Shown here: positions 1 to 64,000 of the stretch, piece after piece
Layout of the letters: the number at the start of each line of letters is the position of its first letter
Position numbering within the stretch: position 1 is the stretch's first letter
Source: Geosiphon pyriformis
Taxonomy: Eukaryota; Glomeromycota; Glomeromycetes; Archaeosporales; Geosiphonaceae
DNA length: 64,000 bases
Assembly: GCA_016748015.1 (NCBI GenBank)
Contig: JAAOMT010000276.1
Coordinates: forward strand, 250,249 to 314,248
Direction of reading: 5' to 3'
Made by a program: the position numbers and the translations under genes
The notes under the pieces: model-generated
What the model was told of the DNA's origin: nothing
Databases searched by the model: none
The model's input: the letters and a program-made list of their open reading frames with translations, nothing else

Positions 1-104
1 CCCTATAGTCTAGCTTTTAATAATCCTGGAGAATAAAGTTGAATTTTCCTTGTTTAAGGCTCAATTTTAGTAGGGATTGAGCTTCTTTCATTTGATTCTT
101 TTTC

Positions 105-1118
105 TCAAATTTCTCCAGAACTGGCATCTTCGTATTCACTCTCGTCTCCCTCGGTTTCTTCAGAACTGGAACCTTCGTATTCACTCTCGCCTGCCTCAGT
201 TTCTTCATCGCTAGGTCTTTCCGTGTCTCTTTTGTCAAAGCAGGTAGATGCCTTAGACTTTGTCTTTTTGAAGGGGTTTTTTATCGGAGCTTTTCTCTTA
301 GGTATTTCGATCTTTTTAAAATTCTCTTCATATTCTTGGACGTTGAGATTTTCCTTTTGTTCATGAACATTATCGCTATCATCTCCATCGGTATAAATCA
401 ATTCGTTAACTTCTGATTCATCACTTTCTTCACGATCGAAATCATTTCTTGCACTTTTTGTAGCAGCGAGATACTCCTTTGCGTTTGAGTACCCATGCTC
501 CACTGCGGTATAATACAAGATTCCTGTAGCTGCAAGCCCTTTCTTACCGAGACAATTGGAGCAATTGCAAATGCCACGACATTTAGGACACTCCCAACAC
601 CCTGAATGTTTTGCTTCTTTGACTGATTCACCATATCTTGCAGAAAGACATCGATTATCCATCATTAATGTGCATTGTTTGCCATTTTCGAGTATTCGAG
701 TACATCGTACTTTCTCTTCAACTGTTTTTTGACGGCATTGATGGCAGCTGGATCCTTCGACAGAGTCATAAATCCGACCACCTTGAATCCTTCTCCCAGG
801 ATTAGAGGTTCGAAGGCCACTATTATTTTTTACTTTTGGAAGTCGTCGTCGTCGCAGCATTGTGGTATGGCCTACTCCAAAATCGTTTTCATTGGGCTCG
901 GCATAGTTTACGGCTTTTCGTTCGCGTAAACTTCGGCGTGTTGGGCCCAAAATTTTGTTTGGGTTTTGCTTTTTTGGTTTTAATGTTCTCGGTAGAGCTT
1001 CGATGACAGTTTCTTTGAACTGGAGCCCAGCCAAACCTATCCTTTCTAAGGTTAGACGGTTTTCTTCCAGGTTTTGAAGCCGTCTAAGTTCGTATTCGTT
1101 GACCTTAGCGGCAGTCAT
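105..1118 (-). CDS. CDCA7-type zinc-finger protein (zf-4CXXC_R1)
   Basis: Single-exon frame of 337 aa starting at an ATG. Residues about 125-190 carry a dense Cys array: CHQC at 125-128, single Cys at 139, 149 and 157, then CWECPKCRGICNCSNC from 174. This is the signature of the CDCA7 / MAO-A-repressor R1 zinc finger. An Arg/Lys-rich N-terminal half (RRSLRERK, RRRRLPK) could bind DNA, and the C-terminal about 100 residues are acidic (repeated ESEYE, EET). In animals and plants CDCA7 recruits the HELLS/DDM1 remodeler and is tied to DNA-methylation maintenance; a similar nuclear chromatin role here is inference. The usual Pro in the motif after the last Cys (GxxPTG) is Ala (LAATG). No intron is needed. 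The family call is firm, the function less so. Confidence 0.8.
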   Translation of the reverse strand: MTAAKVNEYELRRLQNLEENRLTLERIGLAGLQFKETVIEALPRTLKPKKQNPNKILGPTRRSLRERKAVNYAEPNENDFGVGHTTMLRRRRLPKVKNNSGLRTSNPGRRIQGGRIYDSVEGSSCHQCRQKTVEEKVRCTRILENGKQCTLMMDNRCLSARYGESVKEAKHSGCWECPKCRGICNCSNCLGKKGLAATGILYYTAVEHGYSNAKEYLAATKSARNDFDREESDESEVNELIYTDGDDSDNVHEQKENLNVQEYEENFKKIEIPKRKAPIKNPFKKTKSKASTCFDKRDTERPSDEETEAGESEYEGSSSEETEGDESEYEDASSGEI

Positions 1119-3496
1119 GTTTTTAGGCTTCTTGAATCTAATATTTCTTGCAGCTGTTAAGACTTGGGGATTTTATGCATGTCGCGAAAAAATTAAGCGC
1201 GTCAGCGCGTCCAATCCCATGACTTATTTCTGATTGGAGGCAATGTATTTTTGTGAAACATCTATTTTTATATATAATTATTTAAAGATAATAATAATTT
1301 GTTAAAAAAAATAACAAATTTTATAATTATATTAAAATATAATAAAATTTAAAACAAAAAAATTAATTTTATTTAATACATTTATTAAAAGCTTAAAATA
1401 TTTAATAAAATATTTTAAAATAATAATAATAATTTAAGTTTTATTACTTTAAACTTTAGTGTCTGGTCACGTCTAATTTAGGTCACTTAGTTTGACGTAT
1501 TGTATTAGTTAGTGATTGTGCTTGCACGTTAAGAAAAAAAAAATTTTACTGAATTTTTATTATTTTAATGGTTTTTTAAATTTGATTTAAATAATTTAAT
1601 TTTAACAACTTTTAATGTACATAATTTAATGATATTAATAAATATTATACGAATTAGGTATTGGTAGAATACAATTAATCAAAACATAATAAATAAATAA
1701 ATATATATATATATATATTATAAATCAAAATAATAATTAAACAAATCTGTAAATTGATATAATAATTTAATAAGTAATAAATGTTAAAATAACTTAAATT
1801 TTAAATTTTAATTAATAAAAATAATTATTATTATTATTATTATTATTAATTAACGAATGAAGAAAATATATGTTTTAAGTTTTTTAAAAATTAAACAGAT
1901 TTTATTTGATTTTTAAATATTATTTAAATTAGTGAATTTTATTTTATTTTTTGTAAACCTATTTTAGTTTTTATTAAAAATTTTAATACTTAAAATAAAT
2001 ATTATTTAATTAAAGCAATTTTTTTTTGGTTTAAATAATTAATAAAAATTAAAATTATTTTTGTAATTTGTTTTTTTAATTGAAATTGTTAATTTTCAAA
2101 TAATTTAGTTTAAATATTTTTTAAGTTTAAAAAAAAACATGGTTTAATTTGTTTTGAAATTAATTGTCAATAATTTATTAATTTTATTTTATAAAACAAA
2201 ATAAGATGAATAATTGAAAAATAAATAGTTTTAATTAAAAAAAAAATTATTTTATAATTTAATAAAGTAAAAAAATAAAATTAATGTACATTACAATAAA
2301 AAAATCAATTTTAAAAACAATACACATAATTATTTAATTTAATAATTGTTTTGAATAAAACTGGCAAAAAAAATTCATAACCATTTTATTTTGTGTAATA
2401 TTATAATAAATTTTAATAAGTTTGATAATCATTAATCTGGTGGTTGGTAGAAAGCGTGTGAGCTGCTCCTAATATGTAATATTCCCTTTTAGTTAACACA
2501 TTCAAATAATTAATGTTTTTTTAAATTGTCTACTTTTAAAAAAAAAACAATTCTTTTACAATGGGTTTTTTAGTCTTTAAACCGAAAAGGTCTTATTCTG
2601 AACCTAAAAAATTACGTCACTGGAACTAAGCTAAAAACATGTTATTTTTATAGTGAGAGCAATAGCAAAAGATTTTTTATTCAACGCGACACGAGAATAA
2701 TAAATGATAGTATGTTGTCGTGATAATAAAAAGAAAGCCCTGGCATACATAATACAAAGAAAAGAACAATAAAAAAGATACATCAAGAAAATATATAGTA
2801 TGTGAGGAAAAACGTCATATGATTAAGTATGAAAATAATTTTACCAAAGCTATCGATTAATAATAGTGGTAGGGAAGTAGGTGAAGCAATATTAGTGAAT
2901 AAAGAAATCTACAAAATTGTGAATAATGCGAATGTTTGTGTGCGTTTTCTATATATACCAGAGTGTCAATAAGAAAAAAAGGTGTAATGTGAAAAGTGTC
3001 GGGTACAAAAACTGGCTATTACAAACTATTTCCAAGTGATGTTTAATAAAATAAAACAAAAAGAAAATACGGAAACATTTATGTGTTAAGATATATATAT
3101 ATATATAAAAAAGGATAATAGAAAAATTATTAGCATTATTAACAAATAGGGAAATTATAATGGGTGAACCGCACTCGAAAGGTGGCTCAAATCAATGTTC
3201 ATACTACTTTTGTTGTAATAGTTGTTGTCTAAATAGAAGAAAAAAAAATGATAAAATAATAAAAATAGATCAACACAAAATCTGAACCAAATGTTTGCAC
3301 GCCTGTTTCGGCTTTTTCTATAATAAAAATTAACCATCTCTTTTCCTGTCTCTCAATTCCCCACCCAAGCCAAAGCAAGCAAACATCCAACTTCCCATTT
3401 GCTCTAACCAATACTGAACCACCCCAATTGTTGATAATGTTGTTCCCGCATTTTCTCATTAAGAATGATGATGTCGTTGCGTGTGCAGGTGATTAT
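1119..3496. other. AT-rich intergenic region
   Basis: This interval between the CDCA7-like start and the helicase 3' end is very AT-rich, especially 1250-2430. It contains a (TA)n run near 1700-1719 and an (ATT)n run near 1823-1850. Frames are short and low in complexity. I see no gene, tRNA or recognisable element. The right part (2440-3490) is less extreme and may include the helicase 3' UTR. Confidence 0.6.
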
Positions 3497-6485
<2,989 letters not shown>

Positions 6486-7858
6486 AATTGAGACGGATCA
6501 CTTTTTTTTTCTAAAATAAAATAAGGTCGTAAACGACAGAGAATATTTTTCGAACAGATAAGAAAAAGAATTTTTTGGGGTTTATATAAATAGAGAAAAG
6601 GTAAGCAAACTGATAAGAAAAGGGATGTGAAAAAAAAATTAAAGCCAGCAGTGGCACTCCCAATAATATAGGAAACTATGCAGGCCACAGTCGGATGTAT
6701 TGGGTATGTACGGGTCAAAGCTTTTTCTTAACTTTGATAAAGTAAGAAACGACTTTCCTTGAATACTAACCTTTTAATATACTGAGCTTTATTTCCGATG
6801 AAAAATGCTGTACAACCAAAAAAATTATTTAGAAAATCTCAATTTCTACTACAGTTATTTTAAAATAGATTTTATTAGGTCTTTGTGACAAAAGGTTCAT
6901 CGCCCTCCCACTTTGATTACGAAACTATTACCACATGGCCATGTATCGGTGAAAGTGATAGATTGAAATTATGGCACCTAATTTTTCAAAATTATTTTAC
7001 CCGAAAATTCCGAAACCACAAATTTAGGTCATCATGGTGACATAATAACTATTTATGATTTCTACGGTAAAAAGCTCAAAGTGAATCTGAGCTCGTTAAA
7101 AAAGGTCGGGAGGAGAATACAAAATAATGGCAAAACGAGCTCCTAATTCCCTTTTTTCACTTCTATTTATTCCAAGTAGAGAAATGAGTACCCACTTTAA
7201 CTATTATACAAGAGTAAAAGTCACGTTAATAATCCAAGGAATAAACTAAATTGGGAAAATTATATGATGAAATGCTATTTATTGACTTTCAAAATTCTTT
7301 TTTAATAATTTTATGCAGCACAGTTGCAGCGCGTACAACCACTGAAGGACAAAAGATTCATAGAATAATGGAGTCCCTGTTAATCGGCTGAGGAATTATA
7401 AATGATCAGGTATTTTATGGAATGCAAGTTTCGGTTCTAACATGATCCAATGAGAAACTTTTTTTTGGACGAAACAATAGAAGCTGCGTTTCACTTTGTT
7501 TTTGTATCCGGACCTTGGATGCTTTAGCGTTATATATTAGCTTAATATCGCAGCGAGAAATGGTATCAACTAACCAGAAAAAAGTAAATACTAAAATTCA
7601 ATGACTATTCGCATATTTAGTTGTTGCTTTTATAATTATTTATTTGGGACGAAAAATATTAATGATGAACCTATCTATTGGGTAATTTTTATTTTGTTGA
7701 ATCTCGGTCATTTTCAAAATTAGCCAAAGTAAGATGAAAAGAGTCCATTTTTGGATTGGCCAATTAATTTCATTCTGAATTGTTTTAATGCTATTGAGCT
7801 CTGCTTATTGCTCTTAATAGTAGATCGTTATTAATTGATTTTGATCTTCTTTTGAGAC
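6486..7858. other. Intergenic region, no gene seen
   Basis: This lies between the start of the helicase and the stop of the TMEM70-like gene, so it holds the helicase promoter and 5' UTR on the right and the other gene's 3' UTR. Frames are short and none resembles a known domain. I saw no tRNA-like clover or repeat. Confidence 0.5.
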
Positions 7859-8850
7859 TCAAACGAGTTGCATTAATTGTTTCATTTCGCCATGTTGAGA
7901 AAGCTCTCTATGTACAAAAAAATGTAGTTTTGAGCGTACCTGTTTCCCAGAGGATTTAGAGACGGAAACGACATAAGGGATGTACTGGGTTTTAACTTTA
8001 AAAGTTGTAAATACACGCGCAGAACTTCCTAGAAAGGATATAGGAATTGTGGTTAGGTGAGGGCGGGTAAACAATGAAAGAGTTTCGAACGTTATTTCTG
8101 TTCGATTGGTTAGGACTTGTGGTGGATATGTAGATTTAGGAGTAGATGACAAAGATGAAGATTCGGACTTTATGGGGAGAGATGGAATAGGAATGGAGGA
8201 ATCAGGTTTTCGAAGATAGATTTTTGCTACGTATGGTGTAAATAAAAAACTTATCAGTCCTGTTGAGAGTGCACTTGTTCCAATCGCTAAAATAATTCAA
8301 AATGGATTGTGTTAGTTATACTGAGGGAATTTGATGAAAAACATTAACAGTAAAAGAGATATAATTCCAAAGGAAAATTAAATGACATCCATAAGCACAA
8401 AAAAGTATACAAGTAATTAGAAAAATTGATGCGTTGAAATTTGAGAGCAATTAAGTTCAAATGAAGCATGTAACTCTGTGATTTCGGAAATATCTCACCA
8501 AGTGAAATGAAAATCCACCTCGGTAGCATTGGAATTGGGCTTTCCGCCATATAAATCAATGGTGTTGCCAGCATGGTGGCGGTCAAAGATGATAGAGAGA
8601 AAAATTTTAAATGTTTGGAAACTCTTGATAAAGGGCCTGTATATATTAATAGATGGTCAGATTCTTTGAATGGTGTCGTCTGTGTCGTCTGTGCCGTTTG
8701 AGAGGAAAGAAAAGAATAGAGCTTAGCCGTTTTAACAGGTAGGACATTAGTGTAGAGATGGGGAATTAAGAAGGGTTTTGAAAGAATATGTTTTGAAGAT
8801 AATAAAGATGAGGAGCAGCGTGAATAGGTGAAGCGAAGAGCCGAGATCAT
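7859..8850 (-). CDS. TMEM70-like mitochondrial membrane protein, two exons
   Basis: Exons 8850-8499 and 8286-7859 join in phase (GT donor, AG acceptor) to give about 259 aa. The first ATG opens a segment with many Ser, Leu and Arg and no acidic residue (MISALRFTYSRCSSSLLSS), which looks like a mitochondrial presequence. The core has YTGPLSRVSKHLKFFSLSSL, a first membrane segment (TATMLATPLIY), a second one across the exon junction (AIGTSALSTGLISFLF), then TPYVAKIYL. This order (YTGPL, two membrane helices, PYV) matches the TMEM70/TMEM186 family of inner-membrane proteins, whose animal members help assemble ATP synthase and complex I. Which family member this is cannot be settled by eye. Confidence 0.72.
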
Positions 8851-9006
8851 TTTCGCGAAGGTTGGGAAAACTTTTTGATTGAATTCCTCGATCAACACAA
8901 TTAAAAAATTAATTGAAGTATCACATGATTTCCATGATCTAATCTAATTTAATAACATGTCGAGTTTAAGCAAGAGTACAAGTTTGCGCTGAAACTGGAG
9001 AACGAA

Positions 9007-9929
9007 TAATATTGAATGTTGGGGGGGGGGGTATCAAGATGAACTTTCAAAAGAATCCATAATCAAATATAATGAGGTTTTCATTGGGAAAATTCTGAAT
9101 TTTTCGAGTTTTGGCAAAATGATATCTATATAATCGTGAATTATTGCATCCAACTAACGACAATGAATATTTTATTGACCTTGATGGTCGGTACATATTG
9201 CAATATTATCGTACCGGAAAAATAATTTTCCCATCAACTTCAACATCCCTAATACCCTCTTCAAAACTTGGAGGTCATGGGGTGACAAACCAAATTTCAA
9301 CTTCAATATCCGTAAAGGCAAATAAAATCATCGCTACTCCCATTTCCCGTTTACCCGTGAAGAATTTGAAGAAGAATTTCAATACTTTATGATACCTCAA
9401 CCTACCGACATCTCGAAACCATGTCTGATTCGTCAAGTTGCGGCTAAAAAAATTGACGAATTTGTAGATTGTCTCAGGCAAGTTATTCTTTACGCTGTCT
9501 CAGAATTTTGTACTGAACTGGATCTTTATCTTGAAACGTACCTTTGGCCTGGTGAAACCATTCTCGTGTATCAGGCCACAGTGAATCCAAACAAGATGGC
9601 CAAATATTTACATCAATGTACCCAGATTCGTGGACGATGAAGTGTCGAAGAAGCACCGAATACCGAGCATATTTTTTGATGCTCGTATGATGGACATGTT
9701 AAAACCATTTCGATATTCTGGATTCTCCTTGATTTCAATGGTGTTGCCCGAGTTGGAGATATTTTTTAAGTCTGAGATGCCAGATCTAGTGTTTCATCCT
9801 TATAGTGATTATGGATTTGAAGGAATTTGTTTAATCTTTGGACTAGCAACAAAAAAACCGGAGGCCATTAAAGAATCTCGATTAGGAAAACGGTTTTCCA
9901 CGAGGTTTAAATCGGAACGAGAAACCTAA
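9007..9929 (+). pseudogene. Broken BTB/T1 (KCTD-like) paralogue
   Basis: Remains of a gene like the ones at 11.2-12.3 kb and 14.8-15.8 kb. ILNVGG is followed by a run of G's (about 9020-9031). The T1 core (RELLHPTNDNEYFIDLDGR, then YILQYYRTGK) has lost three residues where the paralogues read GHLF. A frame change near 9350 is needed to reach TREEFEEEFQYFMIPQP and the KIDEFVDCLRQVILYAVSEF block, and another near 9630 to reach the C-terminal block that ends at 9929. With at least two frameshifts, a deletion and stops upstream, it is best called a pseudogene. Its length and module order otherwise follow the intact copies. Confidence 0.75.
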
Positions 9930-10238
9930 AAGCAAATCGGTTGATGTAATGAGTTAAAAGTTTTTAGAAATGTACAGTAAAATATTTGTATTTTCAAATT
10001 TTATTTAGAATCATACACTAGTTAAAAACTTTTAAATGACATCGTTTACAAAATTATCAGTTTCAAAAGACTAAAAATACTTTTTATTGAAAAGGATAGA
10101 GGGATTTTAATGAATCGGACAATATATTAATATGATAACTAGCAGCCTAGAAACTTTTTTTCGATAAATACATATTATAATCGGTTGCCGAATTTCTATT
10201 TAATTTTTCAAAAGTTCTGATTTTACTGACAAGACGAT

Positions 10239-10290
<52 letters not shown>

Positions 10291-11243
10291 GTACGAGACA
10301 AATTGTGACGGTAATTAATTATTTTGTTTATTGCAACCTCATTCATAGAGAGGTTATGAAGATCAATTTTAAGCTTTAAAACTCTGATCACTATTCTTTC
10401 GTGAAAGATACCGAATATAAAAAAGAAAAGGAAAATGACCATCTAAAATCATTCAAATTAAGAATTGCGTTAAATTTAACCTTACCCTTTCGAAAGTTTA
10501 TAATGAAACGTCTCTGTACTCATTAAAAGGCTTGTTCCAAGATGGATGATCTTATCCATAATTCCCGGTAACAGGATTTTGAATTAAATTGCATCGTTCA
10601 AATAAACAGTCTTCTTTGTCTTTGATTTCTACATTTGCGTGAACATTGGTTGCCTTCTTTTCAAAGGGAAAATGATAAATTCAAGGACTACTTGAAAAGC
10701 TAAAAATTTTATGATAAAAACCATAATACTCTCGTCCTCATACTTGCATATCAAGTTTTCAGGAATACTGCTGAGTAATAGAAGCTTAAACGTCTATGGG
10801 ACACTTGGTAGCTAATAAGAGATTCCAAAAAATAAAAAATAAAAAATAAAAATTTATAGTGGTGAAATAGAGTTAAAGATTTCGTATTCTTTGTGGTTGA
10901 ACAAATGAGATCATTACTGCTAGAATATTGAGATTTATATAGTAATCTAATTTCAAAGATTCAAAATTGAATTTATAGTTTTACCTGAAAAACAAAAAAA
11001 AACATCAACAATGGTTTAAGAAATACTTTGATACCTTCTTTCAAGTGTTCTAATTATAAAAAGTTTTAGGAGGTGAGAATTTTTATGTAAATCTATCTCT
11101 TTTTACATCTGGAGTCTAATAAAAATTGATAATCTATCTTCTAAGCTCTGAAGAAATTTTAAAAATTTTGAATCCACAATGGCGGGGAGTCTAATCTTAA
11201 AATCTGACTATTAATTATCATATTTTCCATCTCTGAATTAGCC
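9930..11243. other. Intergenic region with an (AAT)n tract
   Basis: Between the broken and the first intact KCTD-like paralogue. It contains an (AAT)n microsatellite at about 10241-10286. No coding block with recognisable domains was found on either strand. Confidence 0.5.
10241..10286. repeat. (AAT)n microsatellite
   Basis: About fifteen uninterrupted AAT units. The Tyr-only frame across it on the minus strand is a by-product of the repeat. Confidence 0.9.
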
Positions 11244-12322
11244 TTACTCCGCCCTACATAAGCCTGACTTTCCAAGGCTTGAATTCTTTAAAACTTCATC
11301 ATCCCCAAACATGCCATTAACCAACATCCGAACACTTCTCGAATTCAAATTGGCGTAATCTTCATATTTCCACTTCAAACCCGGCTGATCATGTTCTAGA
11401 AATGAACCAATTTCACCACCAAATTTTCCCAAAATTGTATAACCGACACTTCCGAATGGATTAATTATCATTTTAACGGTATCAGAGATGGCTGCATCGT
11501 GATCGGTAGAATGACCGAAATAGAAATAAGGTGGACCACGATTTTTTTGAAAAGTGATTCGAATACTGGTTTCAAAAATGGCCAATAGTTCGTAAATAAT
11601 CTCACGTAATGCAGCAACGAATGAGTCTAGTTTAATGACGGCTGGATGTTGTGCGGCGCTACGTAATGAGATTGTGGTGAATGACATGTTTTCTGTATCA
11701 CGTGGTGTACCTGGGATTTGAAAGTAATCCATTTCGTCTTCTAATGCTTCGCGAGAGATTGGAAGAAGGTTGTGATTTGAAGAGTTTGAATTTGAAGAAG
11801 ATCTTTCATCCGGCCAATAAATTTTTCCTGTACGATAGAATTGAAGAATGTACCAAAAGAGATGGCCATCGCGATCTATGAAATGTTCGTTTCCATTAAC
11901 TGGATGAAGAAGCGCACTATTACGTTCATGAAACATTATTCCGAGTAGAGTGGTCGGATAAGCTGTAAATGTGGATCTATATGTTTCGTACTAGCGACCA
12001 AAAAAATTAAGAGGTAAATAAATAAAAAATACATTAATTTTTATTAATATTGGATATGATTATTGATGATATTTGACATAATGCCTATTTCTTCCTTTAA
12101 AAAAGAACTTACCTTTACACCACCAACATTCACCACTATTCGTTCTTCACCGATCATTATTGGAATCCCATTATTAGTATTGATAATAGTAGCATCGCTG
12201 TTGTTATTACAAACTGCACTAACACCATTGCTATATACGTTCATAATATTATTGGTATGAGCAGTATGGTGGTAATGGGGTTGTTCTTGGAAGAGGCTAT
12301 TGACGTGCCTTAATGTCGCCAT
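11244..12322 (-). CDS. BTB/T1 potassium-channel tetramerisation-domain protein (KCTD-like)
   Basis: Exons 12322-12113 and 11990-11244 join in phase 0 to give 318 aa; the ATG at 12322 is the first in frame. The T1/BTB fold is split by the intron: IVVNVGGVK ends exon 1 and YETYRSTFTAYPTTLLGIMF opens exon 2, followed by FIDRDGHLFWYILQFYRTGKIYWP, the classic KCTD core. It has no membrane segment, so it is a soluble KCTD-type protein and not a channel. The C-terminal part (AALREIIYELLAIFETSIRI, then VGYTILGKFGGEIGSFLEH) is shared with the two neighbouring paralogues and is not a domain I recognise. KCTD proteins form multimers and often act as cullin-3 adaptors; that role is only inferred. The N-terminal 60 residues are Asn/His-rich. 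Confidence 0.82.
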
Positions 12323-13183
12323 AAACAAGAATAAAAGTTAAAAATTTTCACACTACAATAGAGGAAGGCGGTTGTTATAAGTTCTTTTAATCAAGTCGGT
12401 TTCTAGCAATAGAATTTGATTAAAGCTAGATTCTGAATGGGGCTTGATACGCAGTGAAGGTTCCTAAATCTGGTTTTCACTAAAAGGTTTGAGTGCCGTT
12501 AAATTTTTAACTTTTTTCAACACGTTTCAAAGAAACTGCTAATATAATACTCAAAGTTCATAAACTTTTATTTTTATTAAAAATACAGGCAATTAAACAA
12601 ACTACTGACGACAAGAGACTTCGAAACCGGGAAAGATCTCAAAAGTCAGGAAGAGAGCTTCTTTTTCCAATTGATCGTCTTTGCCAAAAATTATAAAAAA
12701 TAAATTTCTGAAATACACACGACTTCAAAACTTTAGTTAGTGAGAGCCGATATGACTCCAAATTAGTGTTAGATATGAATCCTCGTGATACCAACTGCAA
12801 AGCAACGGCGACAACGACGACGACGACGACGACGACAATGCAACGGATTTTTGATGGCAAGATAAATTTAACAAAATTTTCCACTACATATACTTTTTTT
12901 CGTCAGAGGCTAACTTTAACGACTATACCTCTACCATTTAAATCTGTCTAATTTGCAGATATGCAGAAATTCGTCTCATGTTAAAGATTTATTGTTCATA
13001 TATGGAGATAAAAAATCTTTCAATGTTGTACAAAAGTTCGATATACGAAAACAATACACATCCGTGAAATGTTGAACCTGATGCGTTTTCAATTTATCAA
13101 AGTTGACGATTTAAAAGAAACCTCCAAATTACGTTTTGTCCTGATCTCGCATGGATTGTAATAGATAATGCTAAGCATTGCTA
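12323..13183. other. Intergenic region with a (GAC)n tract
   Basis: Upstream region of the 11.2-kb KCTD-like gene. A (GAC)n trinucleotide tract lies at about 12808-12838; the poly-Thr frame through it is a by-product. No gene was recognised. Confidence 0.5.
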
Positions 13184-13411
13184 CTATTTCTGGAGAAAAA
13201 TTCCTCGAGCACCATTTTCATTTCTATCCACTACAGTCTTACAATTTCGGCATTTATATATCTCAGATCCCAGATGTTTTGGATGTTTCCAAGTCTTGTA
13301 TATATAACCTTCATTTTGGATAAGAACATGAACTCCTAATTCCTCTGCTTTGGCTATTAAACGTTGTCGAAATCGATAATGTGCCCAGCCAAGCATCTTT
13401 TGATACCTCAA
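13184..13411 (-). pseudogene. C-terminal remnant of a Fanzor/TnpB (OrfB) nuclease
   Basis: The last about 75 residues of this frame match the C-terminal end of TnpB/Fanzor proteins: GWAHYRFRQRLIAKAEELGV, VLIQNEGY, then a zinc-ribbon-like stretch ending KCRNC and VVDRNENGARGIFL. In intact members the ribbon has two CxxC pairs and the last RuvC motif reads DRDxNGARGI. Here the first Cys pair is gone (KTWKHPK where KTCxxC is expected) and the catalytic Asp of the third RuvC motif is Asn (DRN). The upstream RuvC-I/II regions are missing, because the sequence runs into AT-rich DNA beyond about 13500. It is a dead, truncated copy. The family assignment rests on motif recognition and was not searched. 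Confidence 0.72.
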
Positions 13412-14186
13412 AAGGAGGAATAATAATAATATTAAATTCATGAGTAAAAAAAAGCAATAAACTCTGTAAATCTCATTTTGCAAGTGTTTAATTTTTCTTT
13501 TTGCATTTAAAAGTTGGTTCTTTTTTTGGTGATATTAAATTGTCCAAATACAAGCAATTTGTCCAATATTTTTGTTAACCAATTTTACTTATTTTTTTTT
13601 TAGTAGAAGACTATTATGTAAAAAATATATAAATATTGGAATTAATAAAAACTGCATAAATAAAGCTATTTAATTAGTTTTTCAAAAATTTATATAATTT
13701 TGTATAAAAAAAACCATTGGTTGTTTTTGTATTATGTTTCAAATAAGCTTGTATTAATATGTATATTTATATATTAATAAAGTATGAAAATAAAAAACAT
13801 TAAAAAAATTTAAAAAATTTTTGAACATAAATTATAATTATTTAATATAATATTTTATAAAAACCAAAAAATAAATAAATATATTAATATATATTTTGTT
13901 ATTATTTTATGCAACTAATATTTAATTAATTATTTTATTTGTAATATTAACAAAAATTAAGTTTAAACAACTTTATAAAAAATATGTTTAATTAAATTTA
14001 ATTTTAAATAATTGAATTATTATGGTATTTATTATAAAATTATTATTGGTTTTTTTGTTTTGTTTTGTTTTTTTAATTTCTATGTTTTTATTTGTATTTT
14101 GTCGTTTATTATTTTTGTATTTTACAAATAAAAATAATATTAATAACAAAAATAATTTTGGTTAATTCATCTTTATTTAAAAACGG

Positions 14187-14220
<34 letters not shown>

Positions 14221-14240
14221 AAATTCCCTTTTTGCTTGAA

Positions 14241-14271
<31 letters not shown>

Positions 14272-14788
14272 GTCAAAAAAATTGGAAATAATGAAAATAA
14301 ATTTAATAAAATTATAAAATTATCAAGAAATTTTGGTGGAAATTTTTTTTAATTACAGGTAATTAGAAATCTAACAATAGTACTTTAAAAGTATTTTTTG
14401 AACAAGACAATTTATGACAATTGAATTTATCTTTCTCAATTGTGAGTTAACAAAACTAATCCATACTAACATTAACTTTGGAGTCTAATTAATGACTTTC
14501 CTTGATAGAGTTACACTTGCTTGATTTGTCGACACTTGAATAAAGACTTTTCATTAGATGATGAAACAGAATATTTTGCGCCACATTCCAAGTTATTTGA
14601 ATTGTATCCCCCCGATTTATCATAACACAATAATAGTAATTACATGCAGTGCTAACTAAGACCATTAATTTCTGCATGAGCCTTTAATAGAGGATCAAAC
14701 AATCCATCCGACGATAATGGCCTCTAATGAGCAAGTCTAATTCTAAAATCTCATCAAAATATTTTATTTCATCTTATTTTTGATATCA
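13412..14788. other. AT-rich intergenic region with TTG and AAT microsatellites
   Basis: The stretch is extremely AT-rich from about 13500 to 14400, with a (TTG)n tract at 14186-14219 and an (AAT)n tract at about 14240-14270. The Cys-rich frame there is a translation of the TTG repeat. The right end is the upstream region of the plus-strand KCTD-like gene. Confidence 0.55.
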
Positions 14789-15845
14789 ATGGCGAGACCG
14801 GAGGAAGAAAAGATCGATTTCGAACATGTGAAATCAGAGATTGTCGTATTAAACGTTGGTGGTATTAAGGTAAATTTCTTAAATGGGAGAATGAATAGAG
14901 GTGCCCTTATAAATGATCTATATCTTTTATAAAATTTTCCATATTGTTTAATCTCGTATATGTACAGATGGATTTTTATTTGTTTTTTTTTATTTCGAAT
15001 CAATCAATCAATAAATGTTTTTCTAATTTCTTTAAATTACTTTTTTTCTCAAAAAGTATGAAACCTACAGGTCGACATTAACTCATTACCCGGACACTTT
15101 ACTTGGAACCATGTTCTCTGATCGTAATCGCCATCTTAACCGTCCGACCAATGCTACCTCCAATGAATATTTTATAGATCGTGATGGTCATTTATTTCGT
15201 TATATACTTCAATTCTATCGCACCGGAACAATTTATCCTCTCGATCCAGCCAACTCTGAACCTTCTATGACGACGCTTACAACCATAAACTCATTATCTG
15301 GTGTTCATTCTCAAGCCTTACTTAAAGAAATCTATGCGGAAATTGATTTTTTTCAAATCCCATTTCCGCCTATTGAATCCAACACAGTTCTTGTTCTACC
15401 CGAAACCGAACGTCTCAAAAAAATACATTCCCTAACCGCTCAAAAAGTCGACTTATTCGTGTACGCGTTACGCGATGTACTCTATGAAGCCATCTCGCAT
15501 TTCGAATTCTCGATTTCATTCAGTTTTAATCGAGGTGAACTTGATGAGAATACTTATTGGAATCAATACCTTGCACGAAAACCTTTTATCCAAATTATAA
15601 GACCATTCGCTTGGTGTGGATACGTGATTCTTGATCAATTTGGCCAGGAGATTGGAAAATGGTTAGAAAGGGAAGTGCCGGGATTAAAGTTTCATATAGA
15701 GAAGCATCAACCTAGTGCCAGCCATGTGATGTTAAGTGATACCAGGCAATCTTATCGAGTGATATTGAGCGTTCCGGATGACTGGTATCGAGATGAATTG
15801 TTGGCGATGTCGTGTTTGTTACAATATGATAAAACTGAAAAATAA
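14789..15845 (+). CDS. BTB/T1 potassium-channel tetramerisation-domain protein (KCTD-like)
   Basis: Exons 14789-14869 (27 codons, ATG start) and 15057-15845 join in phase 0 to give 289 aa. The intron sits at exactly the same place as in the 11.2-kb paralogue, between IVVLNVGGIK and YETYRSTLTHYPDTLLG. The T1 core continues MFSDRNRHLN, NEYFIDRDGHLFRYILQF, YRTGTIYP. The C-terminal module has AQKVDLFVYALRDVLYEAIS and AWCGYVILDQFGQEIGKWLE, matching the paralogue. There are no membrane segments. The shared intron and shared C-terminal module show that the three copies arose by local duplication. The function is not known. Confidence 0.85.
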
Positions 15846-16183
15846 TAAATTTATTAAATAAACGTCAAGATTTTTATTTATTTATAATAAATTAAATTTA
15901 ATATTTATTGTGTAAAAAAAGTTTTTTGGTATTAAATTTAAAATTATTTAATAGTATTAATGTTAAAAAATTAGTTGAATTGTATTATTTATATTAATTT
16001 TTACATATTTTATATATAAAAATAGTGTTATGTTCAATAAGAGTTTAATTATTATTATTTAATATCGTATTATAACAAGACCTCATTATTGTGAGCCAAG
16101 TTATTATTGTAATCACAGATAGAATGAAAATAAACGCCCTTGCTTCATTTCATGTTAGAAAGTATAACGGAATAAATCATGCC
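15846..16183. other. AT-rich intergenic region
   Basis: Short AT-rich spacer between the 3' ends of two convergent genes. I see nothing in it beyond likely 3' UTR sequence. Confidence 0.5.
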
Positions 16184-18644
16184 CTAAAATAATCTGGGTT
16201 TCTTTTGTGGAGTATCCATGTTCGAGGGAAAATACATCCTTGCCGGTGGAGAAGATTCGCAGGAACCTTGCAGAAGTCGCAGCTGTTCCTCCTCATCTTT
16301 ACTGTCTACTTCATCTTGCTCAACCAGACGGATCACATTGGTAACAATCATCTGCGAAAATAACATTTTAGGCACAAGTATGGTGACTGCGAATTATAAA
16401 TGATCAATACGAATATTTACTTTTGCCTTCCATGCCATTAAAATAACGGGAAGCATCTTCGAGCCAAACTCCGCGACATCCGAAGGGATGCTCAGAGATT
16501 TCGTCCGCGAGATACGGCTTACAAATCCAGCTGGGGAATCAAGCCGTAACAACACTGTTGTGAGCCCTAGAAAAAACGCAGTTAAGAAACAAATAATCAA
16601 CCGAAATCAACCAAGAGCTTTCAGTATTGTAATTAATATACCTGAATGTATAAATCCAATTGTTTCGAGTTTTCTAATCTTTTCCTCTTTCATCTTCACA
16701 AGTGCACAAAGATGACTGAAAATATCTTTCATCATTTTCGGTGTTTTTTTACCCCTTTCCTTCAAATATTTTGTTCCATGTTCTTCAAAAGTTTACCGGC
16801 TTCTGCACATCCATACTCAGTAAAAAATTTGCGGATAACAAGGTCTCCACGTCTTCCCATAATCTTCCTTTTGAGCGAGGTAATGGCGGAAATAGCTCGT
16901 TTACGATTCTTTCTTGTTGAAGAAGCCAAACTGCACGACTCCCCCCTGATGCAAAAATTTAATTATGATTTTTAAAAAAAGCACATAACAATATAAAAGG
17001 AAAATTTTCACGCCTCACAGCTTCCACTCCATCGATACCTTCAAATCCTCGGTCTATGAAACTCCACACATGCACCAAGAACCATAATTCGAAATGATCT
17101 TTTTGTAGATTATTTGCTACATATTCACGTACCCTATAAATTAAACATTTAAGGGTCAAAGTTCACATGTTCATTGTGATTTCACAGAACTTAATACCTA
17201 CAAGCTGTACACAGTGTGCCGAATCCAGTCATGATCGAAATGTGTGTGTCGATTGTAAGGTGAATCCCACTCCCTTGGTTGCCGCACAGATTTTCTGAGA
17301 TCTGAGATAGCAGACTATTATAAAACAAACATAAGTTAACTTATTGAATCGTCCAATAATCATTCAAAAATCAAAATAAGAACCGGTCGAAAACTATTGA
17401 GGTATGTCAATAATTCTCTAGGCATTTCTGGCATTGAGTTTATTTTATATCCACGAATTTCGCTGACCTCCGCTTCCGTGAAAATCTTTTCTTTTACGAG
17501 GTTTTTATCATCAGGATCAACAATGAACGAGTGGCAAAGACTTTAAAACGACAAAATATTAAGTATCAAAGTAAACCAAGGTCTCATGCAAAGTGTAATA
17601 GATACTTACTGTTCATGTGTACATTTGATACCAAAATGGAAAAGTCCATCTTCTACAATAGTTCCAGTACTAAGCGTCTACTTTTTTGACACTGTCATTT
17701 TCAAGAATGTATCCGTGAATTCGTCAAGATCCCATTGGGTTATCTCTTTTGCATCATCATTGATCGTGTCTTCCTCGATAGTTTCCTCTTCCTGCTCTAT
17801 TGTTTCTTCTTGCTCATTGAGCTCCAGGTTGAGCTCAGAAACCTCGTCCTTGGTAACGCGAACAGTAGACGACATTAGATATCGATTCATCTGTCCAGAT
17901 GTCTCAGTGGCCACGGTCAAGTGGTCATTTTCCTATTCGTGACAAAATTCAGTAGTGGGCTTGGTCCATTGAACTACTGAAGAATATTTACCTCGATATC
18001 CAGGGTTTCCTTTTTGATAATCGAAACATGTAAAGTTTTTTAATAATTATAAATGCAACCGTTCCTTGCCACATCAATCTACAAAACATAAAGGTTACAT
18101 ATATTTAGGAAATCCACTAACCAACACTCCCAAGTCATCAAAGACCAGATAGCGACAGTCACTTAGGCAAATGGATAGCACTGCTAGGGACTGTCATCAT
18201 ACTGCCTTAGCTCCCCTCCAACACTTTATGCATGGAAGAGACTACAGCAGACAATCAGTCATGACGGTGCACGGGCATCAGTATATCGAAACAGCAGAAC
18301 GCCGGGTAGAACCGTAGTCCCCCAGAGTCCCTGCACGACTGCCACTGTTTACCTTAGGAAACCCAATAAACAACACTCCCTAGTCATCAAAGACCAGATA
18401 GCGATAGTCACTTAGGAAACCTAAATATAATTACCTCAAATTTCTTTAAGTTCTTCGTTGCGGTCTTCTTCTCCTTCTTAGAACCGTTCGATTTGATCCA
18501 CTCCAGCTGCATTCGGAAGACTTGGGTTATCATTCCTTTATTTATTGGAAGGCCGGCTTCTTTCCATGCCTTATGATATTGTAAGGAATCCCAGTGATTG
18601 GGAGGCGTGCTTGTCCAGTACGTAGATCCTAGCTTGTTTTCCAT
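16184..18644 (-). pseudogene. Multi-exon hypothetical gene, broken by a nonsense codon and a frameshift
   Basis: A chain of exon blocks on the minus strand: 18644-18435, about 18078-17992 (model unclear), 17932-17610, 17540-17384, 17314-17202, 17133-17014, 16945-16642, 16566-16421, 16351-16184. Most junctions agree in phase; the donor at 17013 is GC. Readable parts include HFDHDWIRHTVYSLVREYV, FELWFLVHVWSFIDRGFEG, RKNRKRAISAITSLKRKIMG, RRGDLVIRKFFTEYGCAEAG and LDSPAGFVSRISRTKSLSIP. Two lesions are visible: an in-frame TAG at 17678-17680 (Trp would fit) and a one-base loss near 16782 between GKLLKN and the following block. I do not recognise a domain. From memory it resembles a hypothetical family with many copies in Rhizophagus genomes; this was not checked. 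An acidic Glu-rich stretch precedes the stop. Confidence 0.55.
18105..18416. repeat. 63-bp direct repeats 249 bp apart, within an intron
   Basis: Copies at 18105-18167 and 18354-18416 both start TTAGGAAA and end CAGTCACTTAGG or TAGTCACTTAGG, sharing AGTCATCAAAGACCAGATAG in the middle. The 186 bp between them are much more GC-rich than the surroundings. The unit lies in the first intron of the broken gene above. It could be a small terminal-repeat element or 1.25 copies of a 249-bp satellite. Confidence 0.75.
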
Positions 18645-18943
18645 TTACTATTCAAGATTCAAGTCTTACCGAGAGGAGTTATGCGGTATCAAGATTGCGG
18701 CGAAGAAGACATATTGGCGTGTTGGTCGTGGGGGTTGTGAGAAGATGGGTGTGCCGGTGAGCATGGTGACTATAAAAATCACAGCATTTAATTAATCAAA
18801 TATAGGTCGACCGATGATGATCATTCCAGCGTTACGCGTTCCAAGTCAGAATTACTCATTTCTATATAACCACAAATTATGTTAGAAAACCAATTTGTTA
18901 TTTTTACCTTTCACTTTTTTTTTTTTAAAAGCTTTTTTTACGA
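18645..18943. other. Intergenic spacer before the LINE remains
   Basis: Upstream of the broken gene and ending in a T-rich run (about 18917-18940) that would be the poly-A tail of the minus-strand LINE fragment to its right. No coding sequence was recognised. Confidence 0.45.
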
Positions 18944-20640
18944 GTGCAGCCCAACCACTACCTAAGTACATAGATCAAAATTAACCTAAATTAAGCATGG
19001 CTTATGCCTTGTCTACACGTGACCAGCCATTCGGGCCAATCAAGACAGCACTACACATCTAAACACCCCATTATAGGGATGCCACAGAGAAAACCAAAAT
19101 CCAAACTGGTTAAACATGAATGCAATCCAAAACACACATAAATACCTAGCTTGAAACCAAAATCCCAGATCATTCTAGCTGTCCACAAAAAAGCTAAACC
19201 AAACACTGAAGAAATAGGCAATCCATTACTTGGCAAGAAATTATGTTTCTTATAATAGAGTTTCAACTTAGCTGTAGACAGCCAGATGGCAGATCTGTGA
19301 TTCTCAGCAAAATGATGAATGAAATTGATAACCAATGTATTCCTATCAGAGCCAGCACCCAACCGGCTTACCATGTCAACTATTTAACTCTTCAGCATGA
19401 AACCTTTAGTCAGCAATGTGTATAAGTCCACAGAAGAAGCAGCCTTTTTTAGCAAACCAGCAATTGCATTCCCATCAGCAGAAGCATTTAGCAACACATT
19501 CCACTCCAAATTAGCATCAGATAACAAGATATTTCTAACATCTACATCATGATCACAAGAGAAAACATGATCAGAGTCCTCCACCAAATCACACTGAATG
19601 TAGACAATACTTGGATAACTCGGATTATACATCTTTTTCTTCTTGGCCACAGGCAAGCAATAGTAAAGTGCCTTCATAAAGTATGACTGAAGTGTTACCA
19701 ATGCAGTGCACATGTAATCAGATTTGATCCCATCATCAGGATGTCAAACACAAAATGTCCTGGCCTTATCAAAATGATCATTAAGACCCACACCAATAAC
19801 ACTATCAACACATCTGGCTTCCCAACCAACAGTGTAAACAGCATTGAATAATTTTTTGGCAAAATAACAAGTGTTCCCAAAGACAGATCTGCCTTCAACA
19901 ATGAGAAATCGATAAGGTATTGCAATAGGTAGGAAGGACTTAAAGATGACAGCTATATTAGCATAGAAATCAGCACACTCATTTTCAATCACACCAGAAT
20001 GGCCTTTAACTTTATTCCACATAACTGACAAATTTTTTCTTGCAATGACATGGTGAATATGTTCTTTTTCAATCCAGCATTTGTTATGGAAGTCGGGACC
20101 AGATATACTACTGGTAGATATACATATGTTCAGCAAAGCTTGGCTGTCTGTGTATAAATCAACCAAATGAGAAATGGGCACACACTCCAAAGCAAGTGCA
20201 ATGGCCTGCATCTCTGTCAAAGTTAATGACAGCAACCCATCCATCTTAATCTCAACACCAGTGTCCACATTTGGAAAATAGGTGGCAGCACTACCACAAG
20301 CACATAATAAACCCAAATTCTTTATAGAATCATCAGTGTAGACAGGTATAGAATCCAACCTGGAATTCAGTAGATGCTCACCAATATAACTAAAGTCACA
20401 AGGAAAGCCAGTGGAATCAGAATAAGGAGACAACAACTCACTATTTGACAAGCCACCACCAATGATAAATTTGACCAAAGAAGCAAACCAGGCAGGAACC
20501 AGGCCTCTAGGATCCAGCTTCTTCTACCTGCGAAAAGTGTTCCACGTAAAACACTTGCCATAGCAATCCAGAAGCTGGTTCACAAACACCATACTATATC
20601 TTTTAAGAGACTTTACTATGTCTAACTTTTATTTATCCAA
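18944..20640 (-). mobile_element. LINE fragment: RNase H domain and 3' end
   Basis: Minus-strand 5'-truncated non-LTR retrotransposon. The frame at 20478-19744 carries a type I RNase H: VYTDDS (first Asp), LTLTEMQAIALAL (Glu), VDLYTDSQALLNI (Asp) and KGHSGVIENECADFYAN (His/Asp). Upstream, LDPRGLVPAWFASLVKFI is the link from the lost reverse transcriptase. Downstream, in another frame, a Cys/His stretch (DSDHVFSCDHD) resembles the zinc-binding tail of LINE ORF2 proteins. The 3' end (18944-19060) matches, with many transitions, the 3' end at 22550-22670, and a T-run on the plus strand marks the poly-A side. Several frame breaks show it is dead. The reverse transcriptase itself is not present. 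Confidence 0.8.
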
Positions 20641-20768
20641 CAATAAAAACTTATTTATGAAAACCAAAATCTTTTTAATAAAATTATTATTGATCTTTAA
20701 TTTTGACCAGTTTAATAATTAATTTTAAAAATTTAGGTTTTAATAATTTAGGATAATCATTAATTAAG

Positions 20769-20804
<36 letters not shown>

Positions 20805-22544
20805 GAATTAGAATTCAAGAATATTACTTATTGTAATAAAAAGTTATTGTATATATAAGAATTTGTAATATAAAATATATTTTAACAAAATCAATATTTT
20901 ATAATAATTAATAAAACTAAAATACTAATTATATAATTAATGTAAAAAAATAATTTTTTTATTTATTTATTTAAAATTTTAAATGTTTTTATTTTAAATT
21001 AATCATTTATAACTATTAATATTTTAATAATAAAAAGTAATTTTATAATAATTAAATTCAAAAAAAATTGTAAAATATTTTTTAAAATTTATTAATACAT
21101 AAAATTAATATTTTGTTATAATATATTTTAAAAATATAACATAAAATTAATATATAATTTTTTTAAGTATAATTTTATTTAAAAAATTTTAATAATAATA
21201 AAATTTTTGAATATTTTTTTATTATTAAACAATAAATTAAATATTTTTGATATTTTTAATAATATAAATATTAATTGTGAACATATTAAATAATTAATAT
21301 TAATAATAAAAACAAAGTTTTTTTAAATTTAAAACAAATATTTATAAAATAAAAAAATAATATTAATAAATTAAAAGTACTGTTTTTAAATACAATTAAT
21401 TATAATATTATTACAAAAAAAATAAATATTAACTAAGTTTTAAACAAATATTTTGGTTTTAAAATATAGTTTTTCTATTTATATAATAATAATTAATTTA
21501 AATAACCAAGCTATTTTAAATATCTGTATAAAAAAAATAAATTTGATAATATTTAACTTTTATAATTATTGTTAAATTAAGTATTATAGTATTAAAAACA
21601 TTATTTACAAAAAAATTTTAAAAATTATCTGATCAAAAGTCAAAAATTATTCAAGTTTATATAAAAATAATTATAATAACAATTTAATAAATATAGTAAT
21701 CTTGTATTATCTTATATTATTAATTATAATTAATAAATATTTTGTTATAACAAATCATAAAATAATATTTAATACACAATATATAAAGTGTTTAAAATTA
21801 TTAACCAAGTTTATTAGAAGGCTAATTTTAATACTTAAATTATAAATTAATATTTATTTAAAAAAATAATTTAAATTTAATCTTTATTAATTTGGTATTC
21901 TAATTTATATATAACTATTGACTTTATAAACATATTTTTAATTAATTTATGTATTTATATTATAAAAACTATACACAAAAAACTTTTGGTAATTATTTAA
22001 AAAAACTATATTTTATGTTTTATTTTAGTATTTTATTTATATATTATAATAAAATTAAGTTTTTAGATTATATTTTTTCATGTATTATAAGCTTAAGTAT
22101 TTGTAAAAATTTGTTTAAATTACAAATTATTATATAGATATCTTTTTTAAATAATATTAATATATTATATATTATTTTATATAAAAACTTAATTTTTAAA
22201 AAATAGTTGTTAAAAATTAAATTTTTTTTTAATAATAATAAAATAACTGTTTTTAAAATAATTGAATTTATAAAAAGTATTGTTATTTGTTATTAATATT
22301 TAGTTAATAATAAATAATTACAAATAAATATTAAAAAAACATAATATATTAATAAATAATAGATTTGTTTTTCTGTAATAATAATATTTATTTTGTTAAA
22401 TAAAATTGTTTATTTACTTAACATTAGTAAAGCTTTGAAAGTTTTTTTTAATATATATATTTTATGTTTATTTTATGTTAATATAACTAGTATTATAAAT
22501 AGATTTTTTAGATAGATTAGTTGTTGTTATTGTTTTTTTTTATT
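20641..22544. other. Extremely AT-rich spacer
   Basis: About 1.9 kb of almost pure A/T with a (TTA)n tract near 20771-20803. No protein-like frame can be read. By its position between two LINE fragments it may be an older, fully decayed element, but nothing in it proves this. Confidence 0.5.
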
Positions 22545-24850
22545 AAAGTTTAATGAGCAAAGCCCAACTATTATCTAATACAATATGACCATATAGAGTC
22601 TTAAATTAGATGTGGTTCATGTGTTTTTTACATGTAACTAGCTACTCAAGCCAGTTCAGACTATACTACATTAATGCACTAAAAGAAAACTTACTCAAAG
22701 ATGACATCTTTTGAATAACAAGAAACAAAGTTGCACTGCAAAAAACCAATCCAACCAGCCATTTGGCTGTTTTCAAGACATCAACTTTAACATTAATAGT
22801 CTTATGTTCCCAAAAAAACATTAAGTTAGAAAACATTTCATTATCCAAACCAATTGGGTGCTCTGAATTACCAGACATATCAATATCCTCCATGCAACAC
22901 TCTTTTTTTAAAGAAACCACTTCTCTTTGCAACTTACCAACAACTTTATTAAAAGAACCCAAATGTATCATAACTTTATTAATCTTAAGGCCAAGTTTAC
23001 TGCTTGAAATCAAATTCCCATTAATAAATTGTTCGAACAATTTGACCAAGAAACCAACTAGTTTAACAATAGACTCAACCAAAACAGAAAACTTAATCAA
23101 ATCAGACTTTACAGAAACCAATCAAGAAGACACTATGGGATTACTAACAATCATAAAAAGAAAAGTAGGAGCCACCAAGGGAGGAAACTCAGAAGAATCC
23201 AAGGAAATAAAAGCTTTTGTGTAAGAAACACCATTCACAAAATATTATTTAAATACCTTGGAAGTCTTGGAAAGGGGAGGTGAAAAAACTTTGCAGTCTA
23301 CAGCCAAATGGTCTATTTTTTGATATCTAAAACAGCACCGACAACCAAAAGTTTCCCACCAAATACAGCATTTTCTTAAGGTACCAGTTTTGACAACTAT
23401 AGAGTTTAAATCAACTTGAGAACCAAATGTTACTAGAACAAACCAGGAATGATGACCAGAATTAGGCAAATAAGGAATGAAACAAGTCCGGTCATCAACC
23501 TGAAAGATTATACCATTAATTTCAAAGACAATACAGCCAGAAGGGAGATTAACCAACTTGGCCTTAAACTAATCACAAAACAAAATTGTCTTATTTTGAT
23601 TGATAAGAGAAAAAATACAAATACTATCTTTGTCCACCAAAATTGACCAGTGAGTAAAAGCAGAGACAGCAGCATCCAATTCTTTAAAATAAACAACCAC
23701 ATATTGCCAAATACTAGCAGACTTTAATATAACACAAAAAACTTCACCAAAAACCCTAAGAGCCAACTTAATATTGGCAGCAGATACATCCAAAGACATA
23801 TTACACAGTGCAACAACAACAAGAGAAAAACCAAACTCAGAAACCACCAAAAACTTGGCAATTTTAAGAGTGGTAAGGCAAACAGAGCTTGTAAGCTCAA
23901 CCAAAAATGCAGCATCTAGAGAACTTTGGGAGGCAAACTCAACACAGAAAAGTTTCATATTGTCCTTAGAAACAGATTTTGCACCCAAAAAACCATCTAT
24001 AGACTGAAAAGCAGCCTTAACATAAGCCAATTTGATCTTGAAAGTAGCACCAAGCACCAGAGTAGAGACTATTTATCCAGCAAATTTTTGACGACTAGTA
24101 ATAGTTTCTTAAGCATCACCAATAACAGCACCAGAAACTAGAGGAAAAAATAATTCAGTTTCTATCTGGTCAGTCCAGTTTTCAAAAACAGGTAATCCAA
24201 CAGAAAGAGATTGCTTTGCTTCTAAAACTGGCAATAATTTACCAAAAGACACCACATTTGGCAATACAGCCAGTAGTTAATTTTGGTCTATCTTGAACAA
24301 CATGCTAGATGATACTATGGAGATCTTATTTAAGATCTTGTTGGAAACCACAAAGAGTTTCAGTGTAACAATAGCAAAGACAAGTAACTGCTTCCATTTT
24401 TCTGAACTTTTGGTCTTTTTGACCATATTTTTTGAAGAAATGGTATTAGTAACACCAGATGTTGAAGCAAGAGAAAGGAAGACCAGCTTGTTTACAGATC
24501 TATTATTAAAAACTTTTGGGCTCTTAGTTAAGATGGAGACAACACTAAGATTAACACAAGTATATCTTTTTGAAGGAACTTTGACTGAAAAAAAACCAGC
24601 CAAAGATAAAAAAGTTGTTTCAATAGTCACCAAAGACAGCTTTTTACAATTATTGGGTAAAGGGAAGACTTCTAAAATGTTCTGCTTAGTTGCTTTTACC
24701 ACAAAGAAAGCTTCTCTGATTGAAATTTTATTAGATATCTTAGGAAAGATATTAGGTACAGCTTTCTTACTTTTTGCTTTGGTCATGGTCATAAAAATAA
24801 GGAAACAAAGAGCTTTTAATATTTTGTTTTATAACTTAGTATTCTAATAA
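22545..24850 (-). mobile_element. LINE copy with ORF1-like gene, ORF2 missing
   Basis: Minus strand, 5' end near 24850. Blocks from 24792 down to 22666 form one ORF1-type protein broken by stops and frame changes: a Lys/Ser-rich start (TKAKSKKAVPNIFPK), a middle block (FKIKLAYVKAAFQSIDGFLG, then LVVVALCNMSLDVSAANIK), a zinc-knuckle-like CCFRYQKIDHLAVDC at about 23300, and a C-terminal block (FLVKLFEQFINGNLISS). Directly after this comes a 3' end (22550-22670) homologous to that of the fragment at 18944, with a T-run beside it. No reverse transcriptase or RNase H lies between, so ORF2 is deleted or this is an ORF1-only derivative. Confidence 0.72.
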
Positions 24851-24899
24851 AGTTTTATTGTAATTTAAAAGTTTTTTAAAGATTTTAGTAATAAAATTT

Positions 24900-27830
24900 T
24901 TTATAAAATAAACAAAAATTTAATATAATTATAGGTAATTTTTAGTGTATTTTTTTTGGCTTAATAATTAATTTATTTTAATATTTATATTTTTTTAATA
25001 AGTAATCTTAGTTTTTATAATTATAATTATATTTTTTTTTGGAATTTTTTACTAAACAATTTTAATCTTGTAATTTTAATGCTTTTTTTTAATTAATTAA
25101 TAAAACAAAAGAAACAACAAAAAAACAAATAAATAAAATAGAAGTTAATATCTTATTAATTATAATTAAAAACTATTATTGTAATATTAATAAATTAATA
25201 TATTTAATATTAATAACATCAATATAAATATAATTAGATTAATATAGTTATTAAATTGATTATAGATTTATTAAATAATAATAAAAACTAGATTGATTTT
25301 AAAATAAGCTTGTCTGATTTTAAATTGTCTGTTTTTTTGGTTTTTAATACTTTTAATATATATATAAATTTTTATAATATGAAATTTCTGAAATTTTTAT
25401 AATTTCTTTGTATTATTACTAAAATTTTTGAAATTTCTACTGGTATTTTTAGAATTTTTAATATTATATATTCTAATAATTTTTTATTTTGTTATTAATT
25501 ATTTTATATTATTATTATTTTTTGTTTTTTACATAAATAATAATATATTTTTTTTAATATTAAGTTTTAATAAATTTTTAAGTTTTTTTTTTGAATAAAT
25601 TTGAGTATTTTTATTATTATTATTATACTTTTAGAAACTTTTATTTTTAGTTTTTTGAATTATAAGTTGGTTATTTTTTTTATTTGATTACTGTTAAGCT
25701 TTTTATGACTAAAAATAATAGTATTTTTTGTATTTATAAAAGATTATATATAATTAATAAATTGTTTTAAGTAAGTTAATAAGTTGTTTTTTCCAATAAA
25801 ATAATTTATTTGTTGTACTGTTTTTTTGTTAAATATTTTTTTAAAACTATTTATGTATAAAATTTGAATATTTAGTTATTTTCTTAAATAATAATAACAA
25901 TATATAATTAAAAACTGTTTTTTCCAATTTTTTTAGTTTTTTTTTGTTAATTTTCTTGATTAAACAAATATTATTGGGTTTTTAAACGTTTTTTTTTACT
26001 TTTTTAACAATATTTTTCACATAATTATTTATTTATTATTGTAATTTGTTGTATAAAATTTTTTTATTTGTTTTTTTTTCAAAAATCTAAATCTAATAAT
26101 AGAATTAATAATAAAAATATTTAAAAAAATAGCAAAAAAAATAGCAAAAAAAGTAAAAACCATAGCATAAATTTTATTATTAACAAAAAATAATACAAAA
26201 AGCCTATAGATAATAATAAACTTAGAAAACAGCTTAAAAAAAAAATAAAAACACTTTGTAATTAGTAAATAAACAATCCAAATTTTAATATTTATAATAA
26301 TAGTAGTATCTAAAAGTTTTTTATTAAATACAACATTTGTGTAAAGTATTAGTCTTAGTTACAATAAGCTTTAGTATTTTATAAGACTTAAAAATAATGA
26401 CAATAAAACATTAATAATAATAAAAATTAGAAAAATAAGAAATATAATAAGTATAATTATCAATATAAAAAATTATATTATTAATTTTAAAAACAGTACA
26501 ACCAAAAAAAAAATTGTCTAATTTGGTTTTAAATAAATCTTTAAAAGTAATAATCTCTTTTTAATAATAAAAAAATTTGAACACTATTTTTTTTATTAAT
26601 ACAAATTAGTTATTAAAAACAATAGTAGCAAAAAAAAAGTTCATAAAATTAACAATAGTATATTGTTATAAATCAACAGACTTTAATTTAATAAAGATAA
26701 TAATACCAAAAATATCAAATATATATTAAAAAAGACAATACAAAATACAAAAAATATGAAAAAAAAGAAACCAAAAGTCACTACAGAAGATTTTGCAATT
26801 TTAAATATAATTAAAAAAAAAATCATTAATAACAACATTGATAATAACAATTAAAAAAGTCTTAAAAGCAAAATTTATATAGAAAAACTTAATATTGTTT
26901 TTAAAAATTAATTTAAATTCAATAAAGCCAAACAACAGATAAAACAAAAAATTAACTAAAACTAATTTAATTTTAAAAATAAAATTAGACATCAAAGTAA
27001 AGACTACTTATTTAAAGAAATTTTAATGATTAAAAATTGTTTTTTAAGTACTATTAAAGATTATATCAAAAAACAAAGAAACAAAGATTAATTTAATTTC
27101 TATTTGATTAGTTTAATTCTTAAAATTAGATAACTTAATAAATTGTTTTACTTTTAGAATCAGTAATAATTTGCTAAAAAACATCATATTTAATAATACA
27201 ACCAGTAATTAATTTTGGCTTATCTTGAAAAATATGTCATTATTATTGTTATTTATATTAGAAAAAAGATTAATTGTTATTGGAAAGATTTTATTCAAAA
27301 TTTCATTTAAAGCCACAAAAGAATTTGGTATAATAATAATAAATATAAGCAACTGTTGCTGTTTTTTTGATTCTTTGGTCTTTTTGGCCATTTGCAAAGA
27401 AATAATAATAATATTAATAGTAAAAACAAAGAAAACTAGCTTGTTAACTAGTCTATTTTTGAAAACTTTAAGGCTCTTAGAAAGAATAAAAACAACACTA
27501 AGACTAATTTAAATGTGTTTTTTAAAAAAAAATTTTAACTAAAAAAGAACCACCAGCCAAAGATAAAAAAAATGCTTTAGAAGCTGTCAAAAGCAGCTTT
27601 TCATTATTAATATTTAAGAAAAACATAGCCAGAACATTCTGTTTAATTGGTTTAATAATAGAAAAATGCTCTTTTGTTGAAACTTTATTAGTTTTTATAG
27701 GAAAAATAACTTTTGAAACTATTTTATTTTTTGCTCTGATCGTAATCATAAAAATAGGAAAGAGAAAAAGTATTTTATTTTTTGCTTTTTATAGATTATT
27801 TTTTTGTAATTTATTATTATATACAAAATT
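24900..27830 (-). mobile_element. AT-decayed copy of the same LINE
   Basis: Frames at 27749-27522, 27397-27209 and 26995-26801 are recognisable versions of the ORF1 blocks at 24792-24277 and 24057-23569 but written in almost pure A/T codons. FKIKLVLVNFLFYLLFGFI matches FKIKLAYVKAAFQSIDGFL, and AKKTKESKKQQQLLIF matches VKKTKSSEKWKQLLVF. Nucleotide comparison shows mainly C-to-T and G-to-A differences. The remainder down to about 24900 is AT-rich with no readable frame and is assigned by position only; the left boundary is uncertain. Confidence 0.65.
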
Positions 27831-27862
27831 CAGATGTTTACTTTGGTTTTGTTGCAGCATGT
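27829..27862 (+). repeat. Decayed copy of the 46-bp terminal repeat
   Basis: AGATGTTTACTTTG followed by GTTTTGTTGCAGCATG matches the right-hand inverted repeat at 51963-52008 with C-to-T changes and a 4-bp deletion (TCTG). It has the same orientation as the right-hand repeat. No partner was found by eye, probably because the DNA to the left is heavily AT-converted. Confidence 0.6.
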
Positions 27863-28449
27863 TTTATTTTATTTTTATTATTTATTTGAAAAAAATGCAA
27901 TTTAAAAGTATTTTTTAAATTAATAATAATGATAATTAATTAATATTAAATCAATTATTTTTATAATCACTTTTAATCATTAAATAAATTATTTTTAATT
28001 TTTAATTATTATAATTTATTTGTAGTTTTCAACGTTATTTTGCATTAATGTTTTTTTTTGAATTGATTTTAAATTACTAATAAAAGAATGTATTATATCA
28101 TAGATAAAATTTTATTTATAGAAGATTATTTACATTAGATGAAAAATTATATTTTAAAAGTACAAGTATATCAGTTAAAAATATTATAAAGTGTATAAAT
28201 TTGATAAATGGGTGTTTTTTAATAGTGGTCCGAATTATGACGTATAAAATTTTTGATTCGATGAAAAATATTTAAAACTTCCGTTCCCCAACCATTGGGG
28301 GCTCCATAAACTTAACGTATCTAAAGAATTTCTGTTTACCGTGGAAGGTATCGAAACTGGATTTTTAATATTATTCTGATGATGTATTAGGCAAGAATTA
28401 TTTGATGACCTTGAATGAACTTACAATTATTCCTATGACATCCTGAAAG
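27863..28449. other. AT-rich spacer upstream of NDUFAF5
   Basis: AT-rich at the left and more balanced from about 28200. It would hold the promoter of the methyltransferase-fold gene that follows. No other feature was seen. Confidence 0.5.
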
Positions 28450-30181
28450 ATGGTGTTAAAAGTATTTCGAATGATGCAAATTTGTCCCTCAAGATTATTC
28501 GTTAATTCTCGTCGGTATGCCTCGACGATTGTGTCAGAGATACCGGGGGCATTTATTGTATTTGATCGTGTAGCAAAAACACGTCAAAAAAATCGTGCTG
28601 CTTTAGATATGGAATCTAGTCGACAAGTAGATTATTTGAAGGATGAAGTTGCATACCGGATTGTTGATAGGCTTTTGGTGAGAATATAAAAACAAAGTCG
28701 CTTTCAAATTAGGTCTATGACATCTATTTTCTAGATGGTTAAAATCAAATTAGGACATCAAACGCGAATTTAAAACCGTCGTGGATTTAGGGAGCGGATC
28801 TGGCCACATTATTAAACACCTTGATCAGGACATCGTAAAAGAATTGATCATGTGTGATATGTCAGGTCTTATGCCAAAATTTTTTGATTACTGTATTTTT
28901 TCTTATTTTACCTTGTTAATTTATTCCTATTTTACGAACAGAAAAAGCGTTAGAGAGAGATAAAGATATTGGCTATAAAGGTAAAGGGAATTTCTATTCG
29001 GATTTTTGGTCACATGAGTGCTCCTATTTAAAACTTATCCCGATGACACATGAGGGCAGTGGAAGTTGAGAGAAAAGTTGTTGATGAAGAATCACTTCCT
29101 TTCGAAGAAAATTCATTGGATGCCGTTATTAGCAGTTTATCACTTCATTGGGTTAATGATTTACCAGGTTCGCCAAAAATTTTCATAAAAATTATTTTAT
29201 CACATAGATTTTGCTTTTAATTGATCAAAATTTCAAGGAGCATTTATACAAATCCGACGTTCATTAAAACCGGATGGAGTGTTCATCGGGGCGCTGTTTG
29301 GCGGCGATACATTATTTGAACTACGGCAAGTAGAATAATTCCAATTTTTAAACACAAAATATTTTTAGTTTTGCTAATTTATGTGTGATTCTTAATACTT
29401 AAAGAACCTCTTTACAACTTGCAGAAACAGAACGTGAAGGGGGTATTTCCCCACGGGTATCCCCTATGACAGGTTTGATCATAAAAAATTAATATTTAAT
29501 TAGTGAACTCATTTGTTCTGATGGCTCGAGTTGATTTCAGATGTACGTGACCTGGGTAGTTTGCTCTCTCGTGCTGGATTCACGTTGACTACGGTTGATC
29601 TGGATGATATAGTTGTAAATTATCCTAGCATGTTTGAACTAATGCAAGACTTACGGGCTATGGGCGAGAGCAATGCAGTGTTGACAAGGTATATTCTATC
29701 GAATTTATGTCCACGAAGGCAATTCATAATTCTCTTTATCTTTTAGACGCCCATTTTTGAAAAGAGATACAATGTTGGCAGCCGCCGCTATATATAAAGG
29801 TAGGCTTTTTGAATATTTCATCCAAATTACTCGTATCCTCTTATAACGCTGCTTTTAATCGATTTACTTTTAAAGAATTATACGGAAATCCTGAAGGAAC
29901 AATTCCGGCTACCTTTCAGGTTCATATATCTATTTCATGTAAACTTTTTTGTGGCAATTCCCCTAATTCAATATTTTCTTTTTTGAAATTCAGATTCTTT
30001 ATGTGGTAAATATCCTTTATTTTATGCATGTGAGTTTCTGGAATTTCCATCTTTATAATTTTCATTGTTATCAAAGATTGGGTGGAAACCAGATGTCTCT
30101 CAACCAAAGCCCAAACCACGGGGGTCTGCTCAGACATCTTTGAAGGAGATCTTAGAAAAGAGTGGTTCGGAAGAGCAATAG
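28450..30181 (+). CDS. NDUFAF5: Mitochondrial complex I assembly factor NDUFAF5, eleven exons
   Basis: Exons 28450-28677, 28754-28865, 28942-28980, 29060-29167, 29238-29325, 29405-29472, 29541-29688, 29747-29799, 29876-29919, 29994-30005 and 30077-30181 keep phase throughout. The N-terminus is Arg/Ser-rich without acidic residues before VFDR, consistent with a mitochondrial presequence. NDUFAF5 hallmarks follow: [27 protein letters not shown] (AdoMet-fold motif I), [76 protein letters not shown]. In animals this protein hydroxylates an Arg of the complex I subunit NDUFS7. The donor at 29326 is GC, a minor splice class; exon 10 is only 12 nt. It converges on the EMC5 gene with 241 bp between stop codons. 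Confidence 0.93.
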
Positions 30182-30422
30182 GAAATTGGAAGTCAATTCA
30201 GATCACCACAATTCCTAATTTGATCCTTTCAGAAGATCTCCCAAGTTCAAGGACCAGAATTTTAGATCATTGGCGAACTCATGGAAAACGTTCCCCGAAT
30301 CAGTGCTCTAATTTCTAGCTGAGAGGGCGATTACATACTTGATTTTTGCCAACAGGCAGTCTATGTTGGTGGGTCTCATCTAACTATTGTATCTCTAGCG
30401 GGAAGACAGCTTTGTATTTTGT

Positions 30423-30971
30423 CTATTCCTCGGGTGTCAATATTCTCCCCCGATGATCAAATGTAATAAATGAGGGTCGTGTGTCGATTTTCTCAATCGT
30501 TCTTAAGAAAGAATTCATTAAGTATATCGAAAGATGATGAAAAGCCAGAAAAAAAATCTAGACATACTGTTTTGCCATTTCTGTCTTCATGAGAATTTCC
30601 TTTAATGGGCTCGCAAGCAATACAATACCTATCGAAAATATAGCAACAGAAACTAAAGTCTCGATCGTCACCTGTTTTAGCCGCAAAAATGTACAAGCAA
30701 AATCACTAAACTGTTATCGCGTTTCAAAAACGGTTAAAAAGAAAGACTCACATCTAAAGGTAGATCTTTTTCTACTTTTTCTACCACCTTCAGATACGAG
30801 AGATCTAAAATTAATTAAGAAACAATAGGAATCAAATGTCTAAATGAAAAAAGAATTTCTAAAGTCTGGGGAGAGATTCTCACGTTCATATGTTGAATAG
30901 GAAGAGTGGATCAAGAGGAGAAAGCCAAGTGTGCATAGTATTCGACCTAGTGTCGGTGAACTTGAAGACAT
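30423..30971 (-). CDS. EMC5: ER membrane protein complex subunit 5 (EMC5/MMgT), four exons
   Basis: Exons 30971-30884, 30804-30752, 30671-30568 and 30501-30423 join in phase to 107 aa, the usual size for this family. The order of features matches EMC5: a first membrane helix (GRILCTLGFLLLIHSSYSTY), the acidic KDLPLD turn, a second helix (IETLVSVAIFSIGIVLLAS) followed by PLKEI, and the C-terminal block TRPSFITFDHRGRIL, equivalent to HPSFYVFNHRGRVL in the human protein. EMC inserts tail-anchored and multipass proteins into the ER membrane; EMC5 is a core membrane subunit. All exons are too short to stand out as long frames, so the model rests on splice sites and family match, which agree well. 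Confidence 0.88.
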
Positions 30972-31545
30972 TAGAGGTTATTTCAATGTGGATATGCGTA
31001 TCTTGATTAAAAGGTCAACGAGAAATCTTGAGAATTTACAATTTGGTAGATCATTGTAAAAACCTTATTTCTGATAATAGACTCCTCGAACTCGGGTTTC
31101 TATAAGTTTTACTACGTTAATTTTTAAATTCATTTAAATGAATATTTTCATTATAAAATTTTAAGATTTTAATTTAAAATTAAAAAAAAGATTTAAATAT
31201 CAAACTTGTTGAACATTAATATTTAAAAATTAAAAATACATGTTATTTTTGCTTAATTAATGTAAAACGCTGTATAATGCTTTAGCAAATGTAATATGTT
31301 ATATAATATAAAAAGTTTATTAAATATTAAAAAACGAAAATTTAATTCAATGGTTTCATATTTTTCAAAATTTTATTATAATATAATAATAAAATATATT
31401 TTTAAATGCATATATTTTAATAAAAAGCCAAAAATTTATAAAAATGGTACAGTGAAATCTTTTGTAATTTATAGAATAAAATCATGTGATCATCACAATT
31501 TAAAGACGATGATTCCTGATAAGAGGCATTTCACTTTTTGTTGTC
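30972..31545. other. AT-rich divergent intergenic region
   Basis: Lies between the starts of EMC5 (minus) and the DnaJ gene (plus), so it should hold both promoters. It is AT-rich from about 31110 to 31480. No specific site can be named with support. Confidence 0.5.
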
Positions 31546-32682
31546 ATGTCTACGTCCTGGAAATTTCGACTCATAGTTTCGGCATTGATCCTGATTTTTT
31601 TATCACTCTTCTTTATACCCCCAGCAAGAGCTTGGGATCAAGGTAATTTCTCAACTTCTTAGCGTCATGAAATATATGCAAAGAAAAATATACTTCTCGA
31701 TTGAAACATTCTCTTCCGCACACTCATCTTTGCTTTTAGAGGACTATGAAATATTTGATTTGGTTGACGAGTTAGAAAATGCTGAAGGGAGCCATGAAAC
31801 TTTTTACTCGTGGATAGGTCTTGAGGAGTCGGCGACCGAGAAAGAAATTGGGAAAGCATATCGGAAAAAGTCCTTGACGTTACAGTAAGTCAGAAGTTAT
31901 ATAACCTCTATCTGCCCAGCGAAAAATTATTTTTTTATTTTGAACATATTGCTAAAAATCTTACTACTTGATTTAGTCCCGATAAAAATCCTGACGAAAG
32001 GACACAAGAAAAATTTGCGCGTCTCGGCAAAATAACTGCCATTTTGCGTAGCCCAGAATCACGAAAACGCTACAACTTCTTCCTAAAGAATGGTGTACCA
32101 CGATGGCGTGGTACTGGCTATTATTACCGTCGCCATCGTCCGGGTGTCTTAAATGTACTCGCTTTCTTATTGATACTAGCTTCCCTATTACATTATCTTG
32201 TGATGTGGATCAACTTTTATCAGGAGCGTAAACGAATTCGATTTTACATCCAAGAGGCACGTGAATTAGCATGGGGTAAACGGATGAAAAAGCAAGATAC
32301 ACGGAAAAGAATAAATGTGAATGAATTACAATTTATCGTGGAAGGTGAATATGTCGCGTTCATAACTGATGATGGTGACGAGTTTCCTTTGGATGAGGAA
32401 GAGATCATGGCACCTCGAGTGTTAAACTCCTTTATGTTTGCTGCACCAAAATGGGCTTATAATTTTGTTTTGGAAAAATTTACTAGAGAAAAGGAAGCTT
32501 CTCATTTGGGGAATGGGGTGAAGGATTCGAAGAACAAGGTAGAACATGGGTCAGCCGATGATAAGAGTTCTTTCTCTAGTGATGACGAGCAAAGTATGCA
32601 GAGTGAAGCTGGAGGGAATGTAACACCTCGACAAAGAAGAGCAAGAAATAAAGATAGACGAGGAAATAAAAATAGAAGATAA
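31546..32682 (+). CDS. ER-resident DnaJ-domain membrane protein (Erj5-like), three exons
   Basis: Exons 31546-31642, 31740-31884 and 31977-32682 join in phase to 283 aa. Exon 1 encodes a clear signal peptide (hydrophobic LIVSALILIFLSLFFI ending PPARAWD). The J domain follows: FYSWIGLEESATEKEIGKAY, RKKSLTLHPDKNPDERT with an intact HPD motif whose His is completed across the second intron, and SPESRKRYNFFL. A membrane segment (VLNVLAFLLILASLLHYLVM) comes next, then a basic and acidic cytosolic part with a Lys/Arg-rich end. This layout (signal, lumenal J domain, one helix, cytosolic tail) is that of yeast Erj5, a Kar2/BiP co-chaperone. The match to Erj5 is by architecture. Confidence 0.85.
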
Positions 32683-33581
32683 CTATTGGGGATCGTGTTA
32701 CGTGAAAAACTTTATGGATGGGCTCGGATCCAAAAGACATTTATGCCGCAAGATTATCTATTCAAATCAAACATTTTTCATAGAACATCGCATAACCTGG
32801 ACACTTTCATATTATTTTTAGAAATAGTCATCAAATCACCAATAGATTTTGACACATTAATTATTTTTTGGTACAAATTATTATTAGATTCTAATAGTTA
32901 AGGTATCAATGTGATGTTCCGCAAACTTAGATAAAACAATGTTGGAATTTTTTTCGTAAAATAATTACTTCATACTCTAGCGCATTCCCGAGAAATGGCG
33001 TCATAAATTATAGTAACTTGACAAAAAATTACCCAAAGGATTTTCGACAGAAATCGGAAAATCCCATTAAAGTCTAGTCAAATCATATTTTTTTGTGGCA
33101 ATTGTTGAATGATCTATTATTTCAACTTTGGATCGGTGATTTGTCTCCAACCCTCTTTCTCTTGATGCACGTTCCTCCATATCAAAGCGTTTTTCCCTGA
33201 TTCATATTATACAGAAATTTTTTAATGAAAAAGTTTTGTGCGAATTATGCAATACAAAAATAGGCTAAGAAATTGATTAAGAGAAGTAAAGTGGTAGATT
33301 CATCGCATAGCTCTTGTAGTCTCACAGCAGCAGTAGGAGGCACTGTTGTGAACGGGTATAGATGGGGATTGAGAGGCGATTGTGATGAATGGGTTGTTAT
33401 TGGTTTCTTCATTATCGTAAAAATCAAGGGAAATATCATCCGATAGAGTTTTCAATTTTTATCTCCTTTTCTAATTTAATATGATTCGTCTTTCCGACAA
33501 TCATTTATTTTCAATTTGTGAGACATGTTGATATACTTGGTATCTAAAATATTTTATCCTCCGGTAGAACAAGAACCTTGA
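32683..33581. other. Intergenic region
   Basis: Between the DnaJ gene and the arrestin-like pseudogene. A minus-strand frame at 33439-33245 (with PPTAAVRLQEL) may be a left-over tail of that pseudogene but is too short to assign. Nothing else was seen. Confidence 0.4.
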
Positions 33582-34089
33582 TCAGGGTAGAAATTCGTTC
33601 ATTTTGTCGGAAGCCTCCAGCATCTGGTCACCAGTAAATTTGATTTCTAATGCATATCGCTTTTTTATAGTTGACCCGCCATCAGGACGAAATTCTTGAT
33701 ATTCTTTGATGCCAACCGTAAGCTTTTTGAGATAAACTCTTGGCTTATGAAAGATTAGACGTAAATGAATAAAAATCGTTCCTCCTGGTCAAAAAGTTGT
33801 TTTCTCAAACCCTACATCATATCCTACTCGCTTTCCTATAGCGCGTTGATTACCCAGATTTTGAAGGACCAAGGTTTCCTATGGGGGAGTTTACAGTCAA
33901 AACTTTTAGCACTGATAGTATTATGACAACTTCGTAAGAGGATTGAACAGTGCTATTTGGTCTCCAAGGTACAATCATCTCATCCAAAAAGTTTAATTCA
34001 GCAAGATCCGAAGAAAAAAGGGTTTGGATGCTAGATCGAGCGAGTAAATACTCTACTTGACCACACAATGTAAATCTCTTACTCTGCAT
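33582..34089 (-). pseudogene. Degraded arrestin-like gene
   Basis: The block at about 33830-33620 reads IGYDVGFEKTT, then after an in-frame TGA IHLRLIFHKPRVYLKKLTVG and IKEYQEFRPDGGSTIKKRYA. This parallels VGYDVSLPFSSY, PVKLIFYKPLVYLKSINVAI and KEYREIRQGNKKWLQKKYVA in the intact alpha-arrestin at 40.4-41.8 kb. An upstream block at 34089-33850 (GQVEYLLARSSIQTLFSSDL) probably belongs to the same gene, with stops in between. No complete arrestin fold can be read, so it is called a pseudogene. A real gene with unusual introns is possible but less likely. Confidence 0.55.
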
Positions 34090-34394
34090 TAGATTCTATC
34101 ACACATCTTTGTCTCGAGATCTTTTAATTTTAGTAAAAATGGCTATCGACTCTATCAACATTTTTACTCATGCTAGAGTGAAGGTGCCAATTTAACGAGA
34201 AATTATTAATAAAATTATTTCGGCAAAGGTTTTTAGGAACTTTACTGATTGACTTTATTTCAGAAATAAAAAACAGATAATTATCCATTAAAATCAAATT
34301 GAAAACCAAAATTTGCGATAAAAAGAATAGTCGCATCACGAGTTCAATCACAAAATCATAAATATCTGTTTTTCACTTTATTCACCGATTAAGC
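34090..34394. other. Short spacer
   Basis: Contains the 3' UTR of the Imp2-like gene. Nothing else was recognised. Confidence 0.4.
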
Positions 34395-35215
34395 CTAAAC
34401 TTTAACATCATAGTCCGTTTCCATAACTGTCGTTAACATCCCATAATGAACTCGATCAGGCCTGGTTATGATAGGCACTCTCCCAAAGCGTGAAAACGGC
34501 CAAAGAATATGCGTCACTTTAGCATTAATTAATCCCAGCGGAACCTAGGTTCATGAAGCGGAAATCTTGTTTGAAGTTATTGAATTTAAGCAGATCTTGG
34601 GGGTAAAGCTTTGAAAACTTACCGGACCAAACGTATTACTATCTTTGCTGTGAAAATTTTCGTCACCTTCCACCCAACAATGACCCCTTGGTACGTAAAC
34701 CAAACGATTTGGATTCGGTGGAAGTGTGATCACCGTGTCACCTTCTAATGCGATTATGCGTTTTGTTATCAATAGGTCCGGATCGTATGGTGACCTTGAG
34801 TCAATTGGTGTTTTGGAGGGTATTTGAGTAAACCTTTATTATAAAATTATGATATGCAAAATAATGTAAACACCTAGTACGAACCAGAGAGTGACTACAT
34901 CTCCAACTTCATATTTACGCCATGCAACCGTCCAACGATTGAGTAAAACGACGTCATGACGAAGTTTATTCGTGTCTGGATTAAAAGTTGGCTGGTGGTT
35001 TAGTGCATGCATACATATTAATAGAATTTGGAGGACTTGTGCCTTTCACTTTATTTACTTACCGTGTTTAACAAAGAAATTCACAACTTTGGAATTGAAA
35101 GGAAAACATGCTTAACTAATTATACCTGCATGGAGCGCCCGTTCACTGACGCTACACTATACACATGTTCAATAAAAAACGCGGCTACCGGCACCCACCC
35201 TAGTTGCCGAATCAT
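34395..35215 (-). CDS. IMP2: Mitochondrial inner membrane protease subunit 2 (Imp2), four exons
   Basis: Exons 35215-35126, 34991-34885, 34833-34623 and 34544-34395 join in phase to 185 aa. It belongs to the S26 (signal peptidase) family. A short N-terminal hydrophobic stretch ([19 protein letters not shown]) anchors it. The catalytic Ser lies in NGRSMQPTFNP (interrupted by the first intron) and the catalytic Lys in [12 protein letters not shown]. The conserved [20 protein letters not shown] box and the [16 protein letters not shown] end follow, as in Imp2. With Imp1 it removes inner-membrane sorting signals from imported proteins. The 49-bp intron 34884-34834 has a weak donor (GTTCGT), but it is the only one that keeps phase. 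Imp2 is preferred over Imp1 because of the SxDSNxFGPV box. Confidence 0.88.
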
Positions 35216-35427
35216 TTGTTGAGTTTTAGGGTTAAAAAAAAACTTTGACATGGAGAATCTTGCTTTTTACGTTTAGCTAAAAAAAGATTTTGCGAGGACC
35301 AGTAGATAAAAAATAATTGATAAAAGCACTAACCATTACTGGGCCTGCAGCAGTAGTAGAAGATCACTGATCGATTAGATCATTAAAGTCGAAAGACACG
35401 TCAAAATATTTTGAGCTTTAGACCTTA

Positions 35428-36216
35428 ATGGCACGGCGGTTTTCCGTACGACCAAAAATGATGGCATTTCTATATAGAAATACTTTTCATGATCCATTTC
35501 GCCTTTCATTAGTAAATAGGCAGAATATTTTGATTTTAACGACCCTGGCAAAGCCCTTGGTACTTTCCTTCACAATGTCTTCACAGCCACTTGATGAATC
35601 AAAGGGCGAAGAGTTATCCCTGACAATATCTCTACCGCCAAACATTCTATATATCAAAAACCACTTACTTGCGGCTTCCAAAAATCTTGTCTACATTTCC
35701 GAGAGTGACGAGCCATTTGAATTTGTTTTCTTCCCTAGTGCGGAACTTTCACAACTTCCAGAAACTGGGGAAGAATTCGCGTCCCTCGTCTTAGGCCGTG
35801 ACCTCAGCACCCTTCGTAAGCATCGTTCTTTAATGACAATTGAAGACGATGTTTATGATGATTCGCCACGACCTCGAGTTCTCGATTTTGACGAGTTTTT
35901 TACAGCCTTAAGTGGTGATAGGGTTGGTGAGGCTGCAAATGAGACACCTTTACAAGAGGACGACCCATACACTCAAACTCTAGGCTATGGTGAATTGAAA
36001 CGTGCATTTAAACGTTCTTTCACGGATGGTGGTAACAGTGTTACGCTTAACGAGGACGGGGTCATCGAACGTCCCCCGACTCCTGATTTGAATTCGAGTC
36101 AAGATTTTAGAATTTATCGTGTGCCATTGGATAAAACTAGAATTGAAATTTTTATTGTTGGATTGGTTAAGGGTGTTGGCGTCGTTGGGGTTAAAACCTT
36201 GAGTATTGAGACATAA
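35428..36216 (+). CDS. NuiA-like protein (nuclease A inhibitor fold)
   Basis: One exon, 262 aa, ATG start. From residue about 72 on, the protein follows the NuiA pattern: KNLVYISESDEPFEFVFFPS at the start of the domain and YRVPLDKTRIEIFIVGL, then VGVKTLSIET at the very end. In cyanobacteria NuiA blocks a sugar-nonspecific nuclease; eukaryotic members with this domain are mostly uncharacterised, so the partner here is unknown. The first 50 residues (Arg-rich, MARRFSVRPKMMAFLYRNTF) could be a mitochondrial presequence, or translation could begin at the inner Met of FTMSSQ at residue 50. An acidic insert (DEFFTALSGDR, then LQEDDPYTQTLGYGELKRAF) separates the two halves of the domain. Confidence 0.7.
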   Translation: MARRFSVRPKMMAFLYRNTFHDPFRLSLVNRQNILILTTLAKPLVLSFTMSSQPLDESKGEELSLTISLPPNILYIKNHLLAASKNLVYISESDEPFEFVFFPSAELSQLPETGEEFASLVLGRDLSTLRKHRSLMTIEDDVYDDSPRPRVLDFDEFFTALSGDRVGEAANETPLQEDDPYTQTLGYGELKRAFKRSFTDGGNSVTLNEDGVIERPPTPDLNSSQDFRIYRVPLDKTRIEIFIVGLVKGVGVVGVKTLSIET

Positions 36217-36696
36217 TTGTCTATGGAAATGGGGCATGCTTATGACTATGTTGAAAATTGGACGAAGATTTTGGTTGGTGTAATAATGTGATTTGAGATA
36301 TGGATGCTCTTCTACTTTGCCGCCATTCTAGTTGGTTGTCAATTTCTCCTTGTAATGAAGAACACGTTAGGGGGTTGGTCACCATCTTTATTTTCATAAT
36401 TTTAATACTTTTTAATTATTAATAACGGTATACTGTTGTCAACAGTATAACAATTTTTCTCAAAGCAGATATTTTTTTTTCTAAAATTTGCTTCCATTAA
36501 AGCCCAAAAAACACTAGGTCATGATATAAATTTAAAATCTGAAATTAATTAGTATTCCGTTGACAAGTGCATTTTGTAGAGAAATCTCAAAATTATATGG
36601 TTAAAATTAATCTTTGATTACTTTTAGGTTCTATTTATTTTTCATGAAGTTCAGTCACCCCGATCTTACACTACCTTTTCCATTCACGAGGTCATC
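36217..36696. other. Convergent intergenic region
   Basis: Spacer between the 3' ends of the NuiA-like gene and the Erd1-like gene. It should hold both 3' UTRs. Nothing else was recognised. Confidence 0.45.
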
Positions 36697-38219
36697 TCAC
36701 ACAAACACATATCCCCCTCCCCCCCAGCTTTGTAAATCAACCCACCTGCTTTCCATTCGAAAAAACATCCATAACCATCGTCTTCCCACTTCCAAACACT
36801 CCATTAAAAATACACCAGCCTCTAACTCAGCAACAACATGTAAATGCGAGGAAAGCTTCAAAGACCAGGTGAATCGAAGCAAGAAATCAATAATAATTGC
36901 GATATAATAAATAAAAGGAAATTTAAAATGTAAAGTCGAACGAAGCTGAAAGCTTGGAATACGCCAAATACGACTAGCGGAGGCAGTTAGGACTGTAGGT
37001 GTTGTTGGTATGCTATTTACATCAGTTGAAAAAATTTCAAGATTCCAATCTTTTGTCACATCCCAATAGAAAGAATACAATGAATTAACAGCTACGGATG
37101 CAATCCTATAAATAAAAGTTCATTGAATCCATAAAATATTTAAAAATTGTAAAATAGATCGTGCCAATGGGTCGAGATATACCATAACTTATATAAAGTC
37201 GCTTGACCAAGGGTGACATCCTCCGAATCCAATGTGCCATAATCATATCGTTTTTGTAAAGCCGAGAAAAATATTACAGGAAACGCAGAAGCATATTTTA
37301 GTGCATTATATAAGTGTCGTCTATTGATAAAATTTGAACTCCAATATTCCGACATACATAGACGAAAACGAATAAAATAAGGCAAACTTTTGTCGTCGTC
37401 GTCGTCGTCGTTCAAAGTTCGCCCAAGATAGAATGGAGAGAGAGAGACACATATTATTTTTCTGGATCTTGGGATTACAAAAAAAAATGGTAAATTTCTT
37501 ACCCAGTGAGAAAAGGTGCGACCACATAACTCCAACATCGGTTCTCTGAAAAAATTCCGGCCTCTTCGAAATTGTGAAAAATTAAAATACATCCGGTCAC
37601 GTACAAATCTCCCAACACCTTAGCAAAGCTGGTCAAGATGTCGGCCATCACAGTATCGGCGAACCGCACTTCTGAACCAAATTTAAAAAACATAATTCGA
37701 CAAAAACATCTAGTAATCAAAACAGAAATATTAATTCAAAATCAATTTCAGAATCGACTATCTTGAAATATAAACTCTGAATTCTTACACCTTTTACCTC
37801 ATAAATCGAATCCGATCTCGTCGTCTGAATATGTTGAAGGGGCAAATTATGACCAATAGTATAACGACGTAGCAAATCAAAGGTACACATGTCCACTCTG
37901 CTATTTTATCCGGTTGACCGTCACTCAATCGCCAAAATAGCAGTATATTGAAGCCTACCCAAGTGGACAACATGGCCGCTATTATGTACACGGATTTGTA
38001 TGGATTTGTTGAAATTTTCTCAGGGTAATGATTTTGCGGGTAAAAGGAAAAGAGTGCAAAAACATCTACCCCAACACAAGAGAGTAATTGCAAGTTAGAG
38101 CCCCAAGCCCAAAGTCCTATGCACAGAACAATTAACACTCGAAATGGTAGGGGAAAACTATGGGAGAACGTCCACACTCTCGCGGCAGTGTCGTCTATGA
38201 CGGGTATCGTCACATCCAT
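36697..38219 (-). CDS. ERD1: Erd1-like EXS-domain membrane protein, four exons
   Basis: Exons 38219-37798, 37709-37503, 37386-37183 and 37105-36697 join in phase to 413 aa. Hallmarks of the EXS family: PLPFRVLIVLCIGLWAWGSN, SEVRFADTVMADILTSFAKV, LPYFIRFRLCMSEY, RRHLYNALKYASAFPVIFFS, NSLYSFYWDVTKDWNL, IDFLLRFTWSLKL and EVGRRWLWMFFR. Several hydrophobic helices are visible in exons 1 and 4. Because there is no SPX domain, it matches the Erd1 branch, a Golgi protein needed for retention of ER proteins, glycosylation and phosphate recycling in yeast, and not the XPR1/SYG1 branch. The second intron has a (GAC)n tract just before its acceptor. The ATG at 38219 is chosen because it gives the short N-terminus typical of Erd1. 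Confidence 0.87.
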
Positions 38220-38596
38220 CGCGAACCCAAAAACGATAATCTTGAAATAAAAAGGAGTTAAAGTCACAATTTTAGTCTGCACTGCTGACTAAGGGGTGAG
38301 ACGACGACACTGTTCCGTGAGTGGACGATGAACTTAAAATAGATGTTAGAAATCCAGATTGAAAATAAGAGAATGTAACTTCTAGTGGAAGAGTGGCTTT
38401 CTTGGAGAAATGATTTATGATTAGCTGAAACTTAAAATTTGTTGCTCGTTTTAAAGTAGTTTTTTCCGACCTAGTACTGTTACATCATTGGTTCACTATT
38501 GGTTATTAAATACATGTGGCAAATTCGTCACGGGATTCACGATCAAAGTGAATCAAGTGGCCAATCTAAAAGTCCAAATTCATTTCATCTTTTGTC
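38220..38596. other. Divergent promoter region of ERD1 and ADE1
   Basis: This 377-bp spacer separates the two divergently oriented start codons and must contain both promoters. No binding site can be named with support. Confidence 0.5.
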
Positions 38597-40104
38597 ATGA
38601 CCGCAGGAGCTCTTTTGGAAAGCGACTGTCCCGACCTACAACTTGTGGCACGTGGTAAAGTAAGAGATTTGTATCGAATCGACGAAAATACTTTGCTTTT
38701 CGTCGCGACGGATAGGATAAGTGCATTCGATGTGATAATGAAAAATGTATAATCAATTATCAAAAAATTCAAAGAAATAAAATATCAAAAATTACGACCA
38801 AGTTTTGAATCTATCCGGATTATTAATATGTAATTTTAAGGGGATCCCTGGTAAAGGGAAAGTTTTAACACAAATAAGCGTGTTCTGGTTTGCTTATCTT
38901 GCCGATATCATACCAAACCATTTGATCACGACGGATTTCGATAAAATGCCGGAAAAGGTGAAAAAGTATAAGAAACAGTTGGAGCATCGATCTTTGTTAG
39001 TCAAAAATTTACAAGTATTTAAATTGGAGGCGATCGTGCGAGGATATATTACCGGTATTTCTGACACGATAAAAGAATTAATCAGTTCGAAAGTGTGGTA
39101 GATTTGCGTGTTATTCAGGGTTTGATTTCCAGGTTTATTTCCAATCATCAGGCTCTGCGTGGTCAGAATATAAGCAAAGCGGTACTATATGTGGGATACC
39201 GTTGCCGGAGGATCTTGAAGAAAGTCAACAATTTCCCGATGTTCTATTCACACCCAGTACAAAGGCTGATATCGGACAACATGGTTAGGTGATGACATTT
39301 TGTCGCATTATCACATGACTATATGTTAATACGCTTTTTCAAAATTCTGGGATTCGAATCTATTCCATGCAAAATTTCTTTTTTTGGTCTTAAAAAGATG
39401 AAAATATTCATCCTAGTAAAGGTAAACTTTTGGAAATTGCGTAAATTTTTTATTTCTCGCGATTAATGAATTCTAATATTTGCAATGACTAAAAGTGGCA
39501 GAAATCGTTGGGACAAAATATGCCAAGGAAATTTCGGAAACCTCAATAAAACTTTATAACAAGGTACCAAAATCTAGACATCAAACGTATACCTTGAATC
39601 TCATAATTACTATTTATATAATATTTATGGCATACAGGCGAAAGATTATGCGTTAACCAAGGGTATTATCATCGCAGACACAAAATTTGAATTTGGAGTC
39701 GACTCAGAAGGAACCTTGTATATAGTGGACGAAGTCTTAACACCAGGTTTGTTCCCGATTTCTTGTGATTTTCCACTTTGATTTTCTTTAAAATAATTTA
39801 TTCGTAATTACCAAGATTCTTCGAGATTCTGGCCCGCTTCAAAATATAAAATCGGGCAGAGTCAGAAAAGGTATACTAATATTCAAATAATCTTTTTGCT
39901 GAATGCTTCCTGTGATATCCAAATCTTACCAGTGGTCCCGTGATATTTAGTTTTGACAAACAGAGCCTTAGAGATTACCTGACGAGCATTAAGCACGACA
40001 GAAAAACGAGTATCTTACTGCCCGACGAAATTGTTAAACAAATAATGGAGAAATACATGGAAGTCTATACACTGTTGACCGGAGCTGCACCAAACTTTTT
40101 ATAA
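38597..40104 (+). CDS. ADE1: SAICAR synthetase (purine biosynthesis), eight exons
   Basis: Phosphoribosylaminoimidazole-succinocarboxamide synthase, which joins CAIR and aspartate using ATP in purine synthesis. Exons 38597-38746, 38841-39054, 39152-39283, 39398-39421, 39502-39563, 39638-39746, 39816-39870 and 39951-40104 give 299 aa, the normal length. Family motifs: [124 protein letters not shown]. All phases agree; exon 4 has only 24 nt. Transcription is divergent from ERD1. Confidence 0.94.
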
Positions 40105-40351
40105 AAAATAAATGCGATACCCTTGTGGTTTTTTTGTCTTTATTATTATGATTATTATCATTTAATGTTGATACAAAAATATACAATATATTATGAGCAT
40201 CAGAAACCAATCACAAATCTCGAGATCGATTTGGAACCAATTATTTGTTTCTACTTGGCTCTGTTCTCATCGCTGCCCCTTTCATAATGTTTATTAATCA
40301 TTCAAGAATTCATTAGCCCAATAATCCAGATGAGCTTGACTCGCCCTTGCA

Positions 40352-41842
40352 TTATGTGATAATATTTATCGCCGGTGAAGTATATGAATAAGGAGGCAAA
40401 AACTCCTCGTTCAATGATTGATTTCGGGACGGTAAAGATGGAGCTGGCCGAGTTTGAACATCTGATAACGAATAAGATGACCCAGGTTGCGAATGTGCTG
40501 GACGTGAAGGTAAAGTTGGAGGGGTTTGTCGTCGTGTTGGTGACAAAAAAAAATCAGGCTCCAAATCTGATGATGATGGTGCTGATGGAATACATTCGGG
40601 CGATTGTGGTAATAGGATCGGACTAGGTATAAAAGGAGGTGAACTTAACGTATGATTGTTTGTAAACTCGACAAGTGAAGGATTAGTTGAATGAGAATAA
40701 ATTGGGAGGTTCAATATTGAAAGAGATGACGGTAATAAAGTCTGTATAGTTTGTGGCTGTTCTAATTGATTTGTTTCGCTCCAAGTCAAATTTAGTGATG
40801 ATTGACTGTAAAGTCGTGCAGCTTGGTCAATACATTCTTGGGGAATAATGTTCGTAATGATTTCCTCACTCAGCAAATTTTCAATTTTAATTTCTTTCGC
40901 CAAATTTACATTTGATGCCCGGCCAAACATAATTTTCACTTTTAATTTATGAGATATCGTGATATTATTAGAATTTAACGAATTGAATATTTTTCCTTCT
41001 TCCGGAACCATCAATTTAACTATAGTTGAACACACATTTGCAGAAGAATCGGACAAAGCCGGTACTTGTTTTCCAGCAAGCCTCGTTCGAGCCACATACT
41101 TCTTTTGTAACCACTTTTTATTGCCCTGTCGAATTTCACGATATTCTTTAATTGCCACATTAATGCTCTTCAAATATACAAGTGGTTTATAAAAGATTAA
41201 CTTGACTGGAACCGAAATTTCAGAGCTTCGAGAATACGAAGAGAATGGCAACGAAACATCATAGCCAACTCCTTTGAGCTTAGCATCCTCCCATTCAATC
41301 CATCGTGTCAAATCTGGTGAATGTGGAGAGGCGTATCGTGTGATTAAACAACAAGCTTCAACATGTTTGTGGTCCGATTGTAAAAGATTCGGATGACGTA
41401 AAATGCTTGCTTTCAACTTATAATAAATCTTTCCCCTTTGGTGTGGCAGTTCTATCGATGAAGGAAGATTTTCTGGAATCGGAATATCAAACGGTAAATC
41501 TAAATGTGTTATTTTCTCGAACTGGTTGTTTGAACCACGCCATATTTCAACAGAAAACGAGCATAAATTTTTGTTTGCACCTCGAGGTTTGTTAGATTGG
41601 GTATCCCTGTTTTCCCAAAATACATCTTCGTGCCCTTCAAAAACAATCCAAATATTTTTTGCGTGCAAAGGTTCTCGCGCGGAATAACGCAAATGAAACC
41701 TTCCAGATATTGAGGCTTGCTCTACGCCTAGAAAACCTTTCTGAAAAGTATTTTGATTTGGTAAAAATGAGAAGAATGCTTTTTCGCTATGCTTTGTGTA
41801 GTGGGAACGGGGTGGGCCGTTCTCTGCCAGGTTTGATACCAT
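40352..41842 (-). CDS. Alpha-arrestin (arrestin-related trafficking adaptor)
   Basis: One exon from the first in-frame ATG, 496 aa. The N-terminal half has an arrestin fold: VEQASISGRFHLRYSAREPL, KNIWIVFEGHEDVFW, FDIPIPENLPSSIELPHQRG, KIYYKLKASILRH. The second lobe follows: ISVPVKLIFYKPLVYLKSIN, then KLKVKIMFGRASNVNLAKEI. The last 130 residues are Ser/Pro-rich and disordered, with several SPP and PSLPSR segments, and end with FLPPYSY. That contains LPPY, an (L/P)PxY motif of the kind that binds the WW domains of Rsp5/NEDD4 ubiquitin ligases. In yeast such proteins direct ubiquitination and endocytosis of plasma-membrane transporters. A broken relative lies at 33.6-34.1 kb. Confidence 0.82.
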   Translation of the reverse strand: MVSNLAENGPPRSHYTKHSEKAFFSFLPNQNTFQKGFLGVEQASISGRFHLRYSAREPLHAKNIWIVFEGHEDVFWENRDTQSNKPRGANKNLCSFSVEIWRGSNNQFEKITHLDLPFDIPIPENLPSSIELPHQRGKIYYKLKASILRHPNLLQSDHKHVEACCLITRYASPHSPDLTRWIEWEDAKLKGVGYDVSLPFSSYSRSSEISVPVKLIFYKPLVYLKSINVAIKEYREIRQGNKKWLQKKYVARTRLAGKQVPALSDSSANVCSTIVKLMVPEEGKIFNSLNSNNITISHKLKVKIMFGRASNVNLAKEIKIENLLSEEIITNIIPQECIDQAARLYSQSSLNLTWSETNQLEQPQTIQTLLPSSLSILNLPIYSHSTNPSLVEFTNNHTLSSPPFIPSPILLPQSPECIPSAPSSSDLEPDFFLSPTRRQTPPTLPSRPAHSQPGSSYSLSDVQTRPAPSLPSRNQSLNEEFLPPYSYTSPAINIIT

Positions 41843-42234
41843 TTGTTTCCGCGTAGTATTATTAATTTTTATCGATAAGTAAAGAGAGCCGAGTTCAAAA
41901 AAGAAAAGGTAAATCACCAGAGCGAATTATAAAAGGTCGGAGAGAACCAAAAAGTTTCCCGTTTAGATATCTAAATTTTGATAAAATTAAGAATTCTTAC
42001 AGGGAACAGCATAAATTTTGTTGTCGGAATTAGAATTCCAATTAAAGGTATCAAGATAATAATTCTCCGAGATTTGTGTGTATATCCCATCTTATAAAGG
42101 ATTTATAATTTTTTAAATGAAATTTTTATTTCTCCAAAGAATCGTGTGATATCAGTATTTTAGGAAAAATCTGGATAATTGCAACTTGCTATAATCCTAA
42201 AGAAATCAAAAGCGAGATAATTATTTCCATTTAT
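41843..42234. other. Intergenic region
   Basis: Upstream of the arrestin gene and downstream of the 116-aa gene, both on the minus strand. AT-rich; no further feature was recognised. Confidence 0.45.
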
Positions 42235-42585
42235 TCAACTAAAAAAACTTTTAACCTTTTCACCAAGAGGATCTTTTGGATACTGTATCTGATACTGGGT
42301 ACTTGCATCCAATTCTTTAGCACGTCTTTCCTGCAATTTTACAAAATAATCACCTCCCTCCCCATCATTTCCCGGTCCAAAGTTACTTTTACGGACCTGG
42401 GGCCCAGCTTGGACTGTTTTCAAAGGGATACCTTCCCCCGTAGCGACCTTTTCTTCTTTACTGGGAACAGAGATACTAGGTTCCTTGTCCGAATAGGTCC
42501 CGATTCTTTTTTCTTCGGGAGGCTGATTTAAGCCGGTTTCTTGATAACGGGCGCTGTCATCTTGAGACCCGGGAGTATCACCCAT
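42235..42585 (-). CDS. Small hypothetical protein, 116 aa
   Basis: One exon with an ATG start. The protein is hydrophilic, rich in Glu, Lys, Gly and Pro, with no signal peptide or membrane helix. A compact C-terminal block (GEGGDYFVKLQERRAKELDA, then YPKDPLGEKVKSFF) looks like conserved sequence, while the N-terminal half appears disordered. I do not recognise the family. Coding is supported by frame length, composition and a clean ATG, and by being the only open frame in the interval. Confidence 0.6.
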   Translation of the reverse strand: MGDTPGSQDDSARYQETGLNQPPEEKRIGTYSDKEPSISVPSKEEKVATGEGIPLKTVQAGPQVRKSNFGPGNDGEGGDYFVKLQERRAKELDASTQYQIQYPKDPLGEKVKSFFS

Positions 42586-42661
42586 TTTTACCAGATTAGG
42601 ATTTCAGGAAGTTTGAGGTTGAAGCGTGGGGTTTCTTTAGTTGATTCAATAAATTTCTATT

Positions 42662-43279
42662 TCACATCAATTTATCAACCATAAAATGAAATAAAATTCC
42701 TATCATTCCTGACATCATCATTACTACACCTCTGGCGACATCATCGACCATCCTCACCACTAACAAAATCAAATCCACCAATCGACCCATATAAATTACA
42801 AAAATTGTCATCAAGAACAATTCCCACGCTAAAAATAACCACCTTAAGGCGGGAGGTTGTGATTCTAAAAATCGAATATGGTCCTTTAATAGAGAGGCAA
42901 CTGCGTTTGTAATTAATCCTAAGCCAAAAATGTCTGTTGGTTGGATGTGGATTGTGAATTTTATATTCCATAATGAAAATTGGTTATTTGTGGTGTTTAT
43001 GATAGAAGGATTGCTGTGGGAAAGTGAGGAAGAGCCGAGTGAAGAATAAGATGATTTAGGTTCTTTGTGTTTAAATTTAAAAAAGGTTATCTTGGGAAAC
43101 TTTAATTTGAATGAGAACCATCTTGATTTCAATGGTTTTTTCATATAATTTTTATGGTTTGAGGTAAAAACTTTAGACTTGTGTGGTTTCTTTAAAGAGA
43201 ATGAGATACCATTATTTCCGTCACTAATGTTGCTTTTGTTAAATGCGTTAATAGTTTCTGAATTTTTTGGTAAAAGCAT
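42662..43279 (-). CDS. Hypothetical membrane protein, 205 aa
   Basis: Frame from the ATG at 43279 (the open frame extends 12 codons further but without ATG). The N-terminal 90 residues are basic and Ser/Lys/Phe-rich (SRWFSFKLKFPKITFFKFKH). Then come hydrophobic segments: IFGLGLITNAVASLL, LRWLFLAWELFLMTIFVIYM and a long one (LILLVVRMVDD, then VVMMMSGMIGILFHFMV) near the end. Probably a two- to three-helix membrane protein. I do not recognise the family. It ends about 135 bp from the left inverted repeat of the unit at 43415. Confidence 0.5.
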   Translation of the reverse strand: MLLPKNSETINAFNKSNISDGNNGISFSLKKPHKSKVFTSNHKNYMKKPLKSRWFSFKLKFPKITFFKFKHKEPKSSYSSLGSSSLSHSNPSIINTTNNQFSLWNIKFTIHIQPTDIFGLGLITNAVASLLKDHIRFLESQPPALRWLFLAWELFLMTIFVIYMGRLVDLILLVVRMVDDVARGVVMMMSGMIGILFHFMVDKLM

Positions 43280-43414
43280 TATTACTAACGAAAGAATTTG
43301 AATACAGATACACAAATATAGAAAAATAAAAAGATTGTTTATAAGAGTTGGCTTCTAAATTTAGATTCGTTACCTATTTTTGTTGTCTGACCTATATATA
43401 GGTTTTTTGATATT

Positions 43415-43460
43415 TGGGGCGTGCTGCAACAAAACCAGACAAAGTGAACATTTGACGTCA
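43415..43460 (+). repeat. Left 46-bp inverted repeat
   Basis: Perfect inverted match to 51963-52008. It contains ACAAAACCAGACAAAGTGA, which recurs in part at 48406, and ends with the palindrome TGACGTCA. Confidence 0.95.
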
Positions 43461-44767
43461 TTTGGGCATCGGGCCCGAAAATTTTATTTTCGCTGTTGCT
43501 TTGTCCGTAGCTTTTTAATAATTCAATATTCACCATATAAAATAGTTACAGTAAGTAGGCCAAAAATATAACCCACAGTCCTTTGCTTTTATATTTCGCT
43601 ATTTTTTTTTTTTTTTTTTGTTAACTTAATCTGATGCTTTGTTTTATGTTCCTGAGCAGCTTTGACCGTGACAAAGTCATTGTTTTTTTAAATCACTGAC
43701 ATTAGTATTAACGCAATAACGATAAATATTAGGTCCAGTTACTTTCTATTGCATTTTAGCACAAATGCTTTCGCTATACGAACTTGCTTCTTAAGAGCCA
43801 GAGAACTAGAATAACGAATAAATTATCATTTACCTATATGTCAAAATCAGGATACTAGTCTCGCAGGATTTCTCGAAGATGCGGAAATCAACGCCCACGT
43901 ATTTAGCATTTGGAAGCTTACCAAATGTTCCATTAAATTTGGCGGTTTTCCTTGGAGGATATGAACTTTTTGCTTAAGAAATAATAATTAGTTCACTGAT
44001 TAAACTTTCCTTAAAGCTAATAATAACTCTTTGGTGGGAGATAGAAAAGGAGTAATATTATGCTACTATAAATGGTGGTGTTAACATAAGACATACTTTT
44101 TTCAGCGCCGTTTTCCTTCCTCACTTCTTTACAAAGGTTTTCATAGTGTTGCGCTTTTTCTCCAAGCTTTTATTTACGCCTGAACTAGTGTCTTCTAATT
44201 CTGCGTTTCCCAAGATTCCGTTAAAAACTCGGGGAAAAGAGTTTTCCTTTTCAGATAACTCGTAGTAAATCATTAGTCTCTGGGGTTGTAAATATTCTAA
44301 CAATTTACTGCATACCGATATAGTACTCTCATTTTCTTTTTCCTGTGAATTTAATTAATTACATGTATATTCGAACAAACGACAGAGTAAACAAGCGGTG
44401 GCTTAGCGTGGGTGACGTAACATGAAAATTTTTCACATCATACATCAGCCGCTATGTATCAACAACGCGTCTTCTCCAGACCTCATCTTGTCCCCATGCA
44501 CCTGCCGCACCAACCCGTGTTATAAACGCAAGTTGCCCATTATCAGTTTCTTTGGTCCATTCTATTCTCTTCACCATCGCAAAAGTTTTCTACATTCTAC
44601 ACGTAAGTTCGACATAGGCCGCGTTGATTACCTCTTTGCGCACGCGTGGTGAAATTTTGCTCATTTGCTGACAATTTACAGTTTGCCTGGTTGCCCGCGC
44701 CATTTTAAATATTAGGCATTTCTCAAGTTGAGTGCTCTTCTAGTTTATGCTTTTACTAGCATCCATG
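43461..44767. other. Left arm of the repeat-bounded unit, no clear gene
   Basis: A minus-strand frame around 44340-44121 (LEYLQPQRLMIYYELSEKEN) and a plus-strand 76-aa frame at 44422-44652 with ATG are open but match nothing I know. A 17-T run lies near 43603-43619. Neither frame is supported enough to call a gene. Confidence 0.4.
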
Positions 44768-45156
44768 GTATCCTACGCTCGTATGGTTAGCCCTGGACCG
44801 ATGTTTGGATTAGAGGTCGCAGGATAATCATTATAACTCGCTCTCTGTGGCTTATAATGCCTACTCCTGGATGCTCTCTTCCAGTATACCAAACAACTAA
44901 GTATCCTACGCTCGTATGGTTAGCCCTGGACCGATGTTTGGATTAGAGGTCGCAGGATAATCATTATAACTCGCTCTCTGTGGCTTATAATGCCTACTCC
45001 TGGATGCTCTCTTCCAGTATACCAAACAACTAAGTATCCTACGCTCGTATGGTTAGCCCTGGACCGATGTTTGGATTAGAGGTCGCAGGATAATCATTAT
45101 AACTCGCTCTCTGTGGCTTATAATGCCTACTCCTGGATGCTCTCTTCCAGTATACT
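44768..45156 (+). repeat. Three tandem copies of a 133-bp repeat
   Basis: Copies begin at 44768, 44901 and 45034, each with GTATCCTACGCTCGTATGG; the third stops about 10 bp short at 45156. By eye the copies are identical. Each contains a hairpin-forming pair TATCCTACG and CGCAGGATA about 40 bp apart, and the short palindrome ATAATCATTAT. The array ends about 95 bp before the start codon of the next gene, so it may be promoter-linked. Confidence 0.92.
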
Positions 45157-45250
45157 AGCTTGTTAACGGATGCTATTGCTTTGTTTTCATTGCGATAAAT
45201 ATCTACTAGCAGCAATACTCATAAGGCTTTTTTCCAGACTAAACAATAAT

Positions 45251-47712
45251 ATGGATTTCGACCATTATGTTGCCGATTACCAAATGATCTCTGATCCAAA
45301 AAATTGGAGCGCTCTGGATTGTCTACATTATCTCAAAGAACGCGTAGATTTTAGCTCTGATAGCAAAAATGACATCCTTAAGGCGTTTAGAAGAAGATTT
45401 AAGAATGTCAGTCAATCTACAGCAATACTAGCTGGACCCAAAAAGAAGGCATGCGACCGCCAAAGAAAGTTTCAAGAGAAGGGAAATCATCGACTTCTTT
45501 GAAAAGCAGGACCAAGCATTCGCGATTGTATGTAATTGCCCGTTTGCAGGATTGGTTTGTTACACTATATTTCAATAACAACTATTGTTTATAGCGAAAA
45601 AATGACAGGGATGTTTTCCAAGCCGTTGATAGCGCAAAAGCAGCGATCGCAAAGTCCGCAAAAACGCAAATTATGAGAGTGAGCACCACTTCGTTTTGTT
45701 TTTCAGTAGGATGAGTGTACTTTGGCTTTTCATATCGATATTGACATGATTTAAGACGTTAGACGGGCCTATAATAGAAGGCCACATCAGTGTTGCTGGG
45801 CATAAGCGTGTAAGTCAATTGTTCTTATTAATTCATTTGCTCCTATGAAATGGTGCTAAATATATTGTATTGGCATAGCAACGAGATCCTGCAGAAGATG
45901 ATACAGATGACGATACCGAGGATGATACGGAGGGCAAAAACAAGATACTGAAAAAAGTGAGTATTAAGCATGTTATTATTCTGGAAAAGTCCTTCCATTA
46001 TTACGCTCTAAGAAGATTCCGTTACAGAATACGCTCCCAAGGCTTCAGCGAAAAACCAACACTATTACATGAAGATACAGTCACCCATTCCGCTGAGCAT
46101 GACGATTGCAACGCTGAGGGCGAAACCCACAGAAATGTGGCAGAGGATGAAAACGTAACGGTAAGAGTTTAAGGTTCCGTAGCTTTAGTTGGGCCCATTT
46201 GGATTTTTCGACAAAAGGAGAAATTAACATTAAGGTACTTACTTTACACCCGATTTAAAGGAGGATATCGACGATCAAGCCCTCTTGGCGAGGAATCTTT
46301 TAGACGAAGCGCAAGAAATTCCATTAGAGTTAAAAAACCTTCTTGACGCCTTTCAAACATATTGTCAGGGATCAGAGAACTTGTTGACGAGCAACGGTAT
46401 AATAGACCTTAGGCCGTCGTCAGAATTTGTCCTCTCCTATACGGACGAATGTGATTACAACGAGTTGCTTGAACGTACCTTCAATCCCATTGATGAGATA
46501 TTCCCCGAAGCAGCTTTCACTTTTCTCCTTGAATTTTTTTCCAAGGTACGAATTATCATAAAAGAAATAGTAATAATGATTATCGTAAATCCGACTTATC
46601 ACTCTTCATTTTCTTAATAGAGTCTAACTTGTCAGCATTGGTATGACGAGATCGAGAGATTGCTGGATCCAGAACATGATCCATTTATTAAAAATATGAA
46701 GAGGTTCATGTTTGAGGTTCTTCCTATCTTGTAGGTAACTGCACTGCATTTCTCTTAAGAAGATATTCTAATGTGGTTTTTCTTTGCTTCAGTCTTGATG
46801 CGTTTGCTATGGGATCTGAAAACCCAATGAAGGAAAGGAATATGGGAGAAGAGGAGTACATGACAGCATTCATCCATCCCATGTTGAAGAAAGCGCTTGG
46901 AAGATTTGCGAACCTGCGATATAAGCCGTAAGTGAAAATCGTTTCCGATTGCATTTGTACCTAAACAACTTACTCTTTTGTACTCTGCTAGTGGTGATAA
47001 AGCGATAGAGGCGTCTGCATACCGAAAATCAATTACAGCGCAATCGGGAAATCCGGATAGAGCAGACGGTATCGCCTACACGTCAAACAAGAAGCCTTAC
47101 GAAATATGTGTGGTCGAAGGGAGCAAACCTTACGATACTGAGAACGGAAAAGAAACACAAGATTTCATCCAAAACACCCGTGCCGCAAAAGATATGATTA
47201 ATTTTCTAGTAACTCAAGAAGTCAAGCAGAAAAGGGCTCTGCCAACATTCTTTCGAACCTTCATGGTCCAAAGTTTCGAGACAAGTCTGCGCTTCTATTT
47301 TATGGATTACCTGAGTAAGTACTGTATACGTATATATATTATATATTGCATTGTTTACTGAGTTTACGGAAACTTTTTTTAGGTTTTTACAGAATATTTG
47401 AGATTGAAGCCTGTGAGCTCCCAGTAGATCTGGCGGAAATAAATTTGTTTCCTTTTCTTTTCCGTGCGGTCATTACATGGGCGGTAAGTCCAAGAACCTT
47501 AGGCCGACGCAGAATTAGTTTTTAGTAATTACTTTTAACTCCTATTCTAGATCCTGGCAGGAAATACTGATAAAGAGTTTCAAACATTTCGGAATTCCAA
47601 GCGAAGCTCAAGAGTCAGTAATGCACATAATTTGAGAGTGCTTGCTCGATTGCAGCATAACAAGGCACGTCCAGGCAACAAAAAAAGCTTAAAAATGAAA
47701 AATATAATTTAG
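45251..47712 (+). CDS. Multi-exon hypothetical protein, possible PD-(D/E)XK-like domain
   Basis: Exon blocks 45251-45527, 45595-45678, 45756-45809, 45879-45956, an unresolved block near 46009-46162, 46261-46545, 46621-46730, 46793-46927, 46992-47314, 47383-47483 and 47551-47712. Block 1 needs one frame change near 45420-45430; blocks from 46261 onward keep phase. Readable parts: VADYQMISDPKNWSALDCLH, an acidic Asp/Thr stretch, PLELKNLLDAFQTYCQGSEN, KKALGRFANLRYKPGDKAIE, NPDRADGIAYTSNKKPYEIC followed by VVEGSKP, and IFEIEACELPVDLAEINLF. The PD...ExxK spacing could be a restriction-endonuclease-like core, as in several expanded fungal effector or transposon-linked families. This is only a suggestion. 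There are no TGA interruptions in these exons, unlike the downstream genes. It may be a slightly damaged copy of a multi-copy family. Confidence 0.6.
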
Positions 47713-48405
47713 ATTCATAGTAGCTTATTCATTTAATATGTAGTGACCATAGCGGAAGCATAATCTGTTGTGATAATCGACTCTTTGCATATAGTAGCCC
47801 CCGGGATTAAGACTGAACGTGTATTTGTATTTATGAGACGCGCATTATGAAGGGTTGACTGTATTGGATATATATACATAAATGTTATTTCGTAATAATA
47901 ACTTGCGTCAGGGGAGTACAAACAGTTTGTAATATATGGATATCTCCAAACTACGTTGAAATTACCAAAGCTGGTAGACATAGTAAACACCATAAACTGT
48001 ACTATTGATTTATGATTCAAGCTTTGATACCGTAGTATAGTGTACGGTTGTTCTCTATAATCGCTATTTCATTTCTTGCGAGAACGAGAATTTTCTGGGC
48101 TTAGATTCAACAGACAGAATTCCGATGTGCGCAAACTCCGATATTTATTATTGTTACCATTTCATGAAAATGAAGGGTTTAGATACGTGTTTCGAGATCA
48201 GACTTAATAAAAGAAACGCAAGTAATTTGGATCAATTATAAAGGCATACAGGGTTATCCCTCCATGTAACGACCCTCTTATTCCTCTATTTTTCTTTTTT
48301 TCCTTGGTTCTTGAAATGATTCTGCCAACATCCGTTTAAGAGCTTTTATATACACGGCTACCCTATGTATAGTACATAATGAATGCACAATATTATTAAA
48401 ATTTT
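47713..48405. other. Spacer between the intron-bearing gene and the TGA-rich segment
   Basis: No open frame with recognisable content. It ends in a T-rich and then AT-rich stretch just before the partial terminal repeat at 48406. Confidence 0.45.
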
Positions 48406-48427
48406 ACAAAACCAGACAAACTGACAT
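48406..48427 (+). repeat. Partial internal copy of the terminal inverted repeat
   Basis: ACAAAACCAGACAAACTGACAT matches ACAAAACCAGACAAAGTGAACAT of the left repeat with one substitution and one missing base, including a 15-bp exact run. It has left-repeat orientation and lies 45 bp before the first ATG of the TGA-interrupted transposase. Confidence 0.65.
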
Positions 48428-48471
48428 AAAATATATATATATATATATATGTGGTAGACGACACAATTATT

Positions 48472-50231
48472 ATGAACGAATATGAGAAAGCTCTCCGGTT
48501 TTTAGAACTAGGCTGTGGATGCGGTTGCTCGGCTAAGCTGCCCAAAGAAGAATTTGCTGAATTGCGAGAAGACTTTCAAGCGCTAACAAAATCCGAACAA
48601 GACATTTTCTTAATGGCCCAACTCAGGCCCATGGATGGGGGAGCGATCAGTACTAGCCGACGTCTCAAGAACAAGACTCGCATCAACAAGAGAACTATTT
48701 ACTGCTGAAGTCGTAATACCCCTATTTGTCAAAAAACCTACCTCAATATGCTTGGTATTGGTCGCAATTATTTTGAAAATATCAGAAATCATCTGCTAAA
48801 GAATGGTCTTCTACCACGGGTCCATGGTAATGTAAAAAGAATGCCACGGTGAAAAACCAGGATGGTCATCAATATTGACGTGGCTACCGCGGTCAAGAAT
48901 TTTTTGCTAAATTATGCTGAAGTTCATGGTTTGCCCAGCCCGGTAAGAAACGTCAACCGAGTTACCCAATCAATCATCTTTTTACCAGCGGAAATGAGCT
49001 ATAAGTCTGTTCACCGTGACTTTTTGGCTGGTCTAGAAGAAGATAGTAAATTGCGTGCCCTCAAATATGATGCATTTCGCAAATTATGGCATCAGCTTAC
49101 CCCGTACATTCAAATTATGAGTCCTCGAACTGATTTATGCGATACCTGTCAACAGTTGCGGAATGACATGCAGTTCAAAGCCCGTAAAGAGGAAGAGGCC
49201 CAAGACTTATTGAAGAAGTATAAAGAACATCTAGCCAAAGCCAAGTTAGAACGAAACTATTATAACAAAAATACCAAGTTGGCGGAAGAACACAGAAAGC
49301 TTGTCGACCAGAATTATTCTGTTGTTTCAGTGAAAGGCAAAATACCATACTGCAGCATGGACGCTATTGCTCACTACAGTTACGACTGAGCCCAAAATGT
49401 CCATGTACCCCATTCGGATCAACAGATTGGCAAGGTGTATTACCTTAGTGCTCGCAAGGTACACTTGTTTGGTGTCCAAGATGAAGCGGTGCGCGAGCAA
49501 ATTAATTATGTACTGGATGAGAACGAACTTCTTGGAAAAGGTCCGAATGGTACGCTAAGCCTGGTCTTTGATGGAATCAAACAATTGAATAAAGGCGAGA
49601 AGCACTTGAAGGTTACTTGCGACAATGCGGGAGGGCAAAACAAAAACAATACGACTATTTGGTTTTATCTGTACTTGGTAATTGTTGGCTATTACGAAAG
49701 TATTGAGTTAAATTTTATGGTTCCCGGTCATACCAAATTCAAATGTGATGGAAGCTTTGGTCTAATTAAAAGACTTTACCGTAAGACCACGGTAGATTGT
49801 GTAGATCATGTGGTAGAGGTAGTAAAAAGGTCCAGTATTGCCGGACTAAACAAAGCTCGGCGTTATAATGGTAAAGAGGGTTTCCAATATCTAGATATTT
49901 TAAGTAGTTTGGCGGTCTATTTCAAGAAGCTGCCGGGCATGCAGAAGTTTCAACATTTCCTCTTTACTAGTGCTAATCCCGGTGTAGTCAAAGCCCAAGA
50001 AACCGCTAATGTCCCTTCCAGGAATTCAAGCTACTGAAAACCAGTAAACTCGAGGCTTCAAAGATCATACAAAAAACCAAGGCCTTATCATTTCCAATGC
50101 TGACCCCTTCTCCAATGAAACATGAGCGGCAAGAATATCTTTATAATTATATTCGTCCTTTTGTCCGCGATGAATTCAAAGATATTACATGCCCAAGACC
50201 AACCTATACTGGTAATGAACAAAACATTTAA
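48472..50231 (+). pseudogene. DDE-type transposase-like gene with in-frame TGA codons
   Basis: One continuous frame from 48472 to about 50015 contains TGA at 48706, 48850 and 49387 and no TAA or TAG. Trp fits each (YC-x-SRN, MPR-x-KTR, YD-x-AQN, where relatives have an aromatic residue). TGG is also used for Trp at 49087 and 49660. The protein resembles widespread transposon-derived RNase H-fold proteins (DUF7869 type): LLPRVHGNVKRMPR, IMSPRTDLCDTCQQL, then the presumed acidic catalytic positions in YCSMDAIAHYSYD, TCDNAGGQNKNNTTIWF and PGHTKFKCDGSFGLIKRLYR. A frameshift near 50020 is needed to reach the last block (EFKLLKTSKLEASKII to TAA at 50229). In the standard code it is a pseudogene; in translation table 4 (TGA = Trp) only the frameshift is a lesion. 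Confidence 0.7.
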
Positions 50232-50347
50232 CCAGTTTTGCACGTCACTGTATCCTTGCTGCCATTAAGCTTAATAAGTTTAATCTCTCAACTTTTCAAA
50301 GCAAAAAAATACTAAAATAATTTATAACTTAATATAAATAAAATTTT

Positions 50348-51321
50348 ATGACAAACATAATCAATGAACTCCAAGAGAGAAACAAAAGTCTAGCAGAAGA
50401 AAATAATCAATTAAAAGAAAAATTTGGTGTTAATCAAGATAATAATCTAACTCTAACAGAAATTAGACAACAGTTAGTTGAAGCATTGAGAGATATGCGT
50501 TATACTAACAATGCTGATGAAGAATTACTGGATGACATTATGACCTATTATCCTGGGCAAAACTGACCAAAATTTTGTGAAAATTTCCCAGTTAAGTTAG
50601 GTCGACAAATTCATATTGAATGCTTATACAAATTCATTATGTATTGAAAAAATTCCTTTAAACGCCACCAAGAAATTAAGGAGTTAAAGCATGAAAAGAA
50701 CCAGTTGACCTTAAAAAGTGAGGTGCTTGAAAGGGAACTTGAACATTCTGAGAAGCAAGCTAAACACTTTAAAAAAATCATCACAGAAATCTTACAAGAA
50801 CATTATGAATATTTCATCTCAACAGATGAAAATGATAAGCTTTCTTTTACCATAGACACTGAAAAAAATGAAAATTGACTTCAAGAATTAATAGACAAAA
50901 TTAGCAACAAAGAGCATGAAGGCCTTATTGCTGAAATTATTGAAAGTTGATTAAAGAGGCTCTTGAAACTAGTAAAAAATGAAATGATGCTCAAAAAGCA
51001 GAGTTAAGAGAAGAAATTAGAGATAAGTCTGAAGTCATTCGAGAGAATCGTGTGATAATCGAAAACCAAGAAAAAGAAATCCAAAAATTATGGGAGGAAG
51101 CACGGGATAATTCAGAATTGGTGAGAGAAGCTCGGAAGATAATTCAAAGGCAAGAAATGTTACTTAATTTATCTAATAAACCTTTACCTTTCTTACCTAA
51201 GAAGTCAAACAAATTTAAACGAATAGGAGTGGCAATAAAAAGAAAGTTTTCCCAATTAGCAGAAAATGTTAAGTTTCAAAGACGAGAAATGGTTGCTCAG
51301 ATAGAAGTTAAAGTCAAGTAG
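50348..51321 (+). pseudogene. Coiled-coil protein gene with in-frame TGA codons
   Basis: From ATG 50348 the frame has TGA at 50564, 50645 and 50876 and no TAA or TAG until a one-base frame change near 50946; the second part (TGA at 50980) runs to TAG at 51319. Reading TGA as Trp gives a long helical protein: NELQERNKSLAEENNQLKEK, a small globular-looking part (W-PKFCENFPVKLGRQIHIEC), KELKHEKNQLTLKSEVLERE, then EALETSKK-W-NDAQKAELRE and a basic end (PKKSNKFKRIGVAIKRKFSQ). Composition (Lys, Glu, Asn, AT-rich codons) and TGA use fit a mollicute gene. I do not recognise a family. The frameshift suggests it is no longer functional here. Confidence 0.62.
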
Positions 51322-51323
51322 CG

Positions 51324-51937
51324 ATGAGAGAATTGCTTTATACAATCTTGGAGTTAGAGGAGTGAGGCAAAGACACAACGTGTGATTTTTGCCCTAACTT
51401 TAACAAAAGAAACAAGGCAGTTTGTCAAATCAGAACTCGTAATAAAGTGAGCCATAGGATAGTTAGTAACGCTTGTGCCTGTGAGGAGGGTAAGGAAAAA
51501 TTTGAAAGTGGTGAATTGCCTAAATGCGAAAGATGCGGAGAGCTAAAAACTAGGATGGGTTTTCACTATAATTGTTCTGAGAGCAACGAAAAAGAACTTC
51601 CTTCTTTACCCAACGAGGAAAGATCTTCCACAAGATACGAACGCCAAATAAACTCCTTACAAGAACAATTAAATGAAGCCGAATGAACCATGAGAATTTT
51701 ATGGAGAAGTCCGAGGAATGAAGTAAAAGGCAAAAACAGGAGTTATTGGATCGAATAAAAGAGCTAGAAACGGAAGTAGAAAGATTAAAAAAGCAAACTC
51801 CCCAAGAAGTGGTTAATGAAGTAGAATCTTATAAAGAAGAAGTGGCTCGATTAAAAACTCTGTTAGAAAAATTGAATTCTCAACAGAAGACTCAAATTGA
51901 GGTTAAAAGGTGACCTTGATTGAAAATAAAGAAGTAA
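51324..51937 (+). pseudogene. Cys-rich plus coiled-coil protein gene with in-frame TGA codons
   Basis: ATG 51324 lies 2 bp after the stop of the preceding gene, as in a bacterial operon. The frame has TGA at 51363 (LELEE-W-GKDTTCDFCPNF). It then carries possible zinc-binding Cys: CDFC, VC, CAC and CERC, followed by NC. Near 51683 the reading must change frame to continue the coiled coil (NFMEKSEE-W-SKRQKQELLD, RIKELETEVERLKKQTP) with TGA at 51719, 51911 and 51917 (VKR-W-P-W-LKIKK) and TAA at 51935. It could instead be two overlapping genes (ATGA overlap at 51683-51686). Function is unknown; the code usage is the informative feature. Confidence 0.58.
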
Positions 51938-51962
51938 TTAAAAAAATTAGAAGATACCCGAG

Positions 51963-52008
51963 TGACGTCAAATGTTCACTTTGTCTGGTTTTGTTGCAGC
52001 ACGCCCCA
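51963..52008 (-). repeat. Right 46-bp inverted repeat
   Basis: TGACGTCAAATGTTCACTTT to CAGCACGCCCCA, perfect inverted match of 43415-43460. It begins 25 bp after the last stop codon of the TGA-interrupted genes. Confidence 0.95.
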
Positions 52009-52296
52009 TTTAATAGATTAAAAAATCTGCGAATTAAATTTGAACATTAATTTTAATGATGATGATGATGATGATGAGATGTTAACCTATCATTCACAAA
52101 AATTCACGAAAAAAATATTTGACAAAGCTTCCTTCCTTTCAGGTTACTAAAATACTCAGTTTAAAATAAAATACTTGTTCCCTAAACCAAATTTTTTACC
52201 TGTCCTGTAAAAAAGTCAAAAATTCAACTATTTCCTCACATTAATTTTGTTTATGCCCTCGGTGAATTCACAACTAATTTTAGGGCTTTTTGGCAA

Positions 52297-53269
52297 ATGG
52301 TCGAATCCTTCAAATTTCCGCGCAAGAGTGCCGAGCAAGGGGAAAAAAGTTTTTTCATCACTTTTGTAAGTTTAAAATGATGAAACTATTCATGGCATGC
52401 TTTAAATACACAAATTGGACTAATTTATTTTTCACAAAAACTCAGAATTTTCATAAACCATTTCCCTCCAAGACAGTGCTTGACGGGTCAACCCGTTCAT
52501 TCGCTTCGTTGGACTTCTCTGACGAACAAATTACACGAATATTCTTACTACAACATTTTACTGCGGCGTTTACCAGTTCTTTTTCACCTGACATTGACAT
52601 ATGGCAAGAGGAATTGTTCCAGGCCTTTAGTGAAATTATAACAAAAATAACCAGTTTTGTCGCAGTGGAAGAACAAGAATACTTTAGTCATGATGGTACC
52701 TTTCTAGATTTTATCTTGGATATAATTGAAAACGAGAAGATATTTCCGGCAAAACAAAAAGCAATTGAAACTATCCGAGAAGCCTTTTCCTCGCTTAATA
52801 CATCAAAACTACATTTTACCACTGAGCTCTTGGAGACTATATCTCCGGATGTATTTCATTACTGTTGTTTATGTGGCCGGTTTGTCGAAGTAAATTCTGA
52901 TCAATTATGGTACAATATTTCAACTCTATTTTGTCACTTGGAGACAGCTTGGGGTGAGTGTCAGGATTATCTCGAAGAGATATGGGAAGAAATGGAAGAA
53001 GCCAAATCCAAAAACACATGCAAATATTGGTCCCGTAGATCAATTTTGATTTGGACTTTGAAAACTGCCTGCAATCAATACTGAACAATCAAATAGGCAA
53101 GAGTGATCATAAAGTTTCCAGCGGATTCACATGTGGTTTTTTTTTTTGGGAAGAAGATCCCTTTTGGGACCTTGATAGACATTTTTCATATGAAGTGGAG
53201 AAACGTTATGAACAAATTAATTCTCATGGGGTGAAAGGAATATTTAATAAGTTTCGTCAAAGTTCTTGA
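52297..53269 (+). CDS. Hypothetical protein, two or more exons, frame break near 53010
   Basis: ATG at 52297 opens a 23-codon exon ending at a consensus GTAAGT donor (52366). An acceptor at 52472 continues in phase with TVLDGSTRSFASLDFSDEQI. The long exon encodes a mostly helical protein with no membrane segment, including SPDVFHYCCLCGRFVEV and DYLEEIWEEMEEAKS. Near 53010 the frame must change to continue into MDFENCLQSILNNQIG and the Trp-rich end WEEDPFWDLDRHFSYEVEKR, which stops at 53267. This may be a missed intron or a real frameshift. The family is not recognised. The gene starts less than 300 bp from the right inverted repeat. Confidence 0.5.
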
Positions 53270-54652
53270 AAAAAAAAAGTTTTTTTTTACAATGCTATTT
53301 CAAAGGTTGGATTATCTGGATGATTGAGAATTTTAGTTAATTTCTAATAGTTATTGAGTAACTAGAACTTTTTTTGTAAATAGTTAAAATTTAGAATCAT
53401 GGGTGCTCAGTGTTTTGGCGTTTATTAGTATTGAAAATTCAGTGAAATTTTTGATATCTCACATTTTATCAAAGGATAGTTTGTCCGATTCACTACAATC
53501 ATTAATCATTTAATCATTTAATCATTTAATTATAGAAGCATTACAAGTTTCAACATTTTCTAAGGATTACACGTTGAATGTAAAAATTTTGTTTAAAAAT
53601 TTTTTTTATTTAATTTTTTATACAAATTCAAGTACAAAGGTTAGTTAGTACTATTACAAAGTTTCATTTTTTTTCAAAAATTTCCACAAAAATTCGGAAA
53701 TATTTGTTATTTGCAAACGATTTACAGAAGAAAGTTGAGATTTTTTTACAATAAAAAGCGAAGGAAAAACCAAACCAAACCAAACCAAAAAAAAAACAAG
53801 CAATAGAATTAAAGGAACTTGAAAAAAAAAACAAAAAAAAACATTCAATTTTAGTGTTCAAAAATTTGAAAATCTGATCGTCATCGTACATTGTTCTTTT
53901 TAGGAAACAAAAAAGAAAAAAAGAAAAAGGAAACGAAGGGCAAAGACGCGTTCAATCGTTGTCAAAGCATATAAAAACGTAGACGCGATGCAATACCAAA
54001 AATAAGGAAAATGTAATTATTAAAAGGAGTAGAAAGAAAAATTTTTTTGCTTGTGATGGTGAAGTTGATTTTCTGGGTATTTTACAATTACACAAGTTTT
54101 CGGGTGTTATTTACATTGGTAGGGAAGAAGTTTTGTCAATTATGAAGGAAAAATTAGAAACGAGAATTTTGAAGATGAGTATGAATCTCTGATCAAATAA
54201 AAAATCGTTGATTCATGTAATTAGATAGTGTAATTAAAAAATAATATTGTTCACCCACGCGTGCACATAAAAGAAACCAGTAAAGGCACCAAATTAAATT
54301 ACCCATTTTAGTAGTAGAAGTAGTAGTAGTAAAAGTAAAAGTAAAAGTAAAAGTAAAAGAAAAAGAAATATACAAGATTATATTTAAATTAATTATTAGT
54401 CGAGTAAAAAGAAACCTGTATCCATGAAACACCATTCAGAACCAAGAGGAAATGTATATGAAAAGAAAAAAGGGGGGAATTTTTGAAAAATGAACAAGAA
54501 ACGGAAAAAAAAGGACAAGAGAGTCGAATTTGTTATGGTAATGAGTGGTAATATATGAAGGTTTCTAAAAAAAAACGGCATTGAAAATGTCCGTGATATT
54601 AATGTATTATTATTATTATTACTATTATTATTATTATTATTATTATTAGGGG

Positions 54653-54696
<44 letters not shown>

Positions 54697-54877
54697 ATGA
54701 GTCTATTCGACTTTTTCAATGTTTAGAATTTGTATTGTCCGAGAATCGAGCATCATTAGATTATGTTTGGTTGAAGAATATAATCATATTAAATTTTTAC
54801 CTGTTCAGAATAGGTTACTTGTTTGATAGATTATTTTCTTTGACATCAATATTAAAGGCAGACAACCGAAGTTATGC
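53270..54877. other. Intergenic region with simple repeats
   Basis: Contains (AAACC)n near 53772-53790, GTAAAA/AGT repeats near 54310-54366, (TTA)n at about 54605-54650 and (GTA)n at about 54651-54696. The poly-Thr and poly-Asn frames here are translations of those repeats. The right part should be 3' UTR of the HMG-box gene. Confidence 0.6.
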
Positions 54878-56325
54878 TTATTCATAGATGAATTGGTCGT
54901 TTGGCGAGATCAATACAGCCCAACCTAAAGCATCAACGTTAAGATAATCAAAAGATTCGGTTGTATTGGGATCAAGGGCGGAAGAGAAAGAGTTTTCATA
55001 ATAACCCATGTCAACAAAATTATCGATTTGATTCGCAGTCACATCAGGATCAACGGCAGAATTACAAGGAGTGAGACCTTCATTCAGCATACTTGATGAT
55101 AATGTATAGGGGTCAAACAATGTCTCAAGGTGCACTTGACTATCATCTTTGATCGCGTTACCAAGACATTCAAAAGGTGAAATCTCGTATTGAGAAACAG
55201 ATTCCAATGAAGGTGTCAATTCTAATGGAGTTAAAAAGATATTATTCGTATCATCATCATAACTACTGATGGTGGTGTTGGGGTAGACAGAGAAATATTC
55301 CTCATCATCAGTTGAAGAAAACTCCATAGATTCTGAAATGCTGAGTGTTGATTCGATGGATGGACGTCTTGATTGATCGATAAACAAATCAGAAGGATTG
55401 TTGTTGAACAAATCAGAAGAATTGTTGAACAAATCGCAAGGATCGTTAAACAAATCAGAAGAAGGGTTTAAAGACATGGAGGGAGAAGGAGAGGGAGATG
55501 AAGTTGGTGGTAATGAGGTCGGAGTAGATGAAATTGTCGTGTTTGATCGTTTAGCACGACGACGTTTCTCATGAGGTCTTCGTGGACGATATTTATATTC
55601 CGGAAATTTCTTTGCATGTTCCGATTTGGCCAAATCAGCCAAATTTTGATAATGTAATTTCTCCACAGGAGAAATTTTATGCCACATCTCTCCTACTTTC
55701 TTTGATACTTCATTATTAGAGATTCCTTCGTTCTCTCGAACGATTTCCGGGTGTTTGGTCCGACGATATAAAATAAAGGCATTTGGAGGTCGTGGAGTTT
55801 TCTTTGGCTTGGGAGCTTTAGGAACAGACCCGCGCTGCGGTGAAGGTTTCTTTGCTTCAGCAAGCACTAAAGAAGGGAACTTTAAGTCAGAGGCATTTGT
55901 TGTAGTAACGACGTCGGAGGTAGAAGTAGTCGAGAATTCATTAAACGTTAAAGGTTCAAATTTTGAGAATTGTTGTTGTTGTTGTTGAAGTAGCAGCTGT
56001 TGTTGCAATTGAAGATGTTGCTGATATTGGATCAACTGCTTTTGTTGTTGTTGCTGTTGTTGTTTATTAATAACAACAGCGGGTGGGGTGTTGGTTCGAC
56101 TACTTTTTTTAGAACTTTTCTTTGTGTCGTTTTTTAAAAGATTTGCCGCGTGTGATTTGCCTTTTTTAGTATCGAGGGAGGAAGAGGAGTTTGCGGGGAT
56201 CAAAACCGGTTCGAATCCTTCAGGAATGAAGTATGATGCCCCTTTTCCTTGTTCATAGAGGCTATGTAATTTTTCAGTTGATATTACTTGAAAAGTTGAT
56301 ACCAACCTCTTTGTATTACTATTAC

Positions 56326-56370
<45 letters not shown>

Positions 56371-56428
56371 TACTATCAGACGATTTACTCGTCGATGACG
56401 TATTAGTAGTAGTAATGGTAGAATTCAT
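54878..56428 (-). CDS. HMG-box transcription factor (MATA_HMG-like)
   Basis: One exon, 516 aa, ATG start. A single HMG box lies about residues 210-290: KTPRPPNAFILYRRTKHPEI, SKKVGEMWHKISPVEKLHYQ, EHAKKFPEYKYRPRRPHEKR. The PPNAFILYR start and RPRRP end match sequence-specific (SOX/mating-type-like) boxes. Arbuscular mycorrhizal fungi carry many such genes. Outside the box the protein is low-complexity: poly-Asn near residue 22-40, poly-Gln near 120-170, and Asn/Ser/Asp repeats (SDLFNN, four times) after the box. The acidic C-terminal part could be an activation domain. It may be a general regulator; a role in mating is not shown by the sequence. Confidence 0.85.
56325..56366. repeat. (TTA)n tract coding poly-Asn
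   Basis: Trinucleotide repeat inside the HMG-box gene; on the coding strand it reads AAT codons. Confidence 0.85.
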
Positions 56429-57415
56429 GATTTTATGATATTAAATGATAATATGGTCAACTATATTATCATGAAAAATAAAATCGAATAGGAAAAGGGA
56501 TTTTTGTAAAGAAGTAAAGAAGGAAGATGGAAAGAATAGTGGTTCCGCTTAATTTGATGAAATGCGGAGTTTGCCAGAGACAAAGCTAAAGTTTTTACAA
56601 AGAAAGGGAAAGAAAGGAATTTTATAGGAAATTTTTTTCATCTGTTGTAATAGGATTATTTGGTTACAGAGAATATTATAATTTTTTTTTTTCGCGTCAA
56701 CGAGATACAAAGGGGAAAATTGTGTAATGTCACATTTGTCGCGGCGTATTCTATATGAGGAACTTATGATACAGTTGTGTGTGAGAGTGAGTGAATTAAT
56801 GAGTGAATTAGTGAATTAGTGAATTAGTGAGAGAGAGAGAGTGAGAGAGTGAGAGAGAGTGAGAAAGATAGACAGAAAAGATATACAGAAAAGATAGACA
56901 GAAAAGATAGACAGAAAGGGAGTAAGCAAAGCAAAACAAGAGAATAAAGTTTCTGCAAAAAACTTTTTGTGCAAGGTTTGACCTTATAAATGTTGTATGA
57001 CATGTAAAAAAAATGTGACTCTTTACTCCATTAAGACGTGTTTTACTATTTAACATGAAAATCAAATTTCTTTTGAAGTGATCGCTAAAGTTCAATGAAT
57101 GTTAGACAAACATCGATTGGCGTCCAAACTTGATACGTTCAGACAATGCACAGAAAGCTATTTCAAGGAACAATAGCATAGATGATAAATTTTTAGTCAT
57201 TATCTTGGGTTATTTGAGTGCTCTCTTACACTTTTTCCTTTGAATGGATTGGTAGGGTGACAGATAGGGTGTTTTATCTATCATTTTTAATTAACATTTA
57301 CACAAAAAAAAAATGCATGAATATTATCACGGGTTCTTATTCAAGGTTTTTTTTTGAAGTTACATTTTAGTAAATCTTATTTATTATTATTATTAATATT
57401 AATATTAATATATAT

Positions 57416-57416
<1 letters not shown>

Positions 57417-57466
<50 letters not shown>
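57417..57466. repeat. (ATAG)n microsatellite
   Basis: About twelve uninterrupted ATAG units. Confidence 0.95.
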
Positions 57467-57627
57467 TTTAAATTTTGGTGTTTGACGCGTTACCTAGTTT
57501 AAATATCTTTTGAGACGCGATTTTAATTATTTTTTAAATGGATACTCCTAAAAAATTTGACAATGTTAATTTCTGTTGAGACCGAGTAATCTTGCATTGT
57601 TCATTGAAATTATTTCCAGGTTGGTTG

Positions 57628-57659
<32 letters not shown>

Positions 57660-58042
57660 ATAGTTAAACTTTCCAAAATAAAAATCTTACACGTGCACGG
57701 GCCTAAGTAAAACCTAGATATGGGATTATGTTTTAATTATGGGAAAAATTTAACGAATGAACTCTGATGAATTTTTTTTTGAAAAACTTGAATTTAAAGT
57801 TGTAATTTGTAAAATGATTCAAAATTAGGAATCACCCGTTTTTGAAACACCTTTCATTACCCGCCCAGGTACCAAATTTCAAATTTAAAGCAAAATCAAA
57901 TCAAATAAACTTTCGCTGCAGGTAACTCAAAGAAAAGGATGTAAAGATATGTATGTGCTTTGCATCAAGCTTTTTTTTTGTTTTTTTTTGTTTTGTTTAA
58001 TAAAAGAATAGAATATTATCTAATTAACAACAATCCCAAAGA

Positions 58043-58100
<58 letters not shown>

Positions 58101-58540
58101 AATTGTTCATAAAGAAACTCTGTTGTCATATATTTTTTTTTACAAATCTTTTTTAAAAAATTATTTTTCAAAAAATTTAAAATTTTCATCCTCTTTCTTT
58201 CATCTAATTTTTTTATTGGTTTTTTGTAACGCGTCACAGAATCAATTTTAATTTTTTTTTTAACTTTTGATACCAATTTTTTTGAAATACCAATTTTTTT
58301 TTTTTAGACAATAATTTTGTTTCTAGATTTATTATTATTCTCATTGAACTTCAAATAAAGATTGGGTTGGTTTCTCAATCTATGAGTTTAATATTAAAGG
58401 TAACATTTAAAGTAAATTTATTGGTGTTTCCAAAGCTTAAAAAAAAAAAAGAAAAAGCTTCTAGAAGCAATAAAAAAAATTTTACTTCAACTCTAAAAAA
58501 GATCCGGCAATCATTAATAGGAGTTTAAAAAAAAAATAGA

Positions 58541-58578
<38 letters not shown>

Positions 58579-59623
58579 TTTTTTTTTTGAAAAAATAAAA
58601 ATAAAAAAAAAGGAAAATAGGAAACATCACACAAAACTGCTTGTATTAATTGTTTGAGCTTTTTTCGCGAATGTACGAAAAGGGCTTTTAAGGGTCCACA
58701 TCATCTGCTGATGATCACAATGATATTTATTTAGTACCACAAAAGAATGATAAAATCGGAGTAGCGGATTGTGTGGGGGTAAAATTGGTAAGACTGGTTT
58801 TTTTTTTTTTCTTTTTACGGGATTGAGTAAATTGTCTCATTGCCCGTGATTAATAAACCCTATTGCATAATTTATGATTTATTATTTATTATTTATTATT
58901 ATTTAAAATTTTGCTTTTTTGGCAATTATTACAAATCCCTATTAAAAATTATTATTATTATTATTATTATTATTATAATAATTATTATTAAAAATCGTAA
59001 AAAAAAAAAATCGTAGAGAAAATAAAAATATAAATATATCAGCAAAAATAAAAAAAAAGTTATCCACAACACTATTGAAAGTTTCACAATTAATCGCGCC
59101 ACAACATTTTTTGCCTTAATTTGTAATTGATTAAAAAAAAAATTTTTGAACCTCCAAAAATGGTATCTTTTACAAAAATAAAAATGAACCTTATATATAA
59201 ATAATTTTTTTTTAATGTAAGATTGGGACGGATTAGTCGTCAAAATGAACCATAAAAGTATAAAATATTGGTGAAAAAATGTTAATCTACATGTATTTCA
59301 TTTCCATAAATGTTTTAACTATCACACAAAGGTTTTCTAGCGAATTCGATGTCAAAAAAAATTTTCATGCAAGAAAATGTTAATTTAACCAAAATCAGGT
59401 CTGATATATAGTAGGTCTGCGGCTGTCCCACCTTTGAAACAAACAATTAAAATTCTTTACTGTAAATTTTGAAACTAATCCACTATTTTAGCTATATTGA
59501 GGGCTCTAATTAAACAATACTAACAGGTTTCCACTCAATTACCCTTTTTCTTTAAATTTTTTAGCTTTTTTAATTAAGAACACCATGGATTTCAAAAAAC
59601 AAGAAAACCATTTCGTTCTGGGT

Positions 59624-59624
<1 letters not shown>

Positions 59625-59675
<51 letters not shown>

Positions 59676-59678
59676 AAA
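59625..59678. repeat. (AAAG)n microsatellite
   Basis: About thirteen AAAG units, a pure purine strand. Confidence 0.95.
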
Positions 59679-60535
59679 GGATTGATAATTGAAAGTGTTC
59701 AACTATCCTACTAATTTGCTCTAAAAAGTTATATTTCCTAATTTTGAAACGTTGATCGCTTCACAAAGATTTCCCATGCAGAAATTTATCATTATTTTTT
59801 TTATACAGATCCATCAAAAATAATAGATAAATTAGTAAAAATAATGATTTCAAATTAAGAATTCCAAAATAAATTCGAAACCTTATGCAAATATTTTACT
59901 CTGATTTTTATGTATTGAAAAGTTATGTGAAATATAAAAGTATATATATAATATATATATGTATATACAAGTACAGTTGCATTTGTAAGTGCATCCTTTG
60001 GGCTCGCTCGCTCGCTCACTTGGTTGCTAATTTAGTTAGATGAATTTAAGGTTGATCTCAGATTAGGAGTTAAAGGTAGGGTTTAGGAATAATGACTATG
60101 TTAAGAGGGTGTATCTACAGTATTCGATATGAAAGTGTAGACTTGAAAAATAAAAAAGTGACTATTTTTTTTTTTTTAAATAAAAGATAAAAAGTTTTGA
60201 TAATAGTTAATGATAATGGTAAATTCTACAACGGATTTTTTGGGGAATAAGAGGATTTTTCTTAAGAAAAAGAAAACGTTCCAGAAAAAAATATCCATTA
60301 TTTATACTTCCCATGATAATAAATGTGGGTAAGAAATGTTGTTGTTGTTGTTGTTGCTGCTGCTGTTGTTGCTTCTAAAAATACGAAGAAAGAAAAAGAT
60401 AAATGAAAATTTTGGGCCTTCACACAAGCTAAACGTTTATATTTTTGAATACTAGAGATTTTGACGGGTAAATTTGAATGCTGTTTAATTGTTTACGTTT
60501 TTATGAAATAAAAAAGTTGGGGTTATATTTATTGA

Positions 60536-60626
60536 TTGGTTGATGGATGGATGGATGGACGAATGGACGAATGGATGGATGGATGGACGGATGGACGGAC
60601 GGATGGATGGATGAATGGATGGATGA
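60536..60626. repeat. (GGAT)n microsatellite with variants
   Basis: About 90 bp of GGAT/GGAC/GAAT units. The minus strand translates as Pro-Ser-Ile-His repeats, which is not a gene. Confidence 0.92.
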
Positions 60627-60813
60627 AAAAAACATAGAAACTCTCTTGGATTGCTGAATCTCATCCTCAACATGAAAGCAAAAACAAAATCCGACATCTG
60701 CAAAGCTATCACAGGAACATTGCGCAAAACCCATATTAAACTAGACGTACTTTTCCATACATCTGACCTCTCCAGGTACGCTAGACGATCGATCCTTGAA
60801 TATCTCATCCCAC

Positions 60814-63800
60814 CTATATATAATTTGCTTTGAATTTTCCGTTAATTATTTCGCCATTATTTTGGTTGCTAGTAGGTAAGGCTTTAGTTGATGCTTGGGG
60901 ATCTGTCATTGCTTGCATATGAGCTTCCATCTCGCGATGTTGCTCAGAGAAGACTTCATACATAGAATCACGTTGTGAAAAATTCCTCACTGTCAATCGT
61001 CGTTGTTTACGTGCGTCTAATTCATCAAAATCGCCCAATTTTTCTTGTTGGTATGAAATTTCATGATAGCTATCAAGCGATCTTTGTGATGATAAACTTT
61101 GAAGGTTTCGTGTAGGTTGAAGACCCATGGGAACAGAGTTTGACCGCATTGAAGAACTTTGTGGTTGGGAATGAGTTGGTGTTGGTGATCGTCGTGGGCT
61201 ACTTGTGAATTGTATTGTATCCTCATTAGATTCAGTGGATTCAGTTTCGAGGTCATCCTCTTCTACATGAAGTTCCAAGTCATTGACCTCTTCATCTTCA
61301 TCATCTTCATCATGGTTACGACGGATTGATTTAACTGCGAAATTTGAAGATCATTATCAATATTAATAGCTTTCTTAATCACAAGAAGAAGATCTCTAGT
61401 CACTTTTAATCCACTCACCAGTCAACTTTCTTTCTAACCCAACGACAGCTTCAGGCGCATTATCAAGATAATGAACACTGTTTCGATTACTCCTTCCGCC
61501 AATTTCTTCACGTATATCCGTCCGTCGCATGGCGGTTTTCGGTGATAAAGAAGAACTATTGTCATTATCAGGAGAAGCTGGATCTCCTGATGGGTCTGAA
61601 GAATTCGAGTCTAAATGATAGTTTCCTTCCGGTTCCTCAAGAGCTTTTGGAGCTGCGATGCCGTCTTGATCGATGAAGAAGATATATTCAAATTCAGCCA
61701 TAAATAGACTGAAAACACCGGCAGGAATCCCTAAGCTTGGTGAGAATACGATCCCAATATTACGCATTGTCATTTTGTTGATGTCTGCATTTTGAACAAT
61801 TCGGATCAAATGGGCGGTAAGGGTACGTAATAATGTATAATTTGACAAAGGCAAAGAAGAAACGAGGCGGCCAAGTTCATTGACCCTATCTCGACGTTCC
61901 AGTAGATCTGTTGTGATAATATTACGTGAAAACCTTAATTATTAGACAGGTTTAAAAAAAAAAAGATATCTGTTTCATTGATGAACTTTTATTTACCAAT
62001 AACATTCACAAACTCTGGCAGCAATTCTCTGGTCAATACACTAGTGGGAAGCTCTCGGAGAAAAGCTTTCAAGATACCGGCAACCGCATGAACATCGTAG
62101 GATTCCCCATCCGCTAAAAGATTAACATCACCCTCTGTGTTAAATCGCTCCCTTAAACTTTTTATGATTGCTGAAGAACCGCTCAGACGATAGATTCCTT
62201 CTTCGAATGCCGCGTTCTTGGCATCAAGATATTCAATACAACGATAAACAACTGCAGGAAGTTCATATCCTTCCTTGATTCTTGCCACAGCAATTGCTTG
62301 ATCCAATGGAACACCAAAAACAATTCTAGTGACATCCGGTATAACATCTCGATGCTTTTTATCTTCTTTGCCGCCACCAAACATGGGTTTACCAAAGAAG
62401 GTCATTCGTACCCCTTTGCGATCCTTTTTCTCATGATCATCCAGTCGTCTCACGAAGCCATTTGGCTGAAGCGCTTGATTAAAAATAGGTAATAAAATAC
62501 CAGCTCCAGTTGATGATTGTTGGTTTGATGAAAGTTCCTTGGGTTCAGGAGTTCCTCCAGATTTAGGTGGCACACGACCTACACTATTATTACCATCATT
62601 TTCTTCCCAATTCATCAGCATACTTCCCCGTTTATTAACTTGATTTGAGGGTGCACCCAATCTTGATTGTGAAAATGACGAATCTTGTTGTAGTAGGGAA
62701 TTCATATTGGTAGGCAGACTACTTGACAAAGGGCCCACGGAAAGATTTTGATTTAATGATAGAGAAGATGAAATATGATGCGTGGGAAAATATGGACTGG
62801 AAGAACTATTTGAAATTGGCTCGTATCCAGGTTGATCATTATTTTCACCATTTTTTCTTGAGATTGAGTCATTGCTTCCTTTCTTTCTCGTGACAGAATG
62901 TTCATTACGAATTTCTTCGCGTGCTTGTTGGAGAACTGCGTCGCTAACAATTAATTTCTGATTATTTTGATCTCGGCCAAGTTGAGAAATTGGCAGCGCG
63001 TTAATCTTTTCAATATTTTGAGTTGCTAGCTTCTTTGCCTTTTCCTTTTTTTGTTTCTTGATTTCTTGTTCTTCTTCCGTGACATTTACATATTGTAATA
63101 AAGCCTCTACCCATTGATCTCTTTCAGCGTCACTTTCAGCGCATAAAACATGTCTTGTATTTCCTTTTGAACCTTGCTTTGGCTCCAAGATCAAGAATGC
63201 ATGACGATAAGAATTTTCATTTCCAGTGAGATCGGTTTCAAGAGGTCCAGTTGTTTGCTGACGACCTATCTGGGCATTCGTCAATCGGATAGTACCTAAT
63301 TGATGACCATCTTTCTAAGAATGCGATAAAGTGAAGGTTAAATGATTTGAAAAAGTTAATAGTCACCAAATAAAAAACAACTCCACCAGTTTATTTACAG
63401 ATTCGTAATATTCCAGTATTGAACTTTTTAATACAAAGTATCTTGTTTTCCAACCACCAAAGTTCTTCCCTCGCTTTGTCAAGTAGCCTTCCTTACGACC
63501 GATAAAATTCTAAAGAATTGCAATAGTCAGGATTAAAAACCGTATCCGATTGTTCGAATGAGATAAAAAAAGATCTTACAAGATAATCACGATCATCCCA
63601 TTCAACGACATCTCTACTCAAGAATTCACATAGATCTTTATTATCATTCAGTGGTAGCGAGATGACATGTTTAAGATAATTCTCCAGGGCCAACTAAGGT
63701 CAATGTCCAATTTGATTATAGAATTAATAACTCTAGAGAGAACGGTTTGAAATTTCAGATCCAAAAAATATCGAAAAAATAATAAGCTAATAATTCACCT

Positions 63801-64000
63801 TGCGCTGATCGACCTTATTAGGGGCATTATTTGTGAAAAGATTTTTATCGGGTAATTTTCCAATCTTTACATTCCGATTTTGTCGTTGTTTTAACTAGTA
63901 GAAAAGTTGGAAATTAATCGAATTAGCAATCATTTTTCGTAGAAAACCTTTTTCAGATTTTTCTGATAACATACTTTTGCATCCAACGCCAAAAAGTCCG
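60814..64000 (-). CDS. BEM3: PX-PH-RhoGAP protein (Bem3-like), 5' end beyond the window
   Basis: GTPase-activating protein for Rho/Cdc42-type GTPases. Visible exons, in coding order: up to 63975 (partial), 63894-63799, 63693-63580, 63509-63399, 63314-61997, 61907-61419, 61334-60814; all phases agree. Order of domains: the end of a PX domain (KIGKLPDKNLFT, ALENYLKHVISLPLNDNKDL), a PH domain (EGYLTKRGKNFGGWKTRYFV and DGHQLGTIRL, HVLCAESDAERDQWVEALLQ), a Ser/Asn-rich linker, then RhoGAP (FGVPLDQAIAVARIKEGYEL, arginine-finger motif FEEGIYRLSGSSAIIKSLRE, FLRELPTSVLTRELLPEFV, MRNIGIVFSPSLGIPAGVFS). This layout is that of yeast Bem3, which restrains Cdc42 in polarity. The tail is acidic and disordered, with a DEDDEDEE run. 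The start lies outside the window. Confidence 0.88.

What the first reader, a model, noticed from the sequence alone, without database searches (positions are those of the whole stretch)
48472..51937. 3.5-kb segment whose frames are interrupted almost only by TGA: mollicute-type code inside a fungal locus
Three consecutive reading units contain about ten in-frame TGA codons and essentially no in-frame TAA/TAG before their ends (TGA at 48706, 48850, 49387, 50564, 50645, 50876, 50980, 51363, 51719, 51911, 51917). The residue contexts fit Trp (for example VKR-W-P-W-LK, SKK-W-NDAQ). Random decay should give TAA and TAG as well. Arbuscular mycorrhizal fungi host mycoplasma-related endobacteria that read TGA as Trp. 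The simplest inference is transfer of endobacterial DNA into the fungal nucleus, or an element that has lived in both genomes. A few frameshifts suggest it is now inactive.
Basis: partly seen in the sequence, partly recalled or inferred. Interest (0 to 1): 0.92.

Follow-up and report, generated by a model that had tools for sequence, protein, structure and literature searches.

The report
Fungal transposon reading UGA as tryptophan
A jumping element with many relatives in a fungal nuclear genome has a transposase-like gene written in a code that reads the stop codon UGA as tryptophan, so the fungus should not be able to translate it, which suggests that the element lives partly in bacteria inside the fungus.

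Summary
Window 48472-51937 is the right half of an 8,592-bp transposon (43416-52007) with 45-bp perfect terminal inverted repeats (TIRs) and an ATTT target duplication, among fungal genes. Its main gene is a DUF7869 (PF25273) protein, probably the transposase. The genome holds dozens of relatives (95 matches). In 31 fetched copies five Trp sites read 78 TGA, 50 TGG, 5 TAA, 1 GGC; 17 copies, two of them short fragments, have no TAA/TAG. TGA and TGG interchange about as freely as AAA and AAG. Under code 4, dN/dS is 0.06 for the window and its nearest copy, median 0.11 for 171 pairs of 19 copies. Other genes in these elements also use TGA (HIT gene: 15 TGA, 0 TGG). Yet left halves carry standard-code genes, a Crinkler and kinase in one, and short elements share the TIRs. 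Best reading: an element that evolved in a UGA=Trp genome, most likely Mollicutes-related endobacteria, and inserts into the fungal nucleus. No endobacterial copy was found or could be properly sought; the donor is inferred.

The parts
43412..43415 (.). left target-site duplication ATTT
   Evidence: sequence; identical ATTT at 52008-52011
43416..43460 (+). left terminal inverted repeat, 45 bp identical to the right one
   Evidence: TIR core with up to 2 mismatches found 99 times in the genome, 0 for the reversed control
43461..48240 (.). left half: standard-code cargo in short open exon-like pieces (45167-45499, 45879-46169, 46234-46614, 46936-47358), none with a Pfam match
   Evidence: candidate GT-AG intron 46735-46792 and a GTAAGT donor at 46928, by sequence only
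48404..48424 (+). internal TIR-like sequence just upstream of the DUF7869 gene, also in L009, L010 and L011
48472..50231 (+). DUF7869 gene, probable transposase, TGA=Trp at 48706, 48850 and 49387; one frame break near 50010-50019; stop TAA 50229
   Evidence: Pfam PF25273 E 1.5e-16; 31-copy codon comparison
50348..51321 (+). ORF2, coiled-coil-like protein in code 4, with a frame break near 50938-50961
   Evidence: homolog in L010 with 3 TGA and 0 TGG
51324..51937 (+). ORF3, Cys-rich plus coiled-coil-like protein in code 4, 2 bp after the ORF2 stop, with a frame break between 51626 and 51698
   Evidence: homolog in L010, 215 aa, 4 TGA and 0 TGG
51963..52007 (-). right terminal inverted repeat
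52008..52011 (.). right target-site duplication ATTT

Best explanation
The segment is the right half of a DNA transposon whose probable transposase (DUF7869) and accessory genes (coiled-coil-like, Cys-rich and, in relatives, HIT proteins) evolved under selection in a genome that reads UGA as Trp, most likely the Mollicutes-related endobacteria that lie without a host membrane in the cytoplasm of arbuscular mycorrhizal fungi. Shown: UGA=Trp; purifying selection in code 4 between 19 mostly open copies; insertion in large contigs with TIRs and 4-bp A/T target duplications; shorter elements with the same ends; standard-code cargo in the left half. Inferred: transposase made in the bacteria, free or bound to element DNA, reaches the nucleus and inserts the element at A/T sites. 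There the UGA codons stop its translation, so nuclear copies cannot drive themselves; they decay (some by heavy C-to-T mutation), pick up Crinkler/kinase-type genes, and move only when transposase arrives from the UGA=Trp compartment. The many lineages imply many arrivals, or repeated traffic both ways.
For: Five Trp sites: 78 TGA, 50 TGG, 5 TAA, 1 GGC, no CGA, in 31 copies; 17 copies (L047 and L048 are fragments) free of TAA/TAG; no copy with at least 4 sites read lacks TGA. A/G third-position exchange: W 0.304 (5 columns) against K 0.279 (31), E 0.262 (21), Q 0.231 (16), AGR 0.353 (2), TTR 0.133 (3). At least 17 TGA/TGG switches on the tree. dN/dS 0.06 for window-L009, median 0.11 for 171 pairs, 0.06-0.30 between nearest copies, low also downstream of each TGA in four pairs tested (0.03-0.23). 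HIT gene: 15 TGA and 0 TGG in L054; at the same sites its two relatives have 11 TGA, 3 TGG and 15 codons for other residues. ORF3 9 TGA and 1 TGG, ORF2 5 and 0; GC3 of HIT, ORF2 and ORF3 0.21-0.24. TIRs; identical 4-bp duplications in 7 of 8 elements. Short elements. Endobacteria in the cytoplasm without a host membrane (PMC8705746, passages). Transfer of fungal genes to such bacteria (PMC10507103, passages).
Against: No endobacterial genome could be searched by name; two scans of the GTDB collection with a few exact peptide patterns found nothing. GC3 of the window DUF7869 gene is 0.42, above the fungal frames compared (0.27-0.36) and unlike an AT-rich mollicute. No clear Shine-Dalgarno sequence by eye in the upstream stretches printed (window 3 genes, L010 2, L054 2); L012 and L020 have AGGA 10 nt before the DUF7869 start. 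DUF7869 is, as I recall, a eukaryotic family; it rang in none of the 14 prokaryotic controls. One ORF3 site has CGA and CAA in the other two copies, so that TGA need not be Trp. Standard-code cargo of one type occupies the same place in divergent copies (L012 and L026, 40% identity), which a one-way arrival followed by capture does not easily explain. The catalytic fold was not confirmed.
Confidence: 0.55

Rival explanations
1. Purely nuclear transposon translated in the fungal cytosol by reading UGA as Trp (suppressor tRNA or readthrough).
For: Explains insertion in the nuclear genome, standard-code cargo and short elements without a second compartment. Among the copies read, none with at least 4 sites is all TGG.
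Against: 2-4 UGA codons at Trp sites in the mostly open copies would each need efficient decoding, and TGA shows no sign of being disfavoured. No tRNA gene lies inside the elements in the window or the 20 loci scanned. A pattern search for a UCA-anticodon tRNA gave 13 hits against 6 for the reversed control, none resembling by eye the single hit of the CCA-anticodon pattern; but that second pattern gave 29 reversed-control hits, the 13 could not be folded, and the test is weak. The HIT gene with 15 TGA and GC3 0.24 looks foreign to the nucleus.
Confidence: 0.15
2. One-way dead ends: the code-4 element arrives repeatedly from endobacteria, and the standard-code genes are inserted later in the nucleus.
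For: L018 is a 4.1-kb element without a long frame in its left part. Cargo differs between elements. Two decayed copies have raised dN/dS against their nearest open relative L026 (L015 0.45, L019 0.66; 0.22-0.35 against L020 and L012).
Against: The full elements examined other than L018 carry cargo in the left part, and the L012 and L026 cargoes are homologous at 40% identity with dN/dS 0.21 in the standard code, dS near saturation. L053 shows movement of a deleted element with part of such cargo.
Confidence: 0.17
3. The UGA=Trp compartment is the fungal mitochondrion.
For: Fungal mitochondria commonly read UGA as Trp (recalled), and they share the cell.
Against: A HIT protein and TIR transposons are not usual mitochondrial genes (recalled). 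No cox1 is in the assembly to test code or context.
Confidence: 0.06
4. The donor is another eukaryote with UGA=Trp in its nucleus, for example a soil ciliate.
For: DUF7869 looks eukaryotic (recalled); GC3 is moderate; no clear Shine-Dalgarno sequence.
Against: The many separately diverged lineages would need as many transfers from an organism that does not live inside the fungus (inference).
Confidence: 0.05
5. Artefact of decay: CpG deamination (CGA to TGA) or C-to-T hypermutation of TGG.
For: Some copies do show heavy C-to-T decay (L019 against L026: 94 of 152 CpG, 229 of 734 other C). One ORF3 site has CGA in another copy.
Against: No CGA at the five DUF7869 sites in 31 copies, and 17 copies have no TAA/TAG although hypermutation of TGG, CAA or CAG would make them.
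Confidence: 0.01
6. Assembly chimera with endobacterial contigs.
For: Such contamination is reported for Mucoromycota and Glomeromycotina assemblies (PMC11423566 and PMC10507103, passages).
Against: Target duplications at the element ends, relatives on contigs of 0.1-2.7 Mb, no SecA or PolC-type match in the assembly.
Confidence: 0.01

Closest known systems
Pfam DUF7869 (PF25273) proteins
   Same: Domain match E 1.5e-16, 61 bits against a cut-off of 26
   Different: No paper in the library searched holds the term; here UGA codons stand at Trp sites
TIR DNA transposons with short target duplications, and their short non-autonomous kin (MITEs)
   Same: Inverted ends, 4-bp A/T duplications, repeated, short elements with the same ends
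   Different: Main gene in a different genetic code from the genome that holds it; cargo genes in the host's code
Gene exchange between Mollicutes-related endobacteria and fungi (PMC10507103 and PMC5982333, passages; Naito 2015 and Torres-Cortes 2015 seen only as citations)
   Same: Same presumed partners, cytoplasmic contact
   Different: The passages read report single genes moving from fungus to bacterium; here a repeated mobile element in the nucleus
Crinkler (CRN) effectors linked with transposons (PMC5289972, passages; Zhang 2016 not held)
   Same: L016 carries a Crinkler N-terminal domain and a kinase inside the TIRs
   Different: The neighbouring DUF7869 gene is in code 4
Nuclear copies of UGA=Trp mitovirus or organelle sequences (PMC4393810, abstract start in the search listing; PMC7082362, passages)
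   Same: Sequence from a UGA=Trp system lying in a nucleus
   Different: Those are described as viral fragments or copies, not TIR-bounded elements carrying host genes

Membership tests
DUF7869 (PF25273) | Match above the Pfam gathering score | tested here: met
   61 bits against a cut-off of 26; 34 of 35 genome matches over the cut-off
TIR DNA transposon | Terminal inverted repeats | tested here: met
   45 bp perfect in the window; core 99 times, reversed control 0
TIR DNA transposon | Target-site duplication | tested here: met
   identical 4 bp in 7 of 8 elements with both ends in the fetched loci, four different sequences; L019 differs at one base; L022, whose right end is degenerate, was left out
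TIR DNA transposon | Transposase with a DDE/RNase H-like active site | tested here: inconclusive
   single-sequence model pLDDT 34.5, not used; no solved relative
Mollicutes-related endobacterial DNA | UGA=Trp | tested here: met
Mollicutes-related endobacterial DNA | AT-rich coding | tested here: inconclusive
   GC3 0.21-0.24 for ORF2, ORF3 and HIT, but 0.30-0.43 in four DUF7869 copies
Mollicutes-related endobacterial DNA | Present in an endobacterial genome | not testable with these tools
   no handle on such genomes; scans found nothing but used few exact peptides
Crinkler gene (cargo) | PF20147 N-terminal domain | tested here: inconclusive
   met in L016 (E 2.4e-18); 4 window cargo pieces: no match; L020, L026 and L010 pieces: no Crinkler match
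Mitochondrial DNA in the nucleus | Homology to the mitochondrial genome | not testable with these tools
   no cox1 match in the assembly

The most novel reading that the evidence does not exclude
A dual-code shuttle transposon: one mobile element whose two halves are written in two genetic codes, the left half (Crinkler/kinase-type genes) kept functional by expression from the fungal nucleus and the right half (transposase, HIT, coiled-coil genes) kept functional by expression in cytoplasmic endobacteria, so that the element survives only by moving between two domains of life.
Probability: 0.35. Interest if true: 0.97.

Novelty: new variant of a known kind. Interest (0 to 1): 0.87.

Why it matters
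It would be a mobile element for which the difference in genetic code between host nucleus and endosymbiont acts as a lock on expression, and a direct record of repeated traffic from endosymbiont to nucleus. It makes the open question of gene flow between endobacteria and mycorrhizal fungi testable by looking for the same ends and genes in endobacterial genomes.

Tried and rejected
Rejected: CpG or C-to-T decay as the source of TGA; chimera; the segment as an isolated 3.5-kb insert. Led nowhere: relatives in viral contigs, plasmids, phages; Rfam on the window; tRNAs in the window and in 20 loci (62; one tRNA-Gly outside the element); single-sequence fold (77, pLDDT 34.5); NCBIfam and PHROGs beyond HIT and weak coiled-coil matches; structure database (87; for the HIT gene only HIT proteins, 88). 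Suppressor-tRNA pattern (94) with CCA pattern: inconclusive. Counts use what I fetched: 31 copies; one search lists 95 matches, many of them pieces of one copy. The dN/dS set is 19 copies chosen for being mostly open, the tree 26. Some copies have recombined (L012 with L013 and L016: dS about 0.07 in the 3' part against 0.21-0.50 upstream), so the 17 switches are approximate. In script the lines for the DUF7869 starts of L009 and L010 failed and were not used.

Full report
Observation. Under table 4 the first unit, read as 516 residues, matches DUF7869 (PF25273, E 1.5e-16).

Where it lies. The window is 250249-314248 of contig C294 in a 124.7-Mb, 406-contig assembly. Frames elsewhere in the window match ordinary eukaryotic families: Helicase_C, EXS, arrestin, HMG box, RhoGAP, BTB above their cut-offs, DnaJ and PH weakly; the frame next to the right end (52284-53081) matches nothing. 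SecA and the PolC-type polymerase have no match in the assembly, and RNA polymerase subunit 2 matches lie on three contigs, which I take to be the nuclear polymerases, so I see no bacterial chromosome in it.

The unit. A TIR core search gave 99 hits (49 and 50 by strand; reversed control 0), including both ends of the window element. The element is 43416-52007, 8,592 bp, with 45 bp of perfect TIR and ATTT on both sides. Of eight elements with both ends in my loci (window, L010, L016, L018, L019, L020, L024, L026), seven have identical 4-bp duplications (ATTT twice, ATAT three times, AAAT, AATT); L019 differs at one base. L022, whose right end is degenerate, was left out. Four short elements of one kind (about 0.36-0.52 kb; L049-L052), a 1.85-kb element with parts of an L026-type cargo (L053) and a 5.2-kb element without a DUF7869 match (L054) have the same ends. 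Among these, L049, L052, L053 and L054 have matching ATAT on both sides, L051 does not, and L050's right side is degraded (read by eye).

The code. In 31 fetched copies five Trp positions read 78 TGA, 50 TGG, 5 TAA, 1 GGC. Off-site stops are 13 TGA, 28 TAA, 10 TAG, mostly in decayed copies. Seventeen copies, two of them fragments of 106 and 150 codons, lack TAA/TAG and have 48 TGA and 25 TGG on-site and 3 TGA off-site. Third-position A/G exchange at conserved codons: W 0.304 (5 columns), K 0.279 (31), E 0.262 (21), Q 0.231 (16), AGR 0.353 (2), TTR 0.133 (3). On a 26-copy tree that leaves the Trp columns out, the sites changed at least 2, 3, 6, 4 and 2 times. Under table 4, window-L009 has dN 0.031 and dS 0.542; the median of 171 pairs has dN/dS 0.113, and nearest copies range from 0.06 to 0.30; segments after each TGA are constrained too in the four pairs tested. 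The gene was therefore translated with UGA=Trp while these copies diverged.

The other genes. ORF3 in L010 has 4 TGA and 0 TGG; ORF2 3 and 0. L054 has a 436-codon frame with 15 TGA, 0 TGG and a HIT domain. At those 15 sites its relatives in L017 and L025 have 11 TGA, 3 TGG and 15 codons for other residues. Over the copies aligned, ORF3 sites read 9 TGA, 1 TGG, 1 CAA, 1 CGA and ORF2 sites 5 TGA, 1 TAT. Of 17 places with HIT matches in the genome (23 matches), 9 lie within 3 kb of a DUF7869 match or a TIR hit (counted by hand). GC3 of these genes is 0.21-0.24.

The cargo. Left halves hold standard-code frames: Crinkler N-terminus plus kinase in L016, a kinase domain in L026, unassigned genes in L020 and the window. 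Trp codons there are mostly TGG: 16 of 18 aligned cells for L020/L022 (the rest 1 TGA, 1 TAG) and 11 of 15 for the L026 type (the rest 1 TGA, 1 TAG, 1 TAA, 1 TTA), decayed copies included. Cargo dN/dS in the standard code is 0.21 (L012-L026, dS near saturation) and 0.43-0.46 (L020-L022), against 0.58-0.75 in most comparisons of L026 with L053, L015 and L019 (one 67-codon piece of L053 gives 2.28).

Mechanism. Target duplications in large contigs show that transposase acted on this DNA, and among copies with at least four sites read none has an all-TGG gene. The simplest compartment in the same cell that reads UGA as Trp and touches the cytoplasm is the Mollicutes-related endobacterium, which lies in the cytoplasm without a host membrane (PMC8705746, passages). 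This step is inferred. Against it stand the missing bacterial copy, the moderate GC3 of the DUF7869 gene and the lack of clear Shine-Dalgarno sequences (AGGA 10 nt before the start in L012 and L020). Whether traffic is one-way or two-way turns on the age of the cargo association, where the L012-L026 pair favours an old association.

Novelty. Searches of the paper library for DUF7869 (none), for Rhizophagus with TGA, tryptophan and endobacteria (one paper on effector proteins, listing only), for Mollicutes endobacteria and nuclear integration (listing), and for transposon, UGA, endosymbiont and nuclear genome (listing) showed no title or abstract start that describes such an element. The library lacks most subscription papers.

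Noticed in passing
L015 and L019 compared with L026: Heavy one-sided C-to-T decay (L019: 94 of 152 CpG and 229 of 734 other C, T-to-C about 1%; L015: 53 of 98 and 100 of 421), RIP-like, although PMC8647823 (passage) says that RIP signatures were not detected in Gigaspora margarita.
   Followed up: partly
L010 3770-4099 (oriented), also near element ends in L009, L011, L020, L026 and others: A small Trp-free protein (MEPKNY near its start in L010) with a basic C-terminus, found near element ends in both orientations.
   Followed up: partly
L012, L013 and L016 DUF7869 genes: 3' part with dS about 0.07, middle part about 0.5: recombination or gene conversion between copies.
   Followed up: no
G000 Crinkler matches: Two of the four Crinkler domain matches in the genome lie within about 3 kb of a DUF7869 match (C376, C96).
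   Followed up: no
window 35422-36213: Fungal-context frame with a NuiA-like (nuclease A inhibitor) domain, E 1.9e-12.
   Followed up: no
window 20000-28000: Stretch of very low G+C, 16-27% in 2-kb steps.
   Followed up: no
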